64,000 nt of DNA from Sweltsa coloradensis. Its lineage: Eukaryota; Arthropoda; Insecta; Plecoptera; Chloroperlidae. Below the pieces are notes generated by a model. The model was not told where the DNA came from. It worked only from the letters and a program-made list of their open reading frames with translations, and made no database searches. Position numbers and translations under genes: made by a program. The stretch is from NCBI GenBank assembly GCA_024449915.1, contig JAMZAV010000008.1, positions 682,001-746,000 on the forward strand. Direction: 5' to 3'. Positions 1-64,000 of this stretch are shown here, piece after piece. Numbering within the stretch: position 1 is the first letter of the stretch; the number at the start of each line of letters is the position of its first letter.

Positions 1-330
1 AGTTTGACTACAATTGCATTAAGAATTAATAATGTAAAAAGTATTTAAAAATTGGTTTATGAAGGTTAAATATAAGGTATTATTAGTTTTAATAAGGTTT
101 AGTTAGATTGAACAATGAATAATGAAGATTTATTAAGGGTATATCAGGTAGATAGATGAGGTATTAGCTTAAATAAGGTTTATTAAGTTTTCATAGTGCG
201 AGATAAGGTTAATAGTAAATTATGATTAATAGAGATTAATCATGTATAATATGGTTTATTAAGGTTTAAGTTAGGTTAAATGTTGAATAAATAAGATTGA
301 ATAAGGTCAATAGGATTTTAAAAAAGTAAT
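1..330. repeat. Degenerate A/G-rich low-complexity DNA
   Basis: The top strand repeats variants of aaggttta and ataagatt with almost no cytosine. It looks like a decayed short-period repeat. There is no coding potential and it is not a clean telomeric array. Confidence 0.35.
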
Positions 331-980
331 TTAAATTTTTCATAAGTGAATGAATAACTGGCGTTAAATGAATAAATAAATTACTTGCGTAAAAAAATAT
401 CAAAACTAGATCAAATTCTATTCCTCCGTGAGTCTGTAAGTGATGATCAAATTTCCCCTTGTGCTAGAGAAATAGCATTATGATAATTATGTGTGGGTTC
501 TACGTCGCACGCACAACCAACCAACACAAGGCCCCGAGCTAAGAGCTGGCACAGACAAGATGAATCGATGTTCTGGCCAAGCAGGTTAACCCGAGGCTGA
601 GGCTTACCGACGCGGAACTCAACTAATAAACACACTTTTTAAATATCATCAAGTTGGATGAACTTTATAATCAAGAGCCACATGGTATATTGCTTGCGGT
701 GCCGGCATAACAATTTGTGCCTAGTAGTGACTGTTAAGTTGTCAGTTATCTTATGCAGCACCACCATTATTAGACCAAATATTAGGAATAAACTGCAAAC
801 AATAGTTAAAGTTTACTTAAACTGACAGCGCCACTAATTTTAAGTAGAGCTTTATATAACTTACACTATAATGCAATGTAATATTTAAAGAAGTTTGTGA
901 CTTAGCAAAGGAAAGACATAATCAACTTTAGCATAACCTGTTTAGAGGGTAAGTCGAAACGCGTTTTAACTTATCTTAAT
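331..980. other. No gene seen; unassigned sequence
   Basis: Mixed sequence with a GC-richer patch at about 490-620. Open frames are short, and no splice-bounded exon or known repeat could be recognised. Confidence 0.4.
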
Positions 981-984
981 AGCC

Positions 985-1350
985 AGCGGTTTAGCCGAGG
1001 TCGTTTAACCGGTTCCCACTCAAACACCGAAGTTAAGCAGCCTTCGGGCGTGGTCAGGGGAAGAGTGGGTGACAGCTTATCCCCGAAACTGACGTATACC
1101 ACTGATTAGAGCAGATGGATGGTTCGAGAGCTGGTGTAACGGCTTCGTTCTCCTCTACGTCTGTTTGGCAGGCCGGGTTAGTGGAGGACTGTCAAGGTTA
1201 TACCGTCCTTTCGGATGGGACGTTAAGCCGTTCGTCCCATGAGTATTTTTCGAAAGGAGTAGGCTACGTGCCGGTACCGGGTTTCGGGTTTTCCCTCCTC
1301 CCTTCTGTTCATACTTCATCCTCATCTATCACCACACATCGTCTCGAATA
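985..1350 (+). repeat. 5S rRNA-headed SINE (SINE3-like)
   Basis: Positions about 1009-1085 match the 3' two thirds of a 5S rRNA gene, including caccgaagttaagcagcc (internal promoter A-block) and gggtgac (C-block). The body that follows contains cggatgggacgttaagccg, a word I associate with SINE bodies, and ends near 1350. The flanking sequence is not a 5S array, so a retroposed element is the better call than a functional 5S gene. A truncated reverse copy lies at 14219-14290. Confidence 0.7.
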
Positions 1351-1394
1351 GCCAAAGTGCATTAATGTAATAAAAAAAACTTATAACCAAAGAA

Positions 1395-1620
1395 GTTCAA
1401 CTCTGATTTGGAAGGTCACGGGTTCGATCCTCCGTCGGTAATCTTGATCGGAGGTTTATAAGGTTTTAACAGTCGTTAACGCAAATTAAATCCGGTTAAG
1501 TCATTAATAATAGTTGTGAGACAGTCCCTTCACAAGAACCAAAACACCTAGTTAGTAACCCGAAGAGGGTCACACTTGCTAGAACTGATGTGTAAAACCT
1601 TATACAGTGAGTCCGAGGCG
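1395..1620 (+). repeat. Degenerate tRNA-derived SINE
   Basis: It carries a B-box-like cgggttcgatcc at about 1418 and then a body with cctagttag and gaagagggtcaca, in the same order as the better-preserved copies at 2235 and 2847. It is strongly diverged. Confidence 0.55.
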
Positions 1621-2030
1621 GATATTCCTTCGAAAAAGTTATTTATACCTAATCACCAAACACTAACTCGTTCGTAGATTTCACGAGATGATTATTTTCA
1701 AGTTTTCCGATGGTGTGAAGCATGAACTTGGTAGGTATAATGAATTCTCACGAGTAACGCTGTGTTGACTTGGCTGCCCTAACCTACCTTCCGATGTCAT
1801 GCTTCGCGCCACGTCCACCGTTTCTCAGCGCACGTGACCACGTAATATGGTTCGCGTGTCTCAAAATACAGACACCTCTTCATTAATATCGAGAAAACAC
1901 ACCGCGACCTAAACGAATCGCAACATTGACAAAGTAACAACAGCAAAATTTGAGCTGTTACTAAAATAATAATTTCATATGAAACTTGCCTTGTTTTCAA
2001 AAAGGTTGCAAATGCTCTTCTTTAAAGTAA

Positions 2031-2193
2031 GGGGACGCCTGAATAACGCCGAATGGAATAACGCCGAATCGATCGTGTGAAGAGTACTTGCCAATTTTCC
2101 TCCTAACCTTTTTCAACACAAAAGAGTAGCGTGGTACGCACACTACACACGATCGATTCGGCGTTGTTCCATTCGGCGTTATTCAGCGCCCCC
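2031..2193. mobile_element. MITE with long terminal inverted repeats and 7-8 bp target duplication
   Basis: The left arm (ggggacgcctgaataacgcc onward) is the inverse of the right arm ending cgttattcagcgccccc. The arms match over about 45 bp, down to cgatcgtgtg/cacacgatcg. The word aaagtaa occurs directly on both sides (2024-2030 and 2194-2200), which fits a target-site duplication. Each arm also holds two direct copies of ggaataacgccgaat or its variant. There is no transposase, so it is nonautonomous. A relative sits at 25594-25735. Confidence 0.8.
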
Positions 2194-2234
2194 AAAGTAA
2201 GATAATAAAAGCTAATTTACCAAACCGACAGTGT

Positions 2235-2500
2235 TGGCTCGAGCGCTAAGCGCTCGACTCTGATTCGGGAGGCCTCGGGTTCAAATCCCGTCGAGACCGG
2301 CAATCTTGACTGAAAGTTTTTTCCGAGGTTTTCCTCGGTCGTTAATGCGAATGCAAGGGATTGAGTCCTCTTTAATAGCCCTCGGACATCCCTTCATATT
2401 TGTCCTATCCGCAACATACCTAGTTAGTCACTTGAAGAGGGTCACACCGGTTAAATCTGATGTGTATACCCTACAGCGGGCATACTACAAAAAAATTTAC
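2235..2500 (+). repeat. tRNA-derived SINE, well-preserved copy
   Basis: The head resembles a tRNA with a B box (gggttcaaatcccgtcgaga, about 2278). The body has ttccgaggttttcctcggtc, catcccttca and cctagttag, then gaagagggtcaca. Copies at 2847, 4573, 4900, 61755 and, in reverse, 23880 share the same order of blocks. Confidence 0.75.
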
Positions 2501-2846
2501 CAAAACACACTTTATCCACTATGGTTAAAATCCATTGTATTGCTTCGTAGAGTAACTTAGATATTAGAAAAGCTTTACCTCTTCATAGAAGCTTCCGCTT
2601 CTAGATCCACGACGTTCGCTTCTAGATCCACATGGCTCGGACATTTGTGGCGTCAGTCAGCCGTACCAATAGGATTAAAACATTGCTGGAGCTATATCTC
2701 TTAAGGTTTTGGAAAGCCAGTCGGAAGGAATCACCTTCAGTGACTGGAATCAAGCCGGACTATACCTTCGGAGTCATATATGAGAGTTGTGTGTAACCCT
2801 TTATATTCACCGGGACTTAAGTCCATATGCCATTGAACTGACATAA

Positions 2847-3075
2847 TTGGCTCGAGCGCTAAGCGTTTGACTCTGATTAGGGAGGTGTTGGGTTCAAATC
2901 CCGTCGAGAACGGCAATCCTGACTGAAGATTTTTTCCTAAATTTTCCTTAATCGTAAATAGGAGTTTAAGGGATTGAGTCCTCTGAAACAGCTCTCGTAC
3001 ATCCCTTCACATTTGTCCCATCAGCAACATAGGCCTACCTAGTTCACTTGAAGAGGGGCATAGATTGCACTCTAA
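2847..3075 (+). repeat. tRNA-derived SINE copy
   Basis: It has the same head (ttggctcgagcgctaagcg) and the same B box as the 2235 copy. The body ends at cacttgaagaggggcatag. Confidence 0.75.
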
Positions 3076-3099
3076 CAGGTATCCGCGTATATCACACCA

Positions 3100-3510
3100 C
3101 TAACATCAACGTTATCAAATTACTGTTTAAACTATCACGTCCACGTCCTATAACACTTAAATACTGTTATCAGTAGATGTAAAGAGACTGTTAACAATAT
3201 ACACGAATTGCGCAATCATTTATAAACACTGTTACACATACACACATACATTCATGACGTACATTTTAACCGGTATGCTGAGACTCGTATTTCAAATCTG
3301 ATTTTTTCAATTTTTTATCCTCACATAGTAAACACGAGATAAATACATAGAAAACAAAACAGTTAACGCGTAACACATGACAATCAGAAGAGTGTATTGT
3401 GATGCTTGATTATACGAGGGGAATGGGTAGATAAAATTAAATACAATATAGTGAACAACACAATAATCTTTGCATGTGAACTAACATCAGCATTAGGAAT
3501 TTATTATCTT
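3100..3510. other. No gene seen; AT-rich spacer
   Basis: AT-rich sequence with no long frames and no recognised repeat. Confidence 0.35.
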
Positions 3511-4175
3511 TTATTTATTGGGGCTATAAACAGCAAAAACAATTTTTTTCGCGTAATCTATATCATAATACTACACCTTTAAAAAGTTATATCTTGCAAT
3601 TGTGATTTCTCACGAATGTTTTAATTTTTTATCCTGAAATTTGAGAAATATAACGTGTTGGGTAATTCCTTAAATCGGCTTGAACCTGCTAATTTTTTGT
3701 TCCACATAGATACTAGAGCATAGTACCACAGATAATAGAGTACACTATGTGGTATAGCACCAATCTAAAATGGTCTTTTACAGCATCCTGTCTTATAACT
3801 GTGTACAAGTATACACTCAAACACACAAAAATATGCATTCCAGAATCACACCCCTTCTTGGTAATCAGCATGCCTAAATACATGCCTACATGCCTCAATT
3901 CCAAAACAAAATAAAGTGGATTTACAAAAAAACGGTCGAGTATGCCAATTATGGTTAATTTTTTTTTTAATCAAAATCCTCCAAGGTCACGGCTCCACGG
4001 GGCATAAAGATCGTTCCCATGTTATTTCTAGTGGGAGTTTTTTGCCGATGGGACCATACACAAAAATTACCAAGTCTGACATTTATTTTTCGGGACATGG
4101 TGGACCCAATAATTTTTTATTACCATCTAGATTCATAACTAGTTTGCCTGAATGAAATATTTTTTTTTGAGTTTA
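3510..4175 (+). repeat. Dispersed repeat, copy 1 of 3
   Basis: It shares ordered blocks with 50532-51165 and 63799-64000: cataatctatagcataa-like, ttatatcttgcaa, ttaaatcggcttgaacc, and near the end cctgaatgaaatat. The other two copies begin right after a TTAA, which suggests a piggyBac-type nonautonomous element. No transposase remains. Confidence 0.65.
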
Positions 4176-4572
4176 GCGGGTGAATACCCCTTCAAGACCC
4201 TTATCGTAAAGAAACTCTTCTAAGGGGTAGTATGCTTTATTAGTTCGCAAAATTTTAAGCTTACTCCGAAATGTAATTAAATGCTTGTGTTTTGCTTGGT
4301 TTGTATTTGAAAGTTTGATCGAGGTTTGACCGTGTGCTTGGCTTCTTTCTACTGGCATGGTGCTGAAACTGAGTGGATGCGGGCTTCCCAACCAGAACAA
4401 GGTTTCACCAAGCTCGTCATGTTACAACTTCATCGATCACGCATTACTGGCTAGATGACAGCCTTCGGATTTAACCCCCATGTACTTCGAACCACCCTCG
4501 ATAATGTTTCGCTCTTCCGAAAGATGTTCACTACAGACACGCATGAATGAAAATATCGACAGACAGAGTTGT

Positions 4573-4790
4573 CTGACTCTGATTCGGGAGGTATCGGCTT
4601 CAAATCCCGTTGAGACCGGCAATCCTGGCTAATGTTTTTTCCGAGGTTTTCCTCAGTCGTTAATGCAAATGCAATGGTTTGAGTCCACTTAAACAGCCCT
4701 CGGACATCCCTTCACAATTGTCCTGTCCGCAACATACCTAGTTAAGACACCTGAAGAGGGGCATGAAAATGCACCCTGGGCAGGCTTCCC
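4573..4790 (+). repeat. tRNA-derived SINE copy, 5'-truncated
   Basis: It starts inside the tRNA-like head (gactctgattcgggaggta) and keeps the ttccgaggttttcctcag block and the end gaagaggggcatg. It runs directly into the TTA microsatellite, which probably grew from its tail. Confidence 0.7.
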
Positions 4791-4795
4791 ACAAA

Positions 4796-4796
4796 A

Positions 4797-4890
<94 letters not shown>
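4796..4890 (+). repeat. (TTA)n microsatellite
   Basis: About 31 uninterrupted tta units follow the SINE tail. Confidence 0.95.
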
Positions 4891-4893
<3 letters not shown>

Positions 4894-4899
4894 AAAACA

Positions 4900-5085
4900 T
4901 CTTCCGAGGTAGCTCATGCATCGCGTGAGACAGATCCAGGATAGCACGGGTTCGAATCCCACCGCTGACAATCTTATCTCAAAAGTCTTTTTCGAGGTTT
5001 CCTTCCACCGTTAATGCAACCGCAAGGGGATGTGTCATCTTCAAAAGCCCTCGGACATTACCTTCACAGTTACCTAAAAAGCGTA
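4900..5085 (+). repeat. tRNA-derived SINE, divergent subfamily
   Basis: A tRNA-like head with cgggttcgaatcccaccg is followed by ttttcgaggtttccttcc and ccctcggacatta. Block order is the same as in neighbouring SINEs but the spacing differs. Confidence 0.65.
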
Positions 5086-5099
5086 TTACACTAAGACTG

Positions 5100-7430
5100 C
5101 AGTCAGCCCATGTCAGTCACTGATTGGAACGAATTGCAGTTTTTTGGTTTGTTTATAAAATCATTATTCATTTATAATTTACAGCTTTTTGTACAATTTC
5201 CATATACACATTTTCATGGTTAACATGAATTTGGGTCGTAGTTGGCTACAATAATTGTCTAGATAGATAATTTTCTAAACTGCCAACTGCAATCGAGGGT
5301 TGGATTTTTATGGTACTGAACATGCGCACATTCGTTTTGTTCACTTCTGATTGTAACCAAAATCTGTACTACCCTAATAAACAAAAATTCCTTAACTACG
5401 TTTTTTTTTAGTTAGCACTGTTATTCATATAGTCGGGGACATACCTACGTCTGAACTAAGTAAGAAGATCGTATCTGCATGCAAAAGTGTCAAATCGACT
5501 ATTAAATATACCTTATCTACATCTTTTTAAGCTTGTTTACAGTCACGTTTTCATGAATAACTCAAAATCTGCTTGGGCGTAGTTAAGGCCCTCTTGTTTA
5601 GTATGGCAGTAGCTAGTTGGCGGCGACCCCAGTGTAAAACTCCTATTGTATGTACTTAGGTTACTTGAACAGAGTTACATCGGGAAAAGCTGCTGTGAAC
5701 GCTACAGAGGGCAAATGGCATCCTTACATGGACAGAGGTGTTTAAGGTTTCAGCCGGCCGCATATTGAGAGAGGGACTGCTGGCTGCAGGCTATGTGGAC
5801 TTTGACCACTACACATTATTAAATAGCGAGACTAGCCCTAGGTCCAATATGCGGTGCCCCATTGAATAACATTGTTTAAGAGATGGCACACTAACTTCAG
5901 TAGGCAGCGGAATGCGGATGGGGAAGAGATAAAACACTTTCACGTTTATATTCAAAAAAATTACAAAAATAGCCTAATAAGTGATAGGCAAGTTGTGAAA
6001 ATCAACTTGTTATAGGACGCAAATGTGAAATTAGTAATGATCACGTTTTATAGTACATCCACATCTGAACACTGCAAACTGCCATTGTACAAAAAATAGT
6101 AACTAACTGAACAAAAACAACCTTGACATGGCTGCAGGAATGCGTATAGTCTACCTACACACTTACAACACTCAATGCAATAAAGCAATTTCATTTTTCC
6201 TGACACTCACATGATCAAGTATGAGCAGTAAAGACATTCATTATTCAAGAGGATTCCATTACCGTAATTCATGTCGTGTACTTAAACAGCGCAGAGTGTC
6301 GTAACCTCGCACTTCGCAGATTGCAGTGCTATTACAGTGATATCAATGCATATACCTACGCTCTATTAGATGTGGTTGCATAATAGAAGAACAGAACATT
6401 GCACAAACTCCAGAAATTACCAACTTCCAGCTCGACTATGGACTGAACCCGAATCTAGATTGGCTTTCTGGATGGTATTCAATGCTATGAGTCACGTCTA
6501 CGTATATGAGTATATAGCGCTTCTCACATTCCCGCCCGAATAATGGAGGGGCCTCGTCCACAAGTAACGTTTTACCAGATAAAATTGATGGGTCTACATC
6601 TTTGTTTGAATTCTGTTTTTTTGTTTTGTTTTTTATTACTTAGACTCTTCGCTAACGCTTTATCCTGTCGCGTTGTGGATGAGCTTTCATGGTTGATTAT
6701 CGTTGCCTTAAAAGTACGATTTCTATAAGAAATATTTCTTCGATCCGCCCCTGAGGGTACCATACAAGTGTTGCTAGTAACTAGTAGTAGTACTAGTAAT
6801 AGTAGCAGTAGTGCTAGTAATCACAACTGTTGTGATTCTACTCAGGTGAATAATAAGTTTAAGTGTACCTAATTACTTGGTTTTTTTTTTCTGATGGTAC
6901 CTTCTGATGGTCTGATGGAGCTTTAAGGACGAAAGATAATTTCACGCGAAAATTGTATAATACAATTATGTTAATGTCATACTTAACTGAAAAAAATTTA
7001 ATTAAATATTATAATTATTATTTCCTCACAATAATATTGATATAAGCCAGCAAGTCAAAATATTTTTTTTTGGATCATCAAATAATAGTATGAACCATTA
7101 GCCACATATTATTTAATTTAAGATCCCCAAGATAGTAAAAATAAAGTTATTGATTAATCTAAATCTGAATCATCAGATTATGAGTTATGATTAGGATTAA
7201 CAGGGAAGAATACCCAAAAAGGCTCAACCGTCAACCCAACCATGTTTTGTATAGGTCTATTCAATTTTTAAACTTGCCTGGTAGCTGTGGTATGATTATA
7301 TGTATCAAAGATCATGACCTTAAATTCGTCCCATGACCCACAGTCCGTTGTTAATGAATAATTTTTTATTAAACGAGTCGCCACAGGGTACACTACTTAA
7401 AGATTTAACAATTGGCAAATGCGGCAGAGA
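5100..7430. other. No gene seen upstream of the promoter array
   Basis: This stretch has no convincing exon. It holds a degenerate tag/ctag run at about 6775-6830 and several AT-rich blocks. Only short chance frames are present. Confidence 0.4.
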
Positions 7431-7702
7431 AGCCTCGCGGAGATCCAGTAACCTAGCTCCCCATCCATACCCCTCCTAATCCCATCACACTTCAACTAAG
7501 TATTTCCCATAACAGCCAAGGTATACATACAGCTAGATTTCCAGTATTCTGAAGTCTTCCTGCAAAAACTATTGGTACGTAACATACATGTTCCTAGCGA
7601 CCACAAACCTAGCGGAGATCCAGTGAACCTAGTGTTACTCCTGGCTCCACCCCTCCTACTCCCCTCCTACTCCATCTTAGCATTTCCCCTCACAGCAGAG
7701 GG

Positions 7703-7734
7703 TATATATACTGCTAGCTCTCCAGCAGACTTCA
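7703..7734 (+). promoter_or_regulatory. Core promoter of array unit 1
   Basis: TATATATA at 7703-7710 and ttcagtc with its A at 7734 place the box at -31, the classical distance. This is the first unit with an intact box; the unit before it (7522) has a degraded box and a shortened leader. Confidence 0.6.
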
Positions 7735-10700
7735 GTCTTCCTGCAAGACTCTAACACGAACATCAACCTGCAACTATCGGTACGTAACATACTTGTACCT
7801 AGCGACCACAAACATAGCGGAGATCCAGTGAACCTTGTGTTATTCCTGGCTCCACCCCACTCCTACTCCCCTCCTACGCCATCTGAGCATTTCCCCTCAC
7901 AGCCAGGGTATATATACTGCTAGCTCTCCAGCAGACTTCAGTCTTCCTGCAAGACTCTAACACGAACATCAACCTGCAACTATCGGTACGTAACATACTT
8001 GTACCTAGCGACCACAAACCTAGCGGAGATCCAGTGAACCTTGGGTAACTCCTTCCCTACTCCTGCTCCCCTCCTACTCCATCCTAGCATTTCCCCTCAC
8101 AGCCAGGGTATATATACTGCTAGCTCTCCAGCAGACTTCAGTCTTCCTGCAAGACTCTGACGCGAACTTCAACCTGCAACTATCGGTACGTAACATACTT
8201 GTACTAGCGACCACAAACCTAGCGGAGATCCAGTGAACCTTGTGTAACACCTGGCTCTACACCCATCCCCACTCCTACTCCCCTTCTACGCCATCCTAGC
8301 ATTTCCCCTCAAAGCCAGGGTATATATACTGCTAGCTCTCCAGCAGACTTCAGTCTTCCTGCAAGACTCTAACACGAACATCAACCTGCAACTATCGGTA
8401 CGTAACATACTTGTACCTAGCGACCACAAACATAGCGGAGATCCAGTGAACCTTGTGTAACACCTGGCACTACACCCATCCCCACTCCTACTCCCCTCCT
8501 ACGCCATCTGAGCATTTCCCCTCACAGCCAGGGTATATATACTGCTAGCTCTCCAACAGACTTCAGTCTTCCTGCAAGACTCTAACACGAACATCAACCT
8601 GCAACTATCGGTACGTAACATACTTGTACCTAGCGACCACAAACCTAGCGGAGATCCAGTGAACCTTGTGTAACACCTGGCACTACACCCATCCCCACTC
8701 CTACTCCCCTCCTACGCCATCCTAGCATTTCCCCTCACAGCCAGAGTATATATACTGCTAGCTCTCGAGCAGACTTCAGTCTTCCTGCAAGACTCTAACA
8801 CGAAGTTCAGCCTGGAACTATCGGTACGTTACATACTTGTACCTAGCGACCACAAACCTAGCGGAGATCCAGTGAACCTTGTGTAACACCTGGCACTACA
8901 CCCATCCCCACTCCTACTCCCCTCCTACGCCATCCTAGCATTTCCCCTCACAGCCAGGGTATATATACTGCTAGCTCTCCAGCAGACTTCAGTCTTCCTG
9001 CAAGACTCTAACACGAACATCAACCTGCAACTATCGGTACGTAACATACTTGTACCTAGCGACCACAAACATAGCGGAGATCCAGTGAACCTTGGGTAAC
9101 TCCTTCCCTACTCCTGCTCCCCTCCTACTCCATCCTAGCATTTCCCCTCACAGCCAGGGTATATATACTGCTAGCTCTCCAGCAGACTTCAGTCTTCCTG
9201 CAAGACTCTGACGCGAACTTCAACCTGCAACTATCGGTACGTAACATACTTGTACCTAGCGACCACAAACCTAGCGGAGATCCAGTGAACCTTGTGTAAC
9301 ACCTGGCTCTACACCCATCCCCACTCCTACTCCCCTCCTACTCCATCCTAGCATTTCCCCTCACAGCCAGGGTATATATACTGCTAGCTCTCCAGCAGAC
9401 TTCAGTCTTCCTGCAAGACTCTAACACGAACTTCAACCTGCAACTATCGGTACGTAACATACTTGTACCTAGCGACCACAAACCTAGCGGAGATCCAGTG
9501 AACCTTGTGTAACTCCTGGCTCTACACCCATCCCCACTCCTACTCCCCTCCTACTCCATCTTAGCATTTCCCCTCACAGCCAGGGTATATATACTGCTAG
9601 CTCTCCAGCAGACTTCAGTCTTCCTGCAAGACTCTAACACGAACTTCAACCTGCAACTATCGGTACGTAACATACTTGTACCAAGCGACGACACACCTGG
9701 AAAAGATCCAGTGAACCTTGTGTAACACCTGGCTCTACACCCATCCCTACTCCTGCTCCCCTCCTACTCCATCTAAGCATTTCCCTTCACAGCCAGGGTA
9801 TATATACTGCTAGCTCTCCAGCAGACTTCAGTCTTCCTGCAAGACTCTGACGCAAACTTCAACCTGCAACTATCGGTACGTAACATACTTGTACTTAGCG
9901 ACCACAAACCTAGCGGAGATCCAGTAGACCTTGTGTAACACCTGGCTCTACACCCATCCCCACTCCTGCTCCCCTCCTACTCCATCTTAGTATTTCCCCT
10001 CACAGCCAGGGTGTATATACTGCTAGCTCTCAGTCAGACTTCAGTCTTCCGTCAAACTTTGACACGAACATCAACCTGCAACTATCAGGACGTAACATAC
10101 TTTTACCTAGCGACGACAAACCTAGCCGAGATCCAGTGAACCTTGTGTAACTCCTGGCTGCACCCCCATCCCCACTTCTACTACCCTTCTACTCCATCCT
10201 AGCACTTCCCCTCACAGCCAGGGTATATATACTGCAAGCTCTTGAGTGGACTTCAGTTTTCCTGCAAGACTTTAACACGAACTTCAACCTGCATTTATCG
10301 GTACGTTACATACTTGTACTTAGCGACCACAAAACTAGTGGAGATCCAGTGAACCTTGGGTAACTCCTGGCTCTACATCCATCCCCACTCCTACTCCCCT
10401 CCTACTCCATCTTAACATTTCCCCTTATAGCCAGGGTATATATACTGGTAGCTCTCCAGCGGATTTATGTCTTCTTGCAAGACTCTGACACGAACTTCAA
10501 CCTGCAATTTATCGGGACGTAACATACTTGTACCTAGCGACGACAAGACTAGCGGAGATCCAGTGAACCTTGTGTTACACCTGGTTACACCCATCCCCAC
10601 TCCTGCTCCCCTCCTTTTCCATCTTAATATTTCCCCTCACAGCCAGGGTGTATATACTGCTAGCTCTCCAGCAGACTTCAGTCTTCCTGCAAGACTCTGA

Positions 10701-10840
10701 CGCGAACTTCAACCTGCAACTATCGGTACGTAACATACTTGTACTTAGCGACTACAAACCTAGCCGAGATCCAGTAAACCTTGTGGTACACCTGGCTCCA
10801 CCACCATCCCCACTCCTACTCCCCTCCTACTCCATCTTAG

Positions 10841-10893
10841 CATTTCCTCTCACAGCCAGGGTATATATACTGCTAGCTCTCCAGCAGACTTCA
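10841..10893 (+). promoter_or_regulatory. Core promoter of the last array unit (unit 16)
   Basis: gcatttcctctcacag lies just upstream of TATATATA (10862-10869), and the initiator tcagtc has its A at 10893, 31 bp after the first T of the box. In most other units the upstream word is gcatttcccc; its reverse (ggggaaatgc) loosely resembles a Rel/NF-kB site. This unit is closest to exon 2. Confidence 0.6.
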
Positions 10894-10938
10894 GTCTTCC
10901 TGCAAGACTCTAACACGAACTTCAACCTGCAACTATCG
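10893..10938 (+). other. Predicted noncoding first exon (last unit)
   Basis: From the initiator A the leader runs 46 nt to aactatcg|gtacgt, a good donor. It contains no ATG. Its first 17 nt (agtcttcctgcaagact) form a 6-bp stem with a 5-nt loop at the predicted cap. Equivalent exons occur in the other units; two of them (donors near 10090 and 10514) have lost the GT, reading ggacgt. Confidence 0.6.
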
Positions 10939-11309
10939 GTACGTAACATACTTGTATTAAAATCATAAAAAAATTGCTTGACTATTGAATTTGGTTCATT
11001 ACGAGAACTCACAAAAATCAATGCCCATGCAATATTGTTGTGATTTTGAGTTTAAAAGTTTTAATTTTTTAATTTTAATTTTAATTTAAAACTATTCATC
11101 TAAGCAAAGGATATTTGGCTAAATGTTAAAATTCTTTAGAATTAAAAACAAATAAATGTATGTCTTCTATTGCAAAAAATTAAATGAGAGGCAGAATATG
11201 TTCATAAAAAAAATACTATCAATAATCTTTATTCTTTTTTAAAACAGCTTATTTTGAAGTATCTTATTTTTTCAGACTCGATTGGAAATCGTACCAACAT
11301 CAATCAGTC

Positions 11310-14300
11310 ACGAAAGTATTCATCATAGCCGTACTGCTTGCCATGTCTTCAGTCTACATGGCTGCTGAAGACGCTACGCGAATGTGTAAGTTTGATCAAG
11401 AATCATAAAATATGTTACTTCTACAAATGAATTTGATAATAACATTTGCATTCTGCATTATCAAATGTAATTCATTTTCTATTATTCTTCAATTCACTTT
11501 TTAGAGACAGCGGGTCAATTAATTACATTGGATGACATCAGGGGGCCAGTGTAATAGTCCATATACTGAAATAAACCCTCGCTCATACATTCGTTAGGTA
11601 ATGACATTATAAATAATGTTTGTTTGGTCAGTTTAAAGGCAATATATTTTCGTTGTAGTACAGTTCCATCAATTCAGATCTATAATGCAATTACAATTCA
11701 GAAGTTAAAAAATTACCATAGCGGTGGTCTAATTGGCTAAGGCGCCTACTTGAAATGTGGGAGATCCGGTTGGAAACCCCGGTCGATATGTTTTTTTTAT
11801 TTGTATTTATTTATATTTATATTTTTTATTTTTCGATTGTATGACCTATTAACAATGAACGTGTTTGCATGATTGCTTTTATTACAAATCACAGTATTAT
11901 TAGTGGGAGACTAATATTTAAATAGGTCTAATGGAACATTATAATATTAATTAAAATAAGGTACCAATAAAGATAGGTATTTTAAGTAAATTTGTACAAG
12001 TGTATGACTTAATATAGAGAGTGCCTTCTTATATAAAACCGTAATATGTTACAGCATGGATGGTACGTGCCAGTGTACACATTCAAGGAGAAAGCGATGG
12101 CAAGGGAGAACCTCTCATCTCCAAGACCCCGGGATTCAAGGTTCCCTGCACGGATGAGGGGAAGGATGATTGCCGCAAGATGTGCATGGCCCTGGTGAGT
12201 TGACTAAATTTGTTGATGTTACTAGGAAAACGCTAAAGTCCCGTCGCGTTGTTGAGCGAGCACCGGTACGTGCAACAACGACCCGAGTACGACATTCCCA
12301 TAATGTTACACACCAATAAGTCTTTAAGGTCTTAACCGATTTAGCTGAAAATTTTAAAAATAGGAGAGAATGTTGTACTTATTGACCCTGCAAAATTTCA
12401 TAACGATCGGATTTTTTTTTTTTTTTATAATCAACGATCGGATTTTTTTCAAAAACTATACAGCAACCCGCCTAGGTGGTATGTACATGTGTGAAAAATT
12501 TCAGGTCGATCAGAGAAACGGTGCGACCTGTATCGAAGCAGTAACAGAAAAAAACAAACAAACAAACAAAAAAAACAGACATTCGAGCCATAAGAGTCAA
12601 GTGGAGACGCTAGCTACGCTCGCTAAAATATAAGGTACAAATTAAAAAAGTTAGTCAACCAGGGATTGAACCTGGGACCTCTACGTTCTTGGAAGATGCT
12701 GAAGACAACAGATAATTCTGTATATTTTTTATTTTGGACTGTTAGACATTGTCAATAAAGTGTGTAGCGCACATTTCAATGCCTATTACACTACATACGA
12801 TATAAACTTTATAAATAAAAACTAACTCCATAACCCTAGAGTTAAGTTATGATGCTAGTTCTTAGTTTTATAGTAGACGACTATGTTTGCTGCTATGTTA
12901 ACTATGATGCTGTTTTGACCATTTTTTAAAATAGAAATAAAGAAGTGCCTCCACCGAGGATTGAGCCCGGGACCTCTGCTGTCGGAACTATAAAACTGGG
13001 CAACAGAATAGATAATTACGATTGTATGAAGGCTATTGTTAATTTTAGGTCCGGTGTTGGCTTACATTATTGTTAGTATTTAACTAGGTAGTGAAATACG
13101 ATTGATAGACAGCACCGCTTGAAACAGGAGAAAATGCAAGTTACGAATTTTCCAATTTGTAGTGAGGACAATATTACTTTGTTCTCTTGTATTTCGCCGT
13201 GTAATTATTAATAATAACATTAAGAATTGCTAAGGGCCACGCCACTGGTGACTTTTAAAAGCTGTTAATTCTAAGTTTTGATAAGAATAGTAACTTGTAT
13301 AATCCGTGCTAGAATTGCAGGTACAAATATGTGACAATTAATCAAAAAAAATATTTTGATTTTGATTGACCGTCATTTACGTATTCGAGTTTATTCAATT
13401 TTATTATGAATGAGGGGATTGGTTCTGCACGTGAATAATACTTTTTTATGATCGGTATGTATTTTGTATTTGCCAATATGTTAGACAGTCGGGCGCGTCT
13501 AAAATTAGCTACTCAACGTAAGTTGCCACACGCTTTCTTTAATAATTTTAGTATAATTTTACAAGCAACCATTTTTATTCTAAACCCCTGTTTCATTGCA
13601 ATGAAAGTGGTAGCTTATTTGTTGATATATAAATATATTGGGGGTTGAGTTTGGGGAGGGGGGAGGGTGGGTGATATGTTTGAACTACGGGGACCTAAAT
13701 GGGCGTTGTCCGGTTCTATCCCGACAGCATTGAATAGGCAATTAATCCGAGCTAAATGTTTCGTCAGCGATAACGCGTGAACCCACAAATGAACGAAATT
13801 ACATTCATACTGTAGGAAAGTGTAATCTTTCATCTTTGCGTGGATATACAGAACTCAGCTCTGCTCTATTCCAAATATTAATATTATTTTTTAGTTTAAG
13901 TGAACTCTACAACTACACCGTTTCCAAACATTCCAAACGAAAGAAAAAACACATAACAAACATTTATCCGTGACGCCAGTACAGACTTGGGTACCCGCCT
14001 AGCTTTCTGAAAACTGTGGTAGTACTAGATTATGACCTCAAAATTTATCCTATATAAAGCAACAAAATCTTGAGTTCGAAATAAACTTAGCAACCATGTA
14101 GTACTAAAATTAATTGAATTAATTTAAAATTCTGATCGCTCATTGGCCCAAAAAAAACTTGCACAGCTGCTTTTTTGCTTGTTATATTGGCACTACGTGT
14201 GTCTCAGGGCATAGGGCATAGCGGTCACCCACTCTACCCCTGACCACGCCTGAGGTTGCTTAACTTCGGCGTTCGAGTGGTCGGGAGTGAGTCTTGACGC

Positions 14301-15755
14301 GATCGTTGCATGCTAGACGTGTTTAGACGCATAGTTGTTAGCCATGGGTAGGATCGTCTCAAGAGTTCTGATATTGAGGGGGGTTAGGGGGGAGGCTGGC
14401 GCAAATCCATCAGTGAAAAATCCATAAATTCGTAGGAGGGAGGCTTTAGAGAGTGACATTTATTTTCAAATAGTCGAATTTAGGGCGGGGTTCTGAATGG
14501 CTTGCCCCGTTTTTTTTTTCATAACACGGTATAATTAAGCGAGCGAAGCGAGCGTTTCCATTTGACTCTGCCGGAAAAATAAGTCACTGGTTTTGTTTTT
14601 TTTGTTTTTTGTTTTTTGTTTTTTTTTTTTTTTGTTTGTTTGTATGTCTCGCCATAACGTTCGAACGGAGGCTCGGATCGAGTTGAAATTTTGACCATCC
14701 GCAAGCTTCGTTCTCGATTGAATGCCATTAGTTTTGTGGCAAAATCGTTCAAAAAGTTAAAAAGTTACATTAAAGTTAATCGAAAGTTTTTTTTTTCAAA
14801 CTAAACGGCGACAAAATCTGAGATAGCCAAATCATTTAGAATGTCCGTCCGGTCACGAATATGATAATTTTATTTTGATCCGATAAGTAGTGTAGATGGA
14901 AATTACATTATAACAAAAGTAACGTTGCCATGGCAACGAAAATACGCGCGAAGTTTCTAATGCACTGCCACCTAGAAGTAATCAAAATACTTTCGAGGAA
15001 GCAGTCTATTATTTGTCAACAAAGAGTTTAAATAGTTTTCCCAATGAGTCAAGGTCCTCTAGATGGCGGTGGATTTTATCTACAAAGTAAAGGTTTACAC
15101 ACGGGTTTACCCAAATACCTTGGCAATAATAAATAATATTGGAAACATGGCCCTGTGTACAGCGAACGTCGCAAATTTGAAAATTTAAAAAAATGTGCAA
15201 TGTGGGTCTAGCTATAGCACGTGCTCGCTTATCAACGCGTCCAACTGAGCGTTTCCTAGTTTTAAGTCATATTAGGAGAAAATGAGGCCGGGAGCTAACT
15301 TTATTGTGACGCCCATTTCGTATATTCCAATATCAGCAAAAGCTCTGACATATATAATCAAAAGACCGGCTTTAGCAAATTAGAATTGCACATGTTTTAA
15401 AATTGTATTATACTAGTAATAACATAATACCATACAAAAATGCAAAAACTTGCAAAAAAGGGGCCAAACCTAAAACGAGGAAGATACAAGTGGCTCAACT
15501 GCATAAAGTGGTGAGATCTAGAAGTGTGGCCAAGCCCCAGGCTGAAATCGTGGGAAGCATGGCCCTCTCGTAGGGGTCTATGAATACGACTTTTTCGATC
15601 CATCCATTGGTAGACCGAAGGGCGGCGTGGCTGATGCTCTCATTAGGACGACTATGAATTCTAGTGGAATAAATATGTTGCCCCGAACTCTCTTGAAATG
15701 TGTGTACTTAAATTAATGTGTACTCTCGGTTCTTCCACAGGGAAGATGTAGTTGA
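11310..15755 (+). CDS. Spliced gene for a small secreted four-cysteine peptide (join 11310-11385, 12055-12194, 15741-15755)
   Basis: Exon 2 (11276-11385) follows a pyrimidine-rich acceptor ending ttttttcag and ends at a GTAAGT donor in phase 1. Exon 3 (12055-12194) follows atgttacag, stays open for 140 nt and ends at GTGAGT in phase 0. The best last exon begins at 15741 after ttcttccacag and adds Gly-Arg-Cys-Ser before TGA. The frame upstream of the first ATG reads KVFIIAVLLAMSSVYMA, a clear signal peptide with a likely cut before AED. The codon where Met is expected is ACG (11310); the first real ATG is 11343, inside the hydrophobic core. The mature part would be about 58 residues: an acidic start, a PLISKTPGFKVP segment, then cysteines spaced C-x7-C-x3-C-x5-C. 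Secretion is inferred, and the function (defence, saliva, venom or matrix) is unknown. I do not recognise the family. Transcription is expected from the tandem array upstream. Exons 2 and 3 are well supported; exon 4 and the start are less sure. Confidence 0.6.
11717..11790 (+). tRNA. tRNA-Phe(GAA)-like sequence, probably a pseudogene or SINE head
   Basis: It folds as a cloverleaf. The 7-bp acceptor has one mismatch (catagcg/cgatatg), the A box is tggtctaattggctaagg, the anticodon stem cctac/gtggg carries loop ttgaaat with anticodon GAA, and the T stem is ccgg/ccgg. A run of T follows immediately (11791 on), suitable as a Pol III terminator. The B box reads ggttggaaacc where ggttcgaaacc is expected. 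It lies inside intron 2 of the peptide gene, on the same strand. Confidence 0.5.
12055..12194 (+). CDS. Exon 3 of the peptide gene
   Basis: It is a 140-nt island of higher GC than the flanking introns, bounded by atgttacag and gtgagt. With the single base carried from exon 2 it encodes 47 residues. It starts SWMVRASVHIQG and ends CRKMCMAL, and contains three of the four predicted cysteines. This is the strongest single coding exon in the window. Confidence 0.7.
12222..12628 (-). mobile_element. CTAG-ended Helitron-like nonautonomous element, copy a
   Basis: It begins ctaggaaaacgctaaagtcc and closes with cgctagctacgctcgct, inverted relative to the orientation ending in CTAG. An internal A/C-rich aaacaaacaaac segment is shared with the other copies. 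It lies in the intron between exon 3 and the predicted last exon. Confidence 0.6.
12640..14215. other. Intronic DNA with tRNA-like minus-strand fragments; no exon seen
   Basis: Two short inverse T-arm fragments (gggattgaacctgggacctc near 12662 and ggattgagcccgggacctct near 12958) are probably SINE heads on the minus strand. A G-rich run at 13638-13672 could form a quadruplex. No further cysteine-coding exon was found. An alternative acceptor at 13320 (gaattgcag) has a weak pyrimidine tract. Confidence 0.4.
14219..14290 (-). repeat. 5S-derived SINE head, truncated
   Basis: The reverse complement contains cgccgaagttaagcaacc and gggtagagtgggtgacc, matching the 5S-like head at 1009-1085. The SINE body is missing. 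Confidence 0.65.
14533..15259 (+). mobile_element. Helitron-like nonautonomous element, copy b (diverged)
   Basis: The start aattaagcgagcgaagcgag and the end gagcgtttcctag match the termini of the other copies, with a T-rich gttttttgtttt tract near the start. The centre is unlike the closer copies, so this is another subfamily. Confidence 0.55.
15264..15717. other. Intron sequence before the predicted last exon
   Basis: No repeat was recognised and no conserved exon is evident. Confidence 0.35.
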
Positions 15756-16155
15756 TATCCTTGCTGTATCGAAAGCTGTTGCAGTTAAAGCCACAAGACA
15801 ACGTAGGGAATTGTTCGTAGTCCTACCACTTCGATATTGCAAACCTGATACTTCCCTCAACTACAGAAGAGGTTTGACGGTTGAAGGTCGAAAGAACTGT
15901 GGTACGATGACTTACTACTCTCAACCGTCACACCTCAACCCTGTGGTAACCACCGAAGACGATGAAGAAATACCAGCAAGTCTTCTTGAAATGGCAGGAG
16001 TCTTCTTATACACAATCATCCTAGATATTAATATTATTAGTTATTAGAATTAACATTAGAATTATTCATTGCACTATCCCTCATTACAGAGAATTGTGTT
16101 ATATAGATACAATGTATTTGTCCAATGAATAAAATACTTACTTACTTACTTAATT
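15741..16155 (+). other. Predicted last exon and 3' UTR of the peptide gene
   Basis: The acceptor is ctctcggttcttccacag at 15740. In the phase set by exon 3 the exon reads GGA AGA TGT AGT TGA. An AATAAA lies at 16128-16133, and a ctta microsatellite begins just after. A different frame stays open from 15718 to 16047 (109 codons, containing EDVVDILAVSKAVAVK and GRKNCGTMTYYSQP) and could be a separate coding sequence or chance. Confidence 0.45.
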
Positions 16156-16249
16156 ACTTACTATAACTGTTTCTTCTGACAAAAATATCGTACCAAACGA
16201 GACCTATCCTTCTAAAAATGAAACTAAATACGAAACTCAATCGACAAAC

Positions 16250-16469
16250 TGTAGCGGTGTGTGCACCGCATGTGTAATGTACTACTGTGTGTGTGAATTG
16301 AATTTAGTAAGTTGGCCACACTGGATCCAGGGGGGCGTCTACTGGATAAGAGGCCATGACAGAGTGTGGTCTGTTGGGTGTCTGGCTGTAGATACGTATT
16401 AATAAACTTATTATGTAATACCTTATAATATGTGTATATATTATTATTGCAACCAGCCATCCTGAAACA
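16250..16469 (+). mobile_element. Solo 5' LTR of an LTR retrotransposon
   Basis: The segment begins TGTAGCGGTG and ends CCTGAAACA, the usual TG..CA form, and is followed at once by tggtgtcagaagtgg, a known type of primer binding site. The 220-bp length suits a short LTR. No matching 3' LTR is present in the window. Confidence 0.7.
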
Positions 16470-16585
16470 TGGTGTCAGAAGTGGTAGAGTATAACTAAAT
16501 TACTAATAATCCAGTTGATCTACGTGATCGCGGCGATTGTCACGTAGGCATAGCCTAGGCCTAGGGCCTAGATCACCGAAAGGTC

Positions 16586-16807
16586 ATGACGGGATCTGGT
16601 AGCAAGGGCACTGTTGAGCCACAAAGCAGTGGTCCGGTGGTTGGGATTCCATTACCAGGAGCAATGGTAGTAACTGGGGATATTGTAGAGAAGTGGAATT
16701 TTTTTAAGGCTCAATGGAAAAACTACAGTGTAAAATCAGAGCTATGGGCTAAGGCAGAAGCAATCCAAGTGGCAACTTTGTTGTCTGTCATAGGCAAAGA
16801 ATGTTAA
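16586..16807 (+). pseudogene. Start of a retrotransposon gag, truncated
   Basis: It lies about 100 bp after the primer binding site. The peptide contains VTGDIVEKWNFFKAQWKNY and ends VATLLSVIGKEC, a pattern common at the N-terminus of Ty3/gypsy-type Gag proteins in invertebrates. The frame stops at the junction with LINE sequence, so only about 73 codons of a several-hundred-residue Gag remain. It is nonfunctional. Confidence 0.7.
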
Positions 16808-17760
16808 TTTTCATATCTACACTCTCAATGATCAGATTTTGGAAAGAGTCACGAAAGTCAACGATTTAGGTGTCATCGTATCTCATGATCTTTCATTCCA
16901 GAATCACCAGATTGCTTGGTTTCTTTAAGACGAAACTGCTATAAAGAATTCTCCAAAACCACCATTCGAAAGTTGTACCTCTTTCTTGTTAGGCCTCATT
17001 TAGATTATGCTAGCTCTATTTAGAACCCATATCAAATCACCAAAATTCATAATGTAGAAAGTGTCCAACAGTGTTTCATAAAACATCAATGTATAAAAAG
17101 TAACATTTAGTATCATAAAGTAGATCATGCACAACTTTGTAAAGATGCTAACCTAGTGACATTAGAAAATCGAAGGAACTATTTTTACATGGTTTACCTG
17201 TACAAAATTGTAAATCATTTCAAACACTAGTTCAATTCTTGGCAAATTAAATTTTCACATACCTCCCAAACATACACGCCTTCACAAAACTTTTCAACCA
17301 GCCCTAGGTCATGTCGACCTTCATAAAAATTTATGCATCAACAGATTACAGCATTCTTTTAATATGTTAAAACCTCTTGAAGTAACAGACATTGATCTCA
17401 ACTCTCAAAATATTTTTAAATTTAAATCTGTGATCACTCAAGCTTTAGGATACTAACGTAATTTACACACTAGCTTATTTACATTAGTCTCTTCTTTCAT
17501 ATAAATTGTTCTTCTATTTTCTTTCAAGAATATCTCTAATCAATTTTCATTGTTAATAATTTTGATAGTTTCACATTTAAATTGATAATTTCAAATGTTT
17601 TATTAGTTAAATGTATTATTTTGTGTATATTGTATATTTTAATGTCTATAAGTATATGTTTTCTATCCATTAGGCTATGCTATGATTTGCACTTGTGGAG
17701 TATTTGTACTCTGTTGTAATATGCATCTTATAAATAAATAAAATAAATAAATGAATAAAT
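16803..17760 (+). pseudogene. LINE reverse transcriptase 3' fragment, decayed
   Basis: Conceptual translation gives ERVTKVNDLGVIVSHDLSF, the segment after the RT domain of Jockey/CR1-type LINEs, followed by several stops and shifts through cctcatttagattatgc. It ends in an A-rich tail of aataaataaa near 17745-17760. It is inserted within the gag fragment just upstream. Confidence 0.7.
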
Positions 17761-17764
17761 AAAG

Positions 17765-18160
17765 TTCCCCTTGACGGAATGTCGTATTTCTTTGTCAACT
17801 TCTGCTTGCAGCCGTTTTAAATGTTGACGTAGTGGTAAATGTTTTGATGGTTGCGTCCATCAACGACGGCTCGCACGTTTCTATGCCACCCCTCCACGTG
17901 GTTGTCCGAAATTCTGTCTGGGAAGTGCCCTGTCAACGTTAAATTTCGGAAAAATTCAAACTTGCCGGTCAGGTAGCATAACCATTAGAAAGGCTCGCTG
18001 CCATTGGCGTAGGCGAGTCAAGAAAACCCCTCCTAAGGCTAATTAAAGTAGATAAGTGATTCTTGGAAGCGTGCAATTACACCTAAAACACCACTACTAA
18101 TTGATGTCGGCGAGCTAAGAATAGGCGAGTTGAGAACGTACAATTGAGGTAGAATAAAAT
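17765..18160. other. No gene seen
   Basis: Mixed sequence between the LINE tail and the next Helitron-like element. Nothing was recognised. Confidence 0.3.
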
Positions 18161-18162
18161 TA

Positions 18163-19531
18163 CTAGGAAAACGCTAAAGTCCCTTGGCTTTGATGGATGA
18201 GCTTTTTTGTAAGTTTTTAGTTTGCATAGGACCATTTTTCGTTTGCAAGTGCTTTTTGAATGCATTGTAGGTGATTGTTGTCAAGTTTCTATTGTTATTT
18301 GTTAATTGTTATTATAAACCTCAAAAAACTCATATTTAAACCTTTATTCTATGGATTCTGGCTAACTTTTTCAACTTTTTCTTTCAGAAAGCAATACATC
18401 GCCATTAAAACCGCCGAAAACTTAGTTCTGCTTGTTATGCAGACAGAGTGGTGCGTGCCCAGTCAGACCTTGATACAGCTAGATTAGTGTATTTTTCTGA
18501 ATTTGAATCAAGAATGTCGTATGGAATTGAGTTTTTTCAATTGGGAAATAAAATATTTACCATAAAAAAGAGTGCAATAAGAACTCTTGGCAGAGCTGTA
18601 AGGGACCAGCATGCAAAACCGTTATTTATTCAATTAAATGTCCTGACTTTTTACAGCTATTTCATACTTCATTCAATCTTAAGGGTTGAATTTAATTCGC
18701 AGGACTATCCCAAACACGATTCAGTTCACTGCATCCCTGACACAAGAAGTAAATACGATCTCCATCAGGACAAAAAAATAATAAAATTTCTCAATTAAAT
18801 TCCGACTTCATTAATATTAAATTGTATAATAAATTACCAACTTCTATAAAAGATATCACAGATTTACGTTCCTTTAAATGTAGCTTAAAATCATTTCTTA
18901 TCGCTAAAGCCTACTATAGTATTAATGAATATTTAATGGATAAGTTTTGATTCATAACCACTTAGTAATATTATTTATTTATATGTGTAAGAAGCTTGTT
19001 TATTTGTTACTGTTTAAGTTGCTTTGTATTGTTTTAAAGATTGTTTAATTTATTTGTTGATGTTAAATTGACTGATCATTCAATATGCCTTTAAATAGGC
19101 TCCACTATAATTTTGTTTTTGTAATAATTTTTTTGATATTATTATGATTGTAAGATTGTGGATGAATAAATTAAATGAAATGAAATGAAATCATAATGTC
19201 CATGTGAAATATGAACGTTGTAGGTAGTCCCACCCGTTCGGTCAGAATCGGCCCAAATGTCACGAAAATATCGCACTAAAAATCGAAAAAAAATTGTAAA
19301 AGTACGATATTCATGAGAAATATTTCTTCGATTGTACCCAAAAACGTAGCAAGTCTAAGTTCAGAGATTTCGAAGGTCCCCTAAAATTTTCATCAAGATC
19401 GCATATGCCGTTTGCCGGTAGAGAGCGAACAAACAGACAGAAAAACAAACAAAAAAACAAACAAAAAACACCCGAGCTAAATTTTTTGGGGGGTCAATGA
19501 AATTGAAAACTTCGCTTCGCTCATCCAATTA
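18163..19531 (-). mobile_element. Helitron-like element, copy c, split by a LINE
   Basis: It begins ctaggaaaacgctaaagtcc and ends cttcgcttcgctcatccaat. It is nearly twice the length of copy d because a LINE 3' fragment (18470-19192) sits inside it. Blocks on both sides, such as cattgtaggtgattgttgtc and tcagaatcggcccaaatg, match copy d. Confidence 0.7.
18470..19192 (+). pseudogene. LINE (Jockey/CR1-like) reverse transcriptase C-terminus
   Basis: An open stretch to 18798 includes RLVYFSEFESRMSYGIEFF and KKSAIRTLGRAVRDQHAKP, which align by eye with the conserved 'YGI..W' and 'QKKAIR' blocks after the RT domain. A shift follows, then LPTSIKDITDLRSFKCSLK, typical of the last residues. The tail is a repeated aatga/aaatg run at 19168-19192. 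It is 5'-truncated and frameshifted, so inactive. Confidence 0.75.
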
Positions 19532-19863
19532 TCATTAAACCTAATTAATTTAGTAACAGGTTTACCAACTTTCATTAATATGTGGAAATGTGTTCACTGC
19601 ACAGAATGTAGAATAAAAAAATTAATAAATTCATTCGTATTTAGAGTCTATCTACTCGGTCATATAACTGATTTTCAATGGGAGACACCAAAGCGACCAA
19701 GCCAACCCTGTAGAAGCCACCCTTCGCATTACACCCTCTGTCCACCATCAAGTTATCCTTATGTGTGCGGGGTAACTGACTGTATGTTTAAAAATAATTT
19801 TATATAAAATATAAATTTATTTGTATTGAAAATTACCAGTCAAACATTACCATGTAATATTTA

Positions 19864-20609
19864 CTAGGAAAACGCTAAAGTCCCGCCGCGTTGATGGATG
19901 AGCTTTTTAAAGTTTTTAGTTTGCGTGGAATATCTTTACTTTTGCAAGTGCTTTGTTTTGCTACCTACGCATTGTAAGTGATTGTTGTCAAATTTCTTTT
20001 GTTACCTGTCAATTGGTATTATTTACCGTAAAAACTTATATTAAAAGCTTTATTTCTATGGATTCTAAATAACTTTTTCAACTTTTTCTTTTAAAAGGTA
20101 CTACATCATATAATATGAACGTTGAAGGCCCACCCTTTTGGTCAGAATTGGCCCAAATGGCACGAAAATATCGCACTAAAAGTCAAAAACCTTATATTAA
20201 AAGCTTTATTTCTATAGATTCTGACTAATTTTTCAAACTTTTTCTTTCAGAAAGCAATACATCACCATGTCCATGTGAAATATGAACGTTGTAGCCCCAC
20301 CCGTTTGGTCAGAATCGGCCCAAATGTCTCGAAAATATCGCACTAAAAATCGAAAAAATCGTAAAAGTGCGATATTCATGAGAAATATTTCTTCGATTGT
20401 ACCCAAAAACGTGGCACGTCTAAGTTCAGAGATTTCGAAGGTCCCCTTCAATTTTCATCAAGATCGCATATGCCGTTTTCCCGGAATCGTGCGAAGAAAC
20501 AGACAAAAAACAAACAAAAAAAACAAAAACAAAAACAAACAAAAAAACAACCGAGCTAAATTTTTGGGGGGTCAGTGAAATTGAAGTCTTCGCTTCGCTC
20601 ATCCAATTA
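19864..20609 (-). mobile_element. Helitron-like element, copy d
   Basis: A complete copy from ctaggaaaacgctaaagtcc to cttcgcttcgctcatccaat. Internally it has two versions of a segment around tcagaattggcccaaatg, an aaacaaacaaaaaaaac tract, and gagctaaatttttgggggg near the end. It pairs closely, in reverse, with copy g at 44888. Confidence 0.7.
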
Positions 20610-20849
20610 CGTTGTTGATGCTTTGTGTTGTTAGAGAGAAAACTAATTTATTGGCTGCTCACCAATCACTTTTTGGTGACCACATGGATCCAGCGTATAT
20701 GAAATAAACAAAATATGATTATATTTAAATATTATCTAATTAACTATAGGCCTAATGGTTATACAAATGGTTTTTGTAAAATAAAGGAAAGAAGAGGACT
20801 TCTATTATTGAAACCGGTAACAAAACCCTCTCCTTGCCACTCAGCATAG

Positions 20850-21030
20850 GACCAGAACCTTATTACCTGTGGTTGGTGTGGCTTCCAATGCAGAGGGTCC
20901 CAGGTTCGAATCCCGATAAACGCAGTAGAAGATTTCTAACTTCTGATCGGGATTTAAGTCGTCGATCAATTCTTGGCTTTCGCATGAGTAAACGGTGACT
21001 TTGGAGCCGTCCTAGCAACGAGGCACATAA
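20850..21030 (+). repeat. tRNA-headed SINE of a second family
   Basis: The head has ggtcccaggttcgaatcccg. The body includes gactttggagccgtcctagc and aacgaggcacataa. Part of the same body occurs in reverse at 22890-22935. Confidence 0.6.
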
Positions 21031-22880
21031 GAAATTCTAAGGTAGTTCCGAATTGTCCTTGTTGATTCTTGGCGCCGCCCACGGCAGAAATCGTGCCCAA
21101 CTAGTTTGGTCGATGTTTCCAATTAAAACACCGACCTCTATTTAGTCATTGTTCACTCTTTGATGGCGTCGGCGCCGACAGGGTTGACTTGATTTGCTTT
21201 ATATTAAAGTACCTTACTGAAAATAGCTACGTTACGTGTGTGGGTAAACTCTAATTACAATTTTAAAAATATATTTATGTAATAAAGTTTTCGTAATACT
21301 GCTGGTTTATCCGGGACAGAGCCGTTCTTTACACACCCTGCGTCCCGAAAACTTTTAGAAAAGCACTCAAATGTCCCGGATTGCGCGTACGTGGTGAGCT
21401 TACTAGTGCGCATCACCTGGTTTGTGGAACACAACCATCGCCACCGAGTTTTCAAGGTTTCCTTACTCAAACGCCAATGCTCGTATCGAGTCCTGCTCTT
21501 GAAGCTTCCTTATGAACTCCCTGAATGGAATAATAAGTTAACTAGGCGTAATAACAACAATTTGATTAGATAGGCCTACACTTTTATTATGCAGTGATGA
21601 ATTAACCAAGAAAATATTTGAGGAGTAGAAGTTATAATCCAATCTCGTATTCCTCAAATGCGTGTTTTGTGTTGGATTAAAGATTAGTGAATCTTTGGTT
21701 AAATTTTGAGTTACGAACTACAGTAATCGTCCGCGGTGGATAGTACTGATAGAATGAAGGTCCGAAACGATTTGCTTCAAGAAACGAGGGTTCATTCTTA
21801 CTAAATTCGGAACAGGCGCACACATTTTTGCCATGGTTACTAGTTACAGTACCGAATCTCTCACCACTACACATTGACTCACTCTGTAGAGAACTGTTCC
21901 ATGTTCATTTGGAATATCGAACATGGTAGAATATAGTGATTGTAGTTAATCCTATAAATGGTGTTAACTAAGCAAGAGTATAAAACACGTAAAATCTAGC
22001 ATGGCAAGAATAAAGTTGTACCTGTTTATCAGCTTCTGTGGAAAGTTGGTTCTGCCTATCCACCTCTGTGATAAAGCCTCCGTGGTTGAGGCTTGAACCC
22101 GGGACACGTGGGTGCGATCCCCCAGACAAAACACGTGAAGTGAAACGCCACTACGGCAGGCACGCCGCTTCCCACACTCCCGCCGGCGCGCACTCACGCA
22201 CAGGTGTCCACTGTCCACTGACTCACTGGACGCAGCAGAGGTGCATCCGACTGCATTCTCCGCGAGTGCAAGCACCAGCTAGCATAGAAGTAGGCGGGGG
22301 AGGGGGGGGAAGGGGGGCTACCAGCTTGGAGTGAGGGGCATTTCATACAAGTGCATTTTAGATGGACATGAGTGATACAGACGCTTCCAAAGCATTACTT
22401 TTCTGTCCGTCATATCCGTCTGTGCCCGTGTCACGTCTCACGATAAAAACAGAACCCGACGTGCATTATTAGCACGTGTGTTATTTGTTGGCATTGTCCT
22501 CCTTGTCCAAAGATCTTGAAAGTTTTTGGTGGGCTTGGTGGCAAGGGGCATTACGTGCTCGACCACACCACCAATAATATGACTGCATGAACAAGCGACG
22601 AATTGTTTTAATGGTAAGCTTTGTAAACCTGGCGCCGTTGCTAAATAAATAAATAAATCCGTATTTAGAGTCTACCCACTCGGTTGCATAACTGATTTTC
22701 AGTGGGGGACAGTAAACCAAAGCGACCAAGCCAACCCTGTAGGCCCCGACGCAATCGATGAGTGAGCGATAACCAACCAATGATCGATATTTTTAAAAGG
22801 AAATATAGCAATCAGTGGTATGGACAGTGCGAACACCCGCGGATCAACGCCAGAATCAACAAGGCCGATTCAGTACAACT
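21030..22880. other. No gene seen; includes a GC/CpG-rich patch
   Basis: Positions about 22060-22330 are clearly richer in GC and CpG than the surroundings. The patch has a tRNA-like remnant (ggcttgaacccgggacacg) and a G-run (22294-22318). No splice-bounded frame was found. Confidence 0.35.
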
Positions 22881-22889
22881 TTAAATTTA

Positions 22890-22935
22890 TTATGTGCCTC
22901 GTTGCTAGGACGGCTCCAAAGTCACCGTTTACAAA
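22890..22935 (-). repeat. Fragment of the second SINE family
   Basis: The reverse complement carries the gccgtcctagcaacgaggca block seen in the copy at 20850-21030. Confidence 0.6.
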
Positions 22936-22939
22936 TTAA

Positions 22940-23880
22940 AAAAATAGATCGACTATAAAATTATGAATATTTGATTCATTCATAAAACTATATTTTGTTT
23001 GTGTGTAAAGCAAAGTGTACAAAGAGAATACGTTTGTTTTAAACATAGGTTTTCCATATTCTATGCCGATCTGACAATCTGTTCATGAACTACCTCGCTC
23101 TCAGTTTTGCAAGGGAATTCGGTATTTCCCCCTGCTTGATAAGTTAAGTGCAATCAGGTTATAATATTAGTAAAACACTCAAATTTTGAACTTCAACTGG
23201 TTGATCCTAGCCACTGATGGTGAGAGCTAGAGCAAACGTTTGGATAATTGATATCATCTCGGCATCCTCCACAGAACCATAGTCATGATTACTGATTCAC
23301 TGACTCCTGAGCTAGACTCAATTTTCACATTTTTTGCAAACGGTGAGGGGGCTAGAGCCACACCAACATTTAACTGTTAATGATAACACATCGGCACCTT
23401 GCACAGAACTCCATGAAAACACAAAGCTACTTCTTGGAGCAAGTCCTTTGTCAGAATCAGAATCAGAATGCGTTGAGTTAGGTATTACAAATTTACAAAC
23501 CAGTCTCAAAATTATTTTGACTTCGTTTGTATAATATTAAGAATAGTTTGTTGATAATTGCAAAGTAATACAACTCAACACAGTTACGTTGTTATTGTAC
23601 ATCACATCAAATAGTTTCCAATTACTACATAAGTATCACGTTTAGAGGAATTGAGCTTTTATAAACCTTGTCCAACGTCTCATATTGATGGCTCGCTGGT
23701 TCAAGTCTAACGGCGACTCTTGTTCACTTCTTCTATCATCAAGTCAACATCTCGAATATCTGCTGTATTAGAGACGCTCTATAACGAGTGTCCTGACACC
23801 TACTTCTTCCTATTACGAGTGTCTGAGTTCGCCCTTCGAAGACAACTTGAAACAAATAAATGCTCTTTGAAGCGCACATA
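22940..23880. other. No gene seen
   Basis: Unique-looking sequence with short frames only. Opposed frames at 23318-23534 overlap each other and have no family resemblance. Confidence 0.3.
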
Positions 23881-24095
23881 TCAGATTTACTTGGTATGAC
23901 CCTCTTCAGTTGACTATCAAACATTCAAACAAGTTCACGTAGTTGTGTAGGTATGTTTAGAGGACTCAATCCCTAGCACTCGCATTAAAGACTGAAGAGA
24001 ACCCTCAGTAAGGATTACCAGTGGCGAGAATCGAACCCGCCACCTCCCGAATAACAAACAGTCCCAGGTGTTAGGTTACGCATGAGCAGCCTCTG
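23880..24095 (-). repeat. tRNA-derived SINE, reverse copy
   Basis: Read on the minus strand it has cgggttcgattctcgcc, a diverged ttttcctcagtcttt-like block, agggattgagtcctc, and then at its end tgaagagggtcatacc. Block order matches the 2235 copy. Confidence 0.65.
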
Positions 24096-24465
24096 TATAT
24101 TATTAACACTTCAAAACACATTTTAAGAGCAATATTGTTTATTCTGCTGCGAATACATGAGGTATTCGAACCTTCGTCAGATATCATTAAAAAAACAGAA
24201 ATAAGGGGTTATTTTGTTTTAAAAAAGTGGAACAAATTGATAGTGGATTTTCATTTTTTTTTAAACGTTATTTGTTAAACTTTATTGAAAATGTACGCTG
24301 GCTTAGTGGTAAGCAAAATATATCCTGGTTTGCTATTATGTACTGTTGTATATAAAACAAGTCAATAACTAACTGAAGGGACAAGTGTTAAATATATGCA
24401 GGAATGATACAACGTACTATATTAGTCGTTGTGTCAGAGCAACATTGCTGCCCATTTCAAGCGAT

Positions 24466-24700
24466 AGTAACCCCTCCCGCTAAATGTTGTTCCTATAAGT
24501 AACCTTCGTAACCCCTCCCACTACATGCTGTTCCTAGCACTAGTAGCCCTAGTAACCCCTCCCACTACATGCTGTTCCTAGCACTAGTAGCCCTAGTAAC
24601 CCCTCCCACTACATGCTGTTCCTAGCACTAGTAGCCCTAGTAACCCCTCCCACTACATGCTGTTCCTAGCGCTAGTAACCCTTCACGCTACATACTGCTG
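24466..24700 (+). repeat. 44-bp minisatellite, about 5 copies
   Basis: The unit runs from taacccctcccactacatgc through tgttcctagcactagtagcc. Three central copies are nearly identical and the outer ones are diverged. Confidence 0.9.
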
Positions 24701-25590
24701 TATAACATCGTATGTCACATGAGACTCGGACAACACCACACCCCAGGCTACATATCATATTAACAAATTTCAAACAAAAATGAAGCGACACCAGCTATGA
24801 CGCAACCCTAATCTATTTAACTGAATATGTTAACGTAAATTAATTAAAGAGTGGCGGGTATTAGTAATTATCATGCACCTCCCTTAACGACGTTAGGCAT
24901 CAATATCACAATATCAGTTCATGCAATTTAATTGAAAAACTAGCCCGCGGTGTGTTGGTTGTGGGGTCAGCCTGAGTGGCGCATCGAGTGCGTGGGACTC
25001 TCCGTGGGACTCGCTGAGCCGAGCGTCATCCTCTTCGGGGGAGGCTGCGATAAGGGTCATTATAGTCACTCGATTGCACTTTACAAGCCACAAGTTTATT
25101 TAGTGTTGCTTGCCTCTTAGTATCGGGGGATGATATGCATGCAAGTTAGAGCAACGATTGTGCTTTCAAATAAATCAACTCAAATAGAAGCGTTAAGTAA
25201 CAGAAACAATGCTTAAAGTTCAAACACAATAATATCATGTGAACAGGTAACAACTAATTAGTGACTTTGTTTAACATATAGCAGTATTGCCGAGCGAGTG
25301 AATTGTGCATAAACTTTCTGATTATACAATTTCGTATTCCAGATTACGAGGAACAAGGGCCCTCGTCCTTCGGACTAGTTATTAGTATTACGCTTTAACC
25401 CTATACACCCTAATCGCACGAACCACCGAGGAATATTTTTAGAAAACTGATATATTCAGGAAACAGGATAGACGTAAATTATTGTCGATCTTCTTAAAAA
25501 AATTTAAAAAAAGCGAAAGTTTGATTTACTTTTCATGAAAATCCTGCTCGAAGACAATTAATTTCCCACTTTGTGAGACTAGGAAGTTCG
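24700..25590. other. No gene seen
   Basis: About 24820-24960 is AT-rich with several taatta words. The remainder is unassigned. Confidence 0.3.
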
Positions 25591-25593
25591 GAG

Positions 25594-25735
25594 GGGGACG
25601 CTGAATAGCGTCGACTGGAATAACGTCTGCCACCTCGTTTGTACAGGCCTTGCACAAGGAAAGGTCAGGAGGAACAAAGAAAGTACACTACACACGAGGT
25701 GGTCGAAGTTGTTCCAGTCGACGGTATTCAGGCGA
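25594..25735. mobile_element. MITE related to that at 2031-2193
   Basis: The arms ggacgctgaatagcgtcgac and the inverse gtcgacggtattcaggcg pair over about 45 bp. ttcggag/ttcgggg flank it as a possible 7-bp target duplication. It shares the ctgaata and ggaataacg words with the 2031 copy, but the arms have drifted together. Confidence 0.7.
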
Positions 25736-25804
25736 CTCGTTCGGGGGGGGGGGGTCGGAGTGAGATTGTATGAACATTTCTAGCTTCTGCTGAAGAAAAC
25801 CATT

Positions 25805-25885
25805 GTAAAAACTTTCAGTCAAGATTGCCGATGACGGATATCGAACTGACGACTCGTCGGAACTTATGAATGAGCTACCTCTATC
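25805..25885 (-). repeat. Fragment of tRNA-derived SINE
   Basis: The reverse strand shows a diverged head and the block caatcttgactgaaagt, as in the SINE at 2235. Confidence 0.5.
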
Positions 25886-26690
25886 GGTATTTGCCTTCTT
25901 AGTAAAATCAGCTGACTCTTTTAGTGCGGTTCGCCCATAAACTGAAGGAAAAACGTCGATATCATGCAAAGTTGTGGATGGTCACACGAGAAAAAAACAC
26001 AACTAGGGATGTGGAACAGGATTTATTTGAGTGTATACTCAATAAGCATTACATATTTCCCTGTTCTGCTTCAAAGTGGTGGTTCATTTTATCGTGAAAT
26101 ACGCCACATATTCAATATACAGTGGGGCTATAGAAATTCAAACAAGAAGTCGATACTGCGTGAAGACGTATTCTACACATGGCGAAACAAGTTGGTCGAG
26201 ATACTTCGAGAAATCAATATACATCGATTAGACAGACTTCGGTGATCAAGATGATTGCGGCAAATGAAATGACAAGGCCAGTTAAATAATTAATGAGATG
26301 TGGCTTCAATTTTCCCATACGCCTCGGCTCGAAGAGATTGTACAATCTTCGTTCTATTGTGTGCACGGCGGAATGTAGAAACGATTGCTTCAATAATGAC
26401 TGTGCTAGGATAATGCGCTGCATTGCGAGCTACAAGGTTCATTGAAAAGCTTTCTATTAGCATTACTACTCCATCTTGTTAAGTTTGTATGTGAACATAT
26501 TTAATTTGCACACACGGGATTTACATTCTGTTGCAAATAAAAGAATAGTAAAAATAATCCTTCCAAGCAGATATATTTGTTCAACATAAAAGCACCACCT
26601 AGCTGAACTTCCGTCCGTCCGTCCGTCTGTGCTAATGCCACGTCTGACTCACGATAAAAACCTAACACGTCGTCCCTTTTATAGCATTGT
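25885..26690. other. No gene seen
   Basis: Convergent short frames near 25964-26423 have no family resemblance. The cgtccgtccgtc run at 26610 is a short repeat. Confidence 0.3.
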
Positions 26691-26930
26691 CCTAAGGTAA
26701 ATACAGTGGTGACCGTGTGGGTAAGGGGAAAGTGGCTAGCTCACTCGAGAATTTGAAAATTCATGACCCGGCACCTCCACCACTTTTGAATGTGAGAACA
26801 CACGACGAAAATTGACAAAACCCACCGACTGCAAAACGATCAACGCGAGATATTTTATTTTTGGGTCCTTCTTCGACGATCTGTTGGTTAAGAAGCTTCG
26901 CTCTCTCTTTTAGGTATGTCTACTTGTGCT
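26690..26930 (+). repeat. Dispersed repeat carrying cccggcacctccacc
   Basis: The blocks ggtgaccgtgtgggtaagg, cccggcacctccaccactt and ttaagaagcttcgctctctc recur in diverged form at 36775-37020, and the last block also at 42400-42460. Confidence 0.5.
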
Positions 26931-27359
26931 ATTAATAATAATTAGCGCGTTATTTGTAACTATTCGGTGACGGCAGGCCATTTCCTTATCGGTCCGTATT
27001 TAATTGCCAATACCATCTTTATTTAAACATTTGAGTACATTAATTTGAGGATCACAAAAATTACGTAAAACGCACAAGGGATTTTTTAAAATTAATATTC
27101 ATTAGACGAGGGAGCGAAACGACTTTGTCCGAAGTAGTGATAATCACGAAGATTCCGCGTTGAGAGGTAATGGACAAAATGATAATATGGATGCAAATAA
27201 CAATGATTGTGTAACATAATATGGGTGAAAGCAGCAAGCTGACTCTGTGAATCAGTATATAAAACGTGTTTTGTGGACATATTTGATAATCAGTAATGAA
27301 GGAATATTCAGGAGTGTTTTAAAGGGAATGGAATGGAAAGATAATGAGATATATGGCAG

Positions 27360-27659
27360 TAAAATATTACATGAAGAAATATTTTTTTAAAAAAAACAAC
27401 GCTCATACTTAAATGAACTAAAAAGTAAAAAATAAATTTTTGCCTTATTTGGAAAATAAAAGCGTTGGGCGCTTTCCTTCCATGAAGCTCTCCCTTCCAT
27501 GAACAACAAAATTCTGTAATCAATGTCAATACCGTAAGCGCCAAACGCTTTTTTTCGAGTAAGGCAAAAACTTGTTGGGCGAAACAATTTTTTTTTTACT
27601 TTTTAGTACCGGTACATTTAAATATGAGCGTTGTTTAAAAAAAATCATGTAATATTTTA
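27360..27659. mobile_element. Foldback MITE
   Basis: Left arm 27360-27480 (taaaatattacatga, caacgctcatacttaaatg, taaaaagtaaaaaa, tttttgcctta) is inverted at 27535-27659. Arms of about 120 bp flank a short spacer. There is no coding capacity. Confidence 0.75.
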
Positions 27660-27798
27660 TTTTATACTTTTTAGTCTTAACGAATGTTGGAATCGAATAT
27701 GTGCTCACTGGACGTGTCCGAATTTCTGCATCTGGTTGGCCCATCCTCACTATAGCTGTGACCTATTTCCCATATGAAGCTATGTTTGTTTGATTAAT

Positions 27799-27945
27799 TA
27801 ATTATGATGAATTAATTGATTAACTATAGTGAATGTGATAAATTGATTCATGTATTGTTACCAAGAATATACGTCTGTGTGAAAAATTTCAGCTCGATTG
27901 GACATTGGGAAGTGGGTAAAATACCGATTCCCATATAAAACTCTA
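27799..27945 (+). repeat. Direct repeat flanking Helitron-like copy e (left)
   Basis: The segment starts aattatgatgaattaatt and includes gtgtgaaaaatttcagctcg and agtgggtaaaata. It matches 28563-28700 with modest divergence. Confidence 0.7.
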
Positions 27946-27953
27946 ATTATTAA

Positions 27954-28568
27954 CTAGAAGCTTCGCAAACGCTTTTTCAGGCCTTGTTGATAAGCTGTTT
28001 TTTCAACGAAAAAGTGGTAAAATTGCGATTTCATAAGACATTATTTTTCGATTGCGCGGGGTCACTTTAAACAAAATATCTAAATTTATAAAATTATATG
28101 CTTTCCTTTAAAATATCATTACAATCGGATAAAGCACGTAAGTGTTATAAGTCCAAGAATTTTTTTCCAAACGAAAAATGCGTAAAATTGCGATTTTTAT
28201 AAGAAATTATTTTTCGATTGCGCTCAAATTTCACAGGAATATATTAATTCATAAAATTAAAGATTTGTGAAAAAATCATAACAATCGGATAAAGCGTGTA
28301 AATGTTATAAGTCGAAGAAATTTTTTTTAAATCGAAAAATATCGTAAAATTGCGATTATACTGAGAAATAATTTTTCGATTGCGCTCAAAAACGTGGCAG
28401 TTCTAAGTTTAAAGATTTCAAAGGCTTCCATAAAATTTCATCTCCATTGGAATATCGGTTTAGCCGGAATCGTGTGGACAACACACACACACACACAAAC
28501 AAAAAAAAACATTCCGGATTTTTTTCTCCAGTGTAGTGAAATGGAATCTTCGCTTCGCTCATCCAATT
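27954..28568 (-). mobile_element. Helitron-like element, copy e
   Basis: It begins ctagaagcttcgcaaacgct and ends tcttcgcttcgctcatccaa. Inside are about three diverged tandem copies of a segment with tgcgattt..ataagaaatt, ttttcgattgcgctcaaa and caatcggataaagc. Confidence 0.65.
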
Positions 28569-28700
28569 ATGATGAATTAATCAATTAATTAGTGAATCTG
28601 TTAATTGATTCATCTATTGTCATCAAGGATACGTATGTGTGAAAAATTTCAGCTCGATTGGTCGATTGGACATTGAGAAGTGGGTGAAATATCGATTGTA
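28563..28700 (+). repeat. Direct repeat flanking Helitron-like copy e (right)
   Basis: Counterpart of 27799-27945. It runs on into a GACA microsatellite that the left copy lacks. Confidence 0.7.
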
Positions 28701-28710
28701 AGATTCCGTC

Positions 28711-28890
<180 letters not shown>

Positions 28891-28974
28891 GAGATAGACA
28901 GCACCATGAAGCGAATATAGCGTTGTAAAGAGGAGATACTGAACAAAGAGTGGGAGGCGAGTCTATTGTATCAA

Positions 28975-29415
28975 ATATCTTATTTATTTGTTTGTTTGTT
29001 TGTTTCCATGTTACAAAAATAGTACATTGGTTATACAAAAGATACAACAATGTTTATGGACAGTCAAAAAAAACAATAAAAGCGACTAAAACATCATATA
29101 CTCCTCGAATGAATAAAAAGAGTGCTTACGTAAAAAGAGTTTCACTTCTCTATTAAATGCTCTATTTTATGAATAGACTTAATATAATAAATATGTTAAT
29201 TTGTTGTAAAGATTAATACCAGCACATCTTGCTTCCTTTTCAAACAATTAGCACTATTATGTTGATGGGTTGGAAGGTAGCCTCGTCTGGTACTGTATTT
29301 GTGATTAGTAAAATCACTAACAATGTCCTTAAGATTACTTTTAATTGACTTCAATTGTTCTAAAATATAAATACAGGGAAAGGTTAAAATGTCGTTATGT
29401 TTAAAAATCTTCTAA
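28975..29415 (-). pseudogene. LINE reverse transcriptase 3' end, minus strand
   Basis: The minus strand encodes ILTFPCIYILEQLKSIKSN and then FTNHKYSTRRGYLPTHQH, the conserved post-RT 'Y.TR' block of Jockey/CR1-type elements. The element's end at low coordinates is a repeated caaa/taaa tail (28977-29003 in reverse). It is 5'-truncated with shifts. A second copy lies at 38200-38640. Confidence 0.75.
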
Positions 29416-29431
29416 TCTTATACATTTAAAG

Positions 29432-29593
29432 ATGTGGGTTGAGGTTGAGTGCCCCCACGCCATGCACGCTAGTATATACGGCACGCTTCCCATCTCAATC
29501 CCATGCAAGAGCAAGTACGGAGGCAAAGATCCGGAGAAGTTCGGTGTGTACGGATTACAGTACTTTACAAGAGTAAAACAGTTGCCAAACTAA
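29432..29593 (+). CDS. Orphan exon-like open segment, unknown product
   Basis: A GC-richer island in AT-rich DNA reads from ATG at 29432 for 53 codons to TAA. It includes VECPHAMHASIYGTLPIS, then IPCKSKYGGKDPEKFG. A possible donor (ttcg|gtgtgta) at 29544 would give a 112-nt exon, and ttaaag just before the ATG could be an acceptor. No partner exon was found and I do not recognise a family. The ordered residues AS[VI]..., PC and GKD also occur in exon 3 of the peptide gene, which may be chance. It could be an internal exon of a gene extending outside, or a decayed paralogue. Confidence 0.35.
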   Translation: MWVEVECPHAMHASIYGTLPISIPCKSKYGGKDPEKFGVYGLQYFTRVKQLPN

Positions 29594-31103
29594 TTAAATT
29601 AAAACTTTTAAAACTTTGCATACCTATTCCGTAGGAACTTAGCTGGCTTTATCACTGCAACTGTAGGGAGACTGTTTCCTACACTCTCTCGAATCCAAGT
29701 GACTGCGCCGTGCTTTTAACACCTCCCGTACATGTAAATGTCTCCAACAAGCAGATATCATACAGAGCTACTTCAATACACAGTCGAAATGCTTGTCCAT
29801 GTTTACGTCATAAAAATGATTTCGTGTATTCTTTCATACATTCATTCTTTCATCTTATATTATTAAACTCGTCATATTAAACTGGTTTCAAATCAAAACA
29901 AATTGCTCTCGTTTAAAGGTCTGTAATAATCGCATTTCAAGCATTTTTTCTTAAAAGAAATAAAGGCACAACCTCGAGGCACTGCAATCCCTGTTTGTGC
30001 GCTTTAATTGAGTTTCCACATTCCTATTTCGGCTCGCTCAAACCGTCTAAAATTATATAAATAACGGATTTGAAAGAAATGGAATTGTGAGGGTTCGTTT
30101 TCTTGTTCGGCTCGGGGCTACGGCTTGGAGACAGATAGATTGATTCGCGAGGCTTTTCGCAGTTGGTTGCGGCTTTTATGATCAAATTGTGATATGTGAG
30201 TTTCGGCCGGCAGACGAAATCACAGTCGGGACTGCCGGCAAGTTTGTGTGTTACACTGATGCCATTGTGTTCAAAAGATTTATATTCCCCGAGTCATCTT
30301 TAACATTTATCAAATACATCTTTCTGCATCCACAAAGCATCTGATTTGCTTGAAACTGTTGCAAAGATTTTAAACTAAACAGTAATAAGCCTAGATATCA
30401 GCCGAAAAATGTATCAACTTACATATTATTTTAGATTATTTAGCCAATTACAAAATCATCAAAGTCGATTCCTCATTTAGCTGTTTTTTTAAATCATCTT
30501 TAGACAAGGGTTCTTGAAAGTTAAAAGTGACATGTTTTAGACATCACTGCTGTCAGTCAGCAAGCCAATTCAGTTCAAGAGACCCTTAACCTCAAATACC
30601 TAGCGATACTATAAAAAGGGACAATGTACTGCCACTGGGCAGGCTTGCAACAAACAATCTAATATCCGGTATTCCACCACTATTATTTGACACTAAAGGT
30701 GTGCAAGTACTGTTTTAATCACATTGTTTTACCTGAGTGGTCACTCCACGAGAACTATTGTCGAGTGATATCTTTTGTCTTATTTCCCTTTTCCTCAATT
30801 AAAATATAATTAGTTAAATTTTTAAATGGCATTTGAAATTTCTTAGTTGATAATATTTCAATTATAAAATTTGTCAAAAATGAATTTGCTTCGTTTTTAA
30901 CGCAAAGTTTAATTAAATCTTAGCTCCTAATTCACTTTAAACTCTAAAATAATTCAACTGTAAATAATAATGTAATCAGCCACACAAATATATTTTATTT
31001 TATTAACTTACGTCTATCCTATTCAGTTATAAAAACTGATTTACAAAGGAAGACAAGAAAATTAATCTAATTACATAGATGCAGACACGACAATAAATTA
31101 CAT
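29594..31103. other. No gene seen; possible regulatory DNA
   Basis: About 29900-30260 is complex unique sequence with inverted ccggca words (gccggcagac, ctgccggcaa). A SINE-tail-like fragment lies near 30640. Confidence 0.3.
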
Positions 31104-31710
31104 TTAAGGCTATTCGACCGCGTTTTTCTATTTTTAAATATAGCTATTCAAGTCAAAATAGTGAATGCTTTGCAAACCTGTATTTTTGAAATACAAACTA
31201 TTTTTTTCAAATTTTAATGATCCGTGTACACGGCCATATACCATCTCAAAATAGTCAAACTTCAATTCGCCAAGGGCACCCATTCAAACCTAGGGTGTTA
31301 TGCTCTTGGACATTCTTTCAACTGATTTTTCTATGGACGACTGAAAGAAACAGATTATTCTTAACAATTGCTATTTCGACATTTATAGTCGTTGGCAATA
31401 TTTTTGACCGATTGTTTACCGCCAACGAGAAAAAATTCGCAGGAAGTACAATTGTTTTAAAAATCTTTTTCTCTCAGTCAGACTATAGAAAACCAGTTTA
31501 AAATGAATGTCATAAAGTCACACACATACTTGAATTTGTCCTGCGAATTGTGTTTAAGTTTGAATTATTTGAGCGTCTGATATTTGCCTTTACCGCATAA
31601 GAAAAATTTGAAAAAAAAGTATTTTATTTTCTATAAATACAGTTTCAAACCAACCTATTTATAGAACTGGTAATATTTTGAAAATAGAAAACGCAGGTCG
31701 AATAACTTAA
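31104..31710. mobile_element. TTAA-flanked (piggyBac-type) nonautonomous element
   Basis: TTAA (31104) then ggctattcgaccgcgttttt at the left faces, in inverse, aaaacgcaggtcgaataac then TTAA (31707). The inverted termini are about 27 bp and the interior is AT-rich without transposase. The first bases, ggctatt, are the same as those of the palindrome at 40513. Confidence 0.75.
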
Positions 31711-31728
31711 GTAAATATTTGCAATAGT

Positions 31729-32193
31729 AATTGGATGAGCTTAGCGAGCGTAGCGAGCGAAGCGAAGATTCCATTTCAATACACTGGAGAAAAAAATCCG
31801 GAATGTTTTTTTTTTGTGTGTGTTAGCACGATTCCGGCTAAACCGATACTCCAATTGCAATGGAATTTTGTGGAGGCCTTCGAAATCTCTGAACTTAGAA
31901 CTGCCACGTTTTTGAGCGCAATCGAAAAATTATTTCTCATGAAAATCGCAATTTCACGATTTGTTTTATTTTTAAAACATTTCTTCGACTTATAACACCT
32001 ACATGCTTTATCCGATTGTAATGATTTTTTTACAGAACCTTAATTTTAGGAACTTATATATTCGTGTGAAATTTAAGTGTACGTAATCGAAAAATTATTT
32101 CTTGTGAAAATCGCAATTTTACGCTTTTTTCGTATTTGTACAATTACGTTCATCCAACAACGCGCCTGAAAAAGCGTTTGCGAAGCTTCCTAG
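31729..32193 (+). mobile_element. Helitron-like element, copy f
   Basis: It starts attggatgagcttagcgagc and ends gcgaagcttcctag. It is the shorter subfamily, with one and a part of the internal repeats also found in e and h. Confidence 0.7.
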
Positions 32194-32194
32194 T

Positions 32195-32730
32195 ATTACA
32201 ACAACAATGCATTAAAACTTATACATTAAAGCCTATAACTACTGCATAATTATTATGAATATGGATGTAAATTGCGATTTAATGCCACGAATTTCGCAAG
32301 TGTGAGTGTTTGCGAGTGTGGTTTCCACCCAGCTTCTCGACATAAGTGATACTCTAATCGGTTTAGCGCATTCCGCCGTGCACATTTATTACTGTTACAA
32401 CAAATGTTTCACGCTGTAATTAACGACAGGAATTGGCGAACAGGGATCACTGTGTATTTACCGCTCTCACTCCGCCTGATCCCCCGTGACAACCGAATGT
32501 AGGTAGGTTCATAAACACCTCATTCGCGCAGCCCGCAGGCGGAGACCGAGAACTCTAGACGTATCTATATCTATATCTATGTATTTATTTTAAATGATTT
32601 ACAAAGAAGGACAATAAGTAAAAGAAAGTGCGTAAATGTACACAAAATAAATGTACAATGTATGAAAGTACAATGTTAAATAAGAATAAGACATTATTTT
32701 AGAAAACAATTGTTAAAATGTGTATTTTTT
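32195..32730. other. No gene seen
   Basis: Unique sequence without a coding exon. A short tatatc run lies at 32566-32580. Confidence 0.3.
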
Positions 32731-32975
32731 TATTTACTACAATTTAGAAATTAAGTCCGCCCCAACCGGGATTTGAACCCGGGTCTCCCGCATTCCGGAC
32801 GAGCGTCTTAACCACTAGCCTAGACCATCAGGGCGGGCACATTTTAGTCTCTTCATTTTACATCTGAATGGATGGAACAGTACTGCAACGAATATCTGTT
32901 ACCTTTGAACTGACCATCAAACATTAATTATTGTATTTGGGGCGGACTTTTTTAATTTCTAAATTGTAGTAAATA
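32731..32975 (-). mobile_element. MITE carrying a tRNA-like core
   Basis: The left end tatttactacaatttagaa...gtccgcccca is inverted at 32938-32975 (tggggcggac...gtagtaaata), about 34 bp of near-perfect inverted repeat. Just inside the left end, 32755-32838 on the minus strand is tRNA-like: A-box region tggtctaggctagtgg and a T arm with a perfect 5-bp stem (ccggg/cccgg). The stem gtccgccc doubles as the acceptor stem and as the MITE terminus. Confidence 0.7.
32755..32838 (-). tRNA. tRNA-like sequence within the MITE
   Basis: On the minus strand it reads from gcccgccctgatgg to gttggggcggac, with the B box ggttcaaatcc intact. The anticodon stem pairs poorly; the best loop gtccgga would give CCG. 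It is probably not a working tRNA. Confidence 0.4.
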
Positions 32976-34234
32976 AAAACAATTACACCTACGGAAGTGT
33001 TTCCCGAATAACCAAATCGAGAAATAAAATGTGTAATTTTAAAATGTGAAAGGAAAGGAATCATAATTTAATTTAGTTTAACTTAACTCTATTTAAACTA
33101 TAAAAAAATCAGTTAAGTAAAAATAAAAAAATTAAAAGATACAAAATACAAATAGGTTATTTAAAAAACGAAATTGCTGGGAGTGAATCATAATAAAAGC
33201 ATTTCATCATCCCGGGTCACTCTAAGTAAACTGGTGTGAACCATACAACGGGCATTCATATGAAGAGTTGTGTTAATGCTTGAAACGTAACTGACTAAAC
33301 TTAAACTATACTAACTGAAGCATTACTTACAACTATACTGTATGTGTTAACTACTTACTATACGAGTCTGGAAGTTACTTATAGAGATGGCTTCAAAGTT
33401 ATTCGCAATCGACGTAGCCAAATTGATTCGGGGGTTTTACTCAATTATAAACTGAAAAAATTGGGATGAAGTCATTCTTATAACATTCCTTCCTAGCTAT
33501 CCAAGTATAGTTTTTTAATTAGTTGTCTAAACAAGGCCTCACCGAAAAAACTGATGTGAACCTTAAAGCTGGAGCTAGACAAAATGTTATTGTAGAGAAA
33601 ACTCCGGTTTCAGTTAACCCTATCCCGAGCTACCATTTGCTCAATGCAACCAAATCTATATCTCCTTTGTAAAGTTCTAAGCATCGCTTGTGGTGAACTT
33701 TTTTGAAGTGTTTGACCAACTTTTCTCTTTTGCGTTCTCGCAGAAGTGATCCGTGTTTTGAAGACTTTCTTCTCGTCTTTAGCGTTTGAAGACCCGAGGG
33801 CTGGGGCCTGTCTTCTGCATGCGCGGGCGTGAAATAGATACGCTAGCGGTTGAAATCATTTCACATCTTACAACTCTTTTCCAGATTAAAACCACGTGTT
33901 TTAAATTTTAAGTAAACAGTTTGAGAAGTATTTATATGAAAATAAAATGGAAGTGCTTGTCAATTTTATCATCAATCATCGTCGTCTGATGTTACGATAT
34001 ACTCAATAGGCATTCTCCAGAATCTTTGCCAACTTGATAAATAAATTTAGAGTATTATTCTTCAGTGCATAAAATAACCACGATTTTATCGTTCTGAGTC
34101 GTTTATATCACTCGTGTTAGATCCTTTCTTGCGTTCAGGTAGTTTTATGTGAAGTTAATTCACAAAACTCCCCAGCTCTCTCGTCACAGCATCGCTATGC
34201 AAACTTTAAACAAGTCATAGCTTTCAGTTCAAAT
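32976..34234. other. No gene seen
   Basis: AT-rich, with only short frames. About 33540-33850 is more complex but shows no splice-bounded frame. Confidence 0.3.
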
Positions 34235-34951
34235 CAGGGTTGAGAAATTTTGCCCAGCCCGAAAAAACCCGGCGGTTTTTCAACCAAAAACCCACTTGAA
34301 AAAAACCAGTACAAAGTGGGTTTTTGGGGTTTTTGAGTAAAACACATTAATAGATTCATATTAATTATTTATTACAATAAACTGAAACAAAGTCAAAGTA
34401 TAAGTGTAAGTACACTACACAAATTCAATAATAATCAATGCATAGGCCTAAGATTGCTTATTATACTCATTTCTTGTATTGTATTTAAATTTAATTTTTT
34501 TTATTGTTCGTGATTTAATTATTTGCTTTTTAGCGTTTGTAGACCAGTGTGGGCAGCTTGTTTCTGTAGCCGAGTTTGTTTTCCTTGAAAAATAAGGTTA
34601 TCTTTAGTAGCACTACAGACTATGATATTCAATAAACATGTTAACTTTAAGTAAATTGAGAAAATTGAATCTGAGACTAATTAGCAAGTGCAATTTACCT
34701 AACAAGATGCTTAACTTAAAAAAATTCTCCCTAGGCACTCTCACATTAAACAAACTTATTATTTCCTATACCTAAATTTTGTGTGTACTCCTTACTTGAA
34801 AAATAACCACGATTTTAGGCGATCTAGGCGTTAAATAGCACTCGTGTTACCATATTTAGCTTGAATTCAAACCCAAAACTTTCTGCCGAAAATCCCAAAA
34901 CCCTGAAACCCCGCCCGGTGGTTTTCAGAAAACCGGGTTTTTCTCAACCTG
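34235..34951. mobile_element. hAT-like nonautonomous element
   Basis: The end cagggttgagaaa is inverted at 34939-34951 (tttctcaacctg form), and the sub-terminal aaaaacccggcggttttt pairs loosely with ggtggttttcagaaaaccgg. ttcaaat occurs next to both ends, a possible imperfect 8-bp target duplication. The inside is AT-rich without transposase. Confidence 0.65.
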
Positions 34952-35061
34952 GTATTCAAATAGAACATTCTTAGTTTACATTATTTCACTGTTTCTAGCA
35001 TTGAGATGCATATGTAGGCAGAACAATCTCAAATAACTAAGCGAACGGCAACATTATATTT

Positions 35062-35610
35062 TAGGGGTATGCGAGTACCCAAAATTCCGAGTCGAGTCGA
35101 GTATTTGTTACCTACTCGAAAACCAGTAACACAAAATAATGGTTTTGGTGGAGGTGCCGAGTCATTCAATGCGCCACCTCACAAACCCGTTTTAGCCTTA
35201 ATCGCATCTTTGTTTTCCCTTTTTCCAGTCTTATTTAATAGTTTGGATAAATTTGAATTCTTTTTCACACAAATAATAACATTTTAATAAATTAGTAATT
35301 GACATGCGTAGTAATATTAATTACTAAATTATATTTCATACACCAACCCTTATAACGTCTGTACTTGAACATTAAAATTCTATAGCGAGAGATTCTACAC
35401 TTTTGAAATCAATTATACGTTACTCTGCCTTCACTTTTGAAGCTTACACACAAACGGAGTACATCAATAAATAAAATTAATGTTGTACATATTGTAATTT
35501 CTGTCGAAGTGTAATAGTCACATTTAAAAACGGAGTCCTCGATACTTGAGTTGTTTTTAGTACTCAGATTCGACTCGAACAACTCAAAAGTCGAGACTCG
35601 CACACCCCTA
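35062..35610. mobile_element. hAT-like MITE with taggggtatgcgagt ends
   Basis: The left terminus taggggtatgcgagt faces, in inverse, actcgcacacccctA. Internal words ggttttggtggaggtgccga and gagtcgagtcgag recur in the related element at 57784. Confidence 0.7.
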
Positions 35611-36774
35611 AATAATAGGTCCAGCAAAGAATAAAATTGTGTGTAGCGTAATGTGGTTGATATTGATACAATTCTAAGGGGGATCTTCTTCCCCAATGCA
35701 CCAACCAACTGAGTTCCCGCGTTTCCATTTACTTTCTTTTAGTAACAGATGATACTCACTCACCTCAACCGTACTGTGAAATACTGGTCCTGTGTTTTTC
35801 TCATATGCCTGTTCATTTTGCGTGTAGTGTGCTGAAAAAAACAAGATCACAGTATAAATGCAGGGAAAACTAATTTCATACAATATCAAAATCACCTTTG
35901 TAATGGTATGTACAAAAATGTAAAATAAAATAATAATGTTCATTTTTGGTCATAAATGTGCACTCATAAAAATACATAGAAAGTTTAGTGGCGAGAAGAG
36001 ATTATTTGACAAAATGTTTCTGGCTAATTATACCAAGTTAATATTATTAACAATAATATATTTTTATAGCGAAATAAAATGTACAAACTTGAAAACTCTT
36101 TGTTCAATTGAGTTTCAGTAATATTGGAAATGAATATAGGGTATAACAATATGAACGCAGTATAAGCTACAAACTTATGAGCTAAAAGGAAAATATTTAA
36201 ATTGCCATGAAATTGGATGGAGCTAAACTTCATGTGTATATTATATTTAAAGGCTTGGTAGTGTGTATAGAACTTTTTAGCAACCATATGAGCTTGTAAG
36301 TGTGTTAATTTGTACCGAGTTTTCATTAGAAACTTATAAAACGCTATTGAAGGTAGTTAGAAAGCATGCAGCCGGTTATCCACAGCCTTGCGCCTGTGGT
36401 TAGCGGGAAAGATCTGGGCTTTCAGGGGGGATTAGCAACCAAGCCAAGCCCACTAAATAAACACATAGGAGATTGGAAAAACCTGTGTTGTGCGGCATGA
36501 CAATACAATATACGCACTGATTTCTGAAAATGTACACCATCACTATACTGAATATTAACAAAGTCATCTTTATTTTGAGTTGAAAAATATATTATTTTAT
36601 GCAATTTATTAGTGTTAATATTTACGTCGGTAATATTGTAAATGTTTTCGTATCTTGACAGCACAGTGTCCTAATCTTTAGCAGGGTATACTAATAATAC
36701 AAAGAAAAACTGTTTCATATATATTATTGTCTTATCTAGAACATATTTTGATAAAAATATATAATATATAATGT
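35611..36774. other. No gene seen
   Basis: AT-rich. Frames of about 100 codons on the minus strand at 35409-36326 have no family resemblance and biased composition. Confidence 0.3.
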
Positions 36775-37020
36775 TTTTGGTGACCCTGGGGGCAAAGGAA
36801 GATTGGCTATAGCTCCACAGAAATTTGAAAAATGTATGACCCGCCATTTCCACCACTTTGAATGCGGTCGACTAACTGTTTAAATTGGTGAGCTAACTCA
36901 GCCCCGCCACTTAAAAGATCAATGTACGGCGAATTATTTAAATTTAGTATTCTTCTTCGCCTATCTCTTGGTAATACAGCTTCGCTCCCTCTTTTGAGTA
37001 CTCCCGTACCCGTTCTTGTT
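36775..37020 (+). repeat. Diverged copy of the 26690 repeat
   Basis: The order ggtgaccctgggggcaaagg, gacccgccatttccaccact, and acagcttcgctccctctttt parallels the 26690 copy. Confidence 0.45.
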
Positions 37021-37527
37021 ATAAATAACAAATATGATTGTATAATAATATGACAACCTGTAGTGCAAGTCATCCGCACTATAAGCATCGCCCAAGAGTA
37101 AAACAATGACTATAGTGATGTATGCTCAAATAACAAGCAACGAAACTGAAATGTATCGCCAAGTCAACATGTAAACTTAACAATGATTATATGAGTTACT
37201 AATGGAAGACTTGAAAAAAGTTGTAAAGAATTGGGACTGTTTTATGTAAAAAGTGAAAATGGAAATTGATTACTTAATAACTAGTAAAGAAATTATTAAT
37301 ACATTTGGAATTATTCAAATGTCACTGAAACCACATCCCTCAGTCAACGTATCATTGGAAGTGGTTCGTCAACAGCGAAGCAATTCTACTCGCTTCCATA
37401 TATAACTCAACGTGAAAATCGCAATATTGAGATAGCAGATGTAATTCCTACAATATCGAATGTTTGCTCGATCTCTTCATCAATTTTAGCAAATCATAAT
37501 TGTTTCTGTTTCCGTCTAGAAACAAAT

Positions 37528-37547
37528 CCCCCCCCCCCCCCCCCCCC
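37528..37547 (+). repeat. Poly-C run of 20
   Basis: Twenty consecutive cytosines; the length is likely variable or imprecise. Confidence 0.9.
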
Positions 37548-37599
37548 AGCGGTGTAAGCGACGTGTGACCTGCGTTCGAGCGCTAGGCTCTCATAGCCA

Positions 37600-37930
37600 C
37601 AACAAGATACAGCTGTATTATCAGCCTGTCAATAAATAATGTTCACTACTTGCTTAACAATCCGATACGCAAACAAGTAAGTTTGCATTCACCAGGGCAA
37701 TAACTAATTAGCGATTCAATCAATAAAGGCAAATGTATCTCGGAATGCTAATTCGCTATTCCGCGCGTAGTCGATATCAAAGATGTAAGGAATTAATTAC
37801 TAACAGTCGGCTGCATGCGACGACCAAAACCTTTCAAGATTGCAATGCATTATCTTATTAATTCGTAAATGATTTTATCTTACGAGTGGCGTGTTAATTT
37901 GTTTTGTCGATCAAGGAATAGGTCACAAAT
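37600..37930. promoter_or_regulatory. Candidate regulatory DNA (homeodomain/GATA word cluster)
   Basis: A unique stretch dense in taatta, aatcaataaa and ttatctta-type words. No frame is open through it. The regulatory role is inferred from word density only. Confidence 0.2.
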
Positions 37931-38199
37931 TCAATCAAACACATATAGACACTAAAACGTTATTTTATTTTTTATATTTTGTTACTTATTTATTTGTGCA
38001 TTAATGTTAAGAATTATGTTTTATAAATAATCATATGGTTTAGTGTTTTTATTTACACAACGTATTTAGTGTACGTCAAATCCATACATTTAATTAAGAA
38101 TTATGTAAAAAAATAATAATAATACATTTTCTAGCAACACCCGTTTTTTACAGGATAGTATAAGGCATGGCGTTAAAATTGTATTTATTTATTTTATTT

Positions 38200-38640
38200 C
38201 GTTATTGATTGATTTGTTTGTTTGTTTGTTTCCATATTACAAAGATAGTACATTGATTATACAAAAGATACATCAATGCTTATGGACAGCAAAAAAAAAC
38301 ATTGAAAGCGGCTGAAACTTCATAATATACTCCTCAAAAGAATAAAAACTGTGCGTACGTAAAACGAGTTCCACTTTTCTATTAAAAGCTCTATTGTTAT
38401 CAATAGATGTCATATAACATGGTAATTTGTTGTAAAGTTTAATACAGCACATGTTGGCCCTTTTCAAACAGAGCACTGTTGTGTTGAGGAGTTGGAAGGT
38501 AGCCTCGTGTGGTACTGTATTTGTGGTTAGTAAAATCACTAACAATGTCCTTTAAAATTACTTTGAATTGACGTCAATTGTTCTAGAATATAAATACAGA
38601 TAAACGTTAAAATGTTGTTATGTGTAAATGCATGATGTGA
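38200..38640 (-). pseudogene. LINE reverse transcriptase 3' end, second copy
   Basis: It parallels 28975-29415 block for block on the same strand, including the tttgtttgtttgtttcc tail and ggtagcctcgtgtggtactg. It is decayed and truncated. Confidence 0.75.
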
Positions 38641-40510
38641 TATAAGAGCAGGGAAGAACGACTAGGTATAAAAAATTGTGTACTTTGTAAGATTGTTTGT
38701 TTCACAGAAAAAACAATATTAATGGCGAGGTGAAAGAAAGACGTCTGTCCTATATTGATATTTTATGGAACAATGCATCAAGCATATATTCTGATTTTTG
38801 TAAACTGTCGGAACACAAAATATATTTCAAACATAAACATATCTATGTATATAAAAGAAAAATAATGTAATGGATAACATTAACAGTTTGTCAAATTAGC
38901 ATACGATGGACGCATGCATGTAACTAGTTGCTATAAAGTGTGTGCGCACTTGATAACAGGTTACTTGCTAAACGTTATAAAATACCAGTTAGTATCCTTC
39001 CATGGTTCCCAAGTGATGGTATTTGTATTTGTTATAAAACCACAGGCAACACGCACTTAAGTATATAATGCGATTTTAAAATACTGTGCATCTAATACAA
39101 CATAGTGACAAATTATCCATCGCAAAAGTTATTTTGAAGTGTGGATTTTACGGCGCGAAAAAAAGACCTCCGCCATGATGGATCTGCTGTGACATCACGT
39201 TACATTAATCTGCTAGTGAGCCGCAGTCGGGTGGCACGTTCGCTCGTCGCTCGTTGAAATTACCGTGCAATCTTTGCAGATGAAGCCACAATCACCTCTA
39301 GTACGTAGAAGTGGGGACGTAGTGTCTAGTGAGTAGTGCCGATATACCAACACAACCGCTAAAACCCAGGATGAAATATCTTCGTTAGTGTGTCTCAAGG
39401 TCCAAAACGTTGAAGACTGGCTGGGAACAGCGAGGCGAGATGAGAGACTTGCTCAACCCCTCTCAACGAATTCGACGTTGTTTGGCTGCCGAGTTCATTG
39501 TAATGTGAGTTATAACACACTTAGTAGTTTGTTTGTACATAGGCCTAACCAAGTTGTGTATGTGGCAGGAGTTGGTTATCACCCAAACAAAAGAGGGCTG
39601 TAGCCTACACATTTGTTTTGACAAGGACATCGTAGGCCTATCCACGACGACTAGGCCTACGCTCAACGCGTGAAAATAATAGTTTGGAATTAATCCTGTT
39701 AGCGATGTCAAATTAGGACTATCTATGATTTTATGTGTGTCCATTTAGTTTGAAAGGGCAATGAAAACTGGACAAGATTTAAGTTAGTGGGTGTGTCACT
39801 AAAATCTAAGAAAAATCACCCGTGGAGTCTGTCATTGTCACTAAGACCCACTAGAACACAAAAACTACTAGTCCATTTACGTTACGCTTATCCAATTCAG
39901 ATACGGCACTGTTTTTTAAAGGAGAACAATCGAAGTCGATATTCTGTTCTGTTATGAACTGTGTGCATATAAAATAGAAGCCGCGAGACTCAAGATATTT
40001 GACATTTTATTCTGTACTAACATTTTTAACACAGGGTGTATCATAACCTTGGCAGAGTAGAAGCACGTGCGCACGCTCTCTTTGTTTCTCTATCTGCAGC
40101 TCGAGTGGTTATCTCTCCCCCCCCCCGCAACTCCCCGTCCCTTGATAGTTGATATCTATGTTGAAATATTGAATACGTATATAATATAATAGAATGAGAT
40201 GCTGTGTTTTTATATCGTTGTCTCCAGTGACAACAATGTCCACAGCAGTTCTTCTCTCAGGGCCTATAGACCCAATACAAATTTTATTTATTTCAAAAGA
40301 AAAGACAAATGAACAAACTTTTGATTAGTTAATTAATATTTAATAAATAAATTACAAAAAACTAAAAATAATTATGCATGACATCAAAATATTACTTACC
40401 ATATTATGTTACTACGTATAGGCTTGGTTTATAATATATTCTTACTTATATTATTTGTATCGTCTTAAATATTGTATGTAAGCAGTAGGTTTTACTCACT
40501 GGGGTTCAGT
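38641..40510. other. No gene seen
   Basis: About 39150-39260 is GC/CpG-richer (cctccgccatgatgg, cgctcgtcgctcg) and could be a promoter region. No supported exon follows it. Confidence 0.3.
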
Positions 40511-40512
40511 GT

Positions 40513-41172
40513 TTAAGGCTATTGTACCACCTCTGGCCGATAATTTGAAAGTCGAAGAAACATGTCTGAAAAGTTTGCTGAATGAAAGAAGGCCTTTAAA
40601 ATAACAGAAAAAAAATGTGAATTTTTTGGGGCGGGACATAACCTCACTTTTGGAAATTATATTTAGATTTTTGGACAAAAGTGTACACTACAAATCTAGT
40701 TCAAAATTAAATTTTGAGAATCGGTTTTCTGGACATAGTTTCTAAACACCTTTAGTTATAACTTGACTATAGCTAAAATAGTTTTCTGAAAATAACAGTT
40801 GGTGTAGGCCTACGATTTTTTTTGTCAAACGGTACAAATACGAGTTTTTTCCAGTTTTGTACCGTTTGACAAAAAAATCGTACACCAACTGTTATTTTCA
40901 GAAAACTATTTTAGCTATAGTCAAGTTATAGCTAAAGGTGTTTAGAAACTATGTCCAGAAAACCGATTCTCAAAATTTAATTTTGAACTAGATTTGTAGT
41001 GTACACTTTTGTCCAAAAATCAAAATATAATTTCCAATAGTGAGGTTATGTCCCGCCCAAAAAAATTCACATTTTTTCTGTTATTTTAAAGGCCTTCTTT
41101 CATTCAGCAAACTTTTCAGACATGTTTCTTCGACTTTCAAATTATCGGCCAGAGGTGGTACAATAGCCTTAA
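40513..41172. mobile_element. 660-bp near-perfect palindrome between TTAA sites
   Basis: The left arm (40513-40838) and right arm (40856-41172) are inverse copies with about 17 bp between them. The main differences are a 6-bp insertion (taggcc near 40806) in the left arm and small T-run changes. Both outer ends read TTAAggctattgtaccacc, which fits a TTAA-targeting foldback MITE. Frames inside it occur in mirrored pairs and are artefacts. Confidence 0.9.
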
Positions 41173-44100
41173 ATATATATTATTTAATGTATTTAATCAA
41201 GCAATTAACTACAAAATTCAATCCAACTATATTATTCAAAATACGGACGTTTTGTAAGAGCAAGCTATGTAATAATAATTAACAAATTATCAGTCATTCA
41301 TTACTCATTATAATATTATCAGAGTATGACAACAAACACTTAAAATCAAAATGTCATAAAGAATGTAATTAATTATTCATTATTCAGATCCAGTAAATCA
41401 AATAATGTTCAATTGGTGCCAAAATAAAACTATTTTAAAGATAGATTTAGTAAATACAAAAATTATTCGAAAACTAATTATTCTTGGCTTCGTAATGATG
41501 ATGATTAAACATTCATATTTTTAATTTTAATTTTATCTCCATTAAAATTGGCTTTACAACTCGTTATTTGTATTAATATTTCAACTCAGCCTGCAAATGC
41601 TATTATATTATAAATCGACAAACTACATTGAGATCGTGTTCGTGCCACACTCAACTCTTGGTGTTTGCAGACAAACATCGTTTTATATTCTGTTATATTA
41701 TATATATATCGACTCTTGCCAGCATCAGCCAAGTATCAGATGGCCTCATGCGTTATACTAGGGTATTACCCTCTCCTGGTAATGCTGCTAGTCTAGAGCA
41801 CTATAATGGCCGCCAATGAATATTTAAAATGGTGGCTAACTGAACCGGTGAGATGAGACGGCTGTATAGCACGTTCAGCATTGCGTACGTTCTGCTTACA
41901 TGTATTCGGAGGCAATGCCAATAGGTTATTGGATAGTTATGAAGGTAACCATTAATTTAAATGTGGAATGCAGGTTTTTAGCTTGGAGAGGTTGGTGTTA
42001 TTTAGATTTATTCAAGACGTCCGAATACCAGTGGTGGCGTCACAGTTGAGTGAAGTAATTACAAAATAACAATCTAACTATAGTAAATAAATAAATTGAA
42101 ATATTGTCAATGTTTCTATCACACATTAAAAATGGTTTTATAGAAAATTACACAATTTTTCTTATATAAAAAAAAAACGGGCTTGCGTTGCACCCTGAGC
42201 AGTTTTCCCACAAGAAATGTAAACACTTTTTTTGTTTTAAACCTCTGATTGAGATGCGTTTCTTTGTTAAGAAGGATGATGCACAATGTTTAGTGGCCCT
42301 TGGATTATAAAGGGGGCGGGGCTCTCATCATTCAAAACGGAACAATCTTTCATCCCGGCACTTAAACCAAGATATTTCAACGCTGAAGGAAAGTTATTTT
42401 TGTATCCTTCTTCTTCGACAATCTTCTGGTTAAGTAGCTTCGCACTCTCGTAACCAAGGGTAAAACAAAACGTACCGGGCTCACGCGGCGACGAAATTGT
42501 TTATTTAATCTTCTCAAGAGCTGGAAACCTCAGGCTTACGTCACCTTTAACACATGTTTTCATTGATTTTTTGCTCTTCCTACCACGATGTATTGTTTAT
42601 ATGAACGTTCGTTTGAGCGTTTACAATATAAAGTAAATTCAATTTCTTTCAACAAAAAACACTCCTTTTTTCCATTCGTTCAAAGAAATCTGCATACTTT
42701 AGTACGCCTTGCTTTTATGCTTTCTCAAATAATATGCGTTAAAACAGAAAATGCGAGGATGTAGCATTGTGAAGAACGGCTATGTATTCACACCTGTTAG
42801 GCATGTGAGACATTGTGAATGTTTTCACTCGCATACGCGGCGAAAAGAAAAACAGAATGTGAAATAATAGTCGGGTAGACATTTTACTAGGGCGACAGAG
42901 TGAATCTTAAGTTGTATGGGAGGCGTCTATATTTAGAACAATGAGATCTATTCGTAATTATGTTATTGAAATTGTTTGATTTCATCCAAAGTCGATAAAT
43001 TTTAAACGGCGTTTTAAAATCTATCTACGCGTTTAAAACACAATTATCATCAAATCATTTTGAAAATAGTATAACTAAAGAACCATCTAACAATCAGCAA
43101 CAACTAAAGCCACATAGCGAATTTTGTATTGTGTAATGAAAAGCAATCGTGATTAAGCCATTGTTCCACGTGAAGCCACGAAAGCAGAAATCTTATCGCA
43201 GCCACTGGGGTTTCGAGTGTGAGCGAAACAGACAGCCCGAGAGATTTATAACCATCAGAATAGATCAATTCCGTGTATTATTTCCCGAGGCAGGCAGGCA
43301 GGTAGGCTAGCTGAGCGCCCCTCCGCTGCTCATTGCGTATTTAGAATGCAGTGCTAATCGCACGTGCCACCACTTTCTGGTCGCGATCAGCTGATGTTTT
43401 GAGGGTGAACTAGGGTTCTAGCTGACCTGGCACTCAGGCATTGAGGCTAACACCGACCAGATACGAACATTAATAATAAGTGCCACATTTGTCATGTTGA
43501 GAGTAGCAACATGGCCGATGAACATAGTCAATATTGTTACGATAGATAGATCACGTAGTTTCTTTAGGTGATTAAAATAGTGGACGCTAATATAGTCTAG
43601 GTAAGATGCATAAATTCGAGGAAGCGATAGAACTAAATAAAGTACAAAACAAATTATCTACAAATTTTCTTTTGGATTAAAAAATGAAAAGAAAGTTAAT
43701 TTGTGAATCAATCATTTTCCTTATGATCAACATATCGCGTCGTCAATAACTTGGTGTATTGGATGCATAATTATTTAGTTTTATTTAGTTTTGGGGTAGG
43801 GTGTTGTTCTTTGATGTTGTTAATGTAAACTAAAACTGTAAACCTTATTTAACTTATCCTTAATGATAAAAATGTTGGGATGAAAGTTCCCTACATCGGT
43901 TGGCGAGCTAGGTGCAAGGTGTAACGATACTAAAGAGGGACCCAGTGTTAACCTTATGAGTATGACCAATGGTATGACAGATGAAATTGAAAAACTTGAA
44001 TAAACCTCCGTTCTGTAGTATGCGAGGACCTCCTTCCTAAGGATGAGCCCTGCCTTCTCCGTCGATGAAATATTTCAGAAACGAATCAGTATCCCACTAG

Positions 44101-44590
44101 CAAAACCGCATTGTACCAATTCCATCCCTCGCTTGTACTAGAGTTAATTTGATCTGGAGTGGCCAGCCCTAGTCCTATTGTACCTGTAAGTGGCGGGGGG
44201 AGGGGGGAGAAGCGGGCGAGACGCGCATGCAAAGGCGAGAATTAATAGGAAAAGCATCCCGTACGTTTCCTTGTCCAGCGAAACAAAGGCAGCTTTCTCA
44301 GGATCTCATTAAAACCTGAAACCATTTCATTAAGCGCTGTTTTTGTTGTCATTTTTTACTTACAGTACACAAAAAATAATTCCGACATTAAATTAAAAAG
44401 GAATGACTCTGGGTCCTTTTGTAAAATGCTTGGTGTATTTCTTCCGGGGAAATTTTTGTGCGTGATACAAAAGAAAATAATATTTAATTATACTCGCTAG
44501 TCGCTATGTAGCACGCGTACAAATGAGTCCGCGAATAACTTATTATTCTTATTGTTTGGATAAATTCGCTGTTATTACTATGCATGCATT
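41173..44590. other. No gene seen
   Basis: Long AT-rich stretch. It has a SINE-tail-like fragment at about 42178-42215, a diverged 26690-type block at 42400-42460 and a caggcaggcagg run at 43290. About 43140-43460 is unique and GC-richer, possibly regulatory. No exon was found. Confidence 0.3.
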
Positions 44591-44606
44591 AGCGTAAATA
44601 TTAAAT

Positions 44607-44850
44607 GACTTACTACTACCAATACCACTACCAATACCAATTCCAATACCACTACCACTACCACTACCACTACCACTACCACTACCACTACCACTACCAC
44701 TACCACTACCACTACCACTACCACTACCACTACCACACCAGTACCACTACCACTACCACTACCACTACCACTACCACAACCAGTACCAGTACCAGTACCA
44801 GTACCACTAGCACTACCACTACCACTACCATTACCACAGCTACTACTACT
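44607..44850 (+). repeat. (TACCAC)n hexamer repeat
   Basis: More than 30 taccac/taccag units with a few variant units. Long frames on both strands here (His-Tyr or Val runs) come from the repeat. Confidence 0.95.
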
Positions 44851-44887
44851 TATTATCATTTCACATTTTAAAGTTTCGCGGCCTGTT

Positions 44888-45685
44888 AATTGGATGAGCG
44901 TAGCGAGCGAAGCGAGTGAAGCGAAGACTTCAATTTCACCGACCCCCAAAAAAATTTAGCTCGGGTGTTTTTTTGTTTGTTTGTTTGTTTGTTTGTTTTT
45001 TTTTTTTGTATTTCTGTCTGTTTGTTCGCTCTCTACCGGGCAAACGGCATATGCGATCTTGATGAAAATTTGGCAGGACCTTCGAAATCTCTGAACTTAG
45101 ACTTGCTACGTTTTTGGGTACAATCGAAGAAATATTTCTCATGAATATCGTACTTTTACGATTTTTTTCGGTTTTTTGTGCGATATTTTCGTACCATTTG
45201 GGCCAATTCTGACCAAACGGGTGGGGCTACAACGTTCATATTATACATGGACAATAAGGTTATGGTGATGAAGTACATTTTAAAAGAAAAATTTGAAAAA
45301 GTTAGCCAGAATCTACAGAAATAAAGCTTTTAATATAAGTTTTTTGGTTTTTTGTGCGATATTTTCTGCCATTTGGGCCAATTCTGACCAAACGGGTGGG
45401 GCTACAACGTTCATATTATACATGGACATTAAGGTTATGGTAATGTAGTACCTTTTGAAAGAAAAAGTTAAAAAGTTAGCCAGAATCCATAGAAATAAAG
45501 CTTTTAATATAAGCTTTATACGATAAATAATACCAATTGACAAGAAACAATAGAAGCTTGACAACAATCACCTACAATGCGTAGGCAACAAAACAAAGCA
45601 CTTGTAAAAGTAAAGATATCCCACGTAAACTAAAAACTTCAAAAAGCTCATCCATCAACGCGGCGGGACTTTAGCGTTTTCCTAG
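44888..45685 (+). mobile_element. Helitron-like element, copy g
   Basis: It starts attggatgagcgtagcgagc and ends gactttagcgttttcctag, with an internal direct duplication around gggccaattctgaccaaacg (about 45200 and 45378). It is the reverse match of copy d. Confidence 0.75.
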
Positions 45686-45688
45686 TAT

Positions 45689-45795
45689 TAAATCAAAGGT
45701 GTATAAGTAACGGGTTATTTCGCTGCGTCAGGGTACGTACAATGGTTACTCGCGACGCTGCGAAATAACCCGAAACTCGTACACCTTTGATTTTA
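45689..45795. mobile_element. Short hairpin MITE
   Basis: taaatcaaaggtgta and gggttatttcgctgcgtc at the left are inverted at 45754-45795. The arms are about 41 bp with a 24-bp centre. It begins 3 bp after the CTAG end of copy g. Confidence 0.75.
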
Positions 45796-47600
45796 TTACT
45801 ATTTTATTACTATTACTATTACTATTACTATCATCATTAGTGTAAACCAAATAATGAAACCAAAATACGATCTGAGTACAAGGTGCAAATGTTTTACTAT
45901 TTGGAAAGCCTGCCCAAACATACCATATCTTGTCACCAATAGGTTTACATCCATTTACAGCTTGTCCGCTAAGTCGTGTAGGCTATCTTTATTGGTCTCC
46001 ATTGGTAAAGAGTGGTTATTTGTGTAAATGTTAGGTTGGAATTGTTTGATAAAGCCATCTGGAATTAGATGACAAAATACTACTTTCATGTAAAATAATT
46101 AGTAGTTGTAAAGTGAATGTTCAGCGAGTTTTCTACCTATAATAATGTTACTGTAGATTTTGTTGACGTATGCTAATCAAAGCAATTGATTGATTAATAT
46201 TTTATATTATTGGAGTGATTAAGGTGATGGAGAAACGGTCATTAGCAATGTTTTAAATGCTATTTCCAGTACAGGACGATTCAATTGATTACATCAATAA
46301 AGAATTATCTTGCTGTATGAGAATATTTATTAGAATTCGAAGTTTGCAGCAGCTGTAACTATATGACTTGATAACATTGGCAGCCACCCTTCATTTAGCA
46401 CAAGAAACGTTCACTACTGCAGCTTGCTATGTTTTGCTCGGCGTATTCTGTAGATCAAGATAAAACACATAAAAAGAACCATCAACCCTCACCATTAACA
46501 AACTTCCCAGATAATTCAACATCGAGAGTGAGTCTGCGAGAGGGTTGCATGGACCTCACTAAATACATCATTTCTACCTTCGACTCTCTAGCAAGAGATA
46601 TTTAAGAGAGCGATTGCCTCACACAAATCCTCAACATACCTTTTATCGTGACATTAAGGTAACTTAAAAAAATGGATGTTAAAAGTTTCTTACAAACTAT
46701 TTTTATACTGTAGTTAAACTCGAGAAAAACAATTGTGTTCTTCTCTCCGGCGGCGGAAGTTTCTAGTTTGTAGCGAAACTTTTCTACTGAACGTAATAAA
46801 ATAATCATTAAAGGAACAAAGCGTGACAATGGAATCAAGCCAGGAGACGAGCAACGTTACGCAGGACGTGCTAGTCTCGCGAGAGAAGATTTCGCCGTTT
46901 ATTTGTCAGATTAGTTACCATCGGGTATCAACGTCATGTTGCCAAATAAGATTTTATTTCGAACGGTATCAAGGGAGATATTTGGATGTCGGAAAAATAA
47001 ATACCTAATCAATATTGTTTATAGCAAACAGGGATAGATCTATCGTGTCTTCTAACGAACTTCGTGGTAATTTGCTTACGATAAAACATACATGCTGAAT
47101 TATCTCGTCTAGAGAATGATAATTGCATGAACGCAATGAGAGTATACGTGAATGTTTTAAAATACATCATAATTTATACAACCGTTATTTTATCTGACAT
47201 TTAAATAAGATAAATGTATTAAAATAAGTTTGCATACTGTCTCCATTTTGGTCAATTAGTTCTATGCTGGATGTGATATGGATAGAATTATGCATACATA
47301 CAGCCAGGCTATATTGTGCTGAGCTTTCCCATACACAGTTTCAATTAAATTTCAAACGTTAAATCCATTTCGTGCGGTCTAACAAGGAATGTTAACAAAA
47401 ATTACAAATGTTTAATAACAATTAAACTAAGCTTCGTCAGAGGTTGAAATGAAACCTGTATCTGAAGGTTGGAGTGAATGCAATGACGTACAACGTATAA
47501 TATTCACACAAAGGTTCTTCCACTCCAGTGGCTGCGTTCAACCACGAACACCGAAACATCCCAGTTTACTTCTGTTATTTTAAAAGATACCGAGCTTGTT
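45796..47600. other. No gene seen
   Basis: Unassigned. A short ttactattac run lies at 45793-45830, and only chance-length frames occur. Confidence 0.3.
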
Positions 47601-47603
47601 GTA

Positions 47604-47690
47604 ACTCAAGCGCTAAGCGTTACACTCGAGTTCGCTAGGTCGTCGGTTCGATTCTATCCACCGGCAACCCTGAGTCAATGGCGTGATCAT
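47604..47690 (+). repeat. tRNA-like SINE head fragment
   Basis: caagcgctaagcgttacac followed by cgtcggttcgattctatcc and ccggcaaccctgagtcaa resembles the SINE heads at 2235 and 2847. Confidence 0.5.
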
Positions 47691-49506
47691 TATTTCCATC
47701 AGTTAAATAAGAGAGCTTTCTTGCTCATATACCATTTTATCTTTGAAACGATTGCCACTTGATTATGTACACAATTCGTAATTTGATATTCTCCCAATTA
47801 ATTTACTGATGCACACAGCCGATTGAAATAATGCATATTTTCTACATCCATGTTCTAAGTAAGAATGACACAATCCTTCTGCGTCTTTATTGGTATTAAA
47901 TACCTACTTGTTTCGTGAATATATTAATAACTGGCAATCGATTCTAGTGAAATGTGCACTTATTAACTTCAAGTAACGGAAGTTGAAACTAGCTAAGAAA
48001 CATTGTTATCGATGAAAAAACTGTAATTAACTTCCCGTTATCGCCCCTAGAGAAGGTAAAGAAGCTTTGGTAAAATGTTTTGTATGAAACGTGAAATTCA
48101 CGCACAAAATGTAGTATTTGCTTTCTTTTCCCGTAAATCACCCCGAGTCACGCCATCTTGGACGCTAAGACACTTCCGAAAACGCAACCATAGAAATAAC
48201 CCTCGGCTCTCGGACGAGCGCGTTACGTGCATGACTCGAGTTAAAACGAGTTCTCACTCAGAAACGTACAAACCAAATGGATTTACTTAGCTCAATGAAT
48301 GAGGCGGTCTCGTACCTAAGCATCTGATTCTAAACTCTTTCAAATTACTATCAAAAAAGTTATCTTCCATTTTTGCATTTTACAATCAAATTTACATTTT
48401 TCTTTTTAAAACAAATACTAATAGTTAAAATAAGTTCATGTTCCAAAGGTTTCATGTATAGGCCCTACATTAACCCCTTGTCCCCCCGCGTCACCTTTTA
48501 CGTTCCTCCCCTTGGAAAGAAGTATACATGGTGGTAACTCACACTTATAGAAATCGTTTTATCTTGGAGGCGCGAATAATTTTAGCTGTTAAAGCGTCCT
48601 AAAACTGCTAATACTAATAACTTATCACAACTTAAAACACATAATGCGTAGAGTAAACACAAACACTTTGAATCCCGAGTAGGAAATACTTTCGGGTGTA
48701 CGCTGTCTTATTATCTATCAAAACAAAACGTTCAATGTTATTAAAGCAAATACAAATAATACTTCGAGTTGAAATTATTGATCTGTTCATGCGCTCGCTA
48801 ATGGGGCGTATTATTATAACATTAAAACCTCGTATAATATTATTAACCCACTTTCATTAAACCGAGCTAATAGCACTAATCACATTACAAATCGGGACCA
48901 TACCCGCCGCCAAGAGCATAACTAAAATAGTTATCACATAGATTACTAGCCAATTGCATTTCGGTTGAGAAATTACGGTCTATTTACTGACTCAGCAAGC
49001 ACTAGAGGAAAAACTTTATAATATATTTCACCAATTGTCCTAATTTATTTTCCTCTTGAGAAACGGCTGCAACATCGCGAGCTTTCCTAGGTGAAACGAA
49101 TCGCTTGCAGTGGTTATCAGGAGGGGTCTTGCTATGAAATACCTCATGAATAACTACCATCCTTCACGCTGCATGCCGTCTGCCGACGCGGGAAATAGAC
49201 GAGCGCGGCCTGCACTGCAGGCGCACACCAATAACCAACACTCACGCCTTCAATTCGTTAATTTTCCGGATGTAGAAGCACAAGTGTAGCTTGTTAGTGT
49301 AGAAAAATAAACAAGATTTAATAAATGTGTTATATTACTTAAGGAAATATTATGTTCAAATTTGTTGAGATAGTATCGTGGAGGGGGGGGGGGGGTGATA
49401 ATTATTCATTTCAGTTGAGCGTACAAGATATTGTGTAAGCTTCAATTGCACCCTCGACCCTCGTCGTGGTCTGGTATTAAAGTAACTTATTTGACTTCTT
49501 ACATAT
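47690..49506. other. No gene seen; possible regulatory DNA at 48730-49260
   Basis: 48730-49260 is complex unique sequence with many taat and ttatc words and no coding frame. Regulatory function is a guess. Confidence 0.25.
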
Positions 49507-50266
49507 TTGGATGAGCGTAGCGAGCGAAGCGAAGATTCCATTCTACTACACTGGAGAAAAAATTCCGGAATGGTTTTTTTTCTTCTTTCTTTTTTTTGTA
49601 TTTTTGTCTGTTTGTCCACACGATTCCGGCTAAACCGATACTCCGATTGCGATGGAAAATTTAATGGAGGCCTTCGAAATCTCTGAACTTAAACTGCCAC
49701 GTTTTGAGCGCAATCGGAAATAATTTCTCATAAAATCGCAATTTTACGATTTTTTCGATGTAATAACAAAATTCTTCGATTTATAAGACCTACATGCTTG
49801 TCCGATTGTAAAATTTTTTCACAAACCTTTATTTCATGAATTAATATATTTCGTGTAAATTTGAGCGTAATCGGACGATAAATGTCTTCAAAAAAATCGC
49901 AATTTTAACGACTTTTTCAATTTTTAAAATTCTTTGGCTTATAGCCTACATGCGTTATCCGATCGTAACGATTTTTTCACAGAACCTTCATTTCATGAAT
50001 TAATATATTCGTGTGAAATCTGAGCGCAATCAAATAATTATTTCTTATGAAAATTGCAATTTTAACGATTTTTTCTCTTTTTTAAATTACGATTGATTAA
50101 AATTAAAATTAAAGTTATTTTTTATTAATTTAATTTAAAATTTAAAAAAAATTTAACTTAGATTATGTTTTTTTTTACAAACACAGAAAATCCGCATAAC
50201 ACATGGCAGCTCAATGCACCAATTATGCTCATCCAACAACGAGGCGGGACTGAAGCGTTTTCCTAG
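49507..50266 (+). mobile_element. Helitron-like element, copy h
   Basis: It begins ttggatgagcgtagcgagcg and ends gactgaagcgttttcctag. The middle repeats a ~165-bp segment about two and a half times (tcatgaattaatatat at about 49835 and 49994). Confidence 0.7.
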
Positions 50267-50321
50267 TTTATTATCATCATTATAGTAAATAAGTCGATTT
50301 TAACGTTTAGAACTCTGCAAG

Positions 50322-50536
50322 GAATGTCTTATCAAGTCAAACCGTAATAAAAATAAAAATACAATCATTACCCGGCACCTCCACCAAATAAGTAAAATTA
50401 AAATGTGTTAAGATTGTCGAAGCAAATACACACGTAACTTCGCGTAATTCTTATCTAGTCAACCAATGATTAGAAATAATAATACAATTATTACCCGGCA
50501 CCTCCACCAAATAAGTAGAAATTAAAATTGTGTTAA
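50322..50536 (+). repeat. Two-copy tandem duplication, period ~125 bp
   Basis: Both halves contain attacccggcacctccaccaa then ataagta and gtgttaag, at 50368 and 50491. Confidence 0.7.
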
Positions 50537-51165
50537 GGGGCTATTTACGTAAAAACATATTTTTTACCACATAATTTATAGCATAATAAAACATTTAAAT
50601 GACCGTTTAAAAATTATATCTTGTAACTGTGATTTTACACCAATTTTTAAATTTATTTGAACATGAAATTTGCGAAAATTGGCGTTTTAGTAAATTTCTT
50701 AAATCGGCTTTAACTTGCTTATTTTTGTTCCACGTAGATACTGGAGCATCATACCAATCTAAAATGGCTATTTATAACATCGTGCCTTGAAACTGTGAAC
50801 AAATATACACTCAAACACGCAAAAATATGTATTCCAAAATCACACCCCTTCTTGGTAATCAGCATATTTTGACTGAACCACTTGCCCAAATTACAAAACA
50901 AAATATAGAGGATTTACAAAAAGGCTGTAGAGTACGTCAATAATGGCCTTTTATGTTTTCGGATCAAAATCCTCCAAGGTCACGGGCATAAAGATCGTCC
51001 CCATGTTATTTCTTATGGGACATTTTTGCCGATGGGACCTAGCTCGAAAAATGACAATTTTGACAATTTTTTCCGGGTCAAGATGGAACCAATAATTTTT
51101 CTGTCGATTTCTAAATTCATAACTAGTTAGCCTGAATGAAATATATTTTTTTAGTTTACCGGGTT
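50532..51165 (+). repeat. Dispersed TTAA-type repeat, copy 2 of 3
   Basis: It starts after TTAA with ggggctatttacg and shares ordered blocks with 3510-4175, including ccaaggtcacgg, ataaagatcg and cctgaatgaaatat. Confidence 0.65.
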
Positions 51166-53636
51166 TTTACTATTTTGGGGGTACCGCCCTTAGCACCAGG
51201 GTCACCAAAATCGTTCTGTATCATCCTTGTTGAAGGGCAATGTCAGCACAAAACGCATGTCAATCGGACGTCGCGTTCGGTTTTTCTTATTACAACACAT
51301 AGGGTAAGCAGGAGATGTCCATGACAAAACTTTAATAAGTTATATGATTTATTCACAAAGTGTCATCAAAGAAGTAACTAAAACTACCTTATTCAGGCAA
51401 GGTCTAAACAATAGTGTTCTGTAAACGTGCATTTATTTATTCTCTCTTGGTTTTCAAATTAATTGAAGCCCCTCAGTCAGAAACTAAATGAAAACAAGGA
51501 GCAGTCGTACAAAGGTCATAATAATTGGTTTAATTTCAAGAAAACAAATCAAAACTAATGTGGTGTTATTAATTTCTTCGAAACGAATGCAATCTCTAAT
51601 TTAATAAAATTAAAATCTAATTTAATTCGTTACTGAAGTTCCCTACATTTCTACATACTTGTTGAAGGATTGTGATAGTTTTTTTAATGTGCTACCAGTA
51701 CGTAAATGGTTTCATTTTGCAATAGCAAGCCACGTTTTTTTTTATGTGGTGTCTAATCACCGTTAATATATTGTTTCATTTCAATTTATGTTTAATCATG
51801 CAATTCATTTACGTCACTGCTAAGGTGATCCTAAAGTAAAATTATAAGTAAACTACATTAAATTGTCCTACTGTACTTTACAACATAATTGCTGTTTTGT
51901 TGTATAAGAGTCGTATTACACATTTCCGTCTCACAAACAATGTAAAATAGTTTTGATATAACGAATTGTATTAATCTTTACTTACACGTGAACTCCAGAG
52001 CGAAAATTTGAGTATTTAAAAAAAAATATGAAATAAATTAAATTCTCTCTTAGGTAGGAAAAAACCTTTTTAATGTTGCAATATTTCATTATGTTAGAAG
52101 TTAATTAAGTGTATTTAATAAATTTGTCTGTTCTATTGAAGTTTCATTTAAACTCAGAATAAAAAGATTTGTTAAGCTTCAGTATTGTAAATAAGTGCAA
52201 TTTGTGACCTATATTTTTGCATGGCTACAATAACAAAGTCTTTGGACCTAATTAAGGCTAAAAATGAACAGTGTTTTCTGGTCAATTCAAGAATTAACGT
52301 CACAAGCTCGATGTTACAAAAAGAAGGAGTATTGTCTATAGACAAGGTTTGTACAATCGCTCAGTGTTATCTAGATAAGGTAATATCGAGTCTGAGCAAG
52401 AAGATTGTCACCGCCACCATGAGCGAATAGCGGTTATGACCAGGACAACCACAACCGTATCATCCAACACCACAGCCCCGAGTGACTTTTTTATTTGTAA
52501 TAAAAACCGTGATAAAAAGCCAAGCTTGAGTGAATTGATTCTAGCACCCTTGTCTATAAGACGTCTTCCGGTCGCTTAGGGTCTTCGACAAGATCAGATC
52601 AGGCAATGCAATCACGCACCCCCACCCCCACCCCTCCCCGCCCTAGTCCACAATGCTTAATTAGTTGGTAAAAAATCTTTAGTCTATGTGACCTCCTCCA
52701 TATGGCACAACAGTCACGAAATGCTTCCATTAACGATTCCGCGTCCAAGAGTTCTTCTATTACACCTCGCCGTTAAGATAGTGGCAATTATCGAGAAACT
52801 CAATCGATTTCTAATTTTCAGATATGATAATAACCAGAAATAGCATTTAGAATGATATATCAGTGCTTGCTAGTCCCGATGAATAGCTACCTACCATGCA
52901 CGGCAGGACGGTTGATTCATGAATGATGGTGTCAGTATAAAGATCCAGTTAGTGCATGAAGACAAATTTAGACAACAAATTAATAATATTTGAATATAAT
53001 GCTCTGTTAAAACAGAGGTACCAGTAGTAAAAGCATTTACTTATTCAAAATAGTGTTGTTATTATCACATAACAATGAAATAGTTATGATTGTATTAAGT
53101 ATTTATTTCATAGAAATGAAAATCAGTAAAAAAGTATAATATTTGTATATTTATTTATGCCTTAAGATATGTACTTGATTACACAGTTATAATTTTCTTA
53201 TTTGTTCGAAAGAAAAATAACTGTTCGGTATATCGAACATGGCTTCTACTTTTTGTCTTGATTTCACAGCGTAGTTGCTGCTTGGAAATCACTTCGAAAA
53301 AACTTACATATTGCTGCAATTCATCATAATATGATGAAATGAATAGAAAATGTACAAAGAAGGAATATAAAAAACAAAAAAAGTCACTAAATGTGTTGTT
53401 TTGTAATAAATAAAAGTGGTCCCTTGTCGTGCCACGAGAAACTAAATAAATACTTGCCACAACGTAGCGAGTGGGACGACGTACAAATCCTAGATCGAAG
53501 AAGTCAGAACCACAGGGTGACTCGCAACTAACGACATCTTCCAAGAACAACTACTGTTTGGATCGTGGCGTAGTATTCAAAAAGTGGTAAGCGATGGCTT
53601 ATCTCTGACACCTACGAGAATGCACCTAAGATATAA
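51166..53636. other. No gene seen
   Basis: An open frame of 69 codons at 52221-52430 and one of 123 codons on the minus strand at 53179-53550 show no family features. 52730-52930 is unique and possibly regulatory. Confidence 0.3.
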
Positions 53637-53695
53637 ATTAATTAATTAATTAATAAACAAATAAATAAATAAATAAATAAATAAATAAGTAAATA
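53637..53695 (+). repeat. (TTAA)n/(TAAA)n microsatellite
   Basis: taattaat repeats merge into aaataaat repeats. Confidence 0.9.
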
Positions 53696-56073
53696 GATAC
53701 GTATTTTAGAGTCTACCCACTCAGACATTACTCAGATATTCTCGAATAATTTGTACTACTTCCCAACAATTTGTTTCACTAAAATAAAATTTTACTAATG
53801 TAAAGTTATCGTATAAATCACATGCTTGTGGATAATACGTAACGAATAACACGAAAGTATTTCATAAAGTTTTTCATAGTACCGGTACTGCTTATTTGTC
53901 CATGCAAAACACAGCATTTAGACATTGGAGACCTAAAGGCTCTGATATTTTCCCCGCGTATAAATAGCTTCGTATTTCATAAGTTTCCTCGTTTGCCTTT
54001 ATTTTCTATCTTTATTTCACGAGTTTCCCTGTGCAAGAATCACGCAACCACAACCTTAATAATCAAGCGTATTAGCCCTTAAGGCAATCGCGCTGCCACA
54101 GTGCCACCTCATACATACCATCAATTATAAACTAATGTAATTCCCAAGAAATTAATTGCGAGCGGAGTCTGGTATAAAAATTAAAAGTTCTACTAGCTTT
54201 TCAGAAGAAAAAAACTTTACAACGTGCATTTTACAAGAGCAATACAAGAATCGAGACATGAACTTTGAACAAGTCGTATTTCGTGACAAATTTGATTTGT
54301 CAGGTATTTTTACTAGCTTCAGTTAAGATTGCCGCCGTGAGCAGTTTTATTGCAAGTCAAGCAATACGTGGTACTCCCTTGTTTTGTTTTTTTTGGAAGG
54401 GTGGTTAGGATTCAAATAACATAACCATGTAGTGGGGGTAATCATGGAAGAACGACCATCAGTCATAAATAGATAAATAAAAATATCAATAATAATTGAC
54501 GTTTAGTTTCAATAGAAAAGTTTCAATGCTTTATTTGTTCAACTTGGGTTCGCAATAGTTTCGTCTCGGATATCTCGGTGTATCGCCACGTCGTATTGAA
54601 CATCTTCTCTCATGGGCACGAAACTTTCGAGAAGGTTCGTTAATAATAACGTCACTCGAGGCCCCCGTCCCAAACATTATAAACAAAAGGCATTGAAAGT
54701 TTCGACAAATAATTGCCGAGTGAAGGCACGTACTTATAAAGCGCACGTAACGAGTCCGTTGATTGCAATGCCAGCCAAATCACATCCACAAACATTGACT
54801 TCGGATTTCACATTTGGTCGGTAACGAAGAAAATTAATTAACTAATAATCCATCTCCCCTGAATTTGAGGGTGTTTCGCGCTTTAAGTAGGGGACCTAGT
54901 TAGTGAATCGTATAATTGCAAGATCCCAAGTGGTAATTACTGTGATTCAACCTGAGCACTTGTGTGATCATGAATCATCTAGCGCAACATTTGACACTGG
55001 CAAGAAACAAAGGGGTGCGTCTTGAATACGCACGCACGCAACCGCGCAATGGAGTTGCCGGCCAATTGCCAGAGCGGCGTTCATTTCCGTTGTCATCTAC
55101 GTTCTAAGTGTTATCCCATTCGATAGTAATCAAATCTCAAAGCAATCAATGTATCGTACGTTGCCGAGCGGCTAGAAACAGATGCAGGCTATTAAACTTT
55201 TCATTTCGTACCTATTCCTTTTTTTTATATTTAAAAATGGAATGGGAGAATTTGTTAGCTTACAGCTTTGCCGTTCGAGTCAGCGACTTCCACGGCGGAC
55301 GGAACGCTAATCTTACACGCAAATCATAGAACCCGACGGCACTCAATACTTGGAGGAACACATAGACTAATTAAAATCGTTGGGGAATCTAGCATGCTCA
55401 CGTCAAAAGCAATGAAATGCGAGGGTCATTCCATGAAACGCCAAGGAGACTTAACCAAGATGAAACGACAAGCAAAGTCCGTTTGAAGTTTTTACTTAGG
55501 CCTATACTCAGTCAAAACTGACATTATTTTATAGAAATGCAAAACTCCACGACATTTACGCCTTTCAGCCAAGGAATACGAGCCCTTGTAATTTTTTCAT
55601 GAGTTGTAATTCAATTAAAACTTTTTAAATCAGTTTTCTGTTCAGTTTTCTTTGCATTCAATTTGACTTGTACAAATATGTCTTGCAATTGAAAGCCAAT
55701 TCGTTCCTATGAATGAGCTGAGTTTGTTATCTTTCGTCCTCTCGTCTCTTCAAGCGCTTTGTCGTTCATCGTAATCTTGCAAATTGCATGAAACCGTATT
55801 TAGCCGCTCAATAAATCTTGTTTGCCACTTTATTTCCGATTAATCGGCGTTTCGCCGTAATCTGTATAGCAATGCCAACGCAATGTGCAATGTGACCGAG
55901 CTAGGCAGGCGGAACTACGTAATGAGCAGCCTTAACAACAGACTTAACAACATCTCAACAACCGTAATGAGCAGCACCTGGCTCATGGCATTGTCAGCGT
56001 GGCAGGTGGAACCACCAAGCAGGAGAATGTAGCGTAGAGTTAGCAGCCCTATCAGACTATCAGCTTCCGTTTC
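53696..56073. other. No gene seen; unique sequence
   Basis: 54530-54830, 55010-55330 and 55740-55900 are compositionally balanced, with words such as ccgattaatcgg, and could be noncoding regulatory DNA. Frames here overlap on opposite strands and have no homology signal. Confidence 0.25.
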
Positions 56074-56216
56074 TAAGCCGGGGTGACAATACCACGAGAT
56101 AAGTCGTTCACATACCACGACAGAAGCAAGTGATAACTAGCCCAGCGATACGTCTACTAGATCTCGCCAAGAATAGCTCACCTCGACGAAATATCATGTT
56201 CGGATCCTGATTATTC
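56074..56216 (+). repeat. 143-bp direct repeat, left copy
   Basis: From taagccggggtgacaatac to cggatcctgattatt it matches 59372-59513 with few differences. Confidence 0.9.
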
Positions 56217-56951
56217 CACTGAAAAAGCCAAAATCCACAGTTTTTGCACTACAAACACAAATTTTGGTGTGGGCAATTGAAACACCTATAAAAATTGATC
56301 AAATGTATTTTTAATTTTTTGCGGCTTATATTATGCCCCCTTGATTTTTTTCATTGTTGTTTAATCTCTTTGGTAAAACAGACAAAACTTTTTTCCTTTT
56401 GGACCGATTGTTATGAAATTTGCAGTTTCCTTGTTTTGACAAAACAAAAGACATTATTGTGCATGTTTTTTTTTTGCTAATTTTATGCATTTCAAATAAT
56501 GAATTGTGTTAATTACAGTATAGATAGAAGTTGAATATTATATTTAAGGTGACCAGACGTACCGGTTTGACCGGTACAGTACCGTTTTCAGAACACATGT
56601 ACCGGTGTCCCGAGAGATTTGTTAAAATGTCGTATTTGTACCGGTTTGCAATTTTGGTGGGGAAATGTCCCGGTATTCAGTCAAGTGTACCATGTGGAAG
56701 GATATTTTTATTTATTTATCCCTAACAACAGGTATCAAAACCCACAAGTGTTAGGTATAACTAAAACTAAACAATTCAAAAATATACTATTCAAAACAAT
56801 ACAAAATACGTTACACATACAAATGATTAAATACCTATATGAACAAGTACGATAAAATTAAATTAAAATGTTACAACAAATACAAACAAGAAAAAATTGA
56901 ATAACAAAAGAATATATAAAAAAACGGCTTAAAGCCAAAGATGAATGAAGG

Positions 56952-56964
56952 GGGGGGGGGGGAA
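56952..56964 (+). repeat. Poly-G run
   Basis: A run of about 13 guanines in the 3' part of the LINE fragment. Confidence 0.85.
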
Positions 56965-57021
56965 ATGAGGTTATAAAATACAAAACTGGTGAAAAGTTGA
57001 TTAGGTGACAAGAGTGATGAG

Positions 57022-57717
57022 TCATGTTGGTAAACTGGCATAAACAGCTGCTTTAAATAATTGAAGTTTCATGTGGTTGATGTCAATTTCTGGATTAATG
57101 GCTAATAATTTGTTGTAGGTGTCTTGTATTCGGTTAATGGGGGAAAATTTAAAAACATCAATACGAGCACATGGAATTTTGAAGGGTATGTAATTTCTTG
57201 TAAATCTTGAAGGGATATGAAAGTTTATATCTTGAATTAGGTCCGTGTCGATTAAGTTATGGAGAAGTTTGTAAAGGAAAATTACGTCGGTTGCACTACG
57301 ACGACTTTCTAGTGTTGGAATTGATTGTTGTTGACAAAGTGTAGCATAATGTGATCGGTGAAAATTTAAATTATTTTTATAACAAAGAAAACTTACAAAT
57401 TTGTATTGAATACGTTCAACTTGCTTAATTTTGGTAACGTGATGTGGATTCCAGACAACACTGGCGTAGTCAACGTGGGGTCGAACCAAGGATACATACA
57501 GCTTTCTTGTAGTTCTGGGTGAGAAGTTAGCGGCACAATTTCGTTTGATAAAACCAAGAATTCTTAGTGCCTTTTTGGAAACGACGCTAAGGTGATCATT
57601 AAAAGAAAGATCAGAAGACATCTGTACACCTAGGTCTCTGATGGAATCAACAATTTTTAGTGCAGCACCTTCAATGATGTATTGATAATGTTTTACTTGA
57701 AAAAATACACTCCTCTT
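57022..57717 (-). pseudogene. LINE (Jockey/CR1-like) reverse transcriptase C-terminal part, open frame
   Basis: On the minus strand 231 codons stay open from 57717 to the stop at 57022. Conserved blocks are IVDSIRDLGVQMSSDLSFND, HLSVVSKKALRILGFIKR, LYVSLVRPHVDYASVVWNPH, QVERIQYKFV and a C-terminus with YNKLLAINPEID. These follow the RT catalytic domain in Jockey/CR1/I-type LINE ORF2. The catalytic FADD region and the endonuclease are missing: a TGA at 57718-57720 and unrelated DNA lie upstream, so it is a 5'-truncated insertion. It is younger than the other LINE fragments here because the frame is intact. Confidence 0.85.
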
Positions 57718-57783
57718 TCAATAATAACAGTAATAACATTGAAATAGTTATTCCACTTCCAAGAAGATAATTCATTTTCTCTA

Positions 57784-58324
57784 TAGGGGTGTGCTAGTAT
57801 TATTCAATGATTTTGGTGGAGGTGCCGGGTCGCGCTCGAATGTGAAAACGTAAATATCGTTATCTTTTCTTGGCGTTACCTTACCAACCCTGATTATCCA
57901 TAATACTAACCTCAGTCTTTTGGTCTTTTACAAATTTGTGTTCCTTTTTGGAAGTTCTGAACTTTTTTTAAAACAAATAATAAAAATATGTCACTGTAAT
58001 GTTTGTATCAACATTTTCATGTAGGCTAATACCACTTACTACTGAATTATGTCATAGCCTAGCCCTAATAATATTTGTGCGTGATCATTAAAATGATCTA
58101 GAGAGAAATTACATTTAAAATCAATAGATGTTACTCTTTCACTTTTGGAGCCAACATATTGACATATCAATAAATAAAATTAATATTGAACATAATAGGA
58201 AAAAAAAATGTTCAAAGAGAAATAGTGAAATTTAAATAAAAGATTAAGTACTCGGACTCCATACTAGAGTTATTTTTAAAACTCGGACTCGACTCGAATA
58301 AAAACATCAGGACTTGCACACCCC
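57784..58324. mobile_element. hAT-like MITE, second copy
   Basis: The left taggggtgtgctagt and the inverse right cttgcacacccc resemble the termini at 35062-35610. They share ggtggaggtgccggg and gactcgactcgaat. Confidence 0.65.
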
Positions 58325-59371
58325 GAATTTTCTCAGTCATTATTTGCATTGATTTTGTTTATGGATAATGACAAATCAAAGTAATAATCATGCAACTGAA
58401 CTAAAGTTTTGATTAAACCTACACCACACTAATTATTTCGTTGACATGCATATTGTACAAATTCAATGCATCTTCAATTGTCTTTATTATGTATTATTAT
58501 TGATTAGAACTTCATTAGTATGATGCCCTCATCAATACATTACACGCATTATTTTCTGCCGAGTGCTTGTATTTTATTTTGTACTATCATTTTTAAACCA
58601 CTAGATAAAGATTTTATGACTACAAAAATGTACACATTAAAATCATTTTTAATTCATATTTTCATGTCAGAAAGCTGTTTTCTGGGCGTTTTACCAAATA
58701 TATCTGGAAATAAAATTTGCCTCCAGCGGCTGGGGCTCTGCCCCAGACCCCGAAATAGTCCGGGAGTACAAAGTATATTCTTACACTTTAGTTGTCCCGG
58801 TTTGTAACTTTCAAAATATGATCACCTTAATTATATTTTAACCAAAGTTTTGAATATGTCTTAAAACGCATTCACAATTTTGTTTATTTATGTCCAAAGT
58901 TATTAAACAAAACAAAAATTAGCTCATTCCGACAAGTGATTCAGAACAAGATAGTTTTTTTAATTTCCAAAAGTGTGCTAAAAATATTATCCGCCAAAAT
59001 TGGGTTTTAAGATTTTTTTCATGAAATTACCATAATTTTTTATTATTATGGTAATATTGCTCTCCCAGGTATGTAAGAATGTCTACTCCACAGGTTTCAT
59101 AAAAGTAATTAACTTAAACAATAAGTAAATCAAATAATCAATACATTGATTAAACTATAGGCCCTAACTAACTAAATATATGTATATAAAATGGCAACAC
59201 AAAACCGCATTTCCGTGCGCGCAGTAATTTAAAAAAAAATTGTAATTAAATACGTTAGCCCATTGATGTTAGTCACATTCAAAAGAAAAACACTTAAAGA
59301 GTAAATAAAAGTTATAATAAAATAACAGTTCAAAAGGTAGTTTTGTCAATATTTTCAGTGGAGTGTTCCCT

Positions 59372-59513
59372 TAAGCCGGGGTGACAATACTACGAGATAA
59401 ATCGTTCACATACCCCGACAGAAGCAAGTGATAACTAGCCCAGCGATACGTCTACTAGATCTCGCCAAGAATAGCTCACCTCGACGAAATATCGAGTTCG
59501 GATCCTGATTATT
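59372..59513 (+). repeat. 143-bp direct repeat, right copy
   Basis: Counterpart of 56074-56216, 3.3 kb downstream in the same orientation. Confidence 0.9.
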
Positions 59514-61754
59514 TTTGCGTGATAAACCGCGCGCGCTTGTGGTGAACGTTCGCTTATGAATAACAATGGAAATTGAAACAAGTCTTTGAACCTCCAAGGT
59601 AGGGCTGTAGTTAACAGTTGGCAGTCCTATAGGAAGGAAGGTATGGCTAGACATAAATCTTGCCACTAATGTGGTTGGAGACCATGGAAAGACTGCGAAT
59701 TCCCATTCCGTTAGATTCGAAAAAGCAAAGTGAAATCATCTGCGACTATCTTTTCACGTTGCTGTGTCCCTTGAAGATGTCGTATTATCTTTAGGCTATC
59801 ATTTTCAGGTAACGTTCTCTCGTGTGGCTGTGTTTGGATGTAGCCTGCCCACATATCACTATCACTTTCACCTGACACTTGGCAGCACAAAAGTAACTCG
59901 ATCTATTCTCTTCTCTTATTATATACATTGTAAGTTATTTCGCAACGTTGTTGGTTTCCTTAACAACTTGTTCACGTTTCCAGTTTTATATTTTTGTTTA
60001 TGATAATATTTTATAATTTAACTTTCGATTGCACTAAGCATTCAGCTGCATCAACACTGTTTGCTTATGGAAGAAAAAGTTCCGCAATTTGTTCTATGAT
60101 TGCTAGAACGTCAAACACCAGAACACTTATCTTGACTACAAAATAATGTTCTTGGCTAAAGCAGCATCTGTCTAGAAGTTGGGGTGAAGGCGGCGCCACT
60201 CCGGGTGGAAGTGTGGGGGGGGTTGGGGGGGGGGTCGAGGGGTAATGGAAGTTTTAGGACTTGTATTAGTGTCCCCACATTAGTCGTACGCTGGAGAAGT
60301 TGATTTGTATAACACAACGTTCATTTAGCTTAAACGAGAACATAAAGAGATCTTGTCTGTATTTACAAAGAACTTGTTGTTTTTTTAATGTCCATTACAC
60401 TTGAGTCATCGACATAAAAACCGAGACCGAACAACTTTCCAAGCAACATAACTTAGATTATAGACAAGAGAGCAGGGATGGTGAGAGGCCATGCCCGCAC
60501 CAAGGATACATTACTTATACTGCTAACATCTATCCAGGCCTAAATCGCAAAAATAAAAAGAACGAACAACGGAAGAAGAATAACTCATACAAACTCCCTC
60601 GACAGCAATTTTACTTGGAATGGAAAAATCTATAATCTAGTAAAGGTAAAATGAAAGTGAAAGTAAGAGAATATCATAAATGTAATAATAAATCTTAAAG
60701 AAACAAAACAAGTAACAATTTGGTTGTAGTGTCCCGTAGTGTTCCGCGGCTAAACGGGAGACGGTCGAGGCGTATATAGCAGCTGCCAGGAGAGGAATTG
60801 CACCCCGGAGTACGCTAACCTCCGCACCGGTGCAGGGTCGCCAACCTGCAGGACCTACGCTGGATCACTGCACTTCACCAGGGTTTATGTATAAAAAATA
60901 TGCTTGCCTCTCCCAAAGGGCTAACCTAGTAATTATTTAACTTTCACTACTGAAGAGACAAAAGTTTTCGGCGTCATCCTTCGAAAGCTCTGGCTATTAT
61001 TCATTTGGACGTGCTGTGCTGCTTTTCTAGGATTCGCTTCAAATGTGACATGCGCACACTAGCCCGAAATAAAAGTTTCGCATTCCACTTGGTTTATATA
61101 ACGGTAGTGAAGGACACAGTTTTAAAAATGCTCGAGGACAAAATCGAAAGTAGGGCCTAAGTCCAACTTGTTATGCGGTCACATACGGGAATTAATTCTT
61201 GAATGTAAGGACAACGTTTTGATATAGAAGTAGAAAATCATTTCGATATGATTAATTATTTCCTTGTGGCATAATCGTGTCCGCGTATATTCACAGAAGA
61301 TGATGGAGAGAGAATGGTTGTATCTGATTGACTCTTGTCGACTCATGATCATTATGTCCCTACCCCTATAACAACCTTGTTATTAACCCAACGTGTATAT
61401 TGATCGACGTCTTATATATTTGTAAGCGAAATATCATCCAAATTCTTTATTCAAACCACACAAATGTTAATTTAAAAGACTTGTGGAGGTTCTATCGAAA
61501 ACTAATTTCCCCTGATTGATATTGGGCTAAGCGTAGAATGGTGTTTAATTATCCGGATGCGAGACTATAGGGTTGATTGGTGAATGCTGATTAGCTCAGC
61601 CTAGAGGCACACACACAATCGGGTCCACTCTGCCGGTAATAGGCAATGCTTACTAACCAGCCACAGGTGACACTGCTGGGGACAAAGCCGTTATCCGTAT
61701 CGTCTCACTCAGATTCTCGAATGTGAAATGTGTATTACCCAAAGTGGTTTACAT
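59514..61754. other. No gene seen
   Basis: It contains G-runs at 60214-60235 and a GC-richer, unassigned patch at 60730-60890. No supported exon was found. Confidence 0.3.
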
Positions 61755-61935
61755 GTATACCGACTGAAGATTTTTCCGAGGTTTTCCTCGGTCGTTATGC
61801 GAATGTAAGGGATTGAGTCCTCTTAAACAGCCCTCGGGCATCCCTTCACAATTGTCGTATCCACAAAATACCTAGTTAGACACCTGAAGAGGGGCATGAA
61901 TTGCACCCTGTGTATAGGCTTCCCACAAAAATTAT
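61755..61935 (+). repeat. tRNA-derived SINE, body only
   Basis: It starts at ccgactgaagatttttccga and runs through gagtcctcttaaacagccct to gaagaggggcatgaattgca and aggcttcccacaaaaatta. The tRNA-like head is absent. Confidence 0.7.
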
Positions 61936-62520
61936 ATTATTACATATATCCCTCCACTTCCACACGCTTTTCTTTTAATGATTCTGCGTACTCATTAAGC
62001 TCATTGCACAAGCCTTTTGCCTTTCTCGTCGACCAACTCTATAATTGTCATGTTCTCGTGTTGTCTTTTGTTGTAATGTTAATCTGAACTTGCACCTCTG
62101 TAATAACTGTGTCAGGCTACAGAGAGCCACACGTGCCCTGCCCTATGGGCAGGTAAAATTCAGTAAAATAATAATACATAAAAGGCGGCATGATTGGTGA
62201 AGCCTGAGGGGGACAACTTGTAATCTGGGGTGTCCCAGATAGCCTGGGGTCAGAAACGGGATCTTGTTTGGGGGAGGCAGACTTTTTGCCTTGGGTTTAA
62301 ATTTACGCTTTAGGGGGCACTTTGATATTGAAGAGTCATCTCGCGGAGCATACGCGCAAGTATCTTCTTGACAATCTTCACTTACAAATTGTTTTCGACG
62401 GTGGTAGAGAGACTAGAAAACAGTGTGCCATTATAGACAACCACCTCCAATATTATTGAGATAGGGGCTCAATGAGCACAGATGATAAAACAACAGTGTA
62501 TACATCACAGCCTCTTGGAT
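61936..62520. other. No gene seen
   Basis: Unassigned sequence with no repeat recognised. Confidence 0.3.
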
Positions 62521-62523
62521 AGT

Positions 62524-62636
62524 TTAGCTTGCTTTCTCTTTCTCCGCCTGTCCATGTGCTCACTGTGGATTGTCGTCCGAGCATTCGCCATAGTCGGCCA
62601 CTTGAGCGTTCTACAGCGCTAGTGGGCACCCCCGAG
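62524..62636 (-). repeat. Inverted-repeat arm with protein-like content (left)
   Basis: The minus strand encodes GVPTSAVERSSGRLWRMLGR, then QSTVSTWTGGERESKL. It matches, in inverse, the arm at 62800-62912 (GVYTSAKKRSSGRIERISSQ, then QSKYVEWASRERRKL). The two diverge by perhaps 30% in DNA yet keep the frame. Confidence 0.6.
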
Positions 62637-62799
62637 CACCCTGTGATGTTTTCAGCGTTTACCTTTTTCCAACTATGTGATATCAAAGAGTTATTTAAGA
62701 TAGAATCTGCTTTACTCAAGAATGTTATTGTAATGGTAAAGAAGTGCATTTAATAATTATGCGTTTACGAATTTCAATCAAGGAATCAAAAAACAGGCG

Positions 62800-62912
62800 C
62801 TTTGGGGTGTACACTAGCGCTAAAAAGCGCTCCAGTGGCCGAATAGAGAGAATATCTAGTCAACAATCAAAATATGTTGAATGGGCAAGCAGGGAAAGAA
62901 GGAAGCTAATGC
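62800..62912 (+). repeat. Inverted-repeat arm with protein-like content (right)
   Basis: Plus-strand counterpart of 62524-62636. The surrounding frame (62744-62986, 80 codons) continues LMHMFSSNGLDIWQYFF to a stop. It may be the ends of a transposon or divergent remnants of a gene; no family was recognised. Confidence 0.6.
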
Positions 62913-62989
62913 ACATGTTTAGCAGCAATGGTCTTGATATTTGGCAATACTTTTTTAGATATAAATTGTTCTTAGAAAAATATTGAATA

Positions 62990-63798
62990 TCATAATTTCA
63001 TTTTCATGCTTAGAATCTGTTTAAAACGTAAAAACACTAAATATGTCTTAATTTTCTTATTGCTTTACATAAATGTTGAAAATCTGTTATAAGGACATAC
63101 ATATGTCATATATTATTAGAATTACACTAAGTTGCAATCACATGTAATGTTGTATGGTTTCAGGAATAGGAACGCGCCTAGCATCAAATCAGTCCGATTC
63201 CCTTCAAATTGACCGATTTTCTCAATATATCCTTTTTTGGTGTCCATATTGACTGAGAGATTTATTGAACGCAAACAAGTTTATGTTTCCCGAATGATAA
63301 GGCCTTAACATCTAAACTGACATATTAGCGCTCTGAATGATGTGCTTAAGTTATCATTAATTGAGAAGGCAGTCATCATAAGGCACATGTTGTATATCGT
63401 GGAGCTATTTTGTTAGATAGATTTTTATTTTAAAGGTTTTGCTAGTAGAAGAGAAGAAATTTGTAGAAATATTGATAAATACTAGTCCATTGCTAATCTT
63501 ATCTGTGGAAAACACTGTAAATTATGAGAAAATCGTAGCATGCGATATATAGATTGGGAGAGGATTGAGTGTGACATCATACATATTGTTTGGCCGTTTT
63601 GCAGTGCAGCGCATAATCGTAGTAATATTAACGTGTATGTAACAACTTTCCTCACATCAGTGGTGTTCAATGACTTCTGCTTCTACGATTCACATTTCAC
63701 TATGGAAAATATTAGCAAGCATAAAAAACAACAGGTAGAAGTGTATCTTTCATATTCAGTAATTTGAGGCTAGTAGACTCGTTTCAATTTCTCCGCAC
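62990..63798. other. No gene seen
   Basis: AT-rich unique sequence. Overlapping short frames on both strands near 63482-63767 are not convincing. Confidence 0.3.
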
Positions 63799-64000
63799 TT
63801 AAAGGGACATTACCTCAAAAAAAATATTTTTTACCACATAATCTATAGCATAATACTACACTAAAATGACAGTTTAAAAATTATATCTTGCAACTGTGAT
63901 TTAACACGATTTTTTCAATTTTTTTTTGATCCAGAATTATGCGAAAATTGGTGTGTTGGGAAATGTCTTAAATCGGCTTTAACCTTGTTCATTTTTGTTC
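63799..64000 (+). repeat. Dispersed TTAA-type repeat, copy 3 of 3, cut by the window edge
   Basis: TTAA then agggacattacctc, followed by taccacataatctatagca and taaatcggctttaacc, as in the 50532 copy. Confidence 0.65.

Follow-up and report, generated by a model that had tools for sequence, protein, structure and literature searches.

The array examined here has a real and old structure and occurs at many copies of a gene family, and the firmest constraint across its units begins at the predicted transcription start site. It was analysed in a 64,000-nt stretch of Sweltsa coloradensis contig JAMZAV010000008.1 (C8 here; positions 682,001 to 746,000, forward strand), referred to below as the window. 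We give an even chance to the reading that the array in the window consists of predicted Pol II core promoters, each followed by a predicted 46-nt non-coding first exon, with several starts likely feeding one gene. Comparison with related loci is best read as indicating an old, family-wide array that was recently expanded and homogenised in the window copy.

Promoter-like units in the window

The window contains 17 tandem units on the + strand (7441-10956), 16 plus one degenerate unit (unit 1), so the originally noted count of about 16 units at ~213-bp spacing was right. Unit starts, anchored on AGATCCAGT, run from 7441 and 7616 to 10767, with successive spacings of 175, 205, 206, 199, 213 (four times), 200, 213 (three times), 212, 213, 214 and 211 bp. 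The standard unit is 213 bp long, and several units are shorter through small deletions. The array, its parts and the downstream exons are as follows.

7201..7434, + strand: flank directly 5' of the array; several paralogous arrays have similar upstream sequence
7441..7615, + strand: unit 1, degenerate, 175 bp; reads TATACATA, TCAGTC missing, GTACGT donor kept
7616..9916, + strand: units 2-12, each with TATATATA, TCAGTC at +31 and a GTACGT donor
9917..10766, + strand: units 13-16, in partial decay; 13 and 16 read TGTATATA, 14 and 15 have an altered initiator, 13 and 15 an altered donor
10767..10956, + strand: unit 17, intact and gene-proximal; substitutions at 0/84 positions from TATA to donor and 7/94 upstream
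10862..10869, + strand: TATA box TATATATA of unit 17
10893..10938, + strand: predicted non-coding first exon of unit 17, 46 nt, initiator A to donor, from motif geometry and the conserved +1..+16
10939..10944, + strand: donor GTACGT of unit 17; an intron up to 11276 would span 337 nt
11276..11385, + strand: exon 2, with 34 untranslated nt followed by a signal-peptide-like stretch
12055..12194, + strand: exon 3, with the conserved peptide part ESDGKGEPLISKTPGFKVPCTDEGKDDCRKMCMAL

A TATA box about 30 nt 5' of a TCAGTC-type initiator, a GT splice donor and an Sm site are motifs of established meaning. The TATA box TATATATA is present in 14 of the 17 window units, a correctly placed TCAGTC initiator in 14 and the GTACGT donor, which had been claimed for most units, in 15. 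From the first T of the TATA box to the initiator A the distance is 31 nt, and the leader from there to the donor measures 46 nt. The exact combination TATATATA-N21-TCAGTC occurs in 12 of 17 units against a mean of 0.00 in 100 shuffles, which bears out the claimed pairing of the two motifs 31 bp apart. Under looser rules (TATAWAWA, TCAKTY, GTRNGT), TATA box, initiator and donor were found together in 13 of 17 units. A loose TATA-initiator pair appeared in only 0.03% of 20,000 trials with shuffled single units, and elsewhere in the window such pairs numbered 0 on the + strand and 2 on the - strand. None of the 17 leaders contains an ATG, in agreement with the ATG-free leader of ~46 nt first noted; unit 15 has one ATG, which begins one base before the predicted start.

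A sensitive blastn search found no unit-like place elsewhere in the window. Units 4 and 9 (8027-8225 and 9078-9277), five units apart, are near-identical and have one 13-bp deletion in common, and this likeness is a trace of multi-unit duplication within the array. Other repeats in the window are a 44-bp minisatellite (5 copies, 24465-24682) and a TACCAC hexamer array (38 copies, 44611-44837).

The gene family and its arrays

The acceptor AG before 11276, which in the window lies 34 nt 5' of the start codon position, is conserved in 13 of 13 aligned copies. The claim of acceptor-bounded coding exons just 3' of the array was thereby confirmed, and an acceptor conserved at this distance before the start codon leads one to expect an upstream leader exon. 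Two corrections apply: the exons belong to a gene family and not to a lone gene, and the predicted start codon of the window copy (11310-11312) is ACG, with ATG in 11 of the 12 other aligned copies.

Gene models were obtained for 13 copies, and three further copies yielded none. An ATG-started frame is open through exon 3 in six of the 13 (C6064b, C6064c, C11131c, C11462a, C11462b and C4154a). Each of these six predicts a piece of 73-76 residues that opens like a signal peptide and has cysteines further on; the other gene copies carry damage of various kinds. Relative to C6064b, the window copy lacks one base in exon 2 and two in exon 3, so that its frame reopens, but two cysteines are replaced. 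It is doubtful, from its sequence, that this copy makes a secreted peptide, and with an ACG start codon and two cysteines replaced the proposal that the array tunes or boosts peptide output of the window copy found no support.

Across exon 3, dN was below dS in 13 of 15 pairs compared, with small per-pair counts; one further pair was identical and one gave 0.037 vs 0.035. Exon 3 of C11462a and C11462b shows zero codon differences, yet the second introns of these copies differ (K 0.145), which suggests conversion. Searches returned no homologue for the window peptide or for the 7-row alignment A1, no Pfam family for the peptide at cut-off and no matching solved structure.

No family-wide exon 4 was settled, and window exon 3, if unspliced, meets a stop two codons on. 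At window position 15742 a good acceptor in phase with exon 3 would, judged by eye, add GRCS before a stop and may open the last exon of this copy; as a fourth exon the candidate was rejected, having no blastn match in the paralogous sequence compared. Within intron 2, ARAGORN reported a tRNA-Phe-like sequence at 11717-11791, perhaps a tRNA-derived repeat. A second exon 3 copy, partial and inverted, adjoins the C2180 gene (C2180:83510-83646).

The unit was searched against the 1.45-Gb assembly of 16,871 contigs, in which the window belongs to C8. Matches occur at no fewer than 174 places genome-wide, and the 150 places listed lie on 14 contigs. From partial stretches of 12 of the 13 other contigs, leaving out C3722 and further places on C11019, 20 additional arrays of about 3 to 11 units each were read. 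The isolated C2180 unit described below and two leftover fragments are excluded from these counts. Homology to exon 2 and/or exon 3 was found downstream, on the same strand and in the same order, for 15 of the 21 arrays, window included. In the sequence examined around the six others, three have only the array-adjacent intron and three have nothing of the gene. Some contigs are possibly alternative haplotypes, so that the true loci may number fewer than 21; the best partner of each gene region is 85 to 96% identical.

As in the window, the first unit reads TATACATA or TATACATG in 12 of the 20 other arrays. The unit nearest the gene is without a TATA box in 11 of 21 arrays. An isolated copy of core promoter, leader and donor was noted at 56231-56338 of L029 (C2180:55900-58400), ~30 kb from the C2180 array and on the opposite strand. 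This copy and the last unit of the C2180 array have in common a TATA-side deletion and a GTATGT donor. Separately, window positions 6858-7047, 5' of the array, are homologous to sequence ~1.1 kb downstream of C6064b exon 3, and look as if they were a remnant of a lost preceding tandem gene copy.

Two modes of turnover can be distinguished. Within each of the arrays C6064a/b, C11131b and C4154b the units are 74-77% alike; compared with the unit at the same position in a sister array, 27 of 29 match at 93-100%. Judged by these matches, the arrays were evidently copied whole with their locus and then frozen. In the window array the units are 91% alike, and for 16 of 17 the nearest relative lies inside the same array. 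The closest locus to the window, C2180, has a gene region 92.6% identical and 8 units vs 17. This homogeneity, together with the difference in unit number, points to recent expansion and homogenisation of the window array. The number of units per array presumably rises and falls by unequal exchange.

Constraint across units and alternative readings

A profile built from the window units gave 170 unit hits, of which 149 were at least 150 nt and 124 at least 190 nt long. Rates were counted in parsimony steps for each column, using a tree built from the 124 units, and ranked among 213 circular windows of the unit; these overlap, so a rank of 1/213 is not a formal probability. The start position (+1) had been set by the earlier sequence-only reading, before the constraint analysis.

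Among the 124 units, +1..+16 was the slowest 16-bp stretch (1/213; 2.50 vs 5.54 steps per column). The 46-nt leader was the slowest of its length on the tree that included the leader. On a leader-free tree, +1..+16 remained at 1/213, both raw and after base/CpG correction, and -31..+16 also ranked 1/213; the whole leader dropped from 1 to 10, 3 and 7/213. On all-column trees, +1..+16 ranked 1 without the window units and again 1 in both open-frame and damaged-gene arrays, 3/213 in arrays for which no exons were found and 65/213 (not slow) in the window alone. The corresponding ranks of -31..+16 out of 213 were 10 without the window, 31 for open-frame, 5 for damaged-gene and 3 for no-exon arrays, and 20 for the window alone. 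Taken singly, TATATATA ranked 29/213 and TCAGTC 34/213. The firm signal is thus the block starting at +1, with a weaker one on the TATA side. Homogenisation or a binding site can also leave part of a repeat conserved.

Donor positions do not rank among the slow ones (GT 129/213, GTACGT 188/213), and the claim that every donor is important is unsupported. Most units nevertheless have the GT: of 147, 134 have the G and 142 the T. We infer that with many donors in a row each one is dispensable, and that starts lie in upstream units. The reading as promoter plus first exon stood in part: in its favour are the slowest block at +1..+16, the exons that follow 15 of 21 arrays, the six open copies and the exon 2 acceptor, and against it is the lack of donor constraint. 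Among the 149 units, leader ATGs numbered 6 (4 at one-step sites; 5 of the 6 in one column) vs 65 elsewhere (16 at one-step sites), which is only suggestive of ATG avoidance in the leader. The contrast within unit 17 between TATA-to-donor and upstream positions was considered as main evidence for selection on the proximal promoter and was dropped, because 11 of 21 arrays have lost the proximal TATA and conversion accounts for unit 17 equally well.

Arrays without a gene offer a further comparison. In the six arrays for which no exons were found, TATA box and initiator are present together in 5/11, 6/11, 5/11, 2/5, 2/5 and 4/6 units, much like the gene-linked arrays. At least one complete unit is kept in 6/6 open-frame, 7/9 damaged-gene and 6/6 no-gene-found arrays; since every class mostly keeps a complete unit, such retention does not discriminate between them. 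The suggestion that copy number is important gained no support here, as arrays without a gene found keep their motifs equally well.

These observations bear on the alternative that the array is a bystander, in which promoter and first exon were duplicated by unequal exchange, each locus uses only one or two units and the rest are neutral, spreading and drifting with the family. This explanation is possible, with a minority share of the probability. It fits the motifs of no-gene arrays being about as intact as those of gene-linked ones, the drifting donors, and the difference in length between close loci (17 vs 8 units). Decay at the array edges is also expected from unequal exchange. A test for selection against deletions in the TATA-initiator spacing likewise found none, with 0.54 distinct deletion intervals per bp vs 0.46-0.48 elsewhere in the unit, so that deletions there are not depleted. 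Against it, the units are old, as the 74-77% likeness within arrays and the 93-100% matches to sister units indicate, yet +1..+16 is among the slowest stretches, and purely neutral copies should not have this block in common.

An enhancer-like repeat, in which repeated transcription-factor sites (the C-rich stretch and +1..+16) boost one start site and the units are not separate starts, is unlikely. The window units do have a C-rich upstream half, and a 126-bp repeat that acts as a CYP51 enhancer in Penicillium digitatum provides a precedent in the text available from PMC4990540. However, the most conserved 16-bp stretch has the predicted start site as its first base, which an enhancer would not need. 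Nor would an enhancer need the TATA-initiator spacing of 31, which 63 of the 76 units that could be measured have (13/76 deviate). The proximal units without a TATA box make a single TATA-driven proximal start unlikely in those 11 arrays.

We consider it very improbable that the unit is instead an intron plus an 83-nt exon, lying between a C-rich tract ending in CACAG and the GTACGT donor, with the TATA box there by chance. The consensus pyrimidine-rich tract does end in CACAG 6 nt before the TATA box, with the donor 83 nt after, but the G of its AG is replaced in 55 of the 140 units with a letter there, and the acceptor-like AG ranks 164/213. Moreover, successive exons of 83 nt would break the frame, 83 not being divisible by 3, and stops are seen by eye in two frames. 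An internal exon was rejected as the main reading on the non-conservation of this AG. With neither donor nor acceptor-like AG slow, the constraint fits a promoter and not an internal exon.

Tandem units, each with a brief leader exon and a GT donor, are the layout of spliced-leader (SL) RNA genes, which the ~200-bp units here resemble, but an array of such genes, with a short capped leader exon used in trans, has a negligible probability: an Sm-like site (RATTTTG type) occurs in 0 of 124 units, no Rfam match in the array reached the gathering score, the leader sequence varies between units, and 15 of 21 arrays stand in cis to members of a single gene family.

Proposed mechanism and comparison with known systems

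Under the promoter and first-exon reading, TATA box and initiator (TCAGTC), at their spacing of 31 nt, would place the start at the A, and the RNA would continue through the remaining units of the array. The first usable donor would be spliced to the acceptor at 11275/11276, and a unit with a drifted donor could use the donor of the next unit. Each start would give a near-identical leader joined to the same coding exons, and hence near-identical messages. Unequal exchange, in lengthening or shortening the array, would add or remove promoters. Several units would probably be used under this reading, and their number may have an effect.

A wider proposal, which we put forward only tentatively, is that satellite-like arrays of 3 to 17 Pol II promoter and leader-exon units per copy of a host gene family provide many starts for one spliced message, that array length acts on a secreted peptide like a volume knob open to evolution, and that the architecture predates most of the family duplications. 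The usual route to more output is whole-gene amplification; here promoter and leader exon are multiplied 5' of the gene, and such multiplication at many family copies would raise dosage by another route. In front of closely related genes of one genome the arrays range naturally from 3 to 17 units, and one can ask there whether added promoters sum, compete or interfere.

Among the papers listed in a search of open-library literature with limited terms, none describes Pol II promoter and first-exon units arrayed naturally in front of a host gene. The protocadherins and UGT1A have several units of promoter and first exon that share the downstream exons to which they are spliced; their first exons are unlike one another and encode distinct proteins, whereas here they are near-identical and non-coding. 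rDNA spacer promoters are tandem promoter copies 5' of a gene, homogenised by unequal exchange; they are served by RNA polymerase I and lack a leader exon. The resemblance lies in a tandemly repeated promoter upstream of a gene, and the difference in the polymerase, since the motifs here are those of polymerase II.

Mouse LINE-1 5'UTR monomers, according to the portion of PMC9022269 available, are tandem promoter units, and a second monomer enhances promoter activity. Like the units here, they lie in tandem 5' of a coding region, in numbers that vary per copy (PMC9022269, same portion). In contrast, the LINE-1 repeats are those of a retrotransposon, and the units described here precede a spliced gene family and have a TATA box, an initiator and a leader-exon donor. 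No mobile-element coding was recognised in the family exons, which encode a short secreted-type peptide with no Pfam family at cut-off. A unit that occurs independently of the gene would fit dispersed satellite DNA; gene exons accompany 15 of the 21 arrays and are missing from 6 in the sequence examined, and C2180 also has a solitary unit.

Repeats in fungal CYP51 promoters, of 34 bp in Aspergillus fumigatus and 126 bp in Penicillium digitatum, are linked to higher expression, and in azole-resistant fungi they are called promoter duplication or enhancer (PMC4990540, in part). They too are repeats in a promoter region; unlike the present units, they are described in that part of the source with no mention of a repeated start site or exon. 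In Arabidopsis FWA, tandem repeats lie in the promoter region where transcription starts, and their copy number differs between species (excerpt of PMC2270340). The FWA repeats, in the same excerpt, number two to four copies, are SINE-related and have been studied for methylation, unlike the arrays described here, which reach up to 17 units.
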